NCBI GenBank assembly: GCA_023664955.1
Contig: JAMPEV010000001.1
Span: 836,572 to 900,571, forward strand
DNA: 64,000 bases
Reading direction: 5' to 3'
DNA from: Duncaniella sp.
GTDB taxonomy: Bacteria > Bacteroidota > Bacteroidia > Bacteroidales > Muribaculaceae
Below the pieces are notes generated by a model that was given only the letters and a program-made list of their open reading frames with translations, searched no databases and was not told the origin of the DNA. Below, one piece after another: positions 1-64,000 of this stretch; the stretch's first letter is position 1; each line of letters begins with the position of its first letter. The translations under genes and the position numbers were made by a program.

Positions 1-2
1 AT

Positions 3-92
3 AATGCGGCTATCTCTCTTCTCGATATTTTCGATACGTTTAAATCTTTTCGCTCTTCTCGCGACAGATTGATTCTTTACACTTTGCGATAA
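3..92 (+). CDS. Possible C-terminal end of an upstream gene (partial)
   Basis: Reading from base 3, an open frame of 29 codons enters from the left edge and stops with TAA at 90-92. The residues (..LLDIFDTFKSF..RDRLILYTLR) look like an ordinary C-terminus, while the other two plus frames are less protein-like and also close early. No family can be named from so little. It may be chance. Confidence 0.3.
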   Translation, partial: NAAISLLDIFDTFKSFRSSRDRLILYTLR

Positions 93-164
93 ATAATAAA
101 ATCCCGACACATGGGTTAACATTTATTCACACTGCTGTGCGGATTTATTACATGTGTAGTATGG

Positions 165-172
165 TAATTTTG
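165..172 (+). promoter_or_regulatory. Bacteroidetes -7 box TAATTTTG
   Basis: TAATTTTG matches the Bacteroidetes -7 consensus TAnnTTTG. It lies 46 nt before the ATG at 219, so it probably drives the small two-gene unit that follows. Confidence 0.5.
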
Positions 173-218
173 CCAATGTAAAATTACCACAACAACACAC
201 TAAATTCCATTTACTATT

Positions 219-620
219 ATGCTATCTCTTATCGAAACTCGTAACCGTCACTTTATGAACGCCTGTTCAGAAATCATTAAAAACACACACAGTCCGCTTA
301 AACTCCGAGAAGTGGCACTACAGGCAGCAATGTCGCCGGCACCACACTATTACTGTACCTTCGAGTATGCCCTGCGCATGCTGCGAGTGCTTCGCCACAA
401 TCGCCTCAAACTCCGGAATGACCGTCGCCTGGCTCTATGGAAAGAGCTTCTCGGCAAAGTTGAAGGACTTATGGAACGTAGAGGCTACAAGTTGACGGAT
501 GCTTTGTCACATGTACTTTGCTCATGCAGTGCATCGCAATTCTTCATCTCTCCATCCACCGCTTATCGTTTGGCTTACGAAGTGGGATGTAGCGAACTCC
601 ACTGCCGCAAGCTCTCATGA
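219..620 (+). CDS. Uncharacterised Bacteroidales protein, 133 aa
   Basis: The family is not recognised. The protein is rich in Arg, Leu and Cys, has no signal peptide or membrane segment, and looks all-helical. A central stretch (YALRMLRVLRHNRLKLR, about residues 51-67) is strongly basic. The last 35 residues (SASQFFISPSTAYRLAYEVG) resemble the recognition helix of a DNA-binding fold, but this is only an impression. The start is supported by a -7 box 46 nt upstream. Its stop overlaps an ATG of the next frame, so the two are probably co-transcribed. Confidence 0.55.
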   Translation: MLSLIETRNRHFMNACSEIIKNTHSPLKLREVALQAAMSPAPHYYCTFEYALRMLRVLRHNRLKLRNDRRLALWKELLGKVEGLMERRGYKLTDALSHVLCSCSASQFFISPSTAYRLAYEVGCSELHCRKLS

Positions 621-670
621 CCTGTAGTTTATCAGTCTGCTCACTTTTAATACCACAACTTCAATTCACC

Positions 671-1135
671 ATGAACTATTCAATCTCCGTTACCTCGATA
701 ATCGAAACTATGCAAGCTGTAGCATCCCTTTACCTGCTTTCAAACGCCGGATGTAACAGCGCAATAGTAGCAAGCCTTTTCCCCGAGCGGCGCGAACTTC
801 TCGAATCACTCGTCAAGGACGCTTTTGCAGAGACACTTATTGAAATGCTCCCCTATGTCGACGATTCTAACATTGACGATGCTGAATCGGATGAAATACT
901 CCGATTTTCAATCGGGGCTTTCGACAAACTCCCACAAGGCGTTCACTCAATAATCCGCCGCAACATCGAGCAGTCGCTCGCCTATCGCATCATACATTTA
1001 TGCCTCCTATCCTCTCAGGAAAAGTCTATCGGTACTATCACCATCGAGGAAATCGCCCGAAAATCCACTTGCTTCCTCGACTCAGCCCTAACTCTCATCC
1101 ACACAGCCCAAACCCCTGCCCCATTCATCCGATAA
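671..1135 (+). CDS. Uncharacterised helical protein, 154 aa
   Basis: The family is not recognised. The frame is open from an ATG at 617 that overlaps the previous stop (ATGA). The first 18 residues from that start look like translated spacer, so the ATG at 671 is preferred; 617 remains possible and would give translational coupling. The protein is predicted soluble and mostly helical, with an acidic middle (DDSNIDDAESDE, about residues 72-83). It sits 51 nt after the preceding small gene and is probably its operon partner. Confidence 0.5.
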   Translation: MNYSISVTSIIETMQAVASLYLLSNAGCNSAIVASLFPERRELLESLVKDAFAETLIEMLPYVDDSNIDDAESDEILRFSIGAFDKLPQGVHSIIRRNIEQSLAYRIIHLCLLSSQEKSIGTITIEEIARKSTCFLDSALTLIHTAQTPAPFIR

Positions 1136-1241
1136 CACGATACCCCCCACTATTCTCTCATCTTTTTTCCGATTCTTCTCACTTTTCTTATGACTTTGAA
1201 ATAATTTTGGCGATGATAATTGGCTATCCGTTGATTTTTTA

Positions 1242-1249
1242 TACTTTTG
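1242..1249 (+). promoter_or_regulatory. -7 box TACTTTTG
   Basis: TACTTTTG fits TAnnTTTG, with a TTG at 1220-1222 (19-nt spacer) as a possible -33 element. Transcription would begin near 1256, which makes the ATG at 1259 too early and favours the ATG at 1280 for the next gene. Confidence 0.55.
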
Positions 1250-1279
1250 TAAGTTCTTTTGAAAACTAACAACAAGATA

Positions 1280-3385
1280 ATGGCTGATTTCCAATATATC
1301 CGCATAGCTTTCCGTGGAGAGGTCCAGGATGCCACCTGCACAATCTACTCTTACCCTAATCCCGCCCAACCCACAACACACGTTCCCTCTACCGACACGG
1401 AGGAAACACCCTCAGCACCCAATGTGAACAGTCAGCACACTCTCCCACGGGAGGAGACTGACTCCACGACCAGTGCTGATGTTCAACAGGCACCCAGATG
1501 GGAGGAGATTTTAGTTGAGCCGGTAGCGGCTATAAAAAGGTTTCTCAACGCCACTGACTGCTATATCATGCAGTCGCACCCCTCAGGTCACTATTTTTCG
1601 CTCATCACGCGCGACACCATGGACACTTCCCATGGATATGTGATGATTACAATGCAGCTCGACAATGGATGTTCCCTCACAGGCCGTCAGATTTTGAGCG
1701 TGTTCAATTCCCTCAAACGGTCATTTATCGAAGAGAATGCTCTATCGGACCAGGCTGTGGATACTGCCCTCCACCAAGCTTCCGTGCCAGTTAAGCCCGT
1801 GCGGCTTGAGTCGTGGACCTACCACGCTCCCCAGGAGGGTACTGAGTTAGCTGAGGCGGCCTACCGAACTTATATTTCCGTCCAGGAGCTTGAGACAATC
1901 TTCTCATTTCCATCACAGCCAGAGTATGCCCCTTACCGATGCGTCATCATCGTTTCGGCTGCAAGCACCTTGCGTCCGGGCGTGAAAATGCCACGAATCA
2001 CATCCCGGGTGCGCAAACTTTACACTGTGGTGTGCCCTGAGGGGGTGGTAGCGTCTTCAACACAAGTGTTTGACGGCGACCGTCTTACCCTGACTTATTC
2101 CAAGACCGGGTTCAATAGCCACACAGAGACTGTTACCGCCGGCTCACCTTCGGCCTATATCAAAAATGACGGCTCTACCATTCAGGTCCGCACATCATCG
2201 CAGACCGGAATCAGGTTTATCCGCCGGGTGAAAATCAGAATACTCTCCACCAAGGGCAACGATGTCAATGGTTACACAATCTCAGTGAATGGGAATCCCA
2301 TCAACACGATGGAGCCGTTCATCGAATTTACGGAGCGTGATCTGACACCCGGCGAAGAGGTGGAAATTCAAGTGGCTTCCAATAATTACCAGCCATTGAA
2401 ACTCAAAAAACCGTCGGAGGAGATTTTGAGCACCGAAAGTCTCGACCTTATCCTCCGCCCAATAGAACAAGAGGTGACATTGCGCCTCAACTTTGGCGAT
2501 GACCGAGTGTTTGAGGAGCAAATCTCTATCGAAAAGAACACGCCTGAATATAATCGTCTCCATTCCGGCAATTTCCACGGCTTCCGCGCCCACCGACAAG
2601 TCACTCAGGACGATAGTGAGGTGTACAATGTAGATGTCCGTATAACATCACGCCCGGTGGCGCCCAATTTTGAGTGCTGCGCGACCGGTGAAGAATCACC
2701 CGCAAGTCATGCGCCTGTTTTTGAGAAGGTGGACAATGTCAGCGAGGATGATTTGCCACGTGAACGCAAGGCTTCGTTGCGCAACGTCCCCCCCACCGTG
2801 TTTGAGAATGCCAGCGATGATGACGATAACAGCGGCATGGATGAGGGAATGTTCCCAAGCCCATGGTACCGCAAGTCATGGCTTTGGGTAATCATAGCGA
2901 TAATACTGGTGGGCATAGTTACCTCCGTATACTATATGGATTTCGGAAACCCAGCTAAGCCCGCACCTGAGGCGCCCAACGCACTTAGCACCGACACTGT
3001 GACATCACAACCCCTGCCCGTTGTGACTGGAGAAGAACAGATTGATATCGACTATCTCAATTCTTATCCGGTGTGGGAGGTGGAGAAACTCCGCTCCTCC
3101 ATGGCCAAAGAGCTTATTGCGGCCATCAATGCCGGCGACATAGATGCCGTGGTAAACAATCCCTATTTCAAGGTCAAAGGACGGTGTACTAACCGTGATG
3201 CTAACATGATTGCCGATATGATATGGCGAGCAAAAAATTCCCACAGCGAGAGTTCCAATAAGCGTCTTTTACGTTCGGCAGTGAAGAATGGCACAATTTC
3301 GGTTCATGAACTTGCCGATGATCTCGCCAAGCGACGTCCCGCAGAGAAAGAGAACACCGCACCTCGTCCATCATCAGCAAATTAG
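1280..3385 (+). CDS. Large single-pass membrane protein of unknown function, 701 aa
   Basis: No function is recognised. From the ATG at 1280 the protein has a cytoplasmic-looking N-terminal part with no signal peptide. A middle of beta-rich repeats follows, reminiscent of PEGA-type or carboxypeptidase-regulatory-like domains (about residues 240-450). There is one clear transmembrane segment (WLWVIIAIILVGIVTSVYY, about residues 534-552) and a C-terminal part of about 150 residues with a conserved-looking helical region. The layout suggests a tail-anchored or type II protein with a large N-terminal domain inside the cell. A start at 1259 is possible, but the promoter at 1242-1249 argues against it. 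A good terminator follows at 3456-3493. Confidence 0.65.
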   Translation: MADFQYIRIAFRGEVQDATCTIYSYPNPAQPTTHVPSTDTEETPSAPNVNSQHTLPREETDSTTSADVQQAPRWEEILVEPVAAIKRFLNATDCYIMQSHPSGHYFSLITRDTMDTSHGYVMITMQLDNGCSLTGRQILSVFNSLKRSFIEENALSDQAVDTALHQASVPVKPVRLESWTYHAPQEGTELAEAAYRTYISVQELETIFSFPSQPEYAPYRCVIIVSAASTLRPGVKMPRITSRVRKLYTVVCPEGVVASSTQVFDGDRLTLTYSKTGFNSHTETVTAGSPSAYIKNDGSTIQVRTSSQTGIRFIRRVKIRILSTKGNDVNGYTISVNGNPINTMEPFIEFTERDLTPGEEVEIQVASNNYQPLKLKKPSEEILSTESLDLILRPIEQEVTLRLNFGDDRVFEEQISIEKNTPEYNRLHSGNFHGFRAHRQVTQDDSEVYNVDVRITSRPVAPNFECCATGEESPASHAPVFEKVDNVSEDDLPRERKASLRNVPPTVFENASDDDDNSGMDEGMFPSPWYRKSWLWVIIAIILVGIVTSVYYMDFGNPAKPAPEAPNALSTDTVTSQPLPVVTGEEQIDIDYLNSYPVWEVEKLRSSMAKELIAAINAGDIDAVVNNPYFKVKGRCTNRDANMIADMIWRAKNSHSESSNKRLLRSAVKNGTISVHELADDLAKRRPAEKENTAPRPSSAN

Positions 3386-3455
3386 CATAACTTAGCCACT
3401 CATCGGGGAAACCTCAGTAGTTACCCAATTCATCCTTAAAATATTAAAAAAGATT

Positions 3456-3493
3456 AAAAAGAGCGATAACCTGCAGGTAATCGCTCTTTTTAT
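3456..3493 (+). terminator. Intrinsic terminator after the 701-aa membrane protein
   Basis: Bases 3456-3467 pair perfectly with 3480-3491 (12 bp). The loop carries a CCTGCAGG palindrome, and the 3' arm ends in a T run. The arms are A5...T5, so it can work in both directions. Confidence 0.85.
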
Positions 3494-3507
3494 TATGGAC
3501 AGTTCAC

Positions 3508-3515
3508 TATATTTG
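3508..3515 (+). promoter_or_regulatory. -7 box TATATTTG directly before dnaX
   Basis: TATATTTG fits TAnnTTTG but lies only 4 nt before the dnaX ATG (3520), right after the upstream terminator. A start point 5-7 nt downstream would give a leaderless or nearly leaderless mRNA. The -33 region is weak (T-rich end of the terminator). Confidence 0.5.
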
Positions 3516-3519
3516 TAGT

Positions 3520-5334
3520 ATGGAAAATTATATTGTCTCGGCTCGAAAGTACCGACCTTCCACCTTTGACAGCGTGGTGGGACAGAAGGCACTTACGGCT
3601 ACCTTGAAAAACGCTATCGCCACCCAAAGGCTCGCCCACAGTTACCTGTTTTGCGGCTCCAGAGGTGTGGGAAAAACTTCATGCGCACGTATTTTTGCAA
3701 AGACTATTAACTGCGAGCATCCCACAGCCCAAGGGGAGGCTTGCAACGAATGTGACAGCTGCCGTGCTTTCAACGAGGGTAATTCTCTGAATATCATAGA
3801 ACTCGATGCCGCATCCAACAACGGTGTCGATGACATCCGCCAACTCGTAGAGCAGGTACAGATTCCTCCGTCGCAAGGCCGATACAGAGTATTCATAGTG
3901 GATGAGGTCCACATGCTTTCGGCAGCCGCTTTCAATGCGTTCCTTAAGACGCTTGAGGAGCCACCGAGCTACGTGATATTCATTCTTGCCACCACTGAGA
4001 AACATAAAATTATCCCTACCATCCTGTCAAGGTGCCAGATATACGATTTCAACCGCATATCAATCCGCGACATGATTGAGCATCTCGCATACGTGGCGAA
4101 GCAGGAGGGAATAACAGCCGAAACCCCGGCCCTCAATATCATAGCACGTAAGGCTGACGGCGCAATGCGCGACGCACTTTCGATTTTCGACCAAGTTGCC
4201 GCTTCGTCGAGAGGTAACATAACATACAAAAGCGCAATTGAAAACCTCAACGTGCTCGATTATAACTACTATAATCGTCTTCTCGATTGCTTTCTCGAAG
4301 GCAAAGTGCTTGAAACGTGGATGATATACAAAGAGGTTCGCGACCGCGGTTTCGATTCCCATTTCTTCATCAACGGGCTTGCGGATTATATGCGCGACCT
4401 GATGGTGGCACGCGACCCTTCGACCATCGTGCTCCTCGAGGCCGACGATGAGGCCAGAGCCGCAATGGCTCAGACTGCGGTGAAATGTTCGCCCGACTTC
4501 ATTTACAGGGCGATGAACCTGTGTAATGAGGCCGATTTGAACTACCGCACGGCATCCAACAAGCAATTCCTTATAGAGCTGACGCTCGCTAAAATATGCC
4601 AATCGCTAAGCCCCTCCCCCGACAATAGCGGCGAAGGAGAGGGGCGATTACAAAAAATTCAAGCCGCGCCCTCTACGATAACCTCCGGCATCGCAAGTGC
4701 CACCGGTGCTTCAGCTGCGCCACAATCGGCAAAACCGAGCGGTCCAACAGCCAATCCGGCACCCCATTCTGCGACACCTGTCACCTCTACTACGCACCAT
4801 GTGTCATCCGGTCCGGCTCCCGTAGCTAAGCCGGCTCCTGCAGTACGGCCGTTGAGCAGCAGTAGACCATTGAAAAAGGTGTCGGCTTCAACGTTCTCAA
4901 TCAATCAATCCACCGCGACCGAAGCAGCTGAGACACAAAGTAATTATGGTTCTCAGACAGCCGTGAAGCGATTGAATGCATACACGCAGGAGCAATTAAA
5001 TGCCGCATGGCAACAGTATATCAACACGCATCCCACAGAGCATATCCTCATCAATACCATGCGTGCTTCATTCCCGGCAAAAGTTACCGGCCACGCCTAC
5101 AAAGTGATGGTGGAAAATGAGATGCAGCTCAACACCATGACGCAGTCCACCCAATCAATCCTGAAGTATCTCCATGACACATTGGGGAATGACCTTATAG
5201 AAATAACTTACGAGGTTAACAAAGGTGAGGCATCACCCCACACATGGAACGAGCGGCAAGTACTTCACCACATGCTTGAAAATAACCCCGCACTCCGTGC
5301 ATTTGTCGATGACCTCAAACTCACAATCAGTTGA
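3520..5334 (+). CDS. dnaX: DNA polymerase III subunit gamma/tau
   Basis: This is the clamp-loader ATPase of the replicative polymerase. The N-terminus (NYIVSARKYRPSTF) is the family start. A Walker A GSRGVGKTS lies near residue 45, followed by the four-Cys zinc module (C..C..C..C, about 64-80), the DEVHMLS Walker B and the SRC sensor motif of the AAA+ fold. Residues about 360-460 are a Pro/Ala/Ser-rich linker and the last 120 form the tau-like C-terminal domain. The 604-aa length suits a tau-size product. No obvious slippery A-run for frameshifting to gamma was noticed. The gene stands alone between a terminator and a convergent minus-strand group. Confidence 0.95.
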   Translation: MENYIVSARKYRPSTFDSVVGQKALTATLKNAIATQRLAHSYLFCGSRGVGKTSCARIFAKTINCEHPTAQGEACNECDSCRAFNEGNSLNIIELDAASNNGVDDIRQLVEQVQIPPSQGRYRVFIVDEVHMLSAAAFNAFLKTLEEPPSYVIFILATTEKHKIIPTILSRCQIYDFNRISIRDMIEHLAYVAKQEGITAETPALNIIARKADGAMRDALSIFDQVAASSRGNITYKSAIENLNVLDYNYYNRLLDCFLEGKVLETWMIYKEVRDRGFDSHFFINGLADYMRDLMVARDPSTIVLLEADDEARAAMAQTAVKCSPDFIYRAMNLCNEADLNYRTASNKQFLIELTLAKICQSLSPSPDNSGEGEGRLQKIQAAPSTITSGIASATGASAAPQSAKPSGPTANPAPHSATPVTSTTHHVSSGPAPVAKPAPAVRPLSSSRPLKKVSASTFSINQSTATEAAETQSNYGSQTAVKRLNAYTQEQLNAAWQQYINTHPTEHILINTMRASFPAKVTGHAYKVMVENEMQLNTMTQSTQSILKYLHDTLGNDLIEITYEVNKGEASPHTWNERQVLHHMLENNPALRAFVDDLKLTIS

Positions 5335-5525
5335 AATAAACAGGCCTTAACATCGCTTATACATACCTTTGATAGGGTATTCTTTTATTATCCTCATCTC
5401 AAATGTAAGGACGTGGTACCGGTCCATACATCAGAATCGCTTCGACGGATCCCGATTGGGGAGGACGCTCCATGGAGTGACACTCTTCAGGGATCGTGAT
5501 TTCGATGATGATTGGTGGAGCTTCA
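5335..5525. repeat. Intergenic spacer with two degenerate palindromic repeat units
   Basis: The convergent gap between dnaX and the TatD-like gene holds two sequences related to the GTAGGGACxCACCATGGTGCGTCC family seen elsewhere in this window: around 5404-5425 (GTAAGGACGTGGTACCGGTCC) and around 5460-5485 (GAGGACGCTCCATGGAGTG). Both carry a central palindrome (GGTACC, CTCCATGGAG). The second lies about 40 nt beyond the early stop of the TatD-like gene. Confidence 0.4.
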
Positions 5526-6074
5526 CTACAGTTGGTCGGTTTCGTGGAGGCGGCGTGATGGGGGTGTGAGGGCGTATGATTCGGGGTTGTATTTTTTTCC
5601 GTAAGATAGGTAGAAGCCTTGGCGGAGAAGCTGGAGGGCGAGTTGAGGCTTGCCGCGGAAACCGTGTATTATCCATGGTTGGGTGGGTCGTAACTCCTTT
5701 TTCAGTTGTATTATTTCCTGAAATCTACGTACAATATGAAGTATCAGCGGTTTTGCAGTTTCCTCGCTTAATTCAATATGATATTTCAGCAGGTCAAGTT
5801 GCTTGCGAAGCGTAATTTCGACATCATCAGAGTGGCGCATAGTGTCAAGACCCGCCTCACCAATCGCTACTACATCAGGACGAGATGCGAGGGCACGAAG
5901 CATCAGAAGGTCGCGGAGAGTAAAGCGATTAACGTTCCATGGATGGACACCCACAGAATACCGATATCCTTTCCCCCAGGGCATCATTTTGCGTAGTCGG
6001 TTGTTGAATAAACCTGTGGGGTCAATATCCACGATGGCATTATGGCGCAGCCTGTGGGTATGCCAGTCAAACAT
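5526..6074 (-). CDS. TatD-family metal-dependent hydrolase, shortened C-terminus
   Basis: The protein belongs to the short Bacteroidetes branch of TatD-like hydrolases (TIM-barrel amidohydrolase fold, putative DNase or phosphoesterase). Visible motifs are the N-terminal HTH metal site (FDWHTHR), GVHPW, AIGEAGLD (metal Glu), LILHIVR and WIIHGFRG. The stop comes at ETDQL, just after the conserved ETD motif, about 15-20 residues before the usual end. The frame offset by one base stays open for about 47 more codons beyond the stop, so a frameshift is possible. It lies 24 nt after the carbonic anhydrase gene, in the same probable operon. Confidence 0.7.
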   Translation of the reverse strand: MFDWHTHRLRHNAIVDIDPTGLFNNRLRKMMPWGKGYRYSVGVHPWNVNRFTLRDLLMLRALASRPDVVAIGEAGLDTMRHSDDVEITLRKQLDLLKYHIELSEETAKPLILHIVRRFQEIIQLKKELRPTQPWIIHGFRGKPQLALQLLRQGFYLSYGKKYNPESYALTPPSRRLHETDQL

Positions 6075-6098
6075 GATGAAACCGATTAAGATTGTCCA

Positions 6099-6641
6099 TC
6101 AGTCAAGAGGTGTTAGCAGTCCTGTTACGGAATCGATTATGAAACCTCTCACGGAGATGTCATGAGGAATGAGGGGGTGGTTCTTCACAAGGTCGACCGT
6201 CTCACGCACAGCAGCTTCTGTATCGTCAAACCCATGCAGCCAACTGTCAAGGTCGATACCACAGTGGCGCATCAGAGAGATGTGTTCCTCATCTATGCCA
6301 CGATGTCGCATAAGTTCCAACATTTCAGCAGCATCCATTCCTTGCACACCACAACCGGTATGCCCTATAATCATCACCTCGTTGACCCCTAACTCGTAAA
6401 TTGCCACAAGAAGCGACCTCACGGTTGAGTCAAAAGGGTTGGTAATAGTGCCACCGGCATTCTTAATCATCTTAACATCACCGTTTTTAATACCCAAAGC
6501 AGCGGGTAGAAGATGGGTGAGGCGCGTGTCCATGCAAGTGACAATGGCAATGCGCTTGTCGGGGTATTTGGATGTCTCGTATTGCTTATAAGCACCGCTT
6601 TCGACGAATTGGCGGTTGTGCTTTAGGATTTCATCTATCAT
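6099..6641 (-). CDS. Beta-class carbonic anhydrase
   Basis: The enzyme interconverts CO2 and bicarbonate in the cytoplasm and supplies bicarbonate for carboxylations. It is a beta-class carbonic anhydrase of 180 aa with zinc ligands Cys in CMDTR (about residue 36) and His-x2-Cys in HTGC (about 94-97), plus the Asp-Arg pair after the first Cys. Length and motif order suit the small single-domain bacterial type. The start MIDEILKHNR is natural for the family. It is 48 nt downstream of the polyprenyl synthase gene and 24 nt upstream of the TatD-like gene, which suggests an operon of convenience rather than one pathway. Confidence 0.9.
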   Translation of the reverse strand: MIDEILKHNRQFVESGAYKQYETSKYPDKRIAIVTCMDTRLTHLLPAALGIKNGDVKMIKNAGGTITNPFDSTVRSLLVAIYELGVNEVMIIGHTGCGVQGMDAAEMLELMRHRGIDEEHISLMRHCGIDLDSWLHGFDDTEAAVRETVDLVKNHPLIPHDISVRGFIIDSVTGLLTPLD

Positions 6642-6689
6642 AGCTTGAAAAATTTATGATATGAGTCCAGTGCGGCTCAGAAGAGTGTC

Positions 6690-7667
6690 TTAGTTATCGC
6701 GTCGGATAATGAAATCAAGAAGAGCAAGAAGTGCCTCGGTGGCCTCGGTAGCCGGGAAAGAGCTTAAAATTTCTGCTGCTTCATCACGGAGACGTAGCAT
6801 CGTGTCGTCGGCATATTCAATGCCGCCGTTATCCTTGGCATATTCAATAAGCGAGCCAATTTCCGCCTCAGTAAGGAACTCCTTGTGTGACAGTTCGACC
6901 ATCTCTTTCCTGATTTTTTTATCCTTCCCCTTTGTGAGGGCGTATAGAAGCGGGAGGGTGATTTTCCCCTCTCGGAGGTCGTTGCCGGTCGGTTTTCCGA
7001 TTTTTTCATCGCTGAAATAGTCGAAAATGTCATCTCGGATCTGGAAACAAAGCCCGAACAGCTCGGCAAACCGTCTCATCTTTGTAAGCCGTTCGTCATC
7101 CACCCCCACGCAGTAGGCTCCTACCGACACGCATGACACGAACAGAGAAGCCGTCTTGTGAGAAATAATCTTGAAATAAGCCTCCTCGTCAAGCTTGTGG
7201 AAACGGGCGTTGTAAATCTGATCCATTTCGCCAAGAGAAAGGAGCTTACCAAGCGAAGCGATAGTGCCTATGACACGCAGATCGTCAGTGCTGATGGCAA
7301 GTTGCAGGGCGTTAGAGACGAAGAAATCCCCCACAAGTACTGCAATATGGTTGTCCCACACTGCATTTATGGTATCGTGGCCATGTCGAGTCTTCGACTC
7401 ATCCACCACATCATCGTGAATCAGCGACGCATTGTGGAGCATCTCCACCGAAGCGGCAGCTTTAATGACAGAGTCGTTAATGTCGCCAAATAACTTTGCG
7501 GTAAGCATCACTAACATTGGTCGGAGCTGCTTCCCCTTGTGTTCGAGATACGACGATATAACACGGTTCATCAAATCGTTTGAAGAATCGAGGGAATCCT
7601 TGATGAGAGAGTTGAGCTTTTCAATCTCCGGCTGGATGGAGCGTCGTATATCAGAAATGGATGTCAT
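6690..7667 (-). CDS. Trans-polyprenyl diphosphate synthase (quinone side chain)
   Basis: This prenyltransferase chain-elongates isopentenyl diphosphate to make the polyprenyl tail of menaquinone. Both aspartate-rich motifs are present: DDVVDE near residue 86 and DDIFD near residue 208. GKQLRPML (substrate-binding Arg), LVGDFF and the helical all-alpha pattern also fit; 325 aa is normal. The ATG at 7667 (MTSISDIRRS) is preferred over 7679, because a TAATTTTG-like box on the minus strand at 7684-7677 would start transcription close to it. Chain length (hepta- or octaprenyl) cannot be read from sequence. ubiE, which uses the product, is encoded at 18.2 kb. Confidence 0.9.
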   Translation of the reverse strand: MTSISDIRRSIQPEIEKLNSLIKDSLDSSNDLMNRVISSYLEHKGKQLRPMLVMLTAKLFGDINDSVIKAAASVEMLHNASLIHDDVVDESKTRHGHDTINAVWDNHIAVLVGDFFVSNALQLAISTDDLRVIGTIASLGKLLSLGEMDQIYNARFHKLDEEAYFKIISHKTASLFVSCVSVGAYCVGVDDERLTKMRRFAELFGLCFQIRDDIFDYFSDEKIGKPTGNDLREGKITLPLLYALTKGKDKKIRKEMVELSHKEFLTEAEIGSLIEYAKDNGGIEYADDTMLRLRDEAAEILSSFPATEATEALLALLDFIIRRDN

Positions 7668-7813
7668 AACAAAATGCAAAATTATAAAAATTCTTTGTAA
7701 TATAACTGTTATCTATGTCCCATAATCGTCATAAAATTAAAAAATCCTAATAAAGTGACAGTTTTTTCGGCATTAATCCTTAACTTTATCGCCAATTTAC
7801 AAAGAATTGACTT

Positions 7814-10606
7814 ATGGAGAAACGACTGTTCCTGCTGGATGCCTACGCACTAATATATCGAGCCTACTATGCGTTGATACGCTCGCCGCGTGTTACAAGT
7901 TCCGGGTTCAACACATCGGCAATATTCGGATTTTGCAACACCCTTGACGAATTGCTTCGCAAGGAGAACCCCACCCACATAGCCGTGTGCTTCGATCCTC
8001 CCGGCGGCCACACATTCCGCCATGAGGAGTATGAGGCCTATAAAGCCCAGCGCGATAAGCAGCCGGAGGATATCACTAAGTCGATACCTTATATCCTGCG
8101 TATTCTCGAGGCCTACCGGATACCCACCATCGAAGTGGATGGGTATGAGGCAGATGACGTGATAGGCACTCTTTCGGTTATGGCCGAGAAAGAGGGTTAT
8201 GACACTTACATGATGACTCCCGACAAGGATTACGGACAGTTGGTGACCGACCACGTGTTCATGTATCGCCCTGCCCTGAAGGGTAACGGTTTTGAAATTC
8301 GCACCCCAGAGATGGTGTGTGAGAAGTATAGCCTTAAGTCACCAAAACAGGTGATTGACCTGCTCGCACTAGAGGGCGACACATCCGATAATATCCCGGG
8401 ATGCCCCGGCGTGGGCGAAAAGACTGCCGCCAAATTGATTCAAGAATATGGGTCAGTGGAGAATCTTCTTGACAATGTCAATAAGATGAAGGCAAGCAAA
8501 ATGAAAGAAAACATCATCAGGAACGCCGAGCAGATTCGTTTGTCAAAACACCTCGCAACTATCAAAACTGATGTTCCCTTGGATATCAACCTCGATTCTT
8601 TAGAGCGTAAAACAATTGATGTTGAGAAGCTTGCAGGGATATACCGAGAATTGGAATTCCGTACCTTCCTGACCCGTTTAGGGCTGCCGATAAGCGCGCC
8701 AAAACCACTTAATGAAAAAAAGACGACTCCAAAACAAGCATCCCCGACTGACGATTCCGGAATGGGCTCGCTGTTTGACATGGTGAACGAAGATAATGAC
8801 GCCCCGGTGCTTGTCCGTCCATGCGAAAATCAAGATTATAAAGTGGTAATGGCCCTTGACGAAGTGGCACGAGTGATTGAGAAAGCAGCAAATCAAGCTG
8901 CTGTGGGAGTGGCCCTTTACGCTGTGGGAGAAGAGGCTATGACCGCCAAATGGGAGGCGCTATGCCTTTCCTGGGAAGGGTGTGAGGCATATTATCTGCC
9001 GGTGCCCTCCGAAGTAAAAGAGCGTGAAGAGTTCAGGTCAATCATAACACCTCTATTTAATAATAATCGCTCTGTGATAGTGAGTCATGACGTAAAGAGG
9101 GCTTACCTATTACTAAAAAATGCCGGAATAGAATTTACATCGCCATATTTTGACACTTCAGTTGCGCATTATCTCATTGACCCGGAGATGAAACATGACA
9201 TTCGCCAGGTTACGGCAAAGTATCTTGGAATAGAGCTTACCGGCATGGCCCCCGATGAGAAAATAGTGCATCCGAAAAAGCCGCTCACCGAGGAAGCGGC
9301 CGTGGCGCGGTATTGCGAGGAGGCTGAAATGGCAATGAGGCTGAGAGAACCACTCGCCGCAGGTGTGGCCGACCGAGAAATGGCCCAACTGCTTAAGGAT
9401 GTAGAGTTCCCCCTTATCAAGGTGCTTGCCGAGATGGAGTACACCGGAGTGCGCATCGATCCGACCGTACTCAAAGAACTTTCCGACAAGCTAAAACAAC
9501 GGCTTCGCAGTATGGAGGAGGAGGCCTACGCAATGGCCGGCGGCCCATTCAACATATCATCTCCGGCACAAGTGGGAATGGTATTGTTTGACCGCTTAGA
9601 GATTGACCCTAAAGCGAAAAAAACCACCAAAGGTTCATATTCCACCACTGAGCAGGTGCTCGAGAAATATGCCAATAAAGTGCCGATTGTGGGGCTGATA
9701 CTTAAAATCCGCCGCCTGCGTAAACTTATCGCCACATATCTTGATGCCTTACCCGCACTGATAAATCCGGCCACCGGAAAAATACACACATCATATAATC
9801 AGACTGTTACCGCAACCGGACGAATCTCGTCAACAAACCCCAATCTACAAAATATTCCGATACGCACCGACGATGGGAAAGAGATACGTCGAGCGTTTAT
9901 AGCCGATGATGGCGACATGATAATGAGCGCCGACTACTCGCAGATTGAGTTGAGGTTGATTGCCGATCTTAGCGGTGACAAGGATATGATTGAGGGATTC
10001 CTGTCGGGCGATGATATTCACCGCATCACAGCTTCAAAAATCTACGGACTTCCCCTCGAAGAGGTGACAGACGACCAGCGCCGCCATGCCAAGACAGCCA
10101 ATTTCGGCATTATTTACGGAATTTCAGCATTTGGCTTGGCTGAGCGTTTAGGTATCGCACGCTCCGAGGCTAAGCAGTTGATTGACGGATACTTCGCAAC
10201 ATATCCCCATATTCGCCAATATCTTGAGGAAGCAGTGGAAGTGGCCCGTAAGCAAGGGTATGTAACCACAAAGATGGGACGTAGACGCTATCTGCCTGAT
10301 ATTGAATCGAGAAACGCAGTGGTGCGCGGATATGCCGAACGAAATGCAGTTAATGCACCCATTCAAGGCACAGCCGCCGATATCATAAAAGTAGCTATGG
10401 TGCGTATTTTCAATGAGATGGATCGCCGCGGAATGAGGTCGAAAATGATAATGCAGGTGCATGACGAATTGATATTTGATGTCAAGCCGGAGGAGAAAGA
10501 AGAACTCACCAGCCTCGTAATCAGCGAGATGGAAGCTGCTTATCACGGGGCAGTGCCTCTTGAGGTGTCGGCCGGCATAGCACCCAACTGGCTTGAAGCG
10601 CATTAA
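7814..10606 (+). CDS. polA: DNA polymerase I, with degenerate 3'-5' exonuclease site
   Basis: Repair and Okazaki-fragment polymerase, 930 aa. The N-terminal 5'-3' nuclease is intact (FLLDAYALIYR, EADDVIGTL, TPDKDYGQLV). The polymerase domain has motif A DYSQIELR, motif B RRHAKTANFGIIYG and motif C QVHDELIFD. In the middle proofreading domain the usual FDTET is replaced by VALYA near residue 365. The other two catalytic Asp positions also look lost: HDVKRA where KYD is expected, and YCEEAE where YxxED is expected. This enzyme is therefore predicted to lack proofreading, as in Taq or Bacillus-type Pol I. It is divergent from the minus-strand quinone group and followed by metF. Confidence 0.95.
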   Translation: MEKRLFLLDAYALIYRAYYALIRSPRVTSSGFNTSAIFGFCNTLDELLRKENPTHIAVCFDPPGGHTFRHEEYEAYKAQRDKQPEDITKSIPYILRILEAYRIPTIEVDGYEADDVIGTLSVMAEKEGYDTYMMTPDKDYGQLVTDHVFMYRPALKGNGFEIRTPEMVCEKYSLKSPKQVIDLLALEGDTSDNIPGCPGVGEKTAAKLIQEYGSVENLLDNVNKMKASKMKENIIRNAEQIRLSKHLATIKTDVPLDINLDSLERKTIDVEKLAGIYRELEFRTFLTRLGLPISAPKPLNEKKTTPKQASPTDDSGMGSLFDMVNEDNDAPVLVRPCENQDYKVVMALDEVARVIEKAANQAAVGVALYAVGEEAMTAKWEALCLSWEGCEAYYLPVPSEVKEREEFRSIITPLFNNNRSVIVSHDVKRAYLLLKNAGIEFTSPYFDTSVAHYLIDPEMKHDIRQVTAKYLGIELTGMAPDEKIVHPKKPLTEEAAVARYCEEAEMAMRLREPLAAGVADREMAQLLKDVEFPLIKVLAEMEYTGVRIDPTVLKELSDKLKQRLRSMEEEAYAMAGGPFNISSPAQVGMVLFDRLEIDPKAKKTTKGSYSTTEQVLEKYANKVPIVGLILKIRRLRKLIATYLDALPALINPATGKIHTSYNQTVTATGRISSTNPNLQNIPIRTDDGKEIRRAFIADDGDMIMSADYSQIELRLIADLSGDKDMIEGFLSGDDIHRITASKIYGLPLEEVTDDQRRHAKTANFGIIYGISAFGLAERLGIARSEAKQLIDGYFATYPHIRQYLEEAVEVARKQGYVTTKMGRRRYLPDIESRNAVVRGYAERNAVNAPIQGTAADIIKVAMVRIFNEMDRRGMRSKMIMQVHDELIFDVKPEEKEELTSLVISEMEAAYHGAVPLEVSAGIAPNWLEAH

Positions 10607-10718
10607 GCACTTAGGGAATTGAACTCCATCTATCTGCAGAGACGCAACTTGCCGCGACTTTCTCCGGATAACTACACCGGGGATTGCAATGTAAACACAA
10701 ATCTATAAGTAGAAAGAA
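10607..10718 (+). other. polA-metF spacer
   Basis: The spacer is 112 nt. A partial match to the window's palindromic repeat family (GCAGAGACGCAACTTGCCGCG, 10635-10655) is followed by a small CCGG..CCGG hairpin. No clear promoter box was seen before metF. Confidence 0.3.
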
Positions 10719-11672
10719 ATGAGAGTAATTGATCACATTAGGAACAATGGAGGGAGAACCGCCTTCTCTTTTGAGATACTTCCGCCATTAAAGGGAAATA
10801 GTATCCAAAAAGTATATAATATCATTGATAAACTGAGGGAATTTGACCCCAAGTATATCAATATCACTTCCCATCGCAGCGAGACGATTTATAAAGAGAT
10901 GCCTGACGGAAGTTACCAACGTCAAAAGATGCGCAAGCGTCCCGGTTCGGTGGCCATAGCGTCGGCCATTCAGAATAAATATGGTATAACAGCAGTGCCA
11001 CATATTATATGTAAGGGATTCACCCGCGACGAGACCGAATACGCACTGATTGACCTAAACTTCCTCGGAGTACATGACTTGCTTTTGCTTCGCGGTGATG
11101 CTAAAGGGCCCGACAAATCCATGTATCCGGCAGTGGTCAATATGCACGCCACTGATCTCCAGCAGCAAGTGAATGACTTTAATAAAGGCATATACGCTGA
11201 CGGAGAGCGGTTTGAAGCCAATGAAACGCCGTTCAGCTACGGGATGGCATGCTATCCGGAGAAACATGAGGAAGCACCGAATATGGAGTCGGATATACGT
11301 TATGCCAAGCAGAAGGTTGATGCCGGGGCTGACTATCTGGTGACACAAATGTTTTTCGATAATGAGAAATATTACCGCTTCGTGGAGCGTTGCCGGGCTG
11401 AGGGTATCACAGTGCCTATCATCCCGGGAATAAAGCCGGTGGTGTTCATGAGCCAGTTGACGGTGTTGCCGCGAGTGTTCCGGTCGGACATACCGGAGGA
11501 ATTTGCTGCAGAATTGCGCAAATGTGTCACGGATGAGGAGGCAAAGGCAGTGGGAGTGGAATGGTGTATAAACCAGTGCCGCGATCTTATAGCCCATGGA
11601 GTGCCGAGCCTTCATTTTTACACATTAATGGCTTCTGAGTCGGTGAAACAAGTAGCAAAAGCGGTGTATTAA
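10719..11672 (+). CDS. metF: 5,10-methylenetetrahydrofolate reductase
   Basis: FAD enzyme that reduces 5,10-methylene-THF to 5-methyl-THF for methionine synthesis. It is a TIM barrel of 317 aa. The N-terminus FSFEILPPLKG carries the catalytic Glu of the family FExxPP motif. ITSHRS follows, then LLLLRGD at the folate/FAD site, SYGMACYPEKH and DAGADYLVTQMFFD. Length and motif order match the bacterial MetF. The start MRVIDHIRNNG is 34 nt after a T-rich stretch with no SD. It is the last intact housekeeping gene before the decayed polysaccharide locus. Confidence 0.95.
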   Translation: MRVIDHIRNNGGRTAFSFEILPPLKGNSIQKVYNIIDKLREFDPKYINITSHRSETIYKEMPDGSYQRQKMRKRPGSVAIASAIQNKYGITAVPHIICKGFTRDETEYALIDLNFLGVHDLLLLRGDAKGPDKSMYPAVVNMHATDLQQQVNDFNKGIYADGERFEANETPFSYGMACYPEKHEEAPNMESDIRYAKQKVDAGADYLVTQMFFDNEKYYRFVERCRAEGITVPIIPGIKPVVFMSQLTVLPRVFRSDIPEEFAAELRKCVTDEEAKAVGVEWCINQCRDLIAHGVPSLHFYTLMASESVKQVAKAVY

Positions 11673-11718
11673 GATATAGATACATTTCATTATAACAGAG
11701 CCATTCTCGCATAGAAGT

Positions 11719-11967
11719 GTGTGGGAGTGGCTCAGTAACAACACGGTCTCGGAAGAAAAGGTGTGGTACGCCTTAAGAGCCACATACAATCGTGCTATGC
11801 TTGCTAAAGAATTGTTGGAGATTAATGGGGTGCGTACATTTGTGCCCATGCGATACGAGATGAAGGTGCGGGGTGTCCGTGACTGTCGAGTGGTCATTGA
11901 AATAAGGGGAGTGGTGTCGGTGGCCCTTGCCACTATTCATCCCTCACTGATTGAAACTATAGCGTAG
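11719..11967 (+). pseudogene. UpxY-like (NusG N-terminal domain) antiterminator fragment
   Basis: The frame begins with GTG and encodes 82 aa. WYALRATYNRAMLAKELLE and GVRTFVPMRYE are the typical opening of Bacteroidales UpxY/NusG-like specialised antiterminators, which sit first in capsular polysaccharide operons and keep RNA polymerase moving through them. Normal members are about 170 aa or more. Here the frame ends in TIHPSLIETIA, inside the NGN domain, with no KOW or C-terminal part. The middle (VIEIRGVVSVALAT) is eroded. It is 11 nt before the sugar transferase, as expected of a former capsule operon head. Probably non-functional. Confidence 0.65.
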
Positions 11968-11978
11968 CACGGGCAACT

Positions 11979-12584
11979 ATGGTAGATATGCAACGATCGT
12001 TCAAGCGACTGATTGACATAGTTGTGTCAGTAATCTTCCTGATATTCGTATTTCCATTTGTATATATAATATTCGGCATCCTAATAAAGGCCTCATCGCA
12101 TGGACCAGTGATCTATCGGCAGAAGCGGCACGGGCTTAATGGAAAGGTGTTCACATGCCTGAAATTCAGGTCAATGGTGGTAAATGACACTGCTGATACT
12201 GAAACCTGCACCAAGGATGATAAAAGGGTGACACGTATAGGCCGGATAATGAGACACACTTTCGTGGATGAGCTTCCGCAGTTCATAAATGTGCTACAAG
12301 GCGAGATGTCATTGATTGGCCCCAGACCTCACATGCTAAAACACACCGAAGAGTTCTCGGCGATAGTGGACTGCTACATGGATCGATTGACTGTGAGACC
12401 GGGAATTACCGGATTGGCTCAGGCTTTGGGCTATAACGGTCCGGTGGTCACAGACCGGGATATCCGTAACAGGGTAAGACTTGACATGTGGTATATCCGT
12501 AATTGGTCAGGAATGCTTGATGCGAAGATATTTGTACGCACGTTAGGTACATTTCTAAAATTCAAGAAAATTTCTATCATATAA
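11979..12584 (+). CDS. Undecaprenyl-phosphate sugar phosphotransferase (monotopic PGT)
   Basis: Initiating enzyme of surface polysaccharide synthesis: it moves a sugar-1-phosphate from a UDP-sugar to undecaprenyl phosphate at the inner membrane. The 201-aa size is the minimal PglC/WcaJ catalytic unit. An N-terminal re-entrant hydrophobic helix (about residues 14-36) is followed by KFRSM, the catalytic DELPQ (Asp-Glu dyad), GPRP and RPGITGLAQ. A second start at 11988 (MQRSFKR) is equally possible. The reading frame is intact although the UpxY-like gene before it and the porin and GT2 genes after it are broken, so it may still work with glycosyltransferases elsewhere. Confidence 0.85.
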   Translation: MVDMQRSFKRLIDIVVSVIFLIFVFPFVYIIFGILIKASSHGPVIYRQKRHGLNGKVFTCLKFRSMVVNDTADTETCTKDDKRVTRIGRIMRHTFVDELPQFINVLQGEMSLIGPRPHMLKHTEEFSAIVDCYMDRLTVRPGITGLAQALGYNGPVVTDRDIRNRVRLDMWYIRNWSGMLDAKIFVRTLGTFLKFKKISII

Positions 12585-12588
12585 CTTT

Positions 12589-13722
12589 ATGAAACAAAAG
12601 ATTTTATTTTTGATTTTGGCGCTTATGACAATAGCACCTAAGATGGTAGCGCAAGAATCGACTCAAAAATGGATTAAAGTTGACCGGAATGATTTGGGTA
12701 ATCTTCCGGCCGGTCTTGATACGCTTGCTTTCTGCGATGTTGAGCAAGTTGGGTATCAGCCTACTATGGATAAGTACAGGGTTGTGACCAACCGTTTCTT
12801 TGATAACTAGTGGATTTTTCTTGACGGGGGTGTCCACACTTTACAGGGCGACTTTAGCAACTATGGAAGCTTTGGTAAAACCCTATCGCCCAACTTCAGT
12901 ATCGGTGTGGGTAAATGGTTTACCCCCGGCTTCGGTGTCAAGGGTTCATTCGGTATCGGCAACTCACGCGGCTGGTCGGAAGAGTGGACTCCTTATGCAA
13001 GTGAGCATGGCGATAAGGACAAGCCAATGCTTCGACCCAACGGTACTCCCTACTGGAGAATGTTCACAAAGTGGTGGGATGGAAATATCAACGCTGTGTT
13101 CAATCTTTCACGTCTAATCTACGGCTGGGAGGGATATGATGTGGACAAGCGAATGAACCAGTTCATCCTTACCATAGGTTTTGGATGGGTACACCATTAT
13201 GACAAAGATCTTAAGGATTTCCCATACCCCTACGGTGGATCGAAGAATGAATGGTATGGCAACCTTGAATTGCAATACAGTCGCTTCTTTACACAATAAG
13301 GCAAAAGCTTGGTCGCTCGACGTGAAGTTGAAGGGTAAATTCTACAAAACACACTTCGAACTTAACACACTTCATGGTCGCCGATGGGATTATAATGCCG
13401 GACAGTGGCTGAGATACAACGAATACTCAACAATGGCACTATTCTTAATGTCACCGCCGAGGGTCTTGCCACAAGCCAGGACAACTTCGTGGGTGAGGAT
13501 GCTGTGAATGTGGGGTTGACGCGCAACAAGACACTCTCATTCAACCGTGCGCTTTCATCCATCCTTTGGCTTAAGAATAGCAATAAGTTCAAGAACGTCC
13601 CCGCATCAGAGTTTGTAATCAACGAGCTTTCAGAGCCAATCGGACAGGTGAATGACAAGAGCACTCGCGACCTCAATGCTAAGCTTAAACGCTGTGCCAT
13701 CGCCAGCCTTCGCACTATAATA
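12589..13722 (+). pseudogene. Broken OmpA-family outer-membrane protein
   Basis: The gene begins with a good signal peptide (MKQKILFLILALMTIAPKMVAQ). It runs into a conserved Bacteroidales OmpA-like stretch (VVTNRFFDN) where an in-frame TAG at 12808-12810 interrupts it. The same frame then continues as barrel strands (SPNFSIGVGKWFTPG, FNLSRLIYGWEG) to a TAA at 13297-13299. Coding sequence resumes in the +1 frame (AKAWSLDVKLKGKFYKT, 13300-13440) and again in the first frame (ILNVTAEGLATSQD to NAKLKRCA, about 13430-13700). That is one nonsense mutation and at least two frameshifts. The last part may come from a different domain after a deletion. Confidence 0.75.
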
Positions 13723-13970
13723 AAGAGCGCACTAACGGTGTTCTCATTGCTTTTTCACAAACCTATATGTGTCGCGATCTACGGGGGGGCAATCTCGATG
13801 CACGTTATCTTAACCTGCTAAAATTAGTAGGCACACTGTCTGCGATTAATACTGAAAAACCACACCAAGATTTAAATCCTAACTATAACGAAGTGGATGA
13901 GCGGCTTACACACCTCTTCATTCATTTACTCGAATTGTTAAAGAAAGTCTATCATTATGACTCAAACTAA
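13701..13970 (+). pseudogene. Unidentified coding remnant between porin and GT2 fragments
   Basis: In the third plus frame an open stretch from 13701 reads ..SHYNKERTNGVLIAFSQ.. and continues to a TAA at 13968-13970. An ATG lies inside it at 13767. The composition is protein-like, but no family is recognised. It overlaps the start of the GT2 fragment by 14 nt. It is most likely a leftover of a deleted gene in this decayed locus, although a 67-aa product from 13767 cannot be excluded. Confidence 0.35.
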
Positions 13971-14511
13971 AGTTCCTGAAATATCAATAGTAGTTGCCGT
14001 ATATAAAGCGGAGGCGTATATACGCCGATGTTTGGACTCCATTTTGGCGCAGACTTTCACCGACTATGAGGTGATAATGGTGGATGACGGTTCCCCGGAT
14101 AGCTCCGGAGAGATATGTGAAGAATATGCGGGTCGTGACCCACGATTCAAAGTGATTCACAAGGAGAATGGCGGAGTCGGCTCGACCCGCCATGTGGGCA
14201 TGGAGCACTCCCGTGGCCGCTACTCCAGCCACATCGACCCTGACGACTGGGTAGAGCCCACCTTCCTCGAACTCCTCCATAAAGCCGCCGAAGAGAACCA
14301 TGCCGATATTGCGATATGCAATACGGTAAAAGAATATGGCGACCGACAGGAAATTTGCTATCCCATGGAAAGCAGAAATGACGTACTTTCATTGCTAAGA
14401 GAATATAAATACGCAGATTTCAATAGGATCTCTTTGGTTGATTTGGTTGATTTCGTGAAATTTTTGAAGGATTTCGGAGGATTATTTGGTGGTGTGAAAA
14501 AAAGTGGTTAA
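13957..14511 (+). pseudogene. Truncated family 2 glycosyltransferase
   Basis: The GT-A domain of a polysaccharide glycosyltransferase starts normally (ISIVVAVYKAEAYIRRCL, VDDGSPDSS, DPDDW as the DxD metal motif). After about residue 145 the sequence turns into low-complexity LVDLVDFVKFLKDFGGLFGG, which is the translated promoter region of the downstream tRNA-Pro. The acceptor-binding half, normally another 120-200 residues, is missing. The junction near 14400 looks like a deletion end-point. The usual GT2 motif order makes the family call safe. Function is unlikely, though the first domain is uninterrupted. Confidence 0.75.
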
Positions 14512-14516
14512 CTTTG
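14485..14516 (+). promoter_or_regulatory. Strong promoter TTTG-N20-TAACTTTG upstream of tRNA-Pro
   Basis: TTTG at 14485-14488 and TAACTTTG at 14509-14516 are separated by exactly 20 nt, a perfect match to the Bacteroidetes housekeeping consensus. It lies inside the tail of the truncated GT2 frame. Transcription would start near 14523 and run about 150 nt before reaching tRNA-Pro. Confidence 0.7.
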
Positions 14517-14520
14517 CGGT

Positions 14521-14675
14521 CGGAATTCCGAAAGTGGACCGTCGTTGAGGCGCCATAGTTTCTATGGAAAATCATTGGTGACTCTTATCCACAGCCCGGA
14601 TAGCTTATAGATATCATCCGGGGGCTTGTCGGAGACTTGCCTGAGGGATTCCATAAAGAATCCGCAAAGGATTAT
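14521..14675 (+). ncRNA. Hairpin-rich leader between promoter and tRNA-Pro
   Basis: The transcribed spacer holds several inverted repeats: CGGAATTCCG (14521-14530), CCATAG/CTATGG (14553-14567), CCCGGAT/ATCCGGG (14595-14622) and GGATTC/GAATCC (14646-14663, six-base loop). No protein-like frame was seen. It may be a processed tRNA leader or an unrecognised structured RNA. Confidence 0.35.
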
Positions 14676-14750
14676 CGGGGCGTAGCGCAGTCCGGTTAGC
14701 GCACCTGCTTTGGGAGCAGGGGGTCGAAGGTTCGAATCCTTTCACCCCGA
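14676..14750 (+). tRNA. tRNA-Pro (anticodon TGG)
   Basis: The cloverleaf reads by eye: acceptor CGGGGCG with CACCCCG (one C-A mismatch), D arm GCGC..GCGC, anticodon stem CCTGC/GCAGG with loop TTTGGGA (anticodon TGG at 14711-14713), and T arm GAAGG TTCGAAT CCTTT. The discriminator is A and CCA is not encoded. A terminator follows at 14763-14805. Confidence 0.92.
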
Positions 14751-14762
14751 CAATTTAAAATC

Positions 14763-14805
14763 AACTCATTCGTAGGCTATTGGCTTAGGGATGGGTTGTT
14801 TTTTT
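14763..14805 (+). terminator. Terminator after tRNA-Pro
   Basis: AACTCAT (14763-14769) pairs with ATGGGTT (14791-14797), followed by a run of seven T. It fits the end of the tRNA-Pro transcript. Confidence 0.6.
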
Positions 14806-15154
14806 GCAAATGGAAAGTTTAGGATTCTAAGAGGGAGCAGGGTTTTAAGAGGATTCGGGTTCTTAGCATCATCAGTGCTTTCAGCGTGCCCAGAGGGCTC
14901 AGTATAGTCGGTATTTTCAACTTTCTCAGTATTTTTCAGAAACCTTAGAGTTTTCAGAATTGTCAGAGGATCTTGCCAATTCTGGTGGTAGTGTGGTGGA
15001 TTGTTGCTGCTTTCCGGGCATTCTTTCCGAGGTTTTGTTAAAAATCGGGGTAAAAATTTCATAGATTGGGGAATATGTATTAATTTTGCAGAAGATTACG
15101 AAATATGGCCGGGCGTGCCCGAGCTTTTGATAATAAAAACAGACTCACATTACA
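14806..15154. other. 349-nt non-coding stretch before the TPR gene
   Basis: No plausible gene. The first 200 nt are rich in TCAG-containing words (TTTCAG, CTCAG, GTCAG) spaced irregularly, without a clean repeat. A promoter at 15057-15088 closes the stretch. Confidence 0.4.
15057..15088 (+). promoter_or_regulatory. Promoter TTTC-N20-TAATTTTG
   Basis: TAATTTTG (15081-15088) fits TAnnTTTG, with TTTC at 15057-15060 as a near-consensus -33 at 20 nt spacing. It drives the TPR protein gene at 15155. Confidence 0.6.
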
Positions 15155-15838
15155 ATGGCAAATAACAAGCCCCAAGACGAAACCCGCACCTCGATTGACG
15201 AGGTGAACGACACTCTCACCGGTCTCGGCGAGAAGGTGCAAAACAATCCTAAAACGTTGATATACTCATGTGTAGCTGTCGCAGTAGTTGTGATTGCTAT
15301 CTTGGTTTATGTATATGCTATCCGCCAGCCGGGACAGGCTTCGGCCAATCAAGCTCTTGGTCAGGCCGACATGGAATTACTTATGGGCAATGATTCAATA
15401 GCCCTTGCGAAGTATCAGCAAGTGGCTGCCGACCATGGCTATGACGCCGGCAATCTTGCAAATCTCAACGCCGCAATTCTCCTTTACAAGGACAAGAAGT
15501 ATGAAGAGGCTCTCAGCTACTTGAAAAATTTCTCATCATCAGAGTCAATCATCGGTGCGTCAGCAAAGTCGCTCGAAGGTGACTGCTACGTCAACCTCCA
15601 GAAATATCCCGAGGCTGTGGATTGCTTCAAGCAGGCAGTGAAAATCTCCGACAATAATCCTCACTACACACCCGCATTCTTGATGAAGGAGGCTACAGTG
15701 CTCCGCGAGATGAAGGACTATTCAGCCGAAGCCGCAGTGTATGAGCAGATTGTGAAGGAATATCCCAATTATGGCTCAGAAATCAACGTTGACATCCAGA
15801 AGTATCTCGAGCGTGCGAAGGACGCTGCTGGGAAGTAA
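15155..15838 (+). CDS. Membrane-anchored tetratricopeptide repeat protein (YfgM-like)
   Basis: The layout is a short N-terminal cytoplasmic region with one transmembrane helix (LIYSCVAVAVVVIAILVYVY, about residues 35-54). A periplasm-facing TPR domain follows, with at least three repeats recognisable by the A..YL/Y..A spacing (KYEEALSYLKNF, KYPEAVDCFKQA, DYSAEAAVYEQI). The arrangement matches Bacteroidetes homologues related to YfgM and BamD-like scaffolds, which assist periplasmic protein folding, but the exact role here is inferred. At 227 aa the length is usual. It is monocistronic: promoter at 15057-15088, terminator at 15868-15904. Confidence 0.8.
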   Translation: MANNKPQDETRTSIDEVNDTLTGLGEKVQNNPKTLIYSCVAVAVVVIAILVYVYAIRQPGQASANQALGQADMELLMGNDSIALAKYQQVAADHGYDAGNLANLNAAILLYKDKKYEEALSYLKNFSSSESIIGASAKSLEGDCYVNLQKYPEAVDCFKQAVKISDNNPHYTPAFLMKEATVLREMKDYSAEAAVYEQIVKEYPNYGSEINVDIQKYLERAKDAAGK

Positions 15839-15867
15839 TATCTGACGCGGTCACAATAACGATATAG

Positions 15868-15904
15868 AGCGGCTGGGGGGTGATATGCCTTCCAGCCGCT
15901 TTTT
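15868..15904 (+). terminator. Terminator after the TPR gene
   Basis: AGCGGCTGG (15868-15876) pairs perfectly with CCAGCCGCT (15892-15900), followed by TTTT. Strong GC-rich stem. Confidence 0.85.
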
Positions 15905-16034
15905 AATTTACAATTAAATGGCGACCAATCGTAGGAACGACTGGTGATAAGCAGGATGGTGTAAAGAGATGCCCGGTGCGGATGGATTTCCCGTCGTAGG
16001 TCCCACGAGACGTTCCAACATTTATAATAATGAA

Positions 16035-17090
16035 ATGTGTTTTGTGTCGATAATAGTGCCTGTGTACGGGGTGGAGCGGTATGTGGAGCGCTGCCTTAGG
16101 TCCGTCATGGTACAGGACACCGACATCGGGATTGAATGTTTGATTGTCAATGACGGGTCGAACGATGGAAGTGTGGATGTGATAAACGAGCTTCTGGCCG
16201 ACTACGACGGCGCTGTGGAGTTCCGTATAATTCATCATAACGAGAACCTTGGTCTATCTGCGGCCCGAAATAGCGGTATAGCAGAGGCTAAAGGCGAATA
16301 CCTGCTATTCCTCGATGCCGACGATGAGCTGACGTCCGACAGTCTGCGATTATTTGCAGAAGCCGTTAAGCGCCAGCCCAATGTGGATATGGTAGTCGGA
16401 GAATATGCGAATGCGAGGACACACCATGGTGTGTCCTCGCGGGAAGCGACTCTGCCATGCTCGGTAAATTCCATCGGGAAATGTTATAAGACCAAGCAAC
16501 ATCGGATTGTGGAGGACGCACCATGGTGTGTGCATACAAAGTTCACCATGATTAAATCGCTCCTTCTCCACGAAGACATCATCCCCGACACGGCACATAA
16601 TAAATTAACACGCAGGAAATTAATCGAGAAGAATCACCTTATTTTTCACCCGGGAATCATCCACGAGGATAACCTATGGGAATGGCACTTGGCCAAAAAT
16701 GTTAAATCCCTACTTCTTCTTCCCACCTCCACAATGATTTACCACTCAACTCCCGGCTCGTTAGCTAACACTCTCACCCTCCGACACCTCCAGTCGCTTT
16801 GTGTGATAATCGAAGAAAAAATTGATACCATTGACAGTATATGTCGTGAGGAACAACTTTGTAACATACTTCATACAGTCCACCAGATGGAATATCGTTC
16901 CCGGCAATTAGGCTGCCCGGAAATGAAAAGTCATATCAAAACATACATCGCCCAGCTACGGAAAGAGCCGCAAACACAACATTTTGCCCTATCCCTGAGC
17001 CTCTTACGCCTAAAAATGGCAACGACGTTGAGCCATGACAACTTCCTTTACCGGCTCCTTCACCGCCTGTCGCTTAGGCTCGTTCGATGA
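16035..17090 (+). CDS. Family 2 glycosyltransferase carrying two palindromic repeat insertions
   Basis: Inverting GT-A glycosyltransferase for surface polysaccharide. Motifs: VSIIVPVYGVERYVERCL, VNDGSNDGS, LGLSAARNSG and LFLDADDEL (DxD). The C-terminal part is NKLTRRKLIEKN and GIIHEDNLW, as in Bacteroidales capsule enzymes. The ATG at 16035 (MCFVSIIVP) is preferred to 15969, whose extra 22 residues look like spacer. Between the two halves (about residues 126-170), two units of the window's GGACGCACCATGGTGTG repeat sit inside the coding frame without breaking it (16411-16440 and 16505-16530). The gene stands alone, so its acceptor is unknown. Confidence 0.85.
   Translation: MCFVSIIVPVYGVERYVERCLRSVMVQDTDIGIECLIVNDGSNDGSVDVINELLADYDGAVEFRIIHHNENLGLSAARNSGIAEAKGEYLLFLDADDELTSDSLRLFAEAVKRQPNVDMVVGEYANARTHHGVSSREATLPCSVNSIGKCYKTKQHRIVEDAPWCVHTKFTMIKSLLLHEDIIPDTAHNKLTRRKLIEKNHLIFHPGIIHEDNLWEWHLAKNVKSLLLLPTSTMIYHSTPGSLANTLTLRHLQSLCVIIEEKIDTIDSICREEQLCNILHTVHQMEYRSRQLGCPEMKSHIKTYIAQLRKEPQTQHFALSLSLLRLKMATTLSHDNFLYRLLHRLSLRLVR
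16411..16440. repeat. Perfect palindrome inside the GT2 gene (repeat family unit)
   Basis: GCGAGGACACACC followed by ATGGTGTGTCCTCGC forms a perfect inverted repeat centred on CCATGG. It belongs to the GGACGCACCATGGTGCGTCC family also found around 16505, 51257, 57391 and 5460. Confidence 0.75.
16505..16530. repeat. Second palindromic repeat unit inside the GT2 gene
   Basis: GGAGGACGCACCATGGTGTG is a second copy in the same orientation about 95 nt from the first, with the 3' arm shortened. It is translated as VEDAPWCVH in frame. Confidence 0.65.
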
Positions 17091-17140
17091 TAAACGCATG
17101 ATTTTTACGCAAAAGGAGTGAAACAGTAGCGTAAATTTTG

Positions 17141-17148
17141 TATTTTTG
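17141..17148 (+). promoter_or_regulatory. -7 box TATTTTTG before purC
   Basis: TATTTTTG fits TAnnTTTG and leaves a leader of about 95 nt before purC. The leader contains a small GGATC..GATCC hairpin (about 17179-17194). No good -33 element was found. Confidence 0.45.
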
Positions 17149-17248
17149 CATTCAGAAATAATATGTCACGGCATATGCCGGATCAGTTCGATCCAACCAT
17201 CTAAAACGTATAGCAAATAAATTCTAAAAATATACAAATCAATTCATT

Positions 17249-18202
17249 ATGGCAACAACATTGGTTAACACCGATTTCAATTTCCCCGGCCAGACAGCAG
17301 TGTATCATGGCAAAGTACGTGATGTCTATACAATCAACGATGACATCCTTGTGATGGTGGCCACTGACCGCATCTCAGCGTTTGATGTCATCCTCCCCAA
17401 AGGTATACCTTACAAAGGGCAGGCACTCAACCAGATAGCTGCAACCTTTCTCGATGCCACAGCCGACATTGTCCCCAACTGGAAACTTGCCGTTCCTGAC
17501 CCGATGGTAACCGTGGGATATCGTTGCGAAGGTCTTCGCCTTGAGATGATTATCCGAGGCTACCTCGCCGGGAGTGCTTGGCGCGAGTACAAGAACGGTA
17601 TGCGTGAGCTATGCGGAGTGAGGCTCCCCGAAGGAATGGTGGAAAACCAGGCGTTCCCTGAACCAATCATCACCCCGACCACCAAGGCCGATGCCGGCCA
17701 CGATGAGAACATCTCACGTGAAGAGGCTATAGCCCAGGGAATTGTCACAGCTGAACAATTTGACACTATGGCCGCTTACACCCGCGCCCTCTTTAAGCGT
17801 GGCACTGAAATGGCTGCCGAAAAAGGATTGATTCTTGTTGATACCAAGTATGAATTTGGCTTGCGCGAGGGTAAAGTAATCCTTATCGACGAAATCCACA
17901 CTCCCGACTCATCACGCTACTTCTATGCCGACGGATACGAAGAACGCCTTGCCAAGGGAGAACCCCAGCGCCAACTCTCAAAGGAATTCGTGCGCGAATG
18001 GCTCATGGCTCATGACTTCATGGGAAAAGCCGGTCAGAAAGTGCCTGAGATGACCGATGAATTCTGCGAAGAGGTTTCCGAACGCTATATTGAACTTTAC
18101 GAGCACATCACCGGCAAGAAATTTGTGAAAGCCCCCGAGGCGCATCTCGAAGACCGTATTGCAAAGAACGTGCTCGACTGTCTCACCACCCTTAACCAAT
18201 AA
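17249..18202 (+). CDS. purC: Phosphoribosylaminoimidazole-succinocarboxamide synthase
   Basis: ATP-dependent SAICAR synthase, step 8 of purine biosynthesis, joining CAIR and aspartate. The 317-aa form with [35 protein letters not shown] and [11 protein letters not shown] is the longer type found in Bacteroidetes and yeast. The C-terminal [11 protein letters not shown] is the signature. The start [14 protein letters not shown] is the family start. It is 28 nt upstream of ubiE; the two share a strand and are probably co-transcribed though they act in different pathways. Confidence 0.96.
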
Positions 18203-18230
18203 TCATCTTCCACAACATAACCTCAAAGGA

Positions 18231-18962
18231 ATGCAGGTAGAAAAAGTAAATCCCTACGGTGACTTACGGCGTAAAAGTGAGCAAGTGCGTGAGATGTTTG
18301 ACTCCATCGCGCCTGCCTACGATTTCATGAACCGCGCCATGACGATGGGTATAGACAAACTGTGGCGTCGCTCTGCCGTTAAGCTGCTCAGGGATGTGGC
18401 TCACGACGACATCCTCGACATTGCCACCGGCACCGGCGACCTTGCCATCCTTCTCGCCCGCAAGCTCGATCCACTGTCAGTGACCGGGGTCGACCTTTCA
18501 TCTAAAATGGTGGAAATAGGACGACGGAAAGCGAGCGAGGCCGGGCTTGACGACACTGTGACCCTCGGCGTGGGCGACTGTCTGCAATTGCCATTCCCCG
18601 ATGACTCATTTGACTGCATCACATGTGCCTATGGGGTGAGAAATTTCCAAAATATTTCAGCCGGATACCGGGAGATGTACCGTGTGCTCCGCCCGGGAGG
18701 GATGGTAGTGATACTTGAACTCTCAACACCCACATCGCCGCTCGTGAAACCCATGTACAACCTATACACCCGGCATATCATCCCCGCCGTGGGGCGGATG
18801 GTGTCGAAGGATGTAAGGGCCTACAGCTATCTTCCTGAATCCATCGCCGCCGTGCCCCAAGGTCCGGCAATGACGGCAATCATGGAAGCCACAGGGTTAC
18901 ATGACACACGGCACATTCCTTTAACTTTCGGCACGTGCACTATCTACACCGGAAAGAAATAA
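18231..18962 (+). CDS. ubiE: Demethylmenaquinone methyltransferase (UbiE/MenG)
   Basis: SAM-dependent C-methyltransferase of the last step of menaquinone synthesis. Rossmann-type motifs: YDFMNRAMTMGIDKLWRR (UbiE signature 1), DIATGTGDLA (SAM site), DCITCAYGVRNF and RVLRPGGMVVILE (signature 2). The ATG at 18231, preceded by AAAGGA, gives 243 aa and the usual N-terminus; the frame is open further upstream to 18159 but overlaps purC. In Bacteroidetes, which make only menaquinone, the gene acts as menG. The quinone tail would be made by the polyprenyl synthase at 6.7 kb. Confidence 0.95.
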   Translation: MQVEKVNPYGDLRRKSEQVREMFDSIAPAYDFMNRAMTMGIDKLWRRSAVKLLRDVAHDDILDIATGTGDLAILLARKLDPLSVTGVDLSSKMVEIGRRKASEAGLDDTVTLGVGDCLQLPFPDDSFDCITCAYGVRNFQNISAGYREMYRVLRPGGMVVILELSTPTSPLVKPMYNLYTRHIIPAVGRMVSKDVRAYSYLPESIAAVPQGPAMTAIMEATGLHDTRHIPLTFGTCTIYTGKK

Positions 18963-18976
18963 CAAAACTCAAGAAC

Positions 18977-19321
18977 ATGGAAAAGAAACCAAACGAAATA
19001 CAAATCGAGCTCTCTCCCGAAGTAGCCAAAGGAATTTACTCCAATTTCGCCATGATAGCCCATGGTCCAAATGAATTCTTCGTCGACTTCATTACCATGG
19101 GTCCCAATATGCCCGGAGCCAAGGTACAGGCTCGCATCGTCATGACCCCCGAAAACGCCAAGAACCTCTTAGGCGCACTCTCGCAAAACATTCATGACTA
19201 CGAAGCGACCTTCGGTGAAATTCGTCACAAACGACCCATCAACAATGGCAATAACGGAGGAAACGGCGGCGTGAATGGCGGCGAAATCCCCAACCCATTT
19301 ATCATGGGCGGGAAAGCATGA
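18977..19321 (+). CDS. DUF3467 family protein
   Basis: Small conserved bacterial protein of unknown function. The visible family pattern is [24 protein letters not shown], then [21 protein letters not shown] and the helix [14 protein letters not shown]. The last 25 residues are an Asn/Gly-rich tail ([14 protein letters not shown]) ending in FIMGGK. The ATG at 18977 ([12 protein letters not shown]) is chosen over 18935, which overlaps ubiE. Its stop overlaps a possible ATGATG start of cysS, and it lies 14 nt after ubiE, so purC-ubiE-DUF3467-cysS look like one transcription unit. Confidence 0.8.
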
Positions 19322-19344
19322 TGATTAAGCAAAAGAATATTAAT

Positions 19345-20829
19345 ATGTTACCAAATAATTTCACCATTTATAACACCCTCACACGCACCAAGCAGCTATT
19401 CGAGCCCTTGCACGAGGGTCGTGTGGGTATGTATGTGTGCGGTCCCACCGTGTACGGTGATGGACATCTCGGCCATGCACGTCCGGCCATCACTTTCGAC
19501 ATCCTGTTCCGTTACCTCCGCCATCTCGGTTACAAGGTGCGCTATGTGCGCAATATCACAGATGTGGGTCACCTTGAGCATGATGCCGATGATGGTGAGG
19601 ATAAGATAGTTAAGAAAGCACGCCTTGAACAGCTCGAACCCATGGAAGTGGTGCAGCATTACCTCACTCGCTATCACAAGGCAATGGATGCGCTAAATGT
19701 CCTTCCCCCTTCGATTGAGCCACACGCTTCCGGCCACATCATCGAACAGATCGAGTACATCAAAAAAATTCTTGACAGCGGATATGCTTACGTATCAGAA
19801 GGTTCGGTATACTTCGATGTGCCCAAATATAACAGCGAGCATCCTTACGGCAAACTGTCGGGCCGCAATGTGGAAGAACTCCTCTCCACCACCCGCGCCC
19901 TCGATGGCCAGGACCAAAAGCGTAATCCTGCAGATTTCGCTCTTTGGAAAAAAGCTGCCCCGGAACATATCATGCATTGGCCCTCACCCTGGAGCGAAGG
20001 CTTCCCCGGATGGCATCTCGAATGTTCCACTATGGGCGAGAAATACCTTGGCGAATCGTTCGATATCCACGGCGGCGGTATGGACTTAATGTTCCCTCAT
20101 CATGAATGTGAAATTGCCCAATCAGTGGCACATAACGGACATGACACCGTGCGCTATTGGATGCACAACAACATGATTACCATCAACGGCAAGAAGATGG
20201 GAAAATCGCTCGGCAATTTTATTACTCTCGACGAATTCTTCAATGGCTCTCATCCGCTCCTCACTCAGGCCTACAGCCCGATGACAATCCGCTTCTTCAT
20301 TCTCCAGGCGCATTATCGCGGCACTGTCGACTTCTCAAATGAAGCATTACAAGCCTCTGAAAAGGCTCTTGCCAGAATGTTGGAAGGTTATCGCCGCCTG
20401 CAGGAACTGAAACCGTCGGAAAAGTCCACCATCGACGTTTCCGGTATTCGCCAAAAGTGCTATGATGCCATGGACGATGATATGAACACCCCGGTGGTGA
20501 TCGCACATCTTTTCGATGCCCTCCGTCTCGTCAATCAGGTGAAAGACGGCAATGCCACTGCAACCCAAGCTGACATCGATGAACTGAAATCAGTATTTGA
20601 CACCTTCTTAGTCGATATACTTGGAATCCGCACTGAAATGGGCGGCAGTGCCGACAATTCCGATGCCATGCGTCCCTTTGAAGGAGCTGTGGACCTTCTC
20701 CTTGAAATGCGCGCCAAGGCTAAATCTTCAAAGGATTGGGCGACTTCCGATCTTATACGTGACCGCCTTGCTGCCATGGGCTTTACCGTAAAGGATACAA
20801 AGGACGGCGTGGAATGGTCGCTCCAGTGA
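19345..20829 (+). CDS. cysS: Cysteinyl-tRNA synthetase
   Basis: Class I aminoacyl-tRNA synthetase charging tRNA-Cys. The HIGH motif appears as GHLGHARP near residue 39 and KMSKS as KKMGKS near residue 282. Zinc ligands are Cys in [10 protein letters not shown] and in LECSTMG with HHECEIA. The ATG at 19345 gives the usual N-terminus ([16 protein letters not shown]). The frame is also open from 19318 (ATGATG), overlapping the DUF3467 stop, so an extra nine residues are possible. At 494 aa the length is normal. A hairpin at 20863-20906 follows. Confidence 0.96.
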
Positions 20830-20862
20830 TTCCTCAAAATTTAAAATCATCTCTAAACCAAT

Positions 20863-20906
20863 AATTGCGCCTCTTTGCCACTATTGTTGTGGAAGGAGGC
20901 ACAATT
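20863..20906 (+). terminator. Terminator-like hairpin after cysS
   Basis: AATTGCGCCTC..GCCAC pairs with GTGG..GAGGCACAATT around a TATTGTT loop, with a few mismatches, followed by a weak T-rich tail. It is plausible as the end of the purC-cysS unit. Confidence 0.5.
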
Positions 20907-20935
20907 CTTATTTATCGATTGACACATAAATCAAA

Positions 20936-20963
20936 CGAGAAGATGATTCACATCATCCTCTCG
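20936..20963. other. Near-perfect hairpin in the cysS-recA gap
   Basis: CGAGA-a-GATGAT, loop TCAC, ATCATC-c-TCTCG: 11 base pairs interrupted by one A/C mismatch. There is no T run behind it, so it is not a standard terminator. Confidence 0.45.
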
Positions 20964-21252
20964 CTTAGATAATAAACCAATCATTATCACATTTCTTGCA
21001 ATGGAAAAAGTAATTTTGCTATGTACTTATTAAACGCATGGCCATTCATATAGTTCACAAAAAATCAAAAAAAATTCCATTATTTTGCGAATTTTTTGTC
21101 AACTTCCTGAATTTTAGCTAACTTAGCAGAATGAAAAAATTTTCTATCCGACGAGTATTTAACACATATTAAATGCTTTGTGCGTAAAATATGCACAACT
21201 CCGATAGTAAATTTGCATTATAAAGATTAGAAAAATTAAATAACTACTATAT
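20964..21252 (+). promoter_or_regulatory. recA upstream region with two -7 boxes
   Basis: TAATTTTG at 21011-21018 and TAAATTTG at 21208-21215 both fit TAnnTTTG. The second would give a recA leader of about 30 nt; the first is 235 nt away. The stretch between is AT-rich with no protein-like frame. No LexA-type palindrome was recognised. Confidence 0.5.
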
Positions 21253-22449
21253 ATGGAAAAAAAGAAACCAGCATCCAAGGCCTCAATGAAGGACAATGAT
21301 CCGGCAAAGGCCAAGCTCAATGCCCTCGCTCAGGCAATGGGAAATATAGAGAAAAATTTCGGACGTGGTGCCATTATGAAACTTGGCGATGAGAACGTGG
21401 AGGATGTCGACGTGATTCCCTCCGGCTCTATCGGTCTTAATTGCGCTCTCGGAGTAGGAGGCTATCCCCGAGGTCGCATCATCGAGATTTTCGGTCCGGA
21501 ATCCTCCGGTAAGACCACTCTCGCTATCCATGCAATTGCTGAAGCTCAGAAGGCAGGTGGAATCGCTGCTATTATCGACGCTGAGCATGCATTTGACCGC
21601 TTCTATGCCGAAAAACTTGGTGTGGATGTCAACAATCTTTACATGGCTCAGCCCGACAATGGCGAACAGGCTCTCGAAATCGCAGAGCAACTTATCCGCT
21701 CTTCGGCAATCGACATCCTTGTCATTGACTCTGTGGCTGCTCTTACCCCAAAGAGTGAAATTGACGGTGATATGGGTGACAAGAATGTTGGCGTGCAAGC
21801 TCGACTTATGTCTCAAGCCATGCGTAAATTGACCGGCACAATCGCCCGCACCAACACCACATGTATCTTCATCAACCAGCTTCGTGAGAAAATCGGCGTG
21901 ATGTTTGGTCCATCAGAAACCACTACCGGCGGTAACGCTCTTAAATTCTACGCATCCGTGCGTATCGATATTCGTCCCAGCACAGCTATTAAAGATGGCG
22001 ATGAGGTGCTTGGCAAGCTCACCAAGGTAAAAGTGGTGAAAAACAAGGTTGCACCCCCATTCAAGCGCGCTGAATTCGACATCATGTTCGGTGAAGGCAT
22101 CTCACGCAGTGGCGAGATCATCGACCTCGGTGTTGAGCTTGGCATCATCAACAAGAGCGGCTCATGGTTCTCATATAATGGCACTAAGATCGCCCAAGGT
22201 CGTGACGCTGCAAAGCGAGTGATGCTCGATAATCCGGAACTCGCAGATGAACTCGAAGAAAAAATCATGGAGGCACTTAATGAAAAGGCCGGCAAGAATG
22301 ACCGCAAAGCCCCTGCTGCTAAAAAACCTGCTGCCACTTCATCCGAGCCCACAGCCGCCGACCTAAACGCGATAGACGACCCGGTGGGTGGCGACCTCTT
22401 CGATGACTCGGATCTCCCCGACGACTTCTCAATCGAAGAAGACATCTAA
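21253..22449 (+). CDS. recA: Recombinase RecA
   Basis: Strand-exchange ATPase for homologous recombination. The core is intact: Walker [10 protein letters not shown] near residue 80, the DAEHAFD stretch, [13 protein letters not shown] (Walker B), loop L1/L2 region [21 protein letters not shown], and [14 protein letters not shown]. The C-terminus is extended by about 50 residues: a Lys/Ala-Pro linker ([13 protein letters not shown]) and then an acidic tail ([19 protein letters not shown]) longer than in E. coli. Acidic RecA tails are known to restrain filament formation; that this one does so is inferred. A clear terminator follows. Confidence 0.97.
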
Positions 22450-22467
22450 CCACAATAATAACCCAAT

Positions 22468-22520
22468 AAAAATCTCTCCCTGCGACAAATCTATACCATC
22501 AGTCGAAGGGAGAGATTTTG
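22468..22520 (+). terminator. Terminator after recA
   Basis: AAAATCTCTCCCT (22469-22481) pairs with AGGGAGAGATTTT (22507-22519), 13 bp, with the T run built into the 3' arm. Confidence 0.85.
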
Positions 22521-22567
22521 TTACAAATTAGTATAACTACGGTTTTTTTGTTACAAAATTGTAACAA
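22518..22567. promoter_or_regulatory. TTGTTACAA sites (two direct, one inverted)
   Basis: TTGTTACAA occurs at 22518-22526 and again at 22548-22556, exactly 30 bp apart. The second copy is followed after 2 bp by its reverse complement TTGTAACAA (22559-22567), giving a 20-bp operator-like palindrome. It lies between the recA terminator and the promoter of the sigma-factor gene. Confidence 0.45.
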
Positions 22568-22669
22568 GCGGAAACATCAAAGAATCAATCAATTAACACA
22601 AAATGTAAAATTTTTAAAATTAATCGAATTTATTTTGGCATTATTTTTCTCTACCTCCCATAAACCCAT

Positions 22670-22677
22670 TACCTTTG
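22670..22677 (+). promoter_or_regulatory. -7 box TACCTTTG before the sigma-factor gene
   Basis: TACCTTTG is one of the commonest forms of the Bacteroidetes -7 box. A TTTC at 22645-22648 is a possible -33 at 21 nt. It leaves a 90-nt leader. The rest of 22526-22774 is AT-rich and non-coding. Confidence 0.6.
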
Positions 22678-22774
22678 AAGTGTTCATCAAAGTTAACCAC
22701 TTAGATTCTCAAATCTAACGATTAGCAAACCGACGAAACAACACAAACAAATCAACATTAAAAACATCACTATT

Positions 22775-23278
22775 ATGGGAGCCATAGAATTTCAAAAAAA
22801 GCTTATGAGTCTTCAAGGTAATCTCTTGAACTTCGCATTGATGCTCACTTCAAATCGCGACAACGCTTACGATCTTCTTCAAGATACAACCCTCAAGGCT
22901 CTCGACAACGAAGATAAGTATGCAGAAAACACTAACTTCAAAGGTTGGGTTTTTACTATTATGCGCAATATTTTCATCAACAATTACCGTCGATCTGCAC
23001 GCAGTGCTACTGTGATTGACCAGACTGAAGACCTCTTCCACTTGAATCTCTCTCAGGACTCAGGTCTTGAGACTCCGGAAGGTGCTTACGGCGTTAATGA
23101 ACTTACAGAAGCAATAAACTCATTCTCCGACGATTATCGTATCCCGTTCTCAATGCACGTGGCCGGATATAAGTATAATGAAATCGCTGAGAAAATGAAC
23201 CTCCCGCTTGGTACTATTAAGAGCCGCATTTTCTTCGCCCGCAAGCGACTCCAAGCTCAGTTTGCTGACTATCGTTGA
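22775..23278 (+). CDS. RNA polymerase sigma factor, ECF-type (sigma-70 family)
   Basis: Alternative sigma factor of 167 aa with only regions 2 and 4. Region 2 has NRDNAYDLLQDTTLKAL and FKGWVFTIMRNIFINNYRR (2.3-2.4). Region 4 has FSMHVAGYKYNEIAEKMNLPLGTIKSRIFFARKRL as the helix-turn-helix recognising -35 DNA. No anti-sigma gene adjoins it, unlike the FecI/FecR pairs common in Bacteroidetes. It resembles the stand-alone EcfO-like type reported in Bacteroidales, which uses a separate regulator, but that assignment is inference. The gene is flanked on both sides by repeats (TTGTTACAA upstream, two repeat pairs downstream). Confidence 0.9.
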   Translation: MGAIEFQKKLMSLQGNLLNFALMLTSNRDNAYDLLQDTTLKALDNEDKYAENTNFKGWVFTIMRNIFINNYRRSARSATVIDQTEDLFHLNLSQDSGLETPEGAYGVNELTEAINSFSDDYRIPFSMHVAGYKYNEIAEKMNLPLGTIKSRIFFARKRLQAQFADYR

Positions 23279-23311
23279 TGAATATTCTCAATATATTTAA
23301 TAAGGTATTGT

Positions 23312-23428
23312 TTTCAACTATATTTGCACCGTTTCAACTAAATTGCACCGTTTCAACTGGCTAAAAACAAAAGGCAACATACTTACATTGAAAAAACGAA
23401 AGGTTAAAGACCTACATTGAAAAAACGA
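23312..23428. repeat. Two sets of short direct repeats after the sigma-factor gene
   Basis: Set A: TTGCACCGTTTCAACT at 23324-23339 and 23343-23358 (period 19), with a partial earlier TTTCAACT at 23312-23319. Set B: TACATTGAAAAAACGA at 23384-23399 and 23413-23428 (period 29). All four full units are exact within their set. No frame across them looks coding. Confidence 0.7.
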
Positions 23429-23588
23429 GAGTTTCGTTCTACAATCTACTAAAAATGAATTATTTGTTACTTTCCAGGAACAACGACTAAGGTAAAAAAG
23501 ATTAAAAATTAGGTAAAACTCAGGCACATAGAGCCTGTTAAAAGAAATTAGGTTATTGATTTAAGGTAAATTATTGAACGACACACAC
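23429..23588. other. Remaining non-coding part of the sigma factor-DUF2851 gap
   Basis: AT-rich; one small hairpin CAGGC/GCCTG (23521-23536). No gene seen. Confidence 0.4.
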
Positions 23589-23627
23589 AAGCATCGCCCC
23601 ACACATCGTCGTGGCGATGCTTTTTTA
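23589..23627 (+). terminator. Terminator AAGCATCGCC..GGCGATGCTT
   Basis: Perfect 10-bp stem (23589-23598 with 23613-23622) followed by six T. It would end a plus-strand transcript from the sigma-factor region that is about 310 nt longer than the gene, so that 3' part may be a long untranslated region or a separate small RNA. Confidence 0.85.
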
Positions 23628-23646
23628 TTTTAATTGGAGGCTAAAT

Positions 23647-24930
23647 TCATCTCCTCTTGGCACTGGAGGCGAGAAGACGATGCCCTAACCGGCAATAGAG
23701 GCATTTACGCTGTTCGCAATAGTTGCGTCGTAATTGGATGAGGGCTTGTGAGGTAAAAGCATCGGTGCTTTTTATCCCGGCATTAGTAAAGAGGGTGACA
23801 ATCGAATTGCTTTCCGAATGCAGCTGTTGAAGCCATTCCACAGCTTTGTTTATTAAACCTTCATCGCCGTGGGTGGAGCCGTAGGCCATCATCAATGGTG
23901 CTGCTACGTTTATCACAAGACCTGCTGCCGAGCTACGGCTTAGCGTATCGTAGGTGCGTTCAGTGCCGGGTGAGAATGTAAAATGATTAGCCCAGTACCC
24001 TGTGAGAGGCTGGGTAAATAGTCTGATAGCTTCATCGGGCATTCTTAGGTTGATGAGGCGTTGCACCAACCTGAAGTCACTGCACACTAACTGTGCTAAA
24101 AATGCTATACGGCGATGCGGAAAGTTGTGGGGACGCATACGTGCCATCTTCCAGCCCAATGCCTGCGGCGGACTTAGTGAGAATTTATGAGCTAAAAACT
24201 GGTATTCCTGCACCAGTCGAGCCACGTAGGGATCACTTAATGAAGCTCTCTCAAGGAATCCGCTCTGACCGAAAAAGAGCGACTCGATTGACAAGAGAGA
24301 GTCGCTATGCTTGCGCAGAAAGTGTAGCGGCAATGATTTGGCAAGTCGCTCCATCGGTTCGGAGTTGGTGCTGAAACCAAGGGCCCGTGCCAATATCACA
24401 TAGCAAGTTTGCTCCCAATCCCCGGTATATTCTTGTAGTAACATCCTGAAATGGTCAGCCTTGGAATGTAGGCGTTCGTAAGCGAGCGATGTTATCCAAT
24501 CAGTGAGATATAGGGGTGGTATATTAGGAATGTGCCTTGCACAAGGCAGGTCAATGTCGGCGCGGTCCACAAGCTGGTGATAACTACGGTGAAAATCCGC
24601 ATTACAGTTCATCAGCATTTGGGGTATCAATTCACCGTTTGACCGTTTTATAGCCATGTCATCACGATCTACCACATGCAGTATCACAGAGTCGTAAGCC
24701 TTGTCATTCTGATGATTATGGCGGAACCAGTCGCTCGCTCTAACATGTATTTCCACATCCCCAACCCAAAGGTGATTCCCGATACGGATCTTTGCGTTGA
24801 AAAAGTCAGGACCGGCATCAGTGTTAAGCCGTCCGGGGTCGATCACGAAAATAGGACGACCGTCCACCGTGCTCATGTCAGAGTGGAGTATAAGGCGTTG
24901 CTGCCACACATATTGCATCAGGCGTTCCAT
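23647..24930 (-). CDS. DUF2851 family protein
   Basis: Conserved Bacteroidetes protein of unknown function, 427 aa. Family marks: N-terminal MERLMQYVWQQRL, then LNTDAGPDFFNAKIRIG, WVGDVEIHVRASDWF (an acidic/His cluster that looks like a possible nuclease or metal site), and VILHVVDRDD. The C-terminal four-residue pair of Cys (CEQRKCLYC, about 408-416) with RLGHRLL is the usual ending. Whether the WVGDVEIH core is a catalytic fold is inference. It is the last gene of the long minus-strand series; the gap to ribH holds AT-rich repeats. Confidence 0.85.
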   Translation of the reverse strand: MERLMQYVWQQRLILHSDMSTVDGRPIFVIDPGRLNTDAGPDFFNAKIRIGNHLWVGDVEIHVRASDWFRHNHQNDKAYDSVILHVVDRDDMAIKRSNGELIPQMLMNCNADFHRSYHQLVDRADIDLPCARHIPNIPPLYLTDWITSLAYERLHSKADHFRMLLQEYTGDWEQTCYVILARALGFSTNSEPMERLAKSLPLHFLRKHSDSLLSIESLFFGQSGFLERASLSDPYVARLVQEYQFLAHKFSLSPPQALGWKMARMRPHNFPHRRIAFLAQLVCSDFRLVQRLINLRMPDEAIRLFTQPLTGYWANHFTFSPGTERTYDTLSRSSAAGLVINVAAPLMMAYGSTHGDEGLINKAVEWLQQLHSESNSIVTLFTNAGIKSTDAFTSQALIQLRRNYCEQRKCLYCRLGHRLLASSAKRR

Positions 24931-24959
24931 CTTGTTGTTTTATAGAGAATTGAGAGGAA

Positions 24960-25025
24960 ATATATAATTCTTATGAATCTTATGAAACTTATAAGTCTTA
25001 TAAGTCCTATAAGTCACATAAATAT
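24960..25025. repeat. Tandem TATAAGTC-type repeats
   Basis: Five imperfect units with a 9-10 bp period (..CTTATGAAACTTATAAGTCTTATAAGTCC, then TATAAGTCACATAAATATT) lie in the gap between ribH and the DUF2851 gene. The same words recur at 40220-40290, also between two minus-strand genes. Confidence 0.65.
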
Positions 25026-25034
25026 TAAATCTGG

Positions 25035-25514
25035 CTAAAGTTCGTCGATTTCGCGATTGACAGCTATCATTTTGATAGCGGTTTGGGCTGCCTCCACACC
25101 CTTATGTCCTACTTTTCCACCCGCGCGGTCGAGGGCTTGCTGCTCGTTGTTGACGGTCAGTACGCAGAATATCACCGGGATATCGCAATCGGCATTCAGG
25201 CTGGTCACACCTTGTGTCACGCTCTGGCACACATAGTCGAAGTGTGGAGTATCGCCTTTAATCACACATCCCACCACGATTATAGCGTCAAAATTACCGG
25301 TTTCGATGAGTTTGGATGCGGCAAAGGTCAGTTCCACGGCTCCCGGAACTTTTACCACGCTAACATCATCTTCGTCAAATCCATTGTCATATAAAGTTTT
25401 TACCGCTCCGTCGGCGAGGGCGAAAGTGATGTGCTGGTTCCATTCTGCCACGGCGATGGCCACGCGGGCATTTTCAAGTTGGGGGAGCTTGCTTGTGGGT
25501 GAATATGTTGACAT
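25035..25514 (-). CDS. ribH: 6,7-dimethyl-8-ribityllumazine synthase
   Basis: Penultimate riboflavin enzyme; it condenses the aminouracil with dihydroxybutanone phosphate and usually forms icosahedral or pentameric shells. Motifs: VAEWNQHIT (aminouracil pocket), VPGAVELTFAA, GCVIKGDTPHFDYV (His catalytic region) and PVIFCVLTVNNEQQALDRAGG, with GVEAAQTAI. The start MSTYSPTSK at 25514 gives 159 aa; the longer open frame upstream is not needed. It lies 52 nt after the TPR gene. The partner riboflavin synthase is at 35.8 kb, so the pathway is split. No FMN riboswitch was seen. Confidence 0.96.
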   Translation of the reverse strand: MSTYSPTSKLPQLENARVAIAVAEWNQHITFALADGAVKTLYDNGFDEDDVSVVKVPGAVELTFAASKLIETGNFDAIIVVGCVIKGDTPHFDYVCQSVTQGVTSLNADCDIPVIFCVLTVNNEQQALDRAGGKVGHKGVEAAQTAIKMIAVNREIDEL

Positions 25515-25566
25515 ATTTAGATGAATATTTGATATATATATATGATTGGTAATTATCAGTTTAGTG

Positions 25567-26583
25567 TCATTTAGGAAATATTTTATGCCAAAGCCCCAAG
25601 ATATCAAGCGAACGACTCTTGGCATTGACAAGTATGTCCACGATACGGCGGTGCGCCTCCAAAGCGCTGATTTTGGTTGCTTTGTGGAGCATGGTGTTGA
25701 GGAGGTGTATCCCCTTGTCGCGCATGGCAGCAACGTTAAGCATAGATTCACCGAGAGCGATGGAAAGATTAAGTTGTTGCAGGGTGAATTCCGGATCTAT
25801 CTTAGTGAGATATTTCAAAGCGCGTGAATAGTACTGAATTGCCTCCCTATGTCGTCCCATCTGGGCGAGGGTATCGCCTTCGGAAGTTAAAGATTCCACA
25901 AGGCGTATTGCGGCATCCTCAACGCCGGAATTAATCAGTTGGAGGTAGGTAGAGGTTGCCACTTGATAATGGGCGAGTAATTCCGACTGCTTCACACGGT
26001 TACGATACACGGCAGTGGCAGCATTAAGGGCCATGACATGCGATGGTGCATACCGCTCAGGGTTGCTTTTGGCAAGTCGCTCGAACACTTTAAGTGATTT
26101 CTCAAGCTCCCTCTCTGCTTGTTTATACTCCTTCCGCTCATTATGGAGATAGGCAATATCGTAAAGCAGAGCTCCTAACACAGCCAAGAAAGGCTCGTCT
26201 TTGCGCTTGGGCTCCTGGGCAAGCAGGTTGAGAGTGGCGGCTGCTGTAGCCGATGCCTGTTCCATGTTCCCATTCTCAATGTACAGGGCGGTGAGAATCT
26301 GCATCAAAGCCGCATGTATGTTAAGCAGATGACCCTCCTCCTCGCCATTTCGCCCTATTAGTGCGTCTATTTCCTTTAGCATCTCTATGGCGTGGTCAAT
26401 CTCGCCACGCTCCACCATATCTGTGGCGGTGGCGCGAAAGAAATCGTATGCGATGTTAAATTCAGCTTCTCCTATCGCATGTCGCACCTCTGCCATGGCA
26501 CGTGTACGCTTGAAGAGATTTCGTAGCGATGTGGTGTCAGTGGTGGGCTGGGAGAATACTTTTTCGAGCGATATTGATTTCAT
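25567..26583 (-). CDS. Tetratricopeptide repeat protein
   Basis: Cytoplasmic-looking all-helical protein of 338 aa with no signal peptide or membrane segment. TPR-like units recur through the sequence: NIAYDFFRATATDMVERGEI, GNMEQASATAAATLNLL, KEYKQAERELEKSLKVFERL and GRHREAIQYYSRALKYLTKI. It is a probable protein-interaction scaffold, not assigned to a pathway. It is 27 nt downstream of the PfkB-like gene and upstream of ribH in the same direction, a neighbourhood remembered from other Bacteroidales but with no proven functional tie. Confidence 0.8.
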   Translation of the reverse strand: MKSISLEKVFSQPTTDTTSLRNLFKRTRAMAEVRHAIGEAEFNIAYDFFRATATDMVERGEIDHAIEMLKEIDALIGRNGEEEGHLLNIHAALMQILTALYIENGNMEQASATAAATLNLLAQEPKRKDEPFLAVLGALLYDIAYLHNERKEYKQAERELEKSLKVFERLAKSNPERYAPSHVMALNAATAVYRNRVKQSELLAHYQVATSTYLQLINSGVEDAAIRLVESLTSEGDTLAQMGRHREAIQYYSRALKYLTKIDPEFTLQQLNLSIALGESMLNVAAMRDKGIHLLNTMLHKATKISALEAHRRIVDILVNAKSRSLDILGLWHKIFPK

Positions 26584-26610
26584 TTCGATGTCGGTAAAGG
26601 GGATTTCCGG

Positions 26611-27459
26611 TTATAGAGTTGCAGCAAGTTCTGAATGGGCGGTCTCGTTGGCGGCCTCCATTATATCTTCAGGGTCGTGCTTGGTGTTGATCACTATATC
26701 TCTAACCGCACCGGCTAATGCACCGGCATACCATTGAAAATCAGTGTTTGTAGAGGGATGGCAATCCTTTGTCCAGGATTCTTTATCGTCAAAGAAACAC
26801 ATTTTTTTCTGCGGAGCGTCCAAGCATAGGAACCGCTTGCAATAGAAGTGGATATGATCGTTGAATGTGGCCTGAATATCATCGCCGGGGAATATGGCTT
26901 TGATGTCGGTTATGGTGGTGATGACGAGGTCGGAAATTTCGAGCGAGTCGAATATCGCCGGCATCACGCGAGTGATTCTCGGAACCTGATAGGATGCAAA
27001 GTATGGAAGATATATTATCAGGGCTTTACGAGCTCTGGCATATTTAAGAAGGTCAAACAGACGAGCATGGTTACGCTGGTCAAGTGCCATATATGAACCG
27101 AAAATCACCACATCACCCTCGTCGATGCGCGGCCACACCACGTTGACGGGCTCAGTAGGGAATTTTTCATGTCCCACCACTTTTTGCGAGTCTGCTACGT
27201 CGGAAATTCTGACAGGGCTGAGGCCTTCGGTGTAACGGTCTATGGATTTGGAATCCACGTTTGCCTTTTCGAGGTGCGACACGATGTAATCGCCCACAGT
27301 GTCAGCACCGGTTTCGCCGATGAAAAGGGTCGGCACCTCCATGCGTCCATCGAGCATGGCTGCGTTAACTGCCCAGTCGCCCACTTTGGTCTGTGCGGAG
27401 CAATCGGGTTGCAGTGTTATGTTCAGAGAAAGCTCTCCGATGTAAATTGCCTTATTCAT
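26611..27459 (-). CDS. PfkB-like carbohydrate kinase homologue, probably inactive
   Basis: Ribokinase-fold protein of 282 aa. The overall pattern follows a Bacteroidetes PfkB subfamily: IYIGELSLNI, FIGETGADTVGDYIV, SPVRISD, GDVVIFGSYMAL and RFLCLDAP. The signature near the C-terminus that should read GAGDxFxAG is NTDFQWYAGALAG, so the catalytic Asp is missing or displaced, and the N-terminal GG sugar-binding loop is also altered (VGDWAVNAAM). It is predicted to be a pseudokinase with a regulatory or scaffold role. The start at 27459 overlaps the stop of the SIS isomerase gene by 8 nt, so translation is coupled and the two probably work together. Confidence 0.7.
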   Translation of the reverse strand: MNKAIYIGELSLNITLQPDCSAQTKVGDWAVNAAMLDGRMEVPTLFIGETGADTVGDYIVSHLEKANVDSKSIDRYTEGLSPVRISDVADSQKVVGHEKFPTEPVNVVWPRIDEGDVVIFGSYMALDQRNHARLFDLLKYARARKALIIYLPYFASYQVPRITRVMPAIFDSLEISDLVITTITDIKAIFPGDDIQATFNDHIHFYCKRFLCLDAPQKKMCFFDDKESWTKDCHPSTNTDFQWYAGALAGAVRDIVINTKHDPEDIMEAANETAHSELAATL

Positions 27460-28066
27460 AGTCAGTTTCATTACGTGATTTATGCCCAAGATACCCACCG
27501 TGGTGTCGCTTGGCATAGTCGCTTGTTGTGAAATTGATGCGATTCATCACGTTTACTACAAGCACATCGCCGATTACGGTCATAACAGTGGTGGAGGTGG
27601 TAGGGGTGAGCCCAAGCGGACACACCTCCTTTACGCCCCCCGTTAAAATTGTAACGTCTGTTATTCGAGTAAGTTCACTGTCGGGGTTACCGGTGATGAC
27701 AATCATCGGAATTTCCGGATAAAGGTTTTTGGTAAGTGACACGAGCTCCACCACTTCGCGCGTGCGTCCTGAGTTGGATATCAGGAGCATCACATCGTTA
27801 GGCTGGAGCACGCCGAGGTCGCCATGCTGGGCCTCGCTTGGATGAAGGTTGATGGCCGGAGTACCTGTAGATGAAAATGTTGTGGCAATATTCATGGCAA
27901 TCTGACCGGCTTTGCCCATCCCTGCAGTAACGAGCTTTCCACCGCGGCGGTGCACATGTTCGATGATAAGTTCCACCGCGCGGTCATATCCGTCAGAGTA
28001 AGGTATCGACATCAGGGCATTAGCCTCTGCCTCGACAATATTTTGCATTGACTCTCGTATGGTCAT
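27452..28066 (-). CDS. SIS-domain sugar isomerase (KpsF/GutQ type without CBS domains)
   Basis: Sugar-phosphate isomerase fold of 204 aa. Motifs: GMGKAGQIAMNIATTFSSTG, HPSEAQHGDLG (KdsD/KpsF signature), ISNSGRTREV, PTTSTTVMTVIGDVL and YAKRHHGGYLG. These match arabinose-5-phosphate isomerases that supply KDO synthesis, but the two CBS repeats of the usual 320-aa enzymes are absent; only the SIS domain remains, as in some short Bacteroidales members. Its 3' end overlaps the PfkB-like gene (ATGAATAA overlap). A good promoter (TTG-N20-TACCTTTG) lies 112 nt upstream. The substrate is not certain. Confidence 0.8.
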   Translation of the reverse strand: MTIRESMQNIVEAEANALMSIPYSDGYDRAVELIIEHVHRRGGKLVTAGMGKAGQIAMNIATTFSSTGTPAINLHPSEAQHGDLGVLQPNDVMLLISNSGRTREVVELVSLTKNLYPEIPMIVITGNPDSELTRITDVTILTGGVKEVCPLGLTPTTSTTVMTVIGDVLVVNVMNRINFTTSDYAKRHHGGYLGHKSRNETDYE

Positions 28067-28177
28067 AATCCTTTGGCTTTTAGTTGTTGTAACTCACTAC
28101 ATTCCTTGATTACGTCTCTTTGTAAGAGGATATATAAAAGATTATAGGAGTTAAAACAGTTATTTATTTACAACCTA

Positions 28178-28208
28178 CAAAGGTAATAAACAATTTAATA
28201 ATTGGCAA
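28178..28208 (-). promoter_or_regulatory. Minus-strand promoter TTG-N20-TACCTTTG
   Basis: On the minus strand TACCTTTG (28185-28178) is preceded after 20 nt by TTG (28208-28206). It drives the SIS isomerase / PfkB-like / TPR / ribH series with a leader of about 105 nt. Confidence 0.65.
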
Positions 28209-28311
28209 TTTTTTCATCACATCCCCCTCAAATTGCCCGGTGCCATGAATATCGCATACAAAATTATTTCATATCTAAGGCAATAACGTTGAAATATAAG
28301 TTCAATAGCTC

Positions 28312-29106
28312 TCAAATCTTGCTGATTAGGCGAGCGAGGAGGTAGGCGGCTGCCATGGTTAGGACGATGAGTGCGGAGCAGGGTACCTCGATAATGGTGG
28401 CGAGAAACAGTCCGGCGATGCAGCACACCAATGACACTGCGATTGATGAGAACATTATCGTCTTAAATCTCCGGCAGAAGGTTTCGGCCGTCATTTGTGG
28501 CAGCGATAGCATCGACATCAGGAGCATCACACCCACAAGCCGGATGGTAAGCACTATGCACACTGCCACGAGCACGGTCATTGTGGTGGAAATGAACGTT
28601 ACCGGCAATTGATTGACCTTTGCAAAGTCGGAATCAAATGCGCATACCACTATCTTTCTGAAAAACAAGCTTATGAATATCAGCAGCACAACTGTGAATA
28701 TGGCAAATGCCCATAAGTCGCCCCGGCTAATTGTCAATATGTTACCGAAAAGGAATGAGTTGAGTTCCGGCACATATCCAGGCGTGAGGAAGATGAAAAG
28801 CGTACCAACAGCCATCCCCAAAGCCCACACCACCGCAATTGCGGAGTCCTCTCTCACCTTATGGCGACTCGACATCCACTCTACTCCGAGCGATGACGCA
28901 ATTGCAAACAGGGCTGCCCCTATCAGCGGATTCCAGCCGAGATAATACCCGAGTCCGAGTCCTCCGAAGCAAGCGTGGGTGACTCCTCCGGATATCGACA
29001 CGAGTCGCCGTGTCACGATGTATGTGCCTATTATCGCCGAGGCAATGCTGATTAACACCACTCCGGCAAATGCGTTGCGAAAAAAGTCATATTCAAACAG
29101 TTCCAT
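28312..29106 (-). CDS. Metal ABC transporter permease (ZnuB-like)
   Basis: Integral membrane subunit of an ABC-3 family importer for zinc or manganese, 264 aa with about eight hydrophobic segments. Family marks: FFRNAFAGVVLISIASAIIG, the loop RLVSISGGVTHACFGGLGLGYY and SALIVLTMAAAYLLARL at the end. The ATG at 29106 (MELFEYDFFRNAF) is the usual start; 29148 overlaps the previous gene. The ATPase and binding protein genes are not in the window, so this is a separated component or works with subunits encoded elsewhere. It is 17 nt after the 131-aa gene. Confidence 0.88.
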   Translation of the reverse strand: MELFEYDFFRNAFAGVVLISIASAIIGTYIVTRRLVSISGGVTHACFGGLGLGYYLGWNPLIGAALFAIASSLGVEWMSSRHKVREDSAIAVVWALGMAVGTLFIFLTPGYVPELNSFLFGNILTISRGDLWAFAIFTVVLLIFISLFFRKIVVCAFDSDFAKVNQLPVTFISTTMTVLVAVCIVLTIRLVGVMLLMSMLSLPQMTAETFCRRFKTIMFSSIAVSLVCCIAGLFLATIIEVPCSALIVLTMAAAYLLARLISKI

Positions 29107-29123
29107 ACTTCTCCTGACTATTA

Positions 29124-29519
29124 TTATCCCTGTGACAGCATCACCCATTCGTCCCTGAGCTGTTCAGGCAGGGAAACATTGCGAAGCGTCAAGCTTGCTC
29201 CCCAGGGGTAAACATCCTCAGGCAGAAGAGTATATAGTACGTCACGAAATTCCTCAATCTCCTCCTCGGAGTAGCTTTGCGGTTCGCGTCCGGAGAAGCG
29301 GTCAAGTTCTTCATCGTCAAAATACAACGGTTGGCCCATCCCTGCAATCTTTTTCTCACACACCGCATGAATTCCGCAACAATCCTCGTCGCCATTCCTC
29401 TCCACGGTTGAGACTTCGGACGAAGTTATGGTGCCGGATTCATTCTCAGGCTTGTATGTGAGCCAAAGAATAAGCCCGGTAACCACGGTCACTGCCAATA
29501 TTATTAGAGCCCCGGTCAT
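29124..29519 (-). CDS. Small single-pass membrane protein, Bacteroidetes conserved
   Basis: 131 aa. One N-terminal transmembrane helix (GALIILAVTVVTGLILWLTY, residues 3-22) is followed by a hydrophilic acidic domain with a DCCGIHAVCEKK cysteine cluster (about 46-57) and PEDVYPWGASLTLRNV near the end. The function is unknown. The Cys/His cluster next to a metal permease gene may suggest metal handling, which is inference. It lies 9 nt after aroA and 17 nt before the permease gene, so it belongs to the same operon. Confidence 0.65.
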   Translation of the reverse strand: MTGALIILAVTVVTGLILWLTYKPENESGTITSSEVSTVERNGDEDCCGIHAVCEKKIAGMGQPLYFDDEELDRFSGREPQSYSEEEIEEFRDVLYTLLPEDVYPWGASLTLRNVSLPEQLRDEWVMLSQG

Positions 29520-29528
29520 TCCTATGTT

Positions 29529-30794
29529 TTATTCAGATAAGTTCACTTCCGCACCCTCCTCATAAGGCTTCAGGATGAATCCGGCGGCCTGAAGCTGCTC
29601 CCAAAATTCCGGATATGACTTGCTTACCACCTCGACATTGTTTATCACAATTCCTGGTAGGAAAATCGAGACCGGAGCAAGGCACATGGCCATGCGATGG
29701 TCATCATAGGTGTCAAACTTCGGTAACTCCATGAATGGAACACGCTTACCCTCCCAAGTCACCATGTCGGGAGACTCGATGTTGAGCATAATCCCTACTT
29801 TCATCAGCTCCTTTGTCACGGCAGCGACACGATCGGTCTCCTTGATGGCAAGTGTGGATAGCCCGGTGAAGCGGAACGGAGTCCCGAGCATGGTGCAAGT
29901 CACGATGATATACTGTGCAAGGTCAGGATTGTCCGTGAAATCTATGTTCAAACGCGCATCTGGATCGGGATTGGCACAGAGGTCAGTGCCGCCATTTTCA
30001 CCTTCCCATTCGGTGTCAACGCCAATGTGGGAGAAGATATCAGCCAAGCGTCGGTCGCCCTGGCATGATTTCTCTATCAGATTGTCGATGGTAACTATTC
30101 CTGACGAGAGGGCCTCAATCTCATACCACGCAGCAGCCGCGCTCCAGTCCCCCTCAATGGGCGGCAAGTTAGAGGTGTATTTGCCGGAGGGTACTGTTAC
30201 GGTATTTCCGTAAAATTCACTCTCCACACCGGCTTCTCTCATCATCTTGAGGGTCATTTTTATGTAGGGGCGTGACACAATCTCGCCTTCGAGAGTCAGT
30301 GTCAATCCCTCCTGCATGATAGGGGCAATCATCAGCAGTGCAGAGATATACTGCGAACTAACTGATGCGTCGAGGGTTAATTTTCCACCCGATAACTTAG
30401 TGCCGGTTATTTTCAATGGCGGAAATCCCACCTCGCCCACATATTCTATTTTTGCTCCAAGTTCACGCAGTGCCTCCACAAGAACTTTGATTGGACGTTT
30501 GCGCATACGTTCTGAGCCATCCAGCACCACTGCGCGCCCCTCGCGCGAAGCGTAATAGGCTGTTAAGAAACGCATTGTAGTACCTGCCGCGCCGATATTG
30601 ATTTCCGATGAGTCAACGCTTTTCAAGGCATAAGTCATCGCATCTGTGTCATCGCATTTTGCCACTTCGGTAAGCTCCTTGGCACCTGGTGTTAAAGCAT
30701 TGATAATCAGCGCACGATTACTCATGCTTTTTGAAAGAGGAAGATTTAACCTTGCCTCAAGAAAATCCTCCGGGGGAAATATTTGATAATTCAT
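29529..30794 (-). CDS. aroA: 3-phosphoshikimate 1-carboxyvinyltransferase (EPSP synthase)
   Basis: Shikimate-pathway enzyme that adds enolpyruvate from PEP to shikimate-3-phosphate. Motifs: LPLSKSMSNRALI (Lys-Ser at the active site), INIGAAGTTMRFLTAYYA, RMRKRPIKVLVEALRELG, SSQYISALLMIAP, AIKETDRVAAV and DTYDDHRMAMCLAP. It is a shorter variant (421 aa) typical of Bacteroidales, with a somewhat reduced N-terminal half. The start MNYQIFPPEDF is natural. It sits between two membrane-protein genes in a minus-strand run with no other aromatic gene. Confidence 0.95.
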   Translation of the reverse strand: MNYQIFPPEDFLEARLNLPLSKSMSNRALIINALTPGAKELTEVAKCDDTDAMTYALKSVDSSEINIGAAGTTMRFLTAYYASREGRAVVLDGSERMRKRPIKVLVEALRELGAKIEYVGEVGFPPLKITGTKLSGGKLTLDASVSSQYISALLMIAPIMQEGLTLTLEGEIVSRPYIKMTLKMMREAGVESEFYGNTVTVPSGKYTSNLPPIEGDWSAAAAWYEIEALSSGIVTIDNLIEKSCQGDRRLADIFSHIGVDTEWEGENGGTDLCANPDPDARLNIDFTDNPDLAQYIIVTCTMLGTPFRFTGLSTLAIKETDRVAAVTKELMKVGIMLNIESPDMVTWEGKRVPFMELPKFDTYDDHRMAMCLAPVSIFLPGIVINNVEVVSKSYPEFWEQLQAAGFILKPYEEGAEVNLSE

Positions 30795-30858
30795 AATTTA
30801 CAATATTTTTCAATTGACAATTGTCAATTTTTTCATCTTAATACTCCATTCCCCATTC
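30795..30858. repeat. Spacer with CAATTGACAATTGTCAATT palindrome
   Basis: TTGACAATTGTCAA (within 30812-30828) is a perfect 14-bp palindrome next to a T run. It could be a weak terminator or an intergenic repeat; related CAATT-rich words occur at 30857-30873 and 35710-35790. Confidence 0.4.
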
Positions 30859-31428
30859 TCAATTATCAATTGAAACAGCGATTGTCTTGCTTGTGCCTCG
30901 CCAGGGGAGGGTGCCGAAGTAACGCTTGCAAGTGATGGTGACGGGACATCCCGTGCCTTCGTATGATTGTATCACTCGTGCCAAGGAGTCGTTGGGTATG
31001 GAGAAATAGAAGTCGCGTGAATACACATGGGCTGTGTCAGTGAGCTGAGATTGGGAGATCATCTCACCCTCAAAGGTCTTAAATATTATACCTCGCTTCT
31101 CCACCTTTGTCACAAACCCCGTGGTGCGTGACTCTGTGGCGTAGGGGACGAAATATCGGATGTAGACCGTAACACCAAGAGCCACAAACAAGATGAAGAA
31201 AAACCATAGCCATCCGTGACGCTTGTGCTTCCTTTTTTCCACTTTTCCGTTATTCTTTTCAGCCTCCGGGAAGGTGAATTCGCCGGATGTCGGTTTATCT
31301 TCCGTAATTCCTACTGTCTGACTACCAGAACTATCGGATGACACCTGTGTCGAATCTCCTCCGTCAGTCTCCTCATTGAATTTATGCAGGAAATAGTCAT
31401 TCCCTTTATCATCGAAATCCATAGTCAT
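30859..31428 (-). CDS. Conserved Bacteroidetes single-pass membrane protein
   Basis: 189 aa. The N-terminal half is acidic and disordered-looking (DGGDSTQVSSDSSGSQ), then a basic patch (KRKHKRHG), one transmembrane helix (WLWFFFILFVALGVTVYIRY, about 73-92) and a periplasmic beta-rich domain with GFVTKVEKRGIIFKTFEGEM, which is strongly conserved in homologues of this order. The function is unknown; some databases carry a wrong enzyme name for it. Its ATG overlaps the stop of the flippase-like gene (ATGA), so the two are translationally coupled. A second ATG at 31422 is possible. Confidence 0.75.
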   Translation of the reverse strand: MTMDFDDKGNDYFLHKFNEETDGGDSTQVSSDSSGSQTVGITEDKPTSGEFTFPEAEKNNGKVEKRKHKRHGWLWFFFILFVALGVTVYIRYFVPYATESRTTGFVTKVEKRGIIFKTFEGEMISQSQLTDTAHVYSRDFYFSIPNDSLARVIQSYEGTGCPVTITCKRYFGTLPWRGTSKTIAVSIDN

Positions 31429-32495
31429 TTATTTACCTTACATTGTGAGCCCCTTTCGGTGCGCTTCACCAATGCAATCCATGTGAATGTGAATATACCG
31501 AGCAGAATCTGCATCATTGTCTGAGTCCCCATTACGAGGTTAGCGAATGAGTTGGCATACCCGGTGGTAAGCTCAGGCACTTTCCCCATGTAGAAGCTGA
31601 GACCGAATATCATAGCCCATTGCCATGGCCCAATTCCACCATTAGAGGGGACCGCCATTGAAATACTTGTGAACACATAGCACACCAACAGCGCCTGGAG
31701 TCCATACACGTCTAACACCTTAGAAGTCAGTGGAAATGAGCGGAAAGCGCAGTATAGCCCGGCGAAGTAGCTTCCCCAAAGCAGCACGGTTAGGAGTAGC
31801 CATTTCCCCTTTCCCGGCATTTTCCATATCGAGGAAAAGCCAGCCCAAAGACCATGCCATACATGGTTTACGAATTTCACAACCTTATTCTCAGGATAGC
31901 GGGTAAAAATCCAAAACGCTGCGATGAGGGTGGCCACTATAGCCCCCCATAGTATGGGTGAACAGAGGATTGAGGTTATAAAATCAAATTTATCGGGGTC
32001 CTGTGATAAATATTCACGCATCTGTGGACCGGATGCCACGAGAGTTGCAAGCATGAAAAGGGCCACAGCCACAGTATCGGATAAACGTTCTGCCACCATC
32101 GAGCCAAAGACTTCCGAAAATGACGAGTCGGTGCGTTCAGTAATATATCCAGTGCGCCATACTTCACCGAGACGTGGAAATACCAAATTTACGGAGTAAG
32201 TGCCAAAAATGCTCAGAATCAACTGCCAAACGGTAGGACAAACCCCTATTGCGCGAAGCTGGATGCGCCAACGCAAGGCACGCCATATCTGGGCTAACAC
32301 CGTGAGACTTAGGTTCAATCCTATCCAGAAGAAGTCACATTCGTGACGGATTATGTCCCACATCTGTGACATATCGATGTCATGAAACAGTAGCCAGCAC
32401 AGTCCCACCGTGATTACCAATGGGATTATGAAGCCTATAAGGCGCGAGGTCAGTCCTTTTTTTGGAGCTGCTGATGTGGTCGCTGATGTGGTCAT
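31425..32495 (-). CDS. Flippase-like integral membrane protein (LPG_synthase_TM / UPF0104)
   Basis: 356 aa with about eight transmembrane helices. It belongs to the family related to the membrane domain of lysylphosphatidylglycerol synthase and AglD. Recognisable parts: IWRALRWRIQL, GTYSVNLVFPRLGEVWRTGYI, GSMVAERLSDTVAVALFML, and SISMAVPSNGGIGPWQWAM followed by ANLVMGTQTMMQILLG. Members are proposed to move lipid-linked substrates across the inner membrane; the substrate here is unknown. The gene starts 31 nt after the Ig-like lipoprotein gene and overlaps the 189-aa gene. Confidence 0.85.
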   Translation of the reverse strand: MTTSATTSAAPKKGLTSRLIGFIIPLVITVGLCWLLFHDIDMSQMWDIIRHECDFFWIGLNLSLTVLAQIWRALRWRIQLRAIGVCPTVWQLILSIFGTYSVNLVFPRLGEVWRTGYITERTDSSFSEVFGSMVAERLSDTVAVALFMLATLVASGPQMREYLSQDPDKFDFITSILCSPILWGAIVATLIAAFWIFTRYPENKVVKFVNHVWHGLWAGFSSIWKMPGKGKWLLLTVLLWGSYFAGLYCAFRSFPLTSKVLDVYGLQALLVCYVFTSISMAVPSNGGIGPWQWAMIFGLSFYMGKVPELTTGYANSFANLVMGTQTMMQILLGIFTFTWIALVKRTERGSQCKVNK

Positions 32496-32525
32496 ATGAG
32501 TTCGTAGATTTAGGATTAGGTTTGT

Positions 32526-34577
32526 CTATCGTATGCGGTTACGGCGTTCGTCGATACCGTTATCGGTGCCGGTCGAGTAGCCGCCGTTGCGTGTGGCGGC
32601 GTTCATGAACGGGTCATCAAAGAATTCGTCCTCTTCATCATTTTCACCGTCTTCACCGTTGGCTCCGGGTTCACCCTTCTTCTTCTTGGGCTTATTCTTC
32701 TTAATCTCCAACGGTTTTTGCATATCGATGGGGAACTCGTATATATTCCAGTTCTGTTCGACGCCCCAATTCTTCTTCAAGTTAATCTTTTTGGGGTAGT
32801 AATATACTTCTTCAGGCTGAATGGAGTCGAGAAGCGAACCGGTGGTATACACTCCGTTGGAGTCGGCATCGATGTATAATCGGGCATAATAGGAGCCGGG
32901 GTTGAGGTATTCGTATGTCGCGGTATTACCCTTTGTGGGGACGGTGGCCACCACTCCGTCACTTCCGTTGAGGATTTCAAGAATTGCCGGACGATTGTCA
33001 AGCCCCTCTAACACGAATGAAAGCGAAGAGTAGTCCGACGCGCTCTTTGTGGTGAACTCATGAGTGAACTCGGCATTGGGTATGCCGTAGATGTCCACGA
33101 TAGCACCGGAGTCAATTGTCAGTTTATATTTCACCCCTTCTTTCCAGTTATAATCAGCTCTGAAGTCCATAGGGTGTAGTGAGTCGGGACGATAGATATG
33201 CAGCGGGTCGACGGCCTTCCAGGCTGAGTCGATATTGGCTTCAAAATGCACTGCCGCGGTGTCGAATTTTGCCACCGGTGTGCTTGATTTAAACAATAGT
33301 GGCAGGTTGAGGTCCTGTGTTGAATTAGATGTGGCGCGGAAATCAAGGGTCTTCGGCTTTGGCACACGGCTCAGTGAGTCAACCCGGTAGGCTGAGTCGC
33401 CAAGCTCTTTACGCAGCTTCTCCTCCTTCTTTTGGTTCTCTTCCATCTCCTTTAAGCGTCGCTCTTCCTCGCGTTTACGACTCTTCTCACCTCGCATTAT
33501 GAAGCGGAGTGTGTCGGTGGTGAGTGATAGTTGCTGTAGGGTATCTGTGCGCATATATTTTGCTTCGAGCAGGAGGGTGTCGAGCTCCATTAGCGAACTG
33601 TCGGTAATCCAGTAGGTTAATGTGTCAAGTGTCTCCACGGCGTCAAGTACACTCCAGTCCTTGATATTCTCACCTGCTCGGTGCGTGTTGATGAGTTTGA
33701 GGATGGGGAGGCTGTCGGCCTTTGTGCCGAATTGGAATTTAATCTGGTTGCGCTCAGGACGTTCGTATTTGTCAAGGTACTGCGACATATATCCTTCGTT
33801 GAACCAAGTGAGTAGCACATCATCAGGTATAAAGTGAGTTCCGGGATACCGGTAGATTGAATCACGGCCATCTTCAGTCTGGATAGTGTCGGTTACCGTG
33901 ATTGGATGTGACGATGGAGTTAGCACTACGTCATAGAATGCCACATCCTCCGAGCGGTCCCAGTGGTAGTCTCGGTTATTGTCGTTGAGTGCGAATATGC
34001 GGTAAGGACCTGGCTTGAGGTTGCGGATTGTGAATTGACCGAGCTGGTTGGTTTTCGTGATGCGTTCAAAGGGTAGTGTAGTTATGGCGGTGTCGGAGAG
34101 GTTGGAATACACGCCAACGAGCATCCCTTGCGCCGGTTCGAGTGTGCGGGCTTCGAATACCATGCCTGAGATGCGCAGAGTGTCGATGCTATCACCGGTA
34201 GCGAAGTCAAGAGCAAATCCGTCGAGGATGTTTGACTCGTTGAGATCCTTGATAGCGTCGGCGAAGTCGATGGTGTAAGTAGTGTTTGGGATAAGAGAAT
34301 CGCGAAGTTCCACAGTCACACGCTTTGCGTTCGAGGTAAACATTGGAGTGGTGCGCTGAGCGGGTGAAATCACAATCTTATTGGAAGCATCATCGAGGGC
34401 AATATTCTCGTCAAAGTCTATGTTAATCTTGGTGGTTTTGACGTTAAGTTCCCCGGGCATGGGATTGGAGCGGACGAAAACCGGGGGATCCTCGTCACGG
34501 GGACCACCTTCGGGACGCCCCATACTGGCACAAGCCACCATAAAGGCGGCCACCACCATTATAAATAGTAATCTCAT
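32526..34577 (-). CDS. Ig-like domain lipoprotein with coiled coil
   Basis: 683 aa. The signal peptide ends in a lipobox (AFMVAC, Cys about residue 16), so it is lipid-anchored. An SbsA-type Ig-like domain follows (DEDPPVFVRSNPMPGELNV, about 28-120), then carboxypeptidase-regulatory-like beta domain repeats (QLGQFTIRNLKPGPYRIFALND, about 180-205) and a charged coiled coil (EEERRLKEMEENQKKEEKL, about 365-385). More Ig-like sequence and a low-complexity tail (KKNKPKKKKGEPGANGEDGE) complete it. It is widely conserved in Bacteroidetes and probably an envelope structural or secretion-related protein; the role is unproven. The ATG at 34577 gives a standard signal peptide. Confidence 0.82.
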   Translation of the reverse strand: MRLLFIMVVAAFMVACASMGRPEGGPRDEDPPVFVRSNPMPGELNVKTTKINIDFDENIALDDASNKIVISPAQRTTPMFTSNAKRVTVELRDSLIPNTTYTIDFADAIKDLNESNILDGFALDFATGDSIDTLRISGMVFEARTLEPAQGMLVGVYSNLSDTAITTLPFERITKTNQLGQFTIRNLKPGPYRIFALNDNNRDYHWDRSEDVAFYDVVLTPSSHPITVTDTIQTEDGRDSIYRYPGTHFIPDDVLLTWFNEGYMSQYLDKYERPERNQIKFQFGTKADSLPILKLINTHRAGENIKDWSVLDAVETLDTLTYWITDSSLMELDTLLLEAKYMRTDTLQQLSLTTDTLRFIMRGEKSRKREEERRLKEMEENQKKEEKLRKELGDSAYRVDSLSRVPKPKTLDFRATSNSTQDLNLPLLFKSSTPVAKFDTAAVHFEANIDSAWKAVDPLHIYRPDSLHPMDFRADYNWKEGVKYKLTIDSGAIVDIYGIPNAEFTHEFTTKSASDYSSLSFVLEGLDNRPAILEILNGSDGVVATVPTKGNTATYEYLNPGSYYARLYIDADSNGVYTTGSLLDSIQPEEVYYYPKKINLKKNWGVEQNWNIYEFPIDMQKPLEIKKNKPKKKKGEPGANGEDGENDEEDEFFDDPFMNAATRNGGYSTGTDNGIDERRNRIR

Positions 34578-34626
34578 TGTCGATGCGGATCGCATAAGCT
34601 GAATGATGTTTTATGACTTTATCATG

Positions 34627-34634
34627 CAAAAGTA
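34627..34634 (-). promoter_or_regulatory. Minus-strand -7 box TACTTTTG
   Basis: CAAAAGTA on the plus strand reads TACTTTTG on the minus strand, about 50 nt before the lipoprotein ATG at 34577. It is the likely promoter of the Ig-like / flippase-like / 189-aa / aroA series. Confidence 0.55.
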
Positions 34635-34770
34635 TGAAATTTTTGGGAAATGTCAAATATCATATCCTGACACAACTTTTTAACATTTATCTCCGTTATT
34701 TTGTTAAGTAATCTTCAAAAAATAACTTGGCTTCATTCCTGCCACATTAACAAACTCACATTTGACTATT

Positions 34771-35049
34771 ATGAACGAAATAATTATAAATATAGTAGGC
34801 TATGCCGCAGCACTTTGCATGGTGTGCGGATACCTTCCACAAGCCATTCACACAATCCGTACCCGCGACACTGACGGCATCGCACTTCCCACGTTCCTGC
34901 TATTGGGGTTAGGGAGCGTGTTCTTTGTGATTCAAGGAATTATGCTTAGCAATATTCCCCTTGTGATCACCAACGCAATCACCACAATCTCTTCGGCCAT
35001 CGTTTTTGCCATTAAAATCAACAATGACCGAAAGAAGAGGAGGGGTTGA
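34771..35049 (+). CDS. SemiSWEET-type PQ-loop transporter
   Basis: A 92-aa membrane protein with three transmembrane helices, the size of bacterial SemiSWEETs, which dimerise to form a sugar uniporter. The PQ motif is in VCGYLPQAIHTIRTRDTDGIAL (Pro-Gln about residues 23-24) and the second helix continues with FLLLGLGSVFFVIQG. Asn in the third helix (VITNAITTISSA) suits the substrate pocket. The ATG at 34771 is chosen; the frame also opens with TTG at 34762. It is divergent from the lipoprotein gene and convergent with the adenosyltransferase gene. The sugar specificity is unknown. Confidence 0.85.
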   Translation: MNEIIINIVGYAAALCMVCGYLPQAIHTIRTRDTDGIALPTFLLLGLGSVFFVIQGIMLSNIPLVITNAITTISSAIVFAIKINNDRKKRRG

Positions 35050-35072
35050 AAGTGAGAATGGTTGTGGCACTC

Positions 35073-35630
35073 TTATTTATTTCTACGCCATATCACTTCC
35101 GGTGTACCGGTGAAGTGATTGATATAGCGTGCGAGGACGAAGAGGTAGTCACTCAGACGGTTGATATATGTTGTCACAAGATTGGAGACTACAGCACCGG
35201 TTGAGATGAGGGAGTATATTTCCCGCTCTGCACGGCGACACACGGTCCGTGCTACGTGGGCATGGGATGCTCCGATGCTACCTCCGGGGATAACAAACAG
35301 TTTCAAAGGAGGCACCATTGAGTCTATGGCATCGATGGCATGCTCGAGGTCGGCAATATCGTCGTCAGTAAGCATCGGCACAGCATCTTCCGAGCTATTA
35401 GCCAAGTAAGAACCGATATTAAAGAGCAGATTGCTGATTCTCGTCAATGATTCGTTGACAAAATTGTCGAGGTCAGTGGTGTGGGATTGCACAAGGCCGA
35501 TATGTGAATTAAGTTCATCGACAGTACCATAGGCGCACACGCGAGGAGAATCCTTAGCCACGCGCACACCATTTACAAGCGAAGTAGTGCCTTTATCGCC
35601 GGTGCGAGTATAGAGGGGACTTTTTTTCAT
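35073..35630 (-). CDS. Cob(I)alamin adenosyltransferase, PduO type
   Basis: Makes adenosylcobalamin from cob(I)alamin and ATP. It is a PduO-type enzyme of 185 aa. The N-terminal ATP site is YTRTGDKGTTSL, followed by RVCAYGTVDELNSHIG, PGGSIGASHAHVARTVCRRAER (the RxxxRRAER signature) and YINRLSDYLFVLARYIN. The ATG at 35630 (MKKSPLYTR) is the family start; the upstream open frame to 35774 is spacer. A minus-strand TAATTTTG box lies at 35674-35667. No cobalamin riboswitch was recognised. Gut Bacteroidales depend on scavenged B12, so the enzyme fits. Confidence 0.93.
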   Translation of the reverse strand: MKKSPLYTRTGDKGTTSLVNGVRVAKDSPRVCAYGTVDELNSHIGLVQSHTTDLDNFVNESLTRISNLLFNIGSYLANSSEDAVPMLTDDDIADLEHAIDAIDSMVPPLKLFVIPGGSIGASHAHVARTVCRRAEREIYSLISTGAVVSNLVTTYINRLSDYLFVLARYINHFTGTPEVIWRRNK

Positions 35631-35666
35631 AACAGGTGAAAATTTTTCTAATTCGTATGATATTTG

Positions 35667-35674
35667 CAAAATTA
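35667..35674 (-). promoter_or_regulatory. Minus-strand -7 box TAATTTTG
   Basis: CAAAATTA on the plus strand, 37 nt upstream of the adenosyltransferase ATG. It fits TAnnTTTG. Confidence 0.55.
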
Positions 35675-35797
35675 GGGATTTTATTTGTAAATTTGCAACC
35701 ATAATATGTAACAATTGGAGATTTCCAATATCAATTTGGCAGGATGTCAAAATTGTATAATTCCTAATTTCCAATTCGCCATTCTCAATTCTAAAAA

Positions 35798-36403
35798 ATG
35801 TTTTCAGGAATAGTTGAAGAGGCCGCAGTGGTGGCCGATGTAGTCCGCAAAGATGGTAATGTGGACCTGAAGGTTATATGTTCGTTTGTCGATGAACTGA
35901 AGATTGACCAAAGCGTGGCCCACAATGGTGTGTGCCTTACTGTTGTGTCAATTCCGGGCGACGGTACTTATACCGTCACAGCCATTCAGGAGACTCTTGA
36001 TCGCAGCAACCTTGGCGATTTGAAGCCCGGTGATTTAGTCAATCTTGAACGCTCAATGATGATGAATGGACGTCTGGACGGACATATAGTGCAGGGACAC
36101 GTAGACACCACTGCCGTGTGTGAATCCGTCGAAGAAGTGGAAGGTAGCCGCTACTACAAGTTCACTTACGATGTGGCTCCTGAAATGGCAGCCAAAGGGT
36201 ATGTGACTGTTGAGAAAGGCTCTGTGACAGTGAACGGGGTCAGCCTGACGGTATGTGACTCTGAGCGATACTCATTCCGTGTGGCCATCATCCCTTATAC
36301 TTTCGAGCATACTAATTTCAAGAATATCGAAGTCGGCACAAGGGTGAACATCGAGTTTGACATCATTGGGAAGTATCTCGCCCGTTTAGCTGAATTCAAA
36401 TGA
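35798..36403 (+). CDS. ribE: Riboflavin synthase, alpha chain
   Basis: Last riboflavin step: dismutation of two molecules of dimethylribityllumazine. Two tandem lumazine-binding domains are visible: MFSGIVEE at the start, NGVCLTVVSI and SNLGDLKPGDLVNLERSM in the first; VQGHVDTTAV, GSVTVNGVSLTVC and FEHTNFKNIEVGTRVNIEFD in the second. At 201 aa it is the standard length. The gene is divergent from the adenosyltransferase gene; ribH (25.0 kb) lies 10 kb away on the other strand. No FMN riboswitch was seen in the 167-nt gap, whose CAATT-rich words look like intergenic repeat. Confidence 0.95.
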   Translation: MFSGIVEEAAVVADVVRKDGNVDLKVICSFVDELKIDQSVAHNGVCLTVVSIPGDGTYTVTAIQETLDRSNLGDLKPGDLVNLERSMMMNGRLDGHIVQGHVDTTAVCESVEEVEGSRYYKFTYDVAPEMAAKGYVTVEKGSVTVNGVSLTVCDSERYSFRVAIIPYTFEHTNFKNIEVGTRVNIEFDIIGKYLARLAEFK

Positions 36404-36527
36404 TTGAACATTATAATATAGTTGATTGTTAGAGTTTTGTGGGTCAAAGATAGAGAACTACAGTGCCATAACCTATATTTTAACTTTTTTAAATTAAAAA
36501 AATTAAAAGCGAAAAGGTAAAATAGTC

Positions 36528-36535
36528 TATCTTTG
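36528..36535 (+). promoter_or_regulatory. -7 box TATCTTTG before the FKBP genes
   Basis: TATCTTTG, a standard -7 form, is 41 nt before the first FKBP gene. The two FKBP genes probably share it. Confidence 0.6.
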
Positions 36536-36576
36536 CACACTCCTAACCTTGCATAATCAATTACAAAATAAAAGTT

Positions 36577-37203
36577 ATGGAAAATAAAGAATTAGACCGC
36601 ATCAGCTATGCTCTTGGATTGAGCATGGGGAATAATTTCCGTGCGAGCGGAATTCAGCAAATCAACGTAGAAGACTTCGCCGACGGTGTCGCCGCTGTGT
36701 TCTATGGCAATCAGCCCAAGATGACATACGATGAGGCTAAGGCGGAAATTCAGAAATATTTCACTGCCCTCGAAGAGAAGCAACGCGCTGAGGCGGCTAA
36801 GATGGCCGATGTAAATGCTGAGGCCGGTAAGAAGTTCCTGGACGAGAATGGTAAGCGAGTGGAGGTTAAGACTACCGCTTCAGGCCTTCAGTATGAGGTT
36901 CTCACTGAGGGTACAGGTGAACAACCTACTGCTCAGGATCAGGTTGAAGTACACTACACCGGCAAGTTGATTGACGGGACAGTGTTCGATAGCTCTGTGG
37001 AGCGCGGCATGCCTGCCACATTCGGTGTTACACAGGTTATCCCCGGATGGGTGGAGGCTCTTCAGCTTATGAAGGCAGGCGCAAAATGGCGTCTTTTCAT
37101 CCCGTCACAGCTCGCCTATGGACCCCAGGGTGCCGGAGGCGTGATTGGTCCGAACGCAACTTTGATTTTCGATGTTGAACTTCTTAAGGTAATCAAAAAG
37201 TAA
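36577..37203 (+). CDS. FKBP-type peptidyl-prolyl cis-trans isomerase
   Basis: Proline isomerase assisting protein folding. 208 aa with the Mip-like layout: an N-terminal helical dimerisation domain (RISYALGLSMGNNFRASGI to AEAGKKFLDENGK, about 5-90) and a C-terminal FKBP domain (VEVHYTGKLIDGTVFDSS, PATFGVTQVIPGWVEALQLM, GAKWRLFIPSQLAYG, GPNATLIFDVELL). It has no signal peptide, so it is either cytoplasmic or exported by an unseen route. It is 77 nt upstream of a second, lipoprotein FKBP gene of the same build; the pair is a likely tandem duplication. Confidence 0.94.
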   Translation: MENKELDRISYALGLSMGNNFRASGIQQINVEDFADGVAAVFYGNQPKMTYDEAKAEIQKYFTALEEKQRAEAAKMADVNAEAGKKFLDENGKRVEVKTTASGLQYEVLTEGTGEQPTAQDQVEVHYTGKLIDGTVFDSSVERGMPATFGVTQVIPGWVEALQLMKAGAKWRLFIPSQLAYGPQGAGGVIGPNATLIFDVELLKVIKK

Positions 37204-37280
37204 GTAATCTTCAAAAAACAACCTGATATCGAGTTAATCGACTTTCCTCAAGAATCGATAACCCATTAACAAAAAAATAT

Positions 37281-38195
37281 ATGAAGAAAATTGTAATGCT
37301 TTGCGGCGCTGCCGCAATGATGATTACCGCATTCACTTCATGCGGTAATGCAGGAAGCTCGTCAGCCCAGGGCGGCTTCGGCGACTCTCTTTCTGTTGCT
37401 TTAGGCGAAGCTCAAGGCACAAGCCTTGTATCTGAATATCTTAACCTTCCCGAAGACCAGCAGAAGTTGTACAAGAAGGATGATATCCTCCGCGGTGTTA
37501 AGCAGGCTATCATGACTGACACTACCCAGCAGGGCTACATGACCGGTCTTTCTATCGGTCTGCAGATTGCAGGTCAGTTAATGCGCTACGAGCAGGCCGG
37601 TATCCACATCGACCGCAACAAGGTTTATCAGGCTTACGCCAAGGCTTTCAGCGTTGACTCTGTAAGTCAGGAAGCCCTCACCAAGGCTCAGATGGAATTC
37701 CAGACTCTCGCTCAGGAAGCTCAGCAGAAGATGATGGATTACTACAACCAGCAGCAGGAAGCAGCAAAGGCAGCTAAGGAAAATGCTCCTGAAGCTAAGG
37801 AAAATAAGGAAAAAGGCGAAGCATACATCAAGGCAGAGATGGCTAAGGACCCCTCAATCAAGATGACTGAATCAGGTCTTGCTTATAAGGTTATCAACGA
37901 AGGTAAGGGCGACGCTGTAGGTATGGATGGCCGTGCAAAGGTTAAATATACCGGTAAGCTCATCGATGGTACTGAATTCGATAGCAATAGCCAAGGTGTG
38001 TCTTTCTCACCCCGCCAGGTTGTTCCCGGTTTCGGCGAAGGTCTTGCTATGATGAAGGAAGGTGCTAAGTACATCCTTTATATTCCCGGTAACCTCGGTT
38101 ACGGTGTGGATGGTACTCCCGACGGTAAGATTGGTCCTAACGCTACTTTGATATTTGAAGTTGAAACTTCTGATGTTGAGCCTTCTAAGCAATAA
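37281..38195 (+). CDS. FKBP-type peptidyl-prolyl isomerase, lipoprotein
   Basis: 304 aa. The signal peptide ends in a lipobox (TAFTSC, Cys about residue 21), placing it at the periplasmic face of a membrane. The N-terminal helical region (DSLSVALGEAQGTS onward) is longer than in the preceding gene and contains a Lys/Glu/Ala-rich connecting helix (AAKAAKENAPEAKENKEKG, about 163-181). The C-terminal FKBP domain shows AKVKYTGKLIDGTEFDSN, VVPGFGEGLAMMKEGAKY, IPGNLGYG and GPNATLIFEVE. It is a Mip/FkpA-like chaperone. It is followed by a clear terminator. Confidence 0.94.
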   Translation: MKKIVMLCGAAAMMITAFTSCGNAGSSSAQGGFGDSLSVALGEAQGTSLVSEYLNLPEDQQKLYKKDDILRGVKQAIMTDTTQQGYMTGLSIGLQIAGQLMRYEQAGIHIDRNKVYQAYAKAFSVDSVSQEALTKAQMEFQTLAQEAQQKMMDYYNQQQEAAKAAKENAPEAKENKEKGEAYIKAEMAKDPSIKMTESGLAYKVINEGKGDAVGMDGRAKVKYTGKLIDGTEFDSNSQGVSFSPRQVVPGFGEGLAMMKEGAKYILYIPGNLGYGVDGTPDGKIGPNATLIFEVETSDVEPSKQ

Positions 38196-38245
38196 CGCTT
38201 ATTCAACATGACTTAGTTTTTGACTTAGTTTTTTGTTAAAACATA

Positions 38246-38275
38246 CCCCGACGGAATTTTCCGACGGGGTTTTTA
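38246..38275 (+). terminator. Terminator after the FKBP pair
   Basis: CCCCG-A-CGG, loop AATTTT, CCG-A-CGGGG (38246-38269), followed by five T. Eight pairs with one A/A mismatch. Confidence 0.8.
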
Positions 38276-38329
38276 GTAATCTTCACACCGGATAATTTTC
38301 CAAATAATTTAAACCGGATTTTGTTACGG

Positions 38330-39586
38330 TTATTTACCGGCGGGCACAACTCGCATATGGGCCTCGGGATAACGTAGCACAAGGCATGACGCTTCGGTGA
38401 GCACAGTGGCTTCGGTGTTTCTCACGCCTTGACTGCGGAAACTGATTCGGTCGGCAGTGAAGGGCACATGTGAGTATTTGGTCAGATACTCGGGATCTAT
38501 TATCATTCCGCTCCCTTCCATGCCGCAAAGGTCGAAAATCTCGGAATGTGCCACGTAGAGTGTGCCGAATTTCGACACAATCTTGTTGAAGTTCACTCCC
38601 CATATTGTCTCGCTATCGTTGGCTGAGATGCTGCGGGTATATTCGAGATTGCTGAGTGTCTCGATGAGGTTGGAACCCGCCACAAGCACTTTTCTCACTG
38701 ATCCGGCACCCCCGGTAAAGGCTTTGCGCATCATCGAAATGAGACTTTTTGAGTCCATCGTTGCCGGATTGTAGGCAAATTCCCTATCAGTCTGGTGCCA
38801 TATCCCTTTGGTGAAATAAATCTCATCGTTGGGATTGAGAGGAGAGGGCATGCGGTTCAACGAACCGAAGAGGAATGATTTCTCCATACCAAGGCGCATG
38901 TCAATGATGGCTACTTCCTCTTGGTCAGAGAATGACCATCCGACTTCTTTGTCGGCGAGGCGATGGTAGAGTGACTCCTCAATCTGCGCTTTGAAAATCT
39001 GACAGTAGTTGTAGGCTTTTTTGGGTAGTGCGGTATATTGTGAGGTCTGCACATCGAGCTCGCCGGCTGCTCGTCCCATTCTCACCACTTTGTCCCCCTT
39101 GGCGATTTCAGGAAGTTCGATTTCCTCTTCATCGGAAGACTGGGTACATTTTACTGTTAATGTCGAACCATTTATGTCGGTGATGAAACCGACCACGGGG
39201 AAACCGGCAAAGGGATCGGCGGTAAATTTATTGGCAGGAAACATGATAGTCTCTGACACAGAGAAGATTCTCACATCCTTAACCTCAACTTTGAAAACGT
39301 TGTCGGAGGAGAAGTCACTGCCGACCACGCTAACTACCTCGCTGTAGGACGGTTTAGTATCCACCGAATAGTAGTCAACCCTCATTGAGCCGGAATGACG
39401 CGCTCCGGCAAGGCGTGAGATTTGATCGATGGGGGTTGATGTCGGACGAATTTTTGTGATTCGTTCATCCACCTCACTGCGGAGTATCTCAGGCGCGATT
39501 GTGGAGGTTTGACGCACTGTCATTGGAGCGTTGGAGATGTGTTCTCCATGGTTTGTGGATGCGATGACGCTTGTTGAATTGTTCAT
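38330..39586 (-). CDS. Orphan phage-type major capsid protein (SU10 / DUF5309, HK97 fold)
   Basis: 418 aa. The sequence follows the SU10-type capsid family: ERITKIRPTSTPIDQISRLA (about 41-60), GSMRVDYYSVDTKP, RMGRAAGELDVQTSQYTALP, ADKEVGWSFSDQEEVAIIDM, FGTLYVAHSEIFDLCGM, IIDPEYLTKYSHVPF (about 362-376) and CLVLRYPEAHMRVVP at the end. Homologues form the icosahedral shell of tailed phages. No terminase, portal, protease, tail or integrase gene lies nearby; neighbours are the FKBP genes and rlmN. The frame is uninterrupted, so it is not simply decaying. It is 71 nt downstream of the repeat protein and probably co-transcribed with it. Alternatives: prophage remnant, transfer agent component or encapsulin-like compartment. 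Confidence 0.78.
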   Translation of the reverse strand: MNNSTSVIASTNHGEHISNAPMTVRQTSTIAPEILRSEVDERITKIRPTSTPIDQISRLAGARHSGSMRVDYYSVDTKPSYSEVVSVVGSDFSSDNVFKVEVKDVRIFSVSETIMFPANKFTADPFAGFPVVGFITDINGSTLTVKCTQSSDEEEIELPEIAKGDKVVRMGRAAGELDVQTSQYTALPKKAYNYCQIFKAQIEESLYHRLADKEVGWSFSDQEEVAIIDMRLGMEKSFLFGSLNRMPSPLNPNDEIYFTKGIWHQTDREFAYNPATMDSKSLISMMRKAFTGGAGSVRKVLVAGSNLIETLSNLEYTRSISANDSETIWGVNFNKIVSKFGTLYVAHSEIFDLCGMEGSGMIIDPEYLTKYSHVPFTADRISFRSQGVRNTEATVLTEASCLVLRYPEAHMRVVPAGK

Positions 39587-39657
39587 GGTAATTCTAATTG
39601 TTTAATAAATGAAATTTGTGTGTGTTAATGGTTGTGTGTGAAGAGACGTCGTTGTCA

Positions 39658-40125
39658 TTAAATGCTCCATACACTTCGACGGTTACGTAAGAGAACTTGA
39701 GAAGTGGGATCAGGTGCAATTGCAGCCGGACTCTCTGAATGTCGTGTGTTTTCATAGCGCAGAAGCTCGAATGGACGAAGTGGTGTTTTTGTCAGGTGAT
39801 TAGATTTTGATGAGGTTTGGGGTGAATCAGCAGTTTGAACGGGATCAATAGACGTATCGGAATCAGCAGTTTGAACGGGATCAATAGACGTATCGGAATC
39901 AGCAGTTTGAACGGGATCAATGGGAAGATCGGAATCAGCGGCTTGAACGAAGTCAATTGGCTGAGAGGAGTTATTGACTTGAATAGAATCAGTGGCATTA
40001 GCGGAATCAGCAATAATGTTTTCGCTGTCTTGAATAAGCTCGCTGACCTCGGTGAGCCCTGAGATGTCAGAGAGATCGGTTATGTCATAATTATGTGTTT
40101 CTACACGGGGTTCGATTGTTTCCAT
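39658..40125 (-). CDS. Acidic tandem-repeat protein paired with the capsid gene
   Basis: 155 aa, no recognised family. The N-terminal 50 residues are acidic with I/L spacing (ITDLSDISGLTEVSELIQD). Four 12-residue units of the type DPVQTADSDTSI follow (about residues 53-101). The last 45 residues turn basic and aromatic (TPLRPFELLRYENTRH, LLRNRRSVWSI). No signal peptide or membrane segment. An acidic flexible protein with a basic tail directly before a capsid gene recalls phage scaffolding or an encapsulated cargo, but this is inference from position only. The promoter at 40171-40164 is 39 nt upstream. Confidence 0.6.
   Translation of the reverse strand: METIEPRVETHNYDITDLSDISGLTEVSELIQDSENIIADSANATDSIQVNNSSQPIDFVQAADSDLPIDPVQTADSDTSIDPVQTADSDTSIDPVQTADSPQTSSKSNHLTKTPLRPFELLRYENTRHSESPAAIAPDPTSQVLLRNRRSVWSI
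39824..39967. repeat. Four tandem 36-bp units coding the 12-aa repeat
   Basis: Units at 39824-39859, 39860-39895, 39896-39931 and 39932-39967. The first two are identical over 36 bp, the third differs near its end and the fourth at about ten positions, as in a tract growing by recent duplication at one side. The unit is a multiple of three, so the frame is kept. Confidence 0.85.
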
Positions 40126-40163
40126 GATTTTATCTTAAATGGGGTTATGAATGATTGACAATG

Positions 40164-40171
40164 CAAAATTA
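40164..40171 (-). promoter_or_regulatory. Minus-strand -7 box TAATTTTG before the repeat/capsid pair
   Basis: CAAAATTA on the plus strand; on the minus strand TAATTTTG is 39 nt before the ATG at 40125. The same box type precedes housekeeping genes here, so the pair is probably read by the host RNA polymerase. Confidence 0.55.
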
Positions 40172-40214
40172 CAATCACCAAAACCCCATAAAAGTGCGAT
40201 AAAATCAAAAACGG

Positions 40215-40290
40215 CTTATAAATTTTAATAAGTCTTAGAAATCTTATAAGTCCTATAAATATTATAATTCTTATAAGTCCTATAATCTTA
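40215..40290. repeat. Tandem TATAAGTC-type repeats, second site
   Basis: AATAAGTCTTAGAAATCTTATAAGTCC, then TATAAATATTATAATTCTTATAAGTCC and TATAATCTTATAG. Same words and 9-10 bp period as at 24960-25025. Confidence 0.65.
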
Positions 40291-41367
40291 TAGATTTTGT
40301 AATTCTCCCCCTTTCCCACTGAGCATTCCGCAAGCGGCTTCAATATCTTCGCCGCGCGACGTGCGGATAGTGGCGGTAATCCCCTTGTCGTTCAGTCGGT
40401 CACGGAATGCTTCCATCGTGCGTGTGTCGGCTGTGATATGGTCAAATCCAGGGATGGCATGAAAGCGAATCAGATTTACCCGGCAGTCCACCCCCTTGAG
40501 CATCACCGCCAATGCATCGGCATGGTGGAAGTCGTCGTTTACGCCTTTCCACATTATATACTCGGCCGATAGCCTGCGCTGGTGAGCAAAGTCGTAATTT
40601 TTAAGCTCGGCGATAACCTTTCGTAGTGGGAATGCCTTTTCAACCGGCATAAGTCCCTCTCGTTCAGATGTAAATGGTGAGTGTACACTTATTGCCACAT
40701 GCACTTTTGTTTCGTTTAGCAGGCGGCGAAGTCCGTCCAATTTTCCGATTGATGACACTGTGATGCGCTTCGGACTCCATGCCAATCCCCACTTTGCCGT
40801 CAATATGTCAATGGCTTTGAGCACCTCATCGATATTATCCATCGGCTCGCCCATCCCCATAAAAACGATATTAGTGAGCTTCTCGCTCTCAGGAATCGAC
40901 AGTATCTGATTTAGTATCCCGGCCGCTGTCAGGCTTCCATGGAATCCCTGCATCCCTGTCATACAAAAACGGCATCCCATTTTACATCCCGCCTGCGAAG
41001 ACACACATAGTGTGGCACGCTCTTTATCAGGAATATACACAGCTTCCACATCTCTTCTGCCTTTCCCGTTTACGAGGAAATCAAAACCTTCGCCGCGTGT
41101 GGCAAATAGATACTTAACCGTACCGTCCGCAGAATGTGATGCCATCTTTGGCTCAACACGCCCTACTCTATAATTATCATTCAAATACTCTCGAGCCACC
41201 TTCGACAAATCTGTCATTTCGTCAATCGAAGACACACGCTTCTCATAAAGCCAGCGCGCCATCTGCTTTGCCGCAAACGGCCGCATACCCGCCTTCTCAG
41301 CCACGCTCCTCAATTCCTCAAGTGTCATCCCGATCAGCGGTCGGAGTATCTTACTTTCCTTGTCCAT
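40288..41367 (-). CDS. rlmN: 23S rRNA (adenine-2503-C2)-methyltransferase
   Basis: Radical-SAM enzyme that methylates A2503 of 23S rRNA (and A37 of some tRNAs). The cluster motif CKMGCRFC lies near residue 128, GMGEPMDN (SAM-binding GEP) near 172, and the catalytic Cys pair is completed by the C-terminal Cys in EAACGML. LSAEYIMWKGVND and RFHAIPG are also family marks. It has the normal length, 359 aa. The start MDKESKILRPLIGMTLEEL is plausible; a second Met lies 12 residues in. It is 15 nt downstream of the methyltransferase gene's stop, so the two may share a transcript. Confidence 0.95.
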   Translation of the reverse strand: MDKESKILRPLIGMTLEELRSVAEKAGMRPFAAKQMARWLYEKRVSSIDEMTDLSKVAREYLNDNYRVGRVEPKMASHSADGTVKYLFATRGEGFDFLVNGKGRRDVEAVYIPDKERATLCVSSQAGCKMGCRFCMTGMQGFHGSLTAAGILNQILSIPESEKLTNIVFMGMGEPMDNIDEVLKAIDILTAKWGLAWSPKRITVSSIGKLDGLRRLLNETKVHVAISVHSPFTSEREGLMPVEKAFPLRKVIAELKNYDFAHQRRLSAEYIMWKGVNDDFHHADALAVMLKGVDCRVNLIRFHAIPGFDHITADTRTMEAFRDRLNDKGITATIRTSRGEDIEAACGMLSGKGGELQNL

Positions 41368-41382
41368 ATCCTAACAAAACGG

Positions 41383-42381
41383 CTAAATATTACATTTTCT
41401 CACTGTTTCCTTGATTTTTAATGCAAGGTGATAGGCTAAATTGACCGGAACGGCATTCCCTATCATTTTATAACCATAGTTCAAGTCGGTATATATAAAT
41501 TTATAATCATCAGGGAAACTTTGCACCCGGGCCGCTTCCCTGACGGTTAGTAGCCGATAAAGGTGTTCGCTTCCTTTCACAAACGCCTGAAGATTGCCAT
41601 TAATCTTCTCCATTTTGGGTGCTTGGGGATGGAGTTGACATTGCCTGCCGCTTGCTTGTACAGTGAAACCTGGCTCATCCCAGCTCCTTACGCGATTCCT
41701 TGACATGAATATCGTTGAGAATGAGCCGATAAAGTATTCATGATTAGCCACAATACATTTATCTCCATTCGTTTTATTCTTTTCTAAAGCTGGAATTGCA
41801 CTGTCTTTTAGATCCCAAATGGCATCTCGCAGTGTTTGTTTGTAAGCAACAGGTGCTGGATATTCAAATTCATTGATTCCCAAATCCTTCCTAAAACCTA
41901 CGTAGAATACTCTATCGCGGTCTTCCGGAACGTCATAATCTTTTGCATTAAGCATCTTAAGGCTGACATAATATCCCGCTTCGTCAAACATTTTCAAGAA
42001 CGATGACACTGCTTCTGAATTTCTTTTGGCAAGCATCCCCGAAACATTTTCGGCAACAAAAAACAAAGGTTGTTTGTCTCTGAGAATTCGAATATATTCA
42101 TAAAACAGCTGTCCCCGAGGATCTTTAATACCCCTGAGCGCACCACCCTCACTCCAAGATTGGCAAGGCGGCCCTCCTATGATTCCGGTGATATTATCAG
42201 GAAATTCCGATGAATGAATTTTTCTGATATCTCCTTCGATAAGCTTTACATCAGGGAAATTAGCACGAAAAGTAGGGCAAATTTTTTTATCATACTCGTC
42301 CGCGACGACTGTATTGAATCCGGCATTATGGAATCCCTTGTCCAATCCTCCGGCTCCGGAAAATAAACTAATCAAATTCAT
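41383..42381 (-). CDS. Orphan DNA cytosine-5 methyltransferase, M.HaeIII-like
   Basis: C5-cytosine DNA methyltransferase of 332 aa. Motif [16 protein letters not shown], motif [14 protein letters not shown] (catalytic Cys), motif [11 protein letters not shown], motif [16 protein letters not shown] and motif [15 protein letters not shown]. The target-recognising part ([20 protein letters not shown], then [17 protein letters not shown]) matches M.HaeIII almost word for word from memory, so GGCC with methylation of the inner C is predicted. The ATG at 42381 (MNLISLFSG) is the HaeIII-like start; 42390 is possible. No restriction endonuclease gene adjoins it. It may guard against a lost or foreign HaeIII system, or regulate genes. 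Confidence 0.92.
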
Positions 42382-42401
42382 TATTTCCATCTACAATTTA
42401 A

Positions 42402-42463
42402 GGTTATAACCGAGGAGGGCATGCCTAATCCAAAGGTCCATTTTTTATTATGAAGGCATGCCT
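42402..42463. promoter_or_regulatory. Palindromes around a -7-like box before the methyltransferase gene
   Basis: GGTTATAACC (42402-42411), AGGGCATGCCT (42416-42426) and AGGCATGCCT (42454-42463) lie just upstream of the methyltransferase start. Between the two GCATGC palindromes the minus strand reads GACCTTTG (42438-42431), one base from TACCTTTG. They look like operators over a promoter. The rest of 42464-42650 shows nothing else. Confidence 0.45.
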
Positions 42464-42674
42464 GTGTCTCGTAATATGATTATATAACGAAACTAAGCAG
42501 GCATATTCGTATGCACGTCCTTGTGTATTGCTTTTATTTACCATTTTTTCTCTTTAGATGGCAAATGTACATCAAATTTTAGTAATTTCAAAATCACGGT
42601 TCCTACATAATCCCACGCTTAAATTTTCACACTCCTATTTTAATAAAATTATTGATATTGTGACGGATATTATT

Positions 42675-42682
42675 TATCTTTG
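42675..42682 (+). promoter_or_regulatory. -7 box TATCTTTG of the CAZyme operon
   Basis: TATCTTTG with ATTG at 42651-42654 (20-nt spacer). It is 49 nt before the GH43 gene. No binding site for a hybrid two-component or SusR-type regulator was identified. Confidence 0.65.
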
Positions 42683-42731
42683 TAGGCATAATAATTTCAC
42701 TCATAACCAATCATTAAAATAGACTTACGTC

Positions 42732-45572
42732 ATGAAAAATTTCTTCGCAGCAACCCTAATGGCCGGTATGTGTGCTTACACCATAGCGGCCGTAGCTGCT
42801 ACGCCCGGTGATACAGACGCTTATATCTTCGCCTATTTTGAGGGCAGCGGCGACAGAGGTTCTCAGGAGCATCTTCGTTTCGCTCTAAGTGAGGATGGCT
42901 TCAACTGGAAAGCCCTCAATCACAATAGCCCGATAATCAATTCCGACACTATTTCACAGTCAGGCGGTATTCGTGACCCGCACATCCTCCGCTCTCCTGA
43001 TGGCAAGAGTTTCGTGATGGTGGCCACCGACATGAACACGGCCCGTAATGGATGGGTGGAAAATCCCGGTATCGTGATGATGAGGAGCGATGACCTCATC
43101 AAGTGGACTCATTCCACCGTAAATCTCCGAAAAGACTTTCCAAAGCATTTCAGTGATGCTTACTGGGTGTGGGCTCCACAGACAATCTACGACCCCGACG
43201 CCAATAAGTATATGGTATATTTCACGCTCCGCCGCGATGATCCTGAAAAGGGGCTTATCACATATTATGCTTATGCAAATAAGGATTTCACCGGCTTTGA
43301 AAGTGAGCCGAAGGTGCTTTTCAAGGCTAAATACGGGTGTATCGACAATGACATCGTCAATGGGCCCGACGGCCTGTGGCATATGTTCTATAAGGGTAAC
43401 ACTAAGGATGAAAATGGCAAGGAAATTAAGAATGGTATCCAATACGCCACTGCTAAAAAGCTAAAAGGGCCTTGGAATGAGGCGCATATGTATGTCGATG
43501 CCTATGCCGGCAAGACTCCGGTGGAAGGCTCAGGAATCTTCAAGCTCAATGGTAAAGATGAATATGTGCTTATGTACGACCTCTATACTTCCGGTAAGTA
43601 TGAATACCAGACCTCTACCGACCTGGTTAATTTCACAGAGACACCCCAAAGTTTTACTAAGGACTTCTTTCCCCGGCATGGCACAGTGATGCCTATCACC
43701 CGCAGTGAGTATGACCGTCTCCAGAAGCAGTGGGGCGACAATGCCGTGTATCATTTCAAGAATTCAGGCAATCCGCTCATTACCCATAAACACACCGCCG
43801 ATCCGGCTCCGATGGTTGTGGGTGATACTCTATGGCTTTTCACCGGATATGATGAGCCGGGTAATAAGAGTGGCTATCACATGCCCAACTGGTGTGTCTT
43901 CTCCACTACTGATATGATTAACTGGACTGAGTATCCTGTCCCTATTTATGCTACCGATTTCAGTTGGAACCGGTCAAAGACTTCCTATGCCGGACACCCT
44001 GTCCAAGGTCCTGACGGTAAGTATTATTTCTTCTCTTCCACAAACGGACAGGGAATAGGCGTGGCTTGCGCTGACCGTCCCGAAGGGCCTTACAAGGATA
44101 TCCTTGGCAAACCTCTTCTCACCAAGGCTGACTGCTACGGCTCCACCCATGGATGGGTGTGCATCGACCCGGCTGTATTTGTCGACGATGATGGACAATA
44201 TTACCTCTTCTGGGGTAACAGATACTGCTACTATGCAAAACTCAAACCGAGCATGACTGAAATTGACGGAGATATTAAAAAACTTGACCTGAAGGATTTC
44301 ACCGAGGCCCCATGGGTGCATAAACGCGACGGGAAATATTATCTCACATACGCCTCACAGTGGCCCGAAAAAATCGCTTACGCCATGAGCGATAATATCA
44401 ATGGTCCCTGGGAATACAAGGGCATAATCTCGCAGGTGGCCGGAAATAGCAACACCACTCATCCCGGCATTGTGAATTTCAAAGGACGTGACTGGTTCTT
44501 CTCCCATATCGGTGGGCTGGAAGGTGGCAGCGGCAGCCGTTCGGTGATTGTCGAACCGCTTTATTATAATCTTGACGGGACTATCAAGCCTATTCCTGCC
44601 TCTTCTGCCGGTTCATCGGTTGAGTATTCCGCGCTTGACAATTTCCACAATCCTATCCTCCCCGATTTCCATGCCGACCCCGAAATTCTTTACTCTAACA
44701 AGACCGGTAAATATTACATCTATTCCACCACAGATGGCACTCCCGGCTGGGGCGGCTACTATTTCCGAGTTTTCTCCTCAGGAAATCTTGCCGATTGGAC
44801 TGACGAAGGTATAATACTCAATCTCAAGGGCAGCCAAGTGCCTTGGGCTACCGGCAATGCATGGGCTCCAGCCATCATCGAGCGCAAGGAGACTGATGGA
44901 TACAAATATTATTTCTATTTTAGCGGACATGACAAGGAGCGCAACCGTAAGTCAATCGGTGTGGCCGTTAGCGATGACCCTGCCGGTCCGTTCTTTGAAC
45001 ATGGTGAGCCAATTGTTTTTGAGTCACCCATTGGTCGCGGACAGCAGATTGACGTGGATGTGTTCCGGGATCCCGAATCAGGTAAGTATTACCTCTATTG
45101 GGGTAACGGCTACATGGCCGGGGCTGAGCTCAACGATGATATGACCTCAATCAATAACGAAACCATCACCGTAATGACTCCGAAGGGTGGTACGCTCCAA
45201 GATTACGCCTTCCGCGAAGCCCCATACGTGTTCTATCGAAATGGTAAATATTATTTTATGTGGTCGGTAGATGATACAGGCTCTCCTAATTACCACGTAG
45301 CTTATGGCACTTCCGATTCGCCCCTCGGACCTATCGAGGTAGCCGATCCTTGCATTGTACTTATTCAGCGTACCGACAAACAGATTTATGGTCCTGCCCA
45401 TAATTCTGTGATCAATCTCCCCGGCACTGATGAATGGCGTATCGTTTACCACCGTATCAACAAGGATTACATCGACAAAGCAAAGGGTCCCGGAGTACAT
45501 CGCGAAGTATGCATTGACCGTCTCGAATTCAAACCCGACGGATCAATCAAACCGGTAATCCCAACCAAATAA
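42732..45572 (+). CDS. Secreted protein with three GH43-type beta-propellers
   Basis: 946 aa with a signal peptide (residues 1-23, cut after AVAA). Three five-bladed GH43-like domains follow: about 28-325 (GIRDPHILRSPDG, YWVWAPQ), about 350-630 (KHTADPAPMVVGD, CIDPAVFVDDDGQYYLFWG, FTEAPWVHKRDGKYYL) and about 640-940 (FHADPEILYSNKTGKYYIYST, DVDVFRDPESGKYYLYWG, AFREAPYVFYRNGKYYFMW). Each has the DP start motif and an EAP or comparable acid motif, though the first is less typical. The family removes arabinose or xylose from plant glycans. It is the first gene of a four-gene operon (18 nt to GH127). Triple GH43 chains are unusual; two-domain ones are known. Confidence 0.88.
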   Translation: MKNFFAATLMAGMCAYTIAAVAATPGDTDAYIFAYFEGSGDRGSQEHLRFALSEDGFNWKALNHNSPIINSDTISQSGGIRDPHILRSPDGKSFVMVATDMNTARNGWVENPGIVMMRSDDLIKWTHSTVNLRKDFPKHFSDAYWVWAPQTIYDPDANKYMVYFTLRRDDPEKGLITYYAYANKDFTGFESEPKVLFKAKYGCIDNDIVNGPDGLWHMFYKGNTKDENGKEIKNGIQYATAKKLKGPWNEAHMYVDAYAGKTPVEGSGIFKLNGKDEYVLMYDLYTSGKYEYQTSTDLVNFTETPQSFTKDFFPRHGTVMPITRSEYDRLQKQWGDNAVYHFKNSGNPLITHKHTADPAPMVVGDTLWLFTGYDEPGNKSGYHMPNWCVFSTTDMINWTEYPVPIYATDFSWNRSKTSYAGHPVQGPDGKYYFFSSTNGQGIGVACADRPEGPYKDILGKPLLTKADCYGSTHGWVCIDPAVFVDDDGQYYLFWGNRYCYYAKLKPSMTEIDGDIKKLDLKDFTEAPWVHKRDGKYYLTYASQWPEKIAYAMSDNINGPWEYKGIISQVAGNSNTTHPGIVNFKGRDWFFSHIGGLEGGSGSRSVIVEPLYYNLDGTIKPIPASSAGSSVEYSALDNFHNPILPDFHADPEILYSNKTGKYYIYSTTDGTPGWGGYYFRVFSSGNLADWTDEGIILNLKGSQVPWATGNAWAPAIIERKETDGYKYYFYFSGHDKERNRKSIGVAVSDDPAGPFFEHGEPIVFESPIGRGQQIDVDVFRDPESGKYYLYWGNGYMAGAELNDDMTSINNETITVMTPKGGTLQDYAFREAPYVFYRNGKYYFMWSVDDTGSPNYHVAYGTSDSPLGPIEVADPCIVLIQRTDKQIYGPAHNSVINLPGTDEWRIVYHRINKDYIDKAKGPGVHREVCIDRLEFKPDGSIKPVIPTK

Positions 45573-45590
45573 CCATTAAATCGACATATT

Positions 45591-47612
45591 ATGACCATCA
45601 AAACAGCTGCAATTTCCCTCCTGTTTGCATCCTCATTGCTCTCCGTCGAGGCTAAACAGCAGGATGTCATCCAATCAGGCTATCCCATTACCCCCGTACC
45701 CTTTACCTCCGTCTCGGTAAACAATGGTTTCTGGGGTCAACGCCTTGCTGCAAGCCGCGATGTCACCATCCCACTGGCTTTCAGCAAGTGTGAGGAGAGT
45801 GGTCGATATGAAAACTTCATTAAAGCAGCACACCCAAGCCCTGAGTATCACGCCGAAGGATTCTCGTTTGACGATACAGATGTCTACAAAACCATCGAAG
45901 GCGCTTCATATCGGCTTAGCAATTATCCTGACAAGAAACTTGTGGCTTACATAGACAGTGTGCTCGAAATAGTTGCAGCAGCTCAGGAACCTGACGGTTA
46001 CCTCTATACTTCTCGTACCATGAATCCAGCCAACCCCCACAATTGGGCCGGGCCTGAACGTTGGATATGGGTCGAGAAGCTTTCGCATGAGTTCTATAAT
46101 CTTGGACACATGGTGGAAGGTGCGGTGGCCCATTATCAAAGTACCGGTAAACGCAATTTCTTAGATATTGCCATACGCTATGCCGATTGCGTGTGCCGAA
46201 ATATCGGCGATGGTGAAGGGCATAAGCGCCTCGTGCCGGGTCATCAGATAGCTGAAATGGCTCTGGTGCGACTTTACACCGTGACCGGTGATAAGAAGTA
46301 TCTTGACCAAGCTAAGTTTTTCCTCGATGCACGCGGCACCACTGAGCGTCGCGATGCATATAGCCAAGCGCATAAGCCGGTCCTCGAACAGGACGAGGCT
46401 GTAGGTCACGCTGTGAGGGCTACTTATATGTACGCTGGTATGGCAGATGTGGCTGCTATTACGGGAGATAGCTCGTATATCCATGCCATTGACCGAATTT
46501 GGGAAAACATTGTAGGGATGAAGATTTATATCACCGGAGGTATCGGAGCCCGCCATGCCGGTGAGTCGTTTGGCGATAATTATGAATTGCCCAATGCCTC
46601 TGCCTATAATGAAACGTGTGCTGCTATTGGCAATGTGTATGTTAATTACCGTCTTTTCCTCCTTCACGGTGATTCAAAGTATTTTGATGTCCTTGAACGC
46701 ACTCTTTATAACGGATTGATTTCGGGGGTATCACTCGATGGCGGCTCGTTTTTCTACCCAAATCCTTTAGCCTCTACCGGCAATTACTCCCGCCAGCCTT
46801 GGTTTGGATGTGCTTGCTGTCCGAGCAACATCTGCCGTTTCATCCCGTCACTTCCAGGATATGTATATGCCGTGAGGGATAATGACCTTTTCGTGAACCT
46901 CTTCATGGATAACATTGCGGAAATAGCTGTTAATAACCGTAAAATACAGATTGAGCAATCCACCAATTATCCATGGGACGGCGATGTCGCAATTAATCTC
47001 ACTAAGGGTTCAGGCGATTTTGCCATGAATATCCGCATCCCCGGATGGGTGCGTAATACAGTATTACCTAGTGACTTATATTCCTATGCTGATGACTCCG
47101 CTCCCTCATATAGTGTAATGGTGAATGGAGAAGCAGTGACCGGTGAACTACGCAATGGCTACCTAATCGTTGACCGTAAGTGGAAGAAGGGCGATAAGGT
47201 AGATATACACTTCGATATGCCTGCACGTATCGTCACAGCCCACGAAAATGTGGCTGACGACCGTGGCCGTATCGCTGTGGAGAGAGGTCCGCTCGTTTAC
47301 TGTGCTGAATGGTGTGACAATGACTTCAATATCCACAACATCCTCGTGCCCGGTAAAGCTCAGTTAAACGTGGTGAATCGCCCCGATCTCCTCACCGGTT
47401 TGAATCAAATCACTATGCCTGTCCAGGCGTTGAGTTACGATGATGCCGGACGACTTGTCACCGCCGATAAGACCCTCACCCTCATCCCCTACTACGCATG
47501 GGCTCACCGTGGAGAAGGCAATATGGCAGTATGGCTCCCCGCATCCCTCTCCGTAGCCTCGGCAACACCTCCTGCTGCCACCACTCGAGAAGACAACGGC
47601 TTCTTCAAATAG
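45591..47612 (+). CDS. GH127 beta-L-arabinofuranosidase
   Basis: Exo-enzyme releasing L-arabinofuranose from beta-linked arabino-oligosaccharides such as those of extensin or pectin side chains. 673 aa with a signal peptide (to about residue 21). The (alpha/alpha)6 part has QIAEMALVRLYTVTGD and HAVRATYMYAGMADVA. The zinc/catalytic site is NETCAAIGN (Glu and Cys) and WFGCACCPSN (CxCC), the Cys nucleophile arrangement known from HypBA1. It is followed by a beta-sandwich half. It matches DUF1680/GH127. It lies 18 nt after the triple-GH43 gene and 49 nt before the esterase gene. Confidence 0.93.
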   Translation: MTIKTAAISLLFASSLLSVEAKQQDVIQSGYPITPVPFTSVSVNNGFWGQRLAASRDVTIPLAFSKCEESGRYENFIKAAHPSPEYHAEGFSFDDTDVYKTIEGASYRLSNYPDKKLVAYIDSVLEIVAAAQEPDGYLYTSRTMNPANPHNWAGPERWIWVEKLSHEFYNLGHMVEGAVAHYQSTGKRNFLDIAIRYADCVCRNIGDGEGHKRLVPGHQIAEMALVRLYTVTGDKKYLDQAKFFLDARGTTERRDAYSQAHKPVLEQDEAVGHAVRATYMYAGMADVAAITGDSSYIHAIDRIWENIVGMKIYITGGIGARHAGESFGDNYELPNASAYNETCAAIGNVYVNYRLFLLHGDSKYFDVLERTLYNGLISGVSLDGGSFFYPNPLASTGNYSRQPWFGCACCPSNICRFIPSLPGYVYAVRDNDLFVNLFMDNIAEIAVNNRKIQIEQSTNYPWDGDVAINLTKGSGDFAMNIRIPGWVRNTVLPSDLYSYADDSAPSYSVMVNGEAVTGELRNGYLIVDRKWKKGDKVDIHFDMPARIVTAHENVADDRGRIAVERGPLVYCAEWCDNDFNIHNILVPGKAQLNVVNRPDLLTGLNQITMPVQALSYDDAGRLVTADKTLTLIPYYAWAHRGEGNMAVWLPASLSVASATPPAATTREDNGFFK

Positions 47613-47639
47613 TTATTCTTACCTGAAATATCTGATTCA

Positions 47640-47665
47640 CCACTAATTGTAGAGACGCGCCATGT
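47640..47665 (+). repeat. Degenerate unit of the GTAGGGACGC repeat
   Basis: AATTGTAGAGACGCGCCATG resembles the left half of the window's palindromic repeat (TGTAGGGACGCACCATGG). It lies directly at the start codon of the esterase gene, so the CCATG may have supplied its ATG. Confidence 0.35.
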
Positions 47666-49002
47666 TTCGTAAAATAATTTTATCTGTTTTGTTATGGTCA
47701 TGGATTTCATGTTGGGCTGACAGTGGAACAGATCGGTCAACACAACCGCTAAGTGCCATGCTTAAATATGTCGAGAGTCGGTTCGGTGTCGAGTTACAAA
47801 TCAAAACCGACACTGCGGGTCTGATGGTTAGCCATGCATATTCACGTATACGGCCATTCTCTGCTGAAGAATCATTGCGCAACCTCACATCCCAGTTTGA
47901 CTTCAGTGTCGTCAATGACCATGGCAACAACTACCAAATAAGACGGTATGAACATTACCGTCGCCCTGAAGCCGATGGCGCAAAACTTTTGTCATGGCTT
48001 CTTACGCAGTATCCTTCACGTGAGGATTGGGAGGCACGCCGCACTTCACTGCAAGAGGACGTCCTCCGAATTTCAGGAGTGGGTAAAGCACTAACTGAAA
48101 GGGTTAAAGGGCAACCGGTGATATCCAATCATCGCGAATATGACAGATATTGTGTTGAGAATTTTTACCTCGAAACGCTTCCCGGACTGTATGTTTGCGG
48201 CTCTATCTATCTCCCTGCAAGTGAGGGCATCCATCCACTTATCCTATGTCCTAACGGACACAGCCGGGAGGGGAGATACGACACCTCGGAGCAGACGAGA
48301 CTCGCTACACTTGCCCGAATGGGTGCTATTTGCGTGAGCTATGACCTTTATGGATATGGGGATTCGGAATTGCAGGTTGGTAAAGAAGGACACACCTCCC
48401 CTGATGCCATGACCGTTCAATTGACAAACGGCATTTCAATCCTTGACTTTATGCTTCAGCGAAATGACGTAGATAAAAGCCGTGTGGCTGTCAATGGCGC
48501 ATCAGGAGGTGGCTCGCAAAGCATACTTCTCGGACTCATTGACCCAAGATTGACAGTTTCGTGCCCGGTCATAATGGTATCATCGCATTTCGATGGTGGA
48601 TGTTCATGCGAAAGCGGTAAGCCGATAACGCTCGCGGGGGGTGGCAGTTGCCTGGCTGAATTTGCCGCAGCGTTTGCCCCCAAACCGATGTCGGTAGTGT
48701 CCGACGGTGCCGACTGGACATCTAATGTGCCGGAAATTGAGTATCCTTACCTGCAAAAGGTTTATGGATTGTACGGAAAAGTCGACCAAGTCTCCAACGC
48801 ACATTTCCCTGACGAAGGACATGATTTCGGACCAAACAAGCGTAGTGCCGTCTACCAATTCTTGGCAGAGTCGCTTGGTCTCGACAAACGGATGATTGAT
48901 GAGTCAAAAGTCACGATTGAATCAACCCATCAACTAAGGAGCTTTGATTCTGATGGAACCAATATGCCGGCCAACGCTATCCGAGTGAACCAAAAAGGAT
49001 AA
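47662..49002 (+). CDS. Secreted alpha/beta-hydrolase (acetylxylan esterase-like) with N-terminal STN-like domain
   Basis: 446 aa. After a signal peptide (to about residue 19) comes a small STN / FecR-C-terminal-like domain: PLSAMLKYVESRFGVELQI to ESLRNLTSQFDFSVVNDHG, about 30-92. The rest is an alpha/beta-hydrolase: LILCPNGHSREG, NGASGGGSQS (nucleophile Ser about 278) and PDEGHDFGPNKR (His). Such hydrolases in Bacteroidetes CAZyme clusters are annotated as acetylxylan or pectin/glucuronoyl esterases; the acyl group is not known. An STN domain on an esterase is odd, since STN is normally found on TonB-dependent receptors or secretins. 24 nt to the next gene. Confidence 0.75.
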   Translation: MFRKIILSVLLWSWISCWADSGTDRSTQPLSAMLKYVESRFGVELQIKTDTAGLMVSHAYSRIRPFSAEESLRNLTSQFDFSVVNDHGNNYQIRRYEHYRRPEADGAKLLSWLLTQYPSREDWEARRTSLQEDVLRISGVGKALTERVKGQPVISNHREYDRYCVENFYLETLPGLYVCGSIYLPASEGIHPLILCPNGHSREGRYDTSEQTRLATLARMGAICVSYDLYGYGDSELQVGKEGHTSPDAMTVQLTNGISILDFMLQRNDVDKSRVAVNGASGGGSQSILLGLIDPRLTVSCPVIMVSSHFDGGCSCESGKPITLAGGGSCLAEFAAAFAPKPMSVVSDGADWTSNVPEIEYPYLQKVYGLYGKVDQVSNAHFPDEGHDFGPNKRSAVYQFLAESLGLDKRMIDESKVTIESTHQLRSFDSDGTNMPANAIRVNQKG

Positions 49003-49026
49003 ATTCCACCTCAATCATATATCAAA

Positions 49027-50769
49027 ATGCGCAAATCACAGATCCTCATCACATTAGTTCTAATCTCATTAACAGCCAATATATCATCCCCCGCAGTCAG
49101 AGACAAACTTGTGCGTGATTATTTAACACCTCAACGGATAATATGGACTGAGACTGACAGTATCATATATGACGCAGAAGCTCTCTTGGTGGAAGGCGAT
49201 GGCCAAGCGACTCTCGCAAAAGCGCGCCTCTGTAAAATCGAGAATAAGACCCGGTCAAGCATCATACTCGATTTTGGCAGGGAATTACATGGCGGTATTC
49301 AAATATTCACAGGCACGGGCTCGCAGATTAGCACCCGGCTAAGAGTGAGATTTGGTGAATCAGTGGGAGAAACATGCAGTGAAACAGTGGAGAACAGCAG
49401 CGGGGAACATGGATTCTCTACCAACGACCACTCCCAGCGTGATATCCTGACAAGTGTGTCAAGATATGGATTTAAAGAAATTGGCAATACGGGGTTTCGC
49501 TTTGTGAGGATAGACGTGTTGGAACCTTCCGCCCGGATTAGTCTGAAAGAGATTCGCGCAGTGGCACGGTATCGCGACCTTCATTATGTGGGAAGTTTCC
49601 ATTGCAGCGATCCCCGACTCGACTCTATTTGGAAAACTGCGGCTTATACTGTACATCTCAACATGCAAGAATTCCTATGGGATGGTATTAAGCGCGACCG
49701 TTGCATCTGGCTTGGCGACATGCACCCCGAAGTGCAGACCATAATGGCAGTTTTCGATGACCGTGAAGTTGTGGAAAATAGCCTTGACAAAGCGGTGGAA
49801 CAGTACCCCTTGCCTTCATGGCTAAATGGTATGAGCAGCTATTCCCTCTGGTATCTTATAATCCAACATGATTGGTATATGCGACACGGCAACCTCGGTT
49901 TTTTGACCCGGCACAAAGATTATATAACCGGACTTGTTCACCAAATTACTGAAAGGATTGACGCGTATGGTAATGAAGAAATGAATCCCGGTATGGCCGG
50001 GAACATGACCAGATTCCTTGACTGGCCATCCACGCCCAACCGCCAAGGAGTCGAAGCCGGTTACAGGGCTTTGATGTCGTGGGCCCTGTCCTCGGCGGAA
50101 AATCTGTGTGGCTACCTTAACGAGCCGACTGTGGCCAAAGAGGCGCAAAGGGCTCGACAGCGGCTCGACAGTAATCATCATAATCCCAACGGACTGTTAC
50201 AAGCCGGGGCGCTAATGGCGAAAGCCGGCACCATCCAACCCGACGAAGCCTCCTCAATGATATTGTCAAAGAAAGCCTATGGTCTGACCACATTCTACGG
50301 CTACTACATGCTTGAAGCCCTTACTATGACTGGAAATTATCAAGAAGGGCTCGACATAATCCGCTCATACTGGGGTGCGATGCTCGACTTGGGTGCTACA
50401 ACATTCTGGGAGGATTTCAATATGGAATGGCTAAATAATGCCGGGCGTATTGATGAAATGACCCCTCCCGGGAAGATAGATATTCATGGAGCCTATGGCG
50501 ACTACTGCTACAATGGATATCGCCACAGTCTTTGCCATGGATGGTCGTCAGGCCCATGCCCGTGGCTCACTCAGCACATTTTGGGTGTAAAAATTATGGA
50601 ACCCGGGTGCCAAAAGGTCAGCATCTCACCGAATCTGTGTGATTTGGACTTCGCCGAAGGAACCTTCCCCACACCTTACGGTCCAATATTCATTAGACAC
50701 AAGAGGAACAGCGACGGGACAATTGAATCTGATATAAAACTTCCCAAGGGAGTGGAGTTGGTAAAATGA
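49027..50769 (+). CDS. GH78-type alpha-L-rhamnosidase
   Basis: 580 aa with a signal peptide (to about residue 22). The N-terminal beta-sandwich has ILDFGRELHGGIQIF and RVRFGESVGE. The (alpha/alpha)6 catalytic domain has FLWDGIKRDRCIWLGDMHPE (general acid region) and GATTFWEDF (base region), then SLCHGWSSGPCPWLTQHILG and the C-terminal sandwich FAEGTFPTPYGPI. These follow the GH78 family, although the chain is shorter than the usual 700-900 aa because one N-terminal domain is lacking. It would remove terminal L-rhamnose. Last gene of the operon, fitting a substrate that carries both arabinose and rhamnose, such as pectin RG-I or arabinogalactan. Confidence 0.85.
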   Translation: MRKSQILITLVLISLTANISSPAVRDKLVRDYLTPQRIIWTETDSIIYDAEALLVEGDGQATLAKARLCKIENKTRSSIILDFGRELHGGIQIFTGTGSQISTRLRVRFGESVGETCSETVENSSGEHGFSTNDHSQRDILTSVSRYGFKEIGNTGFRFVRIDVLEPSARISLKEIRAVARYRDLHYVGSFHCSDPRLDSIWKTAAYTVHLNMQEFLWDGIKRDRCIWLGDMHPEVQTIMAVFDDREVVENSLDKAVEQYPLPSWLNGMSSYSLWYLIIQHDWYMRHGNLGFLTRHKDYITGLVHQITERIDAYGNEEMNPGMAGNMTRFLDWPSTPNRQGVEAGYRALMSWALSSAENLCGYLNEPTVAKEAQRARQRLDSNHHNPNGLLQAGALMAKAGTIQPDEASSMILSKKAYGLTTFYGYYMLEALTMTGNYQEGLDIIRSYWGAMLDLGATTFWEDFNMEWLNNAGRIDEMTPPGKIDIHGAYGDYCYNGYRHSLCHGWSSGPCPWLTQHILGVKIMEPGCQKVSISPNLCDLDFAEGTFPTPYGPIFIRHKRNSDGTIESDIKLPKGVELVK

Positions 50770-50799
50770 TATTTTCCATAAAAAGTTAAGATTTTTGTG

Positions 50800-50807
50800 T
50801 ATCTTTG
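50800..50807 (+). promoter_or_regulatory. -7 box TATCTTTG before the SufT-like gene
   Basis: TATCTTTG, 91 nt before the ATG at 50899. It separates the SufT-like gene from the CAZyme operon. Confidence 0.6.
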
Positions 50808-50898
50808 TGGGGTTGATAACATTTCACCTATGCATTTGGAATAATATCGTTGAAATAAATCAGCACATAATCATTAGACACTCATTTACTTAAACTAT

Positions 50899-51219
50899 AT
50901 GACTGCTGAAGAAAGGCTTAAAATTGAGGAGAAGATTGTGACGATGCTCAAGACTGTCTACGATCCCGAAATTCCCGTTGACATATATAATTTGGGGTTA
51001 ATATATGCCATTGATCTTGATGACGATGGCAATCTCAAGATTGACATGACATTAACCGCCCCCAACTGCCCAGCCGCCGACTTCTTAGTAGATGACGCCA
51101 GAATTAAGTTGGAAAGTATCGAAGGAGTGAAAAACGTGGATATTCGCATCGTCTTCGAGCCGGAATGGAACAAGGATATGATGACCGAAGAAGCCAAACT
51201 TGACCTCGGCTTCTTGTAG
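50899..51219 (+). CDS. MIP18/DUF59 family iron-sulfur assembly protein (SufT-like)
   Basis: 106-aa single-domain protein of the DUF59 family, which helps mature or transfer Fe-S clusters. The signature is TVYDPEIPVDIYNLGLIYAIDL at the N-terminus and MTLTAPNCPAADFL, with the family's conserved Cys (about residue 56). The C-terminal FEPEWNKDMMTEEAKLDLG is typical of SufT/PaaD-like members. It is followed after 160 nt by lpxH. In Bacteroidetes such genes often lie with suf genes; here it is alone. Confidence 0.9.
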   Translation: MTAEERLKIEEKIVTMLKTVYDPEIPVDIYNLGLIYAIDLDDDGNLKIDMTLTAPNCPAADFLVDDARIKLESIEGVKNVDIRIVFEPEWNKDMMTEEAKLDLGFL

Positions 51220-51254
51220 ACACGCTCTTAATCATGTGGCAAATTTTCCCAAAT

Positions 51255-51285
51255 GTAGGGACTCACCATGGTGCGTCCTCCCAAA
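51255..51285. repeat. Palindromic repeat unit GTAGGGACTCACCATGGTGCGTCC
   Basis: TGTAGGGACTCACC, then ATGGTGCGTCCTCCC: the best-preserved intergenic copy of the family found also inside the GT2 gene. A related shorter half (ACGCGTCCTCCCAAAAACGGGG) follows at 51317-51338. It lies in the 160-nt gap between the SufT-like gene and lpxH. Confidence 0.7.
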
Positions 51286-51379
51286 ACAGGATTGGCGGAT
51301 TACGGTAATCCCCACATACGCGTCCTCCCAAAAACGGGGTTGCTGAATCATGAAAAATCCCACTAAAAAATAAGCCCAT

Positions 51380-52120
51380 ATGCGCCACAAAACCTATTTC
51401 ATCAGCGACTTGCATCTCGGTGCAAGCTATATAGCCGACTCGAAGACCCATGAGCGTCGTGTGGTGGAATTTCTGCACTCAATCGCCGATGATGCTAAGA
51501 GGTTGTTCCTTTTAGGCGATATCTTGGACTATTGGTGGGAATACCGCACCGTGGTGCCGAGAGGCTTCACTCGTTTCTTTGGCGCACTTGCCCAACTCGC
51601 CGATGCGGGCGTGGAAATCACTTGGTTCAAAGGAAATCATGACGTTTGGATATTCGATTACCTACCTAATGAGATAGGGCTAACTGTCCATGATGGAGTG
51701 ATGGTGACCGAACTGGAGGGTAAACGTTTCTTAATGGAGCACGGCGACGGCGTGGGTAAACTGCCCTGGACGTTCCGCCGACTCCGAGCCTTGTTCCGAT
51801 GCCGCCTTGCCCAGAAACTTTATGCGGCAATACATCCACGCTGGACCATTGGCTTTGCGCATGGTTGGTCGTCCCACAGTCGCAAAACCGGAGGCTATAT
51901 CCCGAAGGAAGGGGTGGGTGACTCTTTGGTGGAATTTGCCGAGGTGTATAATGCCACGCATTCTGAAAAAATAGATTATTTCATATTCGGTCATCAACAT
52001 ATCGTAATGGATAAAAAACTGAACGATGGCGCAGAAATTTTGATATTAGGTGATTGGATTTCTAAGTTCTCCTATGCAGTTTGGGATGAAAAAGATGTCA
52101 AAATATCCTATTTTTCCTGA
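51380..52120 (+). CDS. lpxH: UDP-2,3-diacylglucosamine diphosphatase (LpxH family)
   Basis: Lipid A pathway enzyme that hydrolyses UDP-2,3-diacylglucosamine to lipid X and UMP at the inner membrane face. Calcineurin-like metal site: FISDLHLGA (D, H), FLLGDILDYWWEY (GD), WFKGNHDVWI (GNHD), LMEHGDGVG (H) and FIFGHQHIVM (GHxH). At 246 aa it is similar to LpxH, and the Bacteroidetes form is clear. The start MRHKTYFISDLHLG is certain. Its upstream gap holds palindromic repeats and no obvious promoter box. Confidence 0.92.
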   Translation: MRHKTYFISDLHLGASYIADSKTHERRVVEFLHSIADDAKRLFLLGDILDYWWEYRTVVPRGFTRFFGALAQLADAGVEITWFKGNHDVWIFDYLPNEIGLTVHDGVMVTELEGKRFLMEHGDGVGKLPWTFRRLRALFRCRLAQKLYAAIHPRWTIGFAHGWSSHSRKTGGYIPKEGVGDSLVEFAEVYNATHSEKIDYFIFGHQHIVMDKKLNDGAEILILGDWISKFSYAVWDEKDVKISYFS

Positions 52121-52278
52121 CTAGACAGGTCACAAAATCAAAATTTAACACCGTTTAACAAAGAGAGCTTAAAATTTTCACCCGACATAAACATCAATAT
52201 ATCAAATAAATATTAAAATATTCGGACTTTCATCCTGAATTTCGGTTAAAAAATCATGTTGGAGAACATAAAAAAATA
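52121..52278. other. AT-rich non-coding spacer after lpxH
   Basis: No gene seen. Several TTAACA/TTTAACA words (AATTTAACACCGTTTAACAA) occur in the first 50 nt. Confidence 0.4.
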
Positions 52279-52310
52279 TTTGTCGGATGGGGATTCTTGA
52301 CCTACCTTTG
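52279..52310 (+). promoter_or_regulatory. Perfect promoter TTTG-N20-TACCTTTG
   Basis: TTTG at 52279-52282 and TACCTTTG at 52303-52310, spacer exactly 20 nt. No protein-coding frame follows before the terminator at 52369-52402. Confidence 0.75.
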
Positions 52311-52316
52311 CATCAC

Positions 52317-52402
52317 GAACCTAAAACAATCTTTTTTACCTTAGAAATTGTACCTATTGGAAACTCATAAAAAGGAGCTGCGCGAAGCAGTTCCTTTTTA
52401 TA
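52317..52402 (+). ncRNA. Candidate small RNA, about 85 nt
   Basis: The limits are set by the promoter at 52279-52310 and a strong terminator hairpin (52369-52381 with 52387-52399, loop GCGAA, T run built in). No ATG frame of use lies between. Sequences of this build (Bacteroidetes promoter, short RNA, terminator) are typical of the Bacteroidales-1 RNA class, but membership could not be checked. It stands free between lpxH and GH97. Confidence 0.6.
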
Positions 52403-52420
52403 CTTTTATGGAGCAGATAT

Positions 52421-52549
52421 TGAAGTTGTCTAAACTTATTTCATCATTATAATTTCGTCAGATTTTCGGCGGAAGATTAATGATGATAAGGATAGTTTTC
52501 ATATCCTCTAAATATTTTTACTATTCGTAAATAAGTTTAGACAACTTCA
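52421..52549. mobile_element. 129-bp element with perfect 21-bp inverted ends (MITE-like)
   Basis: TGAAGTTGTCTAAACTTATT plus T at 52421-52441 is the exact reverse complement of 52529-52549. Inside, CATCATTA (52442-52449) and TAATGATG (about 52478-52485) form a second, nested inverted pair. There is no coding frame. It has the look of a miniature inverted-repeat element or an IS remnant; no clear target duplication was seen at the borders. Confidence 0.65.
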
Positions 52550-52595
52550 TTTGATTTTTTGACATTTCCGCTCTTGGATAATGGAATTTTCTGCT

Positions 52596-52603
52596 TATCT
52601 TTG
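52596..52603 (+). promoter_or_regulatory. -7 box TATCTTTG before GH97
   Basis: TATCTTTG with CTTG at 52573-52576 (19-nt spacer). It gives a leader of about 100 nt for the GH97 gene. Confidence 0.6.
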
Positions 52604-52701
52604 CGAAAATTACTATTCACGAGTAACAATACTGATACCCTCGTGCATCGAAGAGAAAAGATTCATATTTACATATATATTAGAGATTCATACTACACTG
52701 A

Positions 52702-54873
<2,172 letters not shown>

Positions 54874-54907
54874 CTCTCTCGATGCTCGACAACGTTTTAA
54901 CTAAGAT

Positions 54908-57382
54908 ATGAAAAGATTTCTACTACCCCTTTTGATAACCGCCACAGTGGCAGGTACATCATTTGGTCGTACCCTCTCCCCTTCTGAAGCATTACAACGC
55001 ACCATGAATGGTGGTGTAGCTTCACGCGTTATCAGCACTGAAATACAGACTTCCCCAGCACTCACTCTTAGCGAGGGTGGTATGCCGATGGTGTATGTGT
55101 TTGAGAGTATTAACAGCGACGGCTATATGATTGTCTCCGCTGACGACATCGCCGCCCCGGTGCTCGGATATAGTGATAATGAGCCTTTTGACGCAAAAAA
55201 CATGCCGATTAATCTCAAGTGGTGGCTCGATGAATATAAAGGGGAAATCGCTGCGGCACTAAATGCGGGTGTTACTGCTGCTTATAAGCCCCAATCGAGG
55301 GCATCTAAAGCAGCCATTGCCCCGAAAGTCACCACAAAGTGGAATCAAGGTGAACCCTACAATGATCTGTGCCCATCAATCGGCTCGTCAAAGACTGTGA
55401 CAGGGTGTGTCGCTACGGCTTTCGCCCAGGTGCTTAAGTATCATAATTATCCGACGAAAGGGAAAGGTTCTCATACATACACTTGGCAAACGAAACGATT
55501 GTCATTTGACTTCGCAAACACCACTTTTGAGTGGTCAAAGATGACTGACACATATTCCGACGCATCTACCACCGAACAGATAAAAGCCGTGGCCAACTTA
55601 ATGTATGGTTGCGGCGTGAGTGTGGATATGGATTATACACTCGATGGGAGTGCCGCCTCAGGTATGATGGTTGCACCGGCATTGATTGACTATTTTGATT
55701 ATGACAAGGGGGCGCATGTGGCTTTGCGTGACCTCTATTCAGTAACCGACTGGGATGACATGATTTACACTGAGTTGAGTACTAATGGCCCGGTGTTTTA
55801 TTCGGGGCAGAGCAACGAGGGCGGTCATGCTTTCGTATGCGACGGGTACCGTGACGGTTACTACCATTTCAATTGGGGATGGGGTGGCATGTCTGACGGT
55901 TATTTCCGCCTTAGCGCACTCGACCCTGAGTCACAGGGAATCGGAGGCGGCGTTTCGGGCTATAATTTCGGCCAGGAGGTAGTGCTTGGTGTCAAGAAGC
56001 CGTCAGCTTCATCGGAATACTCCGATCCCTACATGGTGTGCTATGGCGATAGGCTAAGCGTGCAGGTAAGCAATGGTGCTATTAAGCTCGTCGGAGCAAT
56101 CGCAAGCTGCACTCCCTACACAGTGAAAGGAAAGTTTGTGCTGGAAATGGTAAGCGCTTCCGGGAAAGTCACCACAGCCAACTTATCAGGGGAGGCCTCA
56201 TTAGAGATGGGCATGGGTTTCAGTACGATGACTGTGGCGGCATCCTCCATCCCCGAAGGTTCTTCCAAGGGGTATATCAAGTTTGTGTCCGACGGTAAAA
56301 GTTATCCGGTATTTCTCCCCTACTCGCAGATGGGATATATCGACATCACAAAATCAGGCAGCTCGGTCACAGCATCAATTCCTAACCGATACACTGTGAC
56401 TGCCAATGATTTCACCCTCGAAACCGAGTTGTATATTAACTCGCCATTCAAGATTAAGGCCTCGCTGACAAGCAGCAGTTCTGAGGCTGTCACTCAGACG
56501 ATTATTCCGTTGCTGATGCGTACTGAAAATACCGGTAGCGTATGTGCGAGGGGTGAAGACATAATGATTGAGATTCCTGCCGGAGGAGATGCATCCATTG
56601 AGGAAATTTGCGAGCTTACAACCATCTCAGCATCAACAAAACTCACAATTGGCGATTATTATATGTGTCTCGCCACTATCGAGAGCATCCAGACCGTGGC
56701 AAATCAGGAAGTAGTGAAATACGCTGCGATTTCCAAGCCGATTAAGGTGAGTCTGAAATCTAATCTTATGGCTCCGGCTATCAATATCAACTCATGGATG
56801 ATTGAAAATGCATCAGCAGTCGACCCTTACAATGTGGTGGCTCGCATAAATGTGACAGTCTCCGGAATCGGTTATTGCACGAGCAAAATCGGGTTCTACA
56901 TTTTCCCATACGTTGCCGGGACGACGGTTGCTTCAGTGGCATACGCTGCGTCTGAGCCTCTGTTCATGTCGGGAGGCGAGACTAAAGAGATAACCATCTC
57001 ATGCAACCTGGCTGAATCGACCGACAATGTTTCCATTGGCGGCAAATACTTTGGCGCACTTCGAGATTTAGCAAAAAACGACTGGTTTAACACCAGGCAA
57101 ATCACATTCACGATTGGCGAATCAGGCATAGATGACATTACCGACAGTACCATTGCAGTATCGGTAGAGCCAAATCCAGCCTCCGACTATGCTGTTATAA
57201 CCGCTCCCGGCAATATTACAGGTGTTCAAATCGTGTCAATTTCCGGAGCTGCCGTGACTCCGTCGATTGATATTTATGGCAATAGTGCCACCATTGATGT
57301 GTCAGGTCTGCCCGCCGGAATGTACGTGGCAAGAATTTCAACTGTCAGCGGGGCATATTCCGCAAAAATTGTGAAGAACTAA
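54908..57382 (+). CDS. Secreted C10-family cysteine protease with type IX sorting domain
   Basis: 824 aa, streptopain-like. Signal peptide (to about residue 20), then a propeptide (residues about 25-125, SINSDGYMIVSADDIAAPVLG). The protease domain has Cys in TVTGCVATAFAQVLKYH (about residue 164), His in NEGGHAFVCDGY (about 310) and HFNWGWGG. Beta-rich modules of unknown type follow. The last 75 residues (VEPNPASDYAVITAPGN, VSGLPAGMYVARIS, YSAKIVKN) match the type A C-terminal sorting signal of the type IX secretion system, so the protein should be exported to the cell surface or outside. It is related to SpeB, PrtT and Bacteroides fragilis C10 enzymes. A small lipoprotein gene follows. Confidence 0.88.
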   Translation: MKRFLLPLLITATVAGTSFGRTLSPSEALQRTMNGGVASRVISTEIQTSPALTLSEGGMPMVYVFESINSDGYMIVSADDIAAPVLGYSDNEPFDAKNMPINLKWWLDEYKGEIAAALNAGVTAAYKPQSRASKAAIAPKVTTKWNQGEPYNDLCPSIGSSKTVTGCVATAFAQVLKYHNYPTKGKGSHTYTWQTKRLSFDFANTTFEWSKMTDTYSDASTTEQIKAVANLMYGCGVSVDMDYTLDGSAASGMMVAPALIDYFDYDKGAHVALRDLYSVTDWDDMIYTELSTNGPVFYSGQSNEGGHAFVCDGYRDGYYHFNWGWGGMSDGYFRLSALDPESQGIGGGVSGYNFGQEVVLGVKKPSASSEYSDPYMVCYGDRLSVQVSNGAIKLVGAIASCTPYTVKGKFVLEMVSASGKVTTANLSGEASLEMGMGFSTMTVAASSIPEGSSKGYIKFVSDGKSYPVFLPYSQMGYIDITKSGSSVTASIPNRYTVTANDFTLETELYINSPFKIKASLTSSSSEAVTQTIIPLLMRTENTGSVCARGEDIMIEIPAGGDASIEEICELTTISASTKLTIGDYYMCLATIESIQTVANQEVVKYAAISKPIKVSLKSNLMAPAININSWMIENASAVDPYNVVARINVTVSGIGYCTSKIGFYIFPYVAGTTVASVAYAASEPLFMSGGETKEITISCNLAESTDNVSIGGKYFGALRDLAKNDWFNTRQITFTIGESGIDDITDSTIAVSVEPNPASDYAVITAPGNITGVQIVSISGAAVTPSIDIYGNSATIDVSGLPAGMYVARISTVSGAYSAKIVKN

Positions 57383-57390
57383 ACACATTT

Positions 57391-57420
57391 GCAGGAACTC
57401 ACTACAGTGCGACCTCTTCG
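57391..57420. repeat. Degenerate palindromic repeat unit after the C10 protease gene
   Basis: GCAGGAACTCACTACAGTGCG followed by ACCTCTTC aligns with GTAGGGACTCACCATGGTGCGTCCTC at 51255-51285, with about six changes. Confidence 0.45.
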
Positions 57421-57441
57421 ATCGGTTTACCGAATAAAATT

Positions 57442-57972
57442 ATGAAAAATTTTAAGCAAATCACCATCTTAGCATCATTGCTGCTTATGGCAGGTTGCAA
57501 AAGTACAAATATGGCAGTGGAGGCAGTTGATACGGAAGCCCCGACAAAAGTTGTGGCTTCCGTCATCGGCGGCTCGCACCCTGGGGCGGCAATACCTAAA
57601 GTGAAGATTTACAAAACAAACGGTGACTATGATGATTTGGTACCCATCACCCTCGATACTTCACGCGCCAAAGTGGTCTCGTTTCCCGCTCCCACGGATC
57701 TCTCCGAGGAATCAATACCCGTCAAACTCAATGACGGCTTCCTGCTTGACCGCCGGGGCGTTGGGATGAACACCGCCTTCACCCATTATACCTATAAAGA
57801 ATACATGGCATTGCCCGAAGCCCCCACCCCGAGCGAGCTCCTTGCCGCCGTAATCTCCAATGCACGCATCACTGAAATCATTGAAATGCCATTCACCTAT
57901 GCCCACGGCGACGACATAGTCAACCTCTGCAACGAAGAAATCAAGAAAATCCCCACCCACACCCCCAACTGA
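57442..57972 (+). CDS. Lipoprotein of unknown function, downstream of C10 protease
   Basis: 176 aa. Lipobox LLMAGC (Cys about residue 19). The mature part contains a well-structured stretch (KVKIYKTNGDYDDLVPITLD, VPVKLNDGF-like PVKLNDGFLLDRRGVG, FTHYTYKEYMAL) that looks like a conserved Bacteroidales domain, though no name is recalled. The ending EIIEMPFTYAHGDDIVNLC contains one Cys. It starts 59 nt after the C10 protease gene. Partner or inhibitor genes commonly neighbour C10 proteases, so an inhibitor or envelope anchor role is possible but speculative. Confidence 0.65.
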   Translation: MKNFKQITILASLLLMAGCKSTNMAVEAVDTEAPTKVVASVIGGSHPGAAIPKVKIYKTNGDYDDLVPITLDTSRAKVVSFPAPTDLSEESIPVKLNDGFLLDRRGVGMNTAFTHYTYKEYMALPEAPTPSELLAAVISNARITEIIEMPFTYAHGDDIVNLCNEEIKKIPTHTPN

Positions 57973-58268
57973 GGCCCGAAAACTGACAAAACAAATTTCA
58001 CAGCAACACTACATTAGCAAAGACAGGATGGTGTATCGATATCATATCTCACTTGGCAAAGACAAGCATTAACTCACGAGACCCTTTGCTTTTGGTTGAC
58101 CCAACCACTGAGTTATATCGTAGATCAAATTTTGGAGTCCGGTTTATATAATTATGACTCAAATCCATTTACAGGCACGTTGTTCAATGAACCCACATTA
58201 CCCTATGGAAAAAAACATTAATATTACATCAAAAGTATGTGTAAAGTCTCCCGACACACCATGATACA
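57973..58268. other. 296-nt gap before the tRNA-Asn genes
   Basis: No convincing gene, promoter or repeat. An AGGATGGTGTA word (58026-58036) recurs from 15952-15962. A short CAACCACTGAGTT stretch resembles half a tRNA D-arm but makes no cloverleaf. Confidence 0.4.
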
Positions 58269-58302
58269 AAAAGAGTCCCGGAATCACTTCCAAGACTCTT
58301 TT
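58269..58302 (-). terminator. Terminator after the tRNA-Asn pair
   Basis: AAAAGAGTC (58269-58277) pairs with GACTCTTTT (58294-58302). On the minus strand the stem ends in CTCTTTTTG, suiting the 3' end of the tRNA transcript. Confidence 0.7.
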
Positions 58303-58303
58303 G

Positions 58304-58377
58304 CGCTTCAGGATGGGCTTGAACCAACGACCCCCTGATTAACAGTCAGGTGCTCTAACCAACTGAGCTACTGAAGC
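58304..58377 (-). tRNA. tRNA-Asn (anticodon GTT), copy 1
   Basis: Read on the minus strand: acceptor GCTTCAG/CTGAAGC, D arm GCTC..GAGC, anticodon stem CCTGA/TCAGG with loop CTGTTAA (anticodon GTT), variable loop GGGTC and T arm GTTGG TTCAAGC CCATC (one T-T mismatch). Discriminator G, no encoded CCA. It is identical to the copy at 58432-58505. Confidence 0.93.
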
Positions 58378-58431
58378 ATAATTTAATTAATCTTAATAAT
58401 GAAAATTTCAGATTCATCTCAAATCTGTTTG

Positions 58432-58505
58432 CGCTTCAGGATGGGCTTGAACCAACGACCCCCTGATTAACAGTCAGGTGCTCTAACCAACTGAGCTACT
58501 GAAGC
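58432..58505 (-). tRNA. tRNA-Asn (anticodon GTT), copy 2
   Basis: Same 74-nt sequence as copy 1, including the T-arm mismatch, 54 nt upstream in the direction of transcription. The pair is a tandem duplication and probably one precursor transcript. Confidence 0.93.
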
Positions 58506-58674
58506 AATTTGCGATTATTTCTATCACAGCATCAACCGAGTTATCCGATTTTTGCGATGCAAAATTACACCGTTTTTTTGAACTATGCAACCTTTTATGC
58601 AAAAATTTTATTTTCCGACCTCTTTTTTCATATTTTTTTGACTTTTCCGTTGCTAATTTGTTATATAAATTGAC

Positions 58675-58682
58675 TACCTTTG
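58675..58682 (+). promoter_or_regulatory. -7 box TACCTTTG before the S41 protease gene
   Basis: TACCTTTG, a standard form. It leaves a leader of about 135 nt to the ATG at 58827. The leader contains no clear structure. Confidence 0.55.
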
Positions 58683-58826
58683 GTCTTTCAAAAAAACAGC
58701 GCATCTCGCCGCCGGCGGTTGTCAGTCCATGCGGCTTTTGCGTCTCATATATTCCAAGTTCCTAAAGGCAAGTCTGCAACAAATCAGACAAGTCCCTACG
58801 TTTCAATCATTCAATTCCACCAGAAT

Positions 58827-60500
58827 ATGAAAAAACTGACCTTTTTTGCCGCCGCTCTGATCGTGATAACCCTCCTCTCGTCGGCCGCCACTCGCAGCAA
58901 AAAAAATGAAATCTCACGTAATCTTGATATTTTCAATTCTCTTTACAAAGAATTGCAGACTTTCTATGTTGACTCCATCAATGCCGAAAAGTCGATTAAC
59001 ATAGCTATCAACGCTATGCTCAACGACATCGACCCTTACACCGAATACATACCCGCCTCGGAGCAGGAGAAATTCCGCACCATGACCTCCGGCGAATACG
59101 GCGGTATCGGCTCGGTGATACAAGAAACCCCCAACGGCGTCATCATCTCCGACCCCTACGAGGGGAGTCCGGCACGAAACGCCGGCTTGCGTCCCGGCGA
59201 TCTTATATTGATGATCGACGGCGACTCCGTGGCCAATTGGACATCGACACAGGTCAGCGAACACCTGAAAGGGCAGAACGGCACCATGCTCAAAGTGACC
59301 GTAAAACGCCCTTGGTTCGAAGACTCCATTCTCGAATTTGACATCAAGCGAGCCACCATCCAGATACCCTCCGTGCCTTATTACGGTATGCTTAAGGACA
59401 ATATTGGCTATGTGACTCTAACCTCGTTCACCGAAAAAAGCTATCAGGAAGTGCGCACTGCCGTGGAGGACCTCGTAAAGAAAGGCGCAAAGGGTCTTAT
59501 CCTCGACCTCCGCGGCAACGGAGGCGGACTGGTGGAAAGCGCAGTGGGGATACTCGGAATTTTCCTCCCTAAAGGCACAGCCGTGCTGACAACCCGCGGC
59601 AAAGGGGTGCTGAATGAAAAAGTATACAAGACAAGCGTTAATCCCATTGATACAAAGATTCCACTTGCAGTACTCGTCGACGGCGGTTCGGCCTCCGCAT
59701 CGGAAATTGTGACGGGCGCACTCCAAGACCTCGACCGTGCCGTGGTACTTGGCAACCGCTCGTTCGGTAAAGGACTGGTACAGAGCACCCGCAGTCTCCC
59801 CTACGACGGCATCCTAAAAGTCACAATCGCAAAATATTACATCCCCTCCGGCCGATTGATTCAAGCCATAGACTACTCACGCCGCAACCCCGACGGCTCC
59901 GTGGCCCGCATCCCCGACTCCCTTACCAATGTATTCAAGACTGCGGGCGGACGTGAGGTGAGAGACGGCGGCGGTATCACTCCCGATATCAAAGTTGACT
60001 ATCCCGATATTAACAGACTGACCTACAATGTGGTGCGCGATAATTGGGCATTCGACTACGCTACTAAATTTGCTGCCCTGCACGACTCAATCCCATCACC
60101 TGAGGAATTCGTGGTAACGGATGAGATTTATGCTGACTTCAAAGGTTTTATCGACCCCGACAAATTCAACTACGACAAGGTGTGCGAATCGGCAATAGAA
60201 CAACTCCGCGAGCTTGCAAAAGCCGAAGGCTATATGAACGACTCGACATCCGCTCAGTTTGACGTGTTAGCAGGTATGCTCAAACATGACCTCAACCGCG
60301 ACCTCGATCTCAACCGCAAGAATATCACCCCCTACCTTGCTAATGAGATTCTCAACCGCTACTACTCCAACCGTGGTGAGATAATCTACAGCCTGCGCGA
60401 TGATGCCACCGTTGATTCAGCCATTAACGTCCTCACCACGCCCCGTTATTCAGAAACACTCTCCCCGGCACCTAAAAAAGAGACAAAGAAAAATAAATAG
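58827..60500 (+). CDS. C-terminal processing peptidase, S41 family (CtpA/Tsp-like)
   Basis: Periplasmic serine protease that trims or degrades exported proteins. 557 aa from the ATG at 58827, which begins a signal peptide (KKLTFFAAALIVITLLSSAA); the frame opens earlier at 58680 but that part is leader. A helical region with DIDPYTEYIP, a PDZ domain (about 90-175: GEYGGIGSVIQETPNG, GLRPGDLILMIDGDS), then the catalytic domain: LILDLRGNGGGLV, VDGGSASASEIVTGAL (Ser about 291) and NRSFGKGLVQ (Lys about 315). The C-terminal extension (about 410-557) is common in Bacteroidetes. It is 45 nt upstream of mfd. Confidence 0.93.
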   Translation: MKKLTFFAAALIVITLLSSAATRSKKNEISRNLDIFNSLYKELQTFYVDSINAEKSINIAINAMLNDIDPYTEYIPASEQEKFRTMTSGEYGGIGSVIQETPNGVIISDPYEGSPARNAGLRPGDLILMIDGDSVANWTSTQVSEHLKGQNGTMLKVTVKRPWFEDSILEFDIKRATIQIPSVPYYGMLKDNIGYVTLTSFTEKSYQEVRTAVEDLVKKGAKGLILDLRGNGGGLVESAVGILGIFLPKGTAVLTTRGKGVLNEKVYKTSVNPIDTKIPLAVLVDGGSASASEIVTGALQDLDRAVVLGNRSFGKGLVQSTRSLPYDGILKVTIAKYYIPSGRLIQAIDYSRRNPDGSVARIPDSLTNVFKTAGGREVRDGGGITPDIKVDYPDINRLTYNVVRDNWAFDYATKFAALHDSIPSPEEFVVTDEIYADFKGFIDPDKFNYDKVCESAIEQLRELAKAEGYMNDSTSAQFDVLAGMLKHDLNRDLDLNRKNITPYLANEILNRYYSNRGEIIYSLRDDATVDSAINVLTTPRYSETLSPAPKKETKKNK

Positions 60501-60545
60501 CCCCCAAAACCACTGCATAAGTTGGTGAGTAGAATTTTCATACCA

Positions 60546-63500
60546 ATGACAATTCAGGAATTAAGTGCGAAATTTTTATCGGCACGCCGCCGCGAAGCCC
60601 TCACCAAGGCCCTCGGCGGCGAAGCTAATGTCATATCGGTGTACAATCTTGCCGGGTCGTCGCCGGCCATGATGCTCGGCGCAATGGCCAGACGTGCGGT
60701 TCCCACTGTGGTGGTGGGTGATTCACTTGACGATGCCGGCTACATATATCAGGACTTATCACGACTGCTGGGTGAGGACAAAGTGCTGATGTTCCCATCC
60801 GGCTACAAACGCGACATCAAGTATGGCCAAGTCGATGCGCCATCGCAGATACTCCGCACTGAAGCCCTCAACCAATGGCACACCGACCACGCACCCCAGT
60901 ATGTAGTCACATATCCCGAGGCTCTTGCTGAGAAAGTGGCCACCCGTGAAGTCATCGACAAACACACCCTTCATCTGAGCAAAAAGACACCCGCCGACAT
61001 CACTGACACAGTGAAATGGCTACGCGAAAACGGATTTACAGAGGTGGACTATGTCTACGAACCGGGGCAATTTGCCGCCCGAGGCTCCATCATCGACATA
61101 TTCGGCTACAGCAACGAGCTACCATTCCGAATCGACTTCTTCGGCGACGATATCGATTCCATACGCACATTCAACATCGAAACCCAACTCTCAGAGCGTC
61201 AACTCGAAGAGGTGGCAATCACCTCGGGAGTCGCTTCGCAATCAAGCGGTGAGTCTCTGCTCGACTATATCGAACCCTCGACCCTGTTTGTGATTCGTGA
61301 TGCCGCCTACACCATTGACCGCATCAAAGCTATCGCTGGCGAAGATTTTTCAGAAAGTGCGATGATAGCCGGAGAGGGCGACAGCAGCGCGATGAGGCAG
61401 ATTGTTGACGCTACAGATTTTGAAAAGAAGTTTGCGACATTCCGCCAACTGCGTTTCACCTCAGCCGCCCAACCCGACACAGATGCCGCCTCCTCCATAG
61501 ACTTCAAATGTTCGCCACAAGCTATCTACCATAAGAATTTCGAACTTATCAGCGAGTCGTTCCATCATTTTCTCAACGACGGCTATAAAATCTATATCCT
61601 CAGCGACAGTGAAAAGCAGACTGAACGACTAAAGGTGATTTTTGACGACCGTGGCGATAAGATTTCCTTTGAGCCGGTGCTCACCACTATCCACGAGGGA
61701 TTTACCGACCACTCCCTAAAGACATGCGTTTTCACTGACCACCAGATATTTGACCGTTTCCATAAATACACACTCAAAAGCGACCGTGCCCGCTCCGGCA
61801 AACTCGCTTTATCACTCAAAGAACTGAGTGCCATTGAGCCGGGCGATTTCATAGTGCATGTTGACCACGGCGTGGGACGATTTGCCGGTTTGCTCCGTAC
61901 CAATGTCAATGGAAAAACCCAGGAAATGATCAAACTCGTCTACGCCAACGACGACATCATATTCGTATCGATCCACGCTCTCCACAAACTCGCCAAATAC
62001 CGTGGCAAGGAGGGTGTGCCACCTAAGATAAACAAGCTTGGTTCCGGTGCATGGAACAAGATGAAGGAACGCACCAAGTCCAAACTCAAGGATATAGCGC
62101 GCGACCTCATCAAGCTCTATGCTGCCCGAAAGGAAGAAAAAGGCTTCGCCTTCTCCCCCGACAGTTATCTCCAGCAGGAACTTGAGGCATCCTTTATTTA
62201 CGAGGACACTCCTGACCAGCTAACTGCCACTAAAGCGGTTAAGGCGGATATGGAGAGTGAAAAGCCTATGGACCGTCTGATTTGCGGCGATGTAGGTTTC
62301 GGCAAGACGGAAATTGCCATACGTGCGGCTTTTAAAGCCGCTACAGATGGTAAGCAAACTGCCGTACTCGTCCCCACCACAGTCCTCGCATATCAGCATT
62401 ACAATACATTCCGTGAGCGACTTAAAGACCTACCGGTGCGTGTCGACTATCTGTCGCGAGCACGATCTGCAAAGCAGACCAAGGAGGTGATAAAGGACCT
62501 TTCAGATGGGAAAATAGACATACTCGTAGGCACCCACAAGCTAATTGGTAAAGAGGTTAAATTCAAAGATCTGGGTCTATTAGTCGTGGATGAGGAGCAG
62601 AAATTCGGCGTGGCAGTTAAGGAAAAGCTCAAGCAGATGAAAGTCAATGTCGACACTCTCACTATGAGCGCCACCCCTATCCCCCGCACTTTGCAGTTCT
62701 CCCTGATGGGAGCTCGCGACCTCTCCTCAATCAACACACCCCCACCCAACCGCTACCCTATCATCACCTCGGTGAATGCCGGTGGCGATGACATTATCGA
62801 GGAAGCAATAAACTTCGAGTTGTCGCGCAACGGCCAGGTATTCATGATTAACAATCGCATCGAGGGGCTTTATGACCTCGAGAGCCAGGTGAAACGCCTC
62901 GTCCCTGATGCCCGAATCATCGTGGCCCACGGGCAGATGCCACCCGACAAGCTCGAAAAAGCCATCATCGACTTCGCCAACCATGACTATGACGTGCTTA
63001 TTGCCACCACCATTATAGAAAGTGGTATCGACATGCCAAATGTCAACACAATAATCGTAAATAATGCCCAAAATTTCGGTCTGAGCGAACTTCACCAACT
63101 CCGCGGCAGGGTGGGTCGAAGCAACCGTAAAGCTTTCTGTTACCTTTTGGTACCACCCCATATCCCCCTCTCACCTGTGGCACGCCGCCGCCTCCAAGCC
63201 ATAGAGAGTTTCAGTGACCTTGGCAGTGGCATCCATATAGCGATGCAGGACCTCGACATACGCGGCGCAGGCAATCTGCTAGGCGCTGAGCAAAGCGGCT
63301 TCATAGCCGACCTCGGGTATGAGACGTATCAAAAGATTCTCAAAGAGGCCGTAACCGAACTTCGCACCGAGGAGTTTGCCGATATTGAAAAGGCCGACCG
63401 TCTCGATGAAGCCGAAACTGATTTCGTGGCCGATTGTGTGATTGAAAGCGATATGGAATTACTTCTACCAGCCGACTATGTACCCACTGAGAGCGAGCGC

Positions 63501-63878
63501 ATTTCACTATATCAAGAACTCGACGGCATAGAACGCGAAACTGACCTTATGGAGTTTAAGAAACGGTTGGAGGATCGCTTTGGCACTGTGCCCGATGTAA
63601 CACTCGAGCTCCTGCGAATCCCGCGATTGCGCCGTCTCGCCCGCCGTCTCGGTATCGAAAAAGTTTCACTGAAACAGGGTAAGATGTACACATATTTTGT
63701 AGATGATACCAACAAGGCTTATTATCAATCAGAAATGTTTGGTAAAATGCTCAACTATCTCACAGCCAATCCGCACCGTGTTGAAATCCGCGAACGCAAT
63801 GGTAAACGTTCGTTTGCTTTTGCCAATATCAACACTGTCGAGACCGCCGTCGACATCCTCCAGACAATCATCAATTAA
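60546..63878 (+). CDS. mfd: Transcription-repair coupling factor
   Basis: DNA translocase that removes stalled RNA polymerase and recruits the UvrA excision repair machinery. 1,110 aa from the ATG at 60546 (MTIQELSAKF); a start at 60522 is also open. The UvrB-like N-terminal part carries FAARGSIIDIFGYSNELPFRI. The RNA polymerase interaction domain starts near IEPGDFIVHVDHGVGRFAGL (about 437). The RecG-like motor has CGDVGFGKTEIA (Walker A, about 580), VVDEEQKFG (DEEQ box), TMSATPIPRTL, ATTIIESGIDMPN and QLRGRVGRS. The C-terminal D7 domain completes it. Likely co-transcribed with the S41 gene. Confidence 0.96.
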   Translation: MTIQELSAKFLSARRREALTKALGGEANVISVYNLAGSSPAMMLGAMARRAVPTVVVGDSLDDAGYIYQDLSRLLGEDKVLMFPSGYKRDIKYGQVDAPSQILRTEALNQWHTDHAPQYVVTYPEALAEKVATREVIDKHTLHLSKKTPADITDTVKWLRENGFTEVDYVYEPGQFAARGSIIDIFGYSNELPFRIDFFGDDIDSIRTFNIETQLSERQLEEVAITSGVASQSSGESLLDYIEPSTLFVIRDAAYTIDRIKAIAGEDFSESAMIAGEGDSSAMRQIVDATDFEKKFATFRQLRFTSAAQPDTDAASSIDFKCSPQAIYHKNFELISESFHHFLNDGYKIYILSDSEKQTERLKVIFDDRGDKISFEPVLTTIHEGFTDHSLKTCVFTDHQIFDRFHKYTLKSDRARSGKLALSLKELSAIEPGDFIVHVDHGVGRFAGLLRTNVNGKTQEMIKLVYANDDIIFVSIHALHKLAKYRGKEGVPPKINKLGSGAWNKMKERTKSKLKDIARDLIKLYAARKEEKGFAFSPDSYLQQELEASFIYEDTPDQLTATKAVKADMESEKPMDRLICGDVGFGKTEIAIRAAFKAATDGKQTAVLVPTTVLAYQHYNTFRERLKDLPVRVDYLSRARSAKQTKEVIKDLSDGKIDILVGTHKLIGKEVKFKDLGLLVVDEEQKFGVAVKEKLKQMKVNVDTLTMSATPIPRTLQFSLMGARDLSSINTPPPNRYPIITSVNAGGDDIIEEAINFELSRNGQVFMINNRIEGLYDLESQVKRLVPDARIIVAHGQMPPDKLEKAIIDFANHDYDVLIATTIIESGIDMPNVNTIIVNNAQNFGLSELHQLRGRVGRSNRKAFCYLLVPPHIPLSPVARRRLQAIESFSDLGSGIHIAMQDLDIRGAGNLLGAEQSGFIADLGYETYQKILKEAVTELRTEEFADIEKADRLDEAETDFVADCVIESDMELLLPADYVPTESERISLYQELDGIERETDLMEFKKRLEDRFGTVPDVTLELLRIPRLRRLARRLGIEKVSLKQGKMYTYFVDDTNKAYYQSEMFGKMLNYLTANPHRVEIRERNGKRSFAFANINTVETAVDILQTIIN

Positions 63879-63899
63879 CCTTTATCACAAATACAATTT

Positions 63900-63998
63900 A
63901 TGAATCTACAACAATTTTTACCGGACATACCCCAAGAGTATCAGCGCCTCCTTCTATGTTGTATTCCAAATTTCACATTGAGATTTAGGAAATATTAA
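63900..63998 (+). CDS. Possible 32-aa small ORF after mfd
   Basis: The ATG at 63900 opens a short frame (MNLQQFLPDIPQEYQRLL..) that ends with TAA at 63996-63998, at the window edge. The N-terminus is protein-like but the end (TLRFRKY) could be chance. It could be a frameshifted gene start or a leader peptide; no promoter was seen in the 21-nt gap. Confidence 0.25.
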   Translation: MNLQQFLPDIPQEYQRLLLCCIPNFTLRFRKY

Positions 63999-64000
63999 CG

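What the first reader, a model, noticed from the sequence alone, without database searches (positions are those of the whole stretch)
38330..40171. Stand-alone SU10-type major capsid gene with a repeat-protein partner and its own promoter
The 418-aa product follows the SU10/DUF5309 capsid family through its whole length, with no stop or frameshift. Yet no other phage gene is visible within tens of kilobases; neighbours are folding, rRNA-modification and CAZyme genes. It is preceded on the same strand by a 155-aa acidic protein and a host-type -7 box. Phage capsids retained alone are known in the encapsulin nanocompartments, which derive from other HK97 families. An SU10-type shell kept by a Bacteroidales host, with the acidic protein as scaffold or cargo, would be a new compartment. 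A prophage reduced to its last intact gene is the plain alternative.
Basis: partly seen in the sequence, partly recalled or inferred. Interest (0 to 1): 0.9.

Follow-up and report, generated by a model that had tools for sequence, protein, structure and literature searches.

The report
Dispersed capsid genes, likely gene-transfer agent
The lone phage shell gene is one piece of a scattered set of phage head, DNA-packaging and cell-lysis genes that this group of gut bacteria has kept and controls with one shared type of promoter, which looks like an unrecognised machine for packaging bacterial DNA.

Summary
The ORF at 38330-39586(-) is an intact SU10-type major capsid gene (PF17236, E 6.8e-47). 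The 155-aa partner is a shrunken scaffold-like protein with a conserved C-terminal tail. The gene is not alone. Portal, adaptor, TerS-like and c28 genes lie across the window's left edge; TerL and c94 lie 8-12 kb beyond its right edge; a holin and an endolysin gene lie elsewhere.

Capsid, portal and TerL homologues each occur in 57-59 of 61 sampled family genomes, with dN/dS 0.06-0.16 in close pairs. The set also occurs in 25 genomes of six other Bacteroidales families. A promoter model from relatives' capsid operons ranks this genome's capsid, TerL and portal operons 1-3 in about 300 kb; similar sites precede holin and endolysin genes. TerL keeps its motor and nuclease motifs.

Best reading: a domesticated, dispersed podovirus-type element making DNA-packaging particles, i.e. 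gene-transfer-agent-like. A capsid-only compartment and a decaying prophage are disfavoured. Expression, packaging, release and delivery are inferred, not shown. My paper searches (listings; four papers opened) showed no Bacteroidota GTA.

The parts
1..92 (+). 3' end of the portal gene (whole gene C11:835371-836663; 430 aa; phage homologues about 620-680 aa)
   Evidence: P22_portal PF16510 E 1e-12
219..620 (+). c21, 133 aa: TerS-like by position only (a related phage family, c14, sits next to TerL)
   Evidence: homologue in prophage-like locus L096 E 3e-8; follows portal or TerL in relatives; c21 and c14 profiles cross-match; no PHROG hit for this copy
617..1135 (+). c28, 172 aa: last recognised gene of the portal operon, function unknown
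   Evidence: follows c21 in relatives, and follows TerL and c21 in L140; no PHROG hit
38330..39586 (-). SU10-type major capsid protein, 418 aa
   Evidence: purifying selection in close relatives
39658..40125 (-). scaffold-like acidic protein, 155 aa, with C-terminal tail RNRRSVWSI
   Evidence: C-terminal motif in 45 of 50 chromosomal loci and 7 of 8 prophage-type loci; 50 of 818 control ORFs
39824..39949 (-). 36-bp tandem repeat (12-aa acidic repeats) inside the scaffold-like gene; this part varies between relatives
40162..40201 (-). shared promoter type of the capsid operon: TATCGCAC, then TAATTTTGCA, 30 nt start to start

Best explanation
The capsid gene belongs to a domesticated podovirus-type particle system whose genes are dispersed along the chromosome and co-regulated by one promoter type. 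In this genome the loci are: scaffold-MCP (window 38330-40125); adaptor-portal-c21-c28 (C11:834.6k to window 1135); c94-TerL (C11:908.3k-912.3k); a holin (C11:700698-701060); and an endolysin (C14, about 58.1 kb). Proposed working: under an unknown signal a regulator or alternative sigma factor recognises TATCGCAC-N22-TAnnTTTG and switches on the operons. The scaffold assembles MCP around the portal. TerL with a TerS-like protein packs chromosomal DNA. Adaptor and c94 close the vertex as a short tail. Holin and amidase lyse the producing cell. Shown here: gene content, dispersal, vertical inheritance, purifying selection, retained TerL motifs and the shared promoter sequence. Inferred: expression, particle formation, packaging of random host DNA, lysis and delivery to other cells.
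For: (1) Distribution: MCP in 59 of 61 family genomes, TerL 57 of 61, portal 57 of 61, against 57 of 61 for RlmN as a core-gene control. Six other families: MCP in 25 genomes, TerL in 25 of 25 and portal in 24 of 25 of these, away from MCP. (2) One clade of chromosomal MCPs (39 rows, support 99/92), apart from a 33-row phage/prophage clade (100/99) and four other prophage-type rows. (3) A fumarase gene (PF05683 E 1.1e-87) lies divergently upstream of the capsid operon in 9 of 10 fetched loci, from 5 of the 6 other families. (4) Distance correlation with RlmN: rho 0.70 for MCP (28 genomes), 0.65 portal (19), 0.75 TerL (12), Mantel p 0.001 each. (5) dN/dS 0.06-0.15 in the 8 closest MCP pairs; TerL and portal alike. 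(6) TerL keeps LKARQWGGST, VVMESTANG, CVDIGGRS, ESN and HDD. (7) Promoter model from 17 relatives, own genome excluded: the top 3 of 1494 segments over about 300 kb are the MCP (33.4), c94-TerL (28.8) and portal (27.7) operons; 99th percentile 11.2. In the genus loci scored, c94 operons 7 of 7 and adaptor operons 10 of 11 reach 21; control genes 1 of 170 reach 18. (8) The promoter type also precedes holin genes (exact site in 8 genomes; 12 of 16 further upstreams reach 18) and Amidase_2 genes (own genome, G009, G015). (9) In the own genome the three structural loci are flanked by host genes: RlmN and FKBP; ThiF/radical SAM; AsnC-type regulator and RimP-NusA.
Against: No expression, particle or DNA-transfer data. 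TerL was not found in G004 and G031 (both 99% complete) and only as fragments in G003, so some members may lack packaging. No receptor-binding tail protein was found in this genus; fibre-like frames are seen in the other families by inspection only, and the one tested gave no Pfam family above cut-off and no PHROG. MCP frames are short in G013 and G026. The holin was found in 21 of 27 genus genomes, one copy (G010) with a stop inside. 6 of 27 genomes have no exact promoter match. The motif also precedes genes of unknown role and occurs up to 19 times per genome, partly as near-identical repeats. Outside the genus the promoter score falls off. Adaptor, TerS-like and c94 roles rest on position and weak similarity.
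Confidence: 0.72

Rival explanations
1. DNA-packaging killer particle: the same dispersed, co-regulated particle exists, but like PBSX of Bacillus it packs host DNA, lyses the producer and harms neighbours without delivering genes.
For: Same gene set and shared promoter type with lysis genes. No delivery function can be read from sequence. PBSX is described as packaging random host DNA without transfer (PMC7667829, passages read).
Against: I recognised no toxin or receptor-binding gene in the set, but did not search for toxins. Nothing here separates it positively from a gene transfer agent.
Confidence: 0.17
2. Capsid-based protein compartment (encapsulin-like), with the acidic partner as cargo or scaffold.
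For: The scaffold-MCP pair is a very constant unit. A short conserved C-terminal tail resembles in form an encapsulin cargo peptide.
Against: Portal and TerL are retained in almost the same genomes with TerL motifs intact, and portal, TerL and holin genes share the capsid promoter type. The C-terminal tail is also present in prophage-type scaffolds (7 of 8), so it is a phage assembly feature.
Confidence: 0.06
3. Decaying prophage remnants, each gene drifting.
For: The portal is shorter than phage portals, the scaffold has shrunk, and a few genomes lack single genes.
Against: dN/dS 0.06-0.16 in close pairs, near-universal open frames in one family and presence in six others, and promoters conserved at three separate operons.
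Confidence: 0.03
4. Mobile capsid-forming satellite or repeated insertion of related prophages.
For: Prophage-type loci with related MCPs exist in some of the same genomes (L094, L095, L097, L099-L101). One promoter site (L340) precedes a frame that looks like a tyrosine recombinase (recalled, not tested).
Against: L094, L095, L097, L099 and L100 fall outside the chromosomal clade (L101 was not in the tree), and the eight prophage-type loci lack the promoter (best score 5.4). Chromosomal copies track RlmN distances. The tested flanks in the own genome are host genes; flanks in relatives were not annotated systematically.
Confidence: 0.02

Closest known systems
FpGTA of Faecalibacterium (PMC12946183, outline and passages read)
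   Same: Podovirus-like set, two operons about 125 kb apart, TerS-TerL-portal-scaffold-MCP, described as near-ubiquitous in Faecalibacterium, gut commensal.
   Different: Different phylum. I did not compare the sequences. Here the set is split into more and smaller loci, with a recognisable shared promoter. FpGTA particles are experimentally shown; these are not.
RcGTA and other alphaproteobacterial GTAs (PMC9662315, passages read)
   Same: Caudoviricete-derived genes fixed in host genomes, in part across several loci, vertically inherited.
   Different: The RcGTA structural genes sit mainly in one cluster (recalled). Here capsid, portal and TerL lie apart in this genus. I did not compare the sequences.
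Bacteroides phages BF1-TP2, BS-TP4, BKO1-TP3
   Same: MCP about 34% identical in all three; for BF1-TP2 and BS-TP4 also TerL, portal and c94 homologues.
   Different: Complete 64-68 kb phages. Portals of BF1-TP2 and BS-TP4 are about 620-660 aa and BS-TP4 gp26, the c94 homologue, about 900 aa, against 430 and 721 aa here.
Encapsulins
   Same: A phage-type capsid kept by the host, with a partner that has a short conserved C-terminal tail.
   Different: Encapsulin operons do not keep portal, terminase and lysis genes (recalled).
PBSX-type defective prophages (PMC7667829, passages)
   Same: Packs host DNA in phage-like particles.
   Different: A single prophage cluster (recalled); here the genes are dispersed.

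Membership tests
Gene transfer agent (criteria of PMC9662315, passages read) | Caudoviricete-derived proteins | tested here: met
   SU10_MCP E 6.8e-47, P22_portal E 1e-12, TerL by PHROG (G047 copy, phrog_2 E 1.3e-16; the own copy has no Pfam hit, but matches phage TerL at E 3.5e-130)
Gene transfer agent | Fully endogenised, often across multiple loci | tested here: met
   Three structural loci plus holin and endolysin loci in the own genome; separate loci in the one-contig genome G349
Gene transfer agent | Mostly vertical inheritance, co-diversification with hosts | tested here: met
   Distance correlations with RlmN; one chromosomal clade; same fumarase neighbour in 9 of 10 loci of other families
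Gene transfer agent | Particles package mostly random host DNA | not testable with these tools
   Only intact TerL motifs
Gene transfer agent | Own gene set cannot be fully packaged | not testable with these tools
   Head capacity unknown; in this genome the loci span more than 200 kb of C11 plus another contig
Gene transfer agent | DNA delivered to other cells | not testable with these tools
   No assay
SU10-type major capsid protein (PF17236) | Match above the curated cut-off over most of the protein | tested here: met
   160.8 bits against cut-off 24.1, residues 33-413; PDB 9in6 'major capsid of VP1' E 1.8e-13 with profile A4
Encapsulin nanocompartment | Capsid kept without packaging machinery | tested here: not met
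   Portal and TerL kept, with the same promoter type
Encapsulin nanocompartment | Forms closed protein shells with enzyme cargo | not testable with these tools
   Structure prediction switched off
Intact or recently decayed prophage | Contiguous phage genes at the locus | tested here: not met
   Own genome: the three structural loci lie between host genes. The 708-aa frame after c28 (window 1259-3385) has no Pfam or PHROG match and stays open

The most novel reading that the evidence does not exclude
A functional gene transfer agent, fixed once in a common ancestor of at least seven Bacteroidales families, whose head, packaging and lysis genes have been scattered over the chromosome while one dedicated promoter keeps them a single regulon. 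It would move chromosomal DNA between cells of Muribaculaceae.
Probability: 0.55. Interest if true: 0.96.

Novelty: new variant of a known kind. Interest (0 to 1): 0.9.

Why it matters
If true, it is a GTA-like system in Bacteroidota, which I did not find described in the searches named below, and it is close to universal in a family that dominates the mouse gut (recalled). It would offer a cellular route for chromosomal gene exchange. It might also explain some host-DNA packaging seen in mouse-gut particle sequencing: one study reports 46 contigs with generalised-transduction or GTA-like coverage, and, counted separately, 83 contigs with any transduction-type pattern classified as Bacteroidetes (PMC7667829, passages). 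I did not see which of the 46 are Bacteroidetes, so that link is my inference. The shared promoter makes the idea directly testable by RNA-seq, and promoter-guided searches could reveal more scattered systems of this kind.

Tried and rejected
Rejected readings: nanocompartment, decaying prophage, mobile satellite (see rivals). c94 as a tail nozzle was tested by PDB profile searches and Pfam: nothing for the phage-type profile and the own c94, and only three chance-level PDB matches. It stays a guess, helped only by the phage homologue BS-TP4 gp26 matching 'internal virion protein' phrog_511 at E 4.4e-4 and 'virion structural protein' phrog_3287 at E 1.6e-3. Pfam gave no family for the adaptor of this genome, and PHROG gave only a family of unknown function for it and none for c21 or c28.

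Names I first gave by eye and then tested: fumarase confirmed; amidase of G009 and G015 confirmed; the 'M15 peptidase' of G316 and the 'holin' of G127, named in my note, gave no Pfam family, so I dropped them.

Corrections to my notes: holin in 21 of 27 genus genomes, not 22 (note); one search lists only part of the genomes without a match, so 'all sampled genomes of the six families' (note) is not claimed; the site label 'RlmN..FKBP' (note) fits only this genome on the RlmN side, since in the relatives whose positions I compared RlmN lies elsewhere. In one search two rows labelled F1 (L091, L092) belong to families f22 and f28.

Paper searches for a Bacteroidota, Bacteroidales or Muribaculaceae GTA or retained capsid. 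I saw titles and abstract starts of capped lists (for example 20 of 47, 15 of 666, 12 of 15) and opened passages of four papers (PMC12946183, PMC9662315, PMC7667829, PMC10892684). None of what I saw describes one; the library holds open-licence papers only.
Full report
Observation. The 418-codon frame at 38330-39586(-) is intact and is an SU10-type major capsid protein (PF17236, 160.8 bits against a cut-off of 24.1, residues 33-413). A profile of the family also matches the solved 'major capsid of VP1' 9in6 (E 1.8e-13). The 155-aa partner at 39658-40125(-) holds a 36-bp repeat. The capsid gene has one match in the 2.18-Mb, 21-contig, 82.7% complete genome.

It is not alone. Homologues of phage portal, adaptor and c21 were found just left of and inside the window's first 0.6 kb, with c28 following. 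Homologues of TerL and of a phage virion-type protein (c94) lie past the right edge. In genome coordinates: adaptor frame C11:834648-835367, portal 835371-836663, c21 = window 219-620, c28 = window 617-1135; c94 908266-910431 and TerL 910428-912275 (4-nt overlap). The window is C11:836572-900571. The tested neighbours are host genes: ThiF and a radical-SAM BATS protein before the adaptor, a DNA polymerase III tau/gamma-type gene two frames after c28 (the 708-aa frame between, window 1259-3385, has no Pfam or PHROG match), an AsnC-type regulator before c94, RimP and NusA after TerL, and RlmN and FKBP around the capsid operon.

The same genes in relatives. MCP homologues occur in 59 of 61 genomes of the family and 3 of 40 other genomes of the order. 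In G055 the only match is weak, and in G024, G013 and G026 partial. TerL: 57 of 61 and 3 of 40. Portal: 57 of 61 and 3 of 40. The core gene RlmN, as control: 57 of 61 in the family. The misses are G027 and G051 for MCP; G004, G027, G031 and G051 for TerL; G024, G037, G044 and G051 for portal. Of 50 chromosomal MCP loci examined, 14, none in the window's genus, have the portal within the next four frames, 12 of them with the adaptor too; several continue with c21 and c28. In G047 (L077), c94-TerL stands just before the scaffold, so the eight genes lie within about 10.5 kb. A 9.4-kb contig filed as viral (L207) shows c94-TerL-scaffold-MCP-adaptor-portal and the start of c21 (adaptor, scaffold and c21 by inspection). 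In the window's genus the capsid pair sits at four or more different places, four of them shared by 2 to 9 of the species examined. In G038, c21 and c28 follow TerL, so they belong to the set.

Beyond the family. Over 393 genomes of the order, a profile of chromosomal MCPs (A6; 24 rows, two of them from families f22 and f28) matched 33: 6 of the family, 25 of six other families with a best match of 589 bits or more (two of them, G194 and G290, also hold a second, weaker copy), and 2 weaker prophage-type ones. In these 25, TerL was found in 25 and portal in 24, away from MCP. In the one-contig genome G349 portal, MCP and TerL lie at 1148867, 1395210 and 1427270. In 9 of 10 fetched MCP loci there, from five of the six families, a fumarase gene (PF05683 E 1.1e-87, PF05681 E 7.1e-79) lies divergently upstream of the capsid operon; the exception is G367 of f22. 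This points to one fixation event in their common ancestor. In most of these ten loci I could find a scaffold frame of about 250-280 aa ending in RRRRSVWDL or similar. Long fibre-like frames follow in several; the one tested has no Pfam family above cut-off and no PHROG, and two frames that looked like lysis genes have no Pfam family.

One origin, vertical, selected. In a tree of 76 MCPs the chromosomal copies form one clade with support 99/92; it also holds five sequences from viral contigs (L207, L209, L210, L211 and the long-branched L036, whose place is unsure). Thirty-three phage and prophage rows form a separate clade with support 100/99, and four other prophage-type rows lie outside both. 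Distances of MCP, portal and TerL correlate with RlmN distances (rho 0.70, 0.65, 0.75; 28, 19, 12 genomes; Mantel p 0.001 each). Within the genus the correlations are weaker (0.58 for MCP, 22 genomes; 0.42, p 0.026, for portal, 13 genomes). dN/dS in the eight closest pairs is 0.058-0.145 for MCP; in those measurable, 0.079-0.140 for portal (7 pairs) and 0.087-0.157 for TerL (7 pairs). For RlmN it is 0.048-0.071. Only the closest MCP pairs have unsaturated dS. TerL of this genome keeps LKARQWGGST, VVMESTANG, CVDIGGRS, ESN and HDD, which I read, from established knowledge of terminases, as the ATPase and nuclease residues.

The partner protein. Upstream frames end in a tail such as RRSVWD in 45 of 50 chromosomal loci; misses are L054 (cut by the contig end), L072 (a variant RRDIWD), L085, L088 and L111. 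The same tail type ends 7 of 8 prophage-type scaffolds (SIFD, SIWD and the like). 50 of 818 other frames match the loose pattern. Prophage-type scaffolds with the motif are 245-275 aa; family copies shrink to as little as 58 aa. The acidic repeats are thus the variable part and the tail is the kept part. I infer that the tail binds the capsid during assembly.

The promoter. Upstream of the capsid operons of the genus stands TATCGCAC, 30 nt start-to-start before TAnnTTTGCA, with some variation. The pattern occurs once in the window, 0 in 100 shuffles, and 7 times in the whole genome, with 0 for the reversed control. Two of the seven are the MCP and c94-TerL operons. A weight matrix from 17 relatives' capsid promoters, own genome left out, was run over this genome's window and twelve 20-kb stretches on both strands (304 kb with about 4 kb of overlap; 1494 segments). 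It put the MCP, c94-TerL and adaptor-portal operons first, second and third (33.4, 28.8, 27.7; fourth 19.9; 99th percentile 11.2). Of the genus loci scored, 7 of 7 c94 operons reach 24 and 10 of 11 adaptor operons reach 21 (12 portal loci were given; in one no adaptor frame was found). The exception is G001, where a 137-aa frame, at about the place of the holin gene, precedes the adaptor. One of 170 control genes reaches 18, and the eight prophage-type loci reach at most 5.4. Outside the genus the match is weaker (best 23.8, most below 18).

Other members of the regulon. The genome's site on C14 precedes a 136-aa amidase (Amidase_2 E 3.7e-12, phrog_822 E 3.5e-55), and sites in G009 and G015 precede Amidase_2 frames too (E 1.9e-15 and 3.3e-16). 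Sites in G008 and G015 precede holin-like genes (Phage_holin_4_1, 21.8 and 24.8 bits against a cut-off of 22.2, so the first is just below). The holin is found in 21 of 27 genus genomes, this one included (C11:700698-701060). In 8 genomes an exact site lies close upstream (G002, G008, G011, G015, G020, G021, G024, G025; the list is cut). Of 16 further holin upstreams fetched, four of them from other genera, 12 reach 18, the own genome 18.8; the G005 site is about 330 nt from the gene. Four of 20 further sites precede an ATPase-like frame; the three tested whole match AAA_25 (E 1.8e-13 to 2.2e-19) and have helix-turn-helix matches at the C-terminus. Four precede a small unknown family (inspection). 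One lies before a frame that looks like gyrase A, one before a frame that looks like a tyrosine recombinase (both recalled), and some have no plausible gene behind them. Exact matches per genus genome range from 0 (6 of 27) to 19, partly near-identical copies, so the promoter type is not exclusive to particle genes.

Mechanism and verdict. A shared promoter type before capsid, portal, packaging motor, holin and endolysin genes, dispersed but conserved, is the logic of a gene transfer agent. Three of the six published GTA attributes (PMC9662315, passages read) are met; the three that need experiments are open. The closest known case is FpGTA of Faecalibacterium (PMC12946183, outline and passages), also podovirus-like and split into two loci. 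In the passages I read, that paper reports lateral transduction, not a GTA, in Bacteroides. A PBSX-like killer particle cannot be excluded. Absence of TerL in G004 and G031 and the lack of a known receptor-binding gene in this genus speak for caution.

Noticed in passing
L341, L342, L343, L120 (own genome), L354 (G015): A multi-copy family of about 230-300 aa proteins under the same promoter type (grouped by inspection). The one copy tested (L354) aligns weakly with the N-terminal ATPase part of TerL (8.4 bits) at a place where the Walker motif is lost; possibly TerL-derived decoys or regulators. L341 has no Pfam or PHROG family above cut-off.
   Followed up: partly
17 of 58 MCP frames, e.g. 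L085, L092, L094; also the phage MCP in L114: Many relatives' capsid proteins, phage-type and chromosomal, carry a strongly hydrophobic segment near the N-terminus that the window's protein lacks. A membrane-anchored capsid precursor would be unusual.
   Followed up: partly
L098 (G055): This genome's only MCP match is a distant one. It lies in a compact cassette of TerS-like, scaffold, MCP, 98-aa, adaptor, TerL and portal frames of another lineage, with non-phage-looking genes on both sides (inspection): possibly an independent replacement of the set.
   Followed up: no
L349, L356, L363 (and L358, not tested): AAA_25 ATPases with a C-terminal helix-turn-helix follow the same promoter type in G009, G015 and G020; possible DNA-processing or regulatory members.
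   Followed up: partly
L207-L210: Contigs filed as viral in IMG/VR that carry the chromosomal type of the set; probably bacterial chromosome mis-sorted as virus.
   Followed up: partly
window 1259-3385(+): A 708-aa frame (TTG start) right after c28 without any Pfam or PHROG match; host gene or unrecognised member of the set.
   Followed up: partly
window 41383-42390(-): C-5 cytosine DNA methylase (PF00145 E 8.7e-96) beside RlmN, two genes upstream of the capsid operon; no link to the set was seen.
   Followed up: no
window 40215-40292 and 24963-25021: AT-rich 9-bp repeats (CTTATAAGT type); one array lies just upstream of the capsid promoter.
   Followed up: no
L211 (IMGVR_UViG_2681813420_000001): A 27.5-kb contig whose MCP falls inside the chromosomal clade and which keeps TerL, c14/c21-type, scaffold, MCP, adaptor and further frames together: a candidate for the undispersed ancestral form.
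   Followed up: partly
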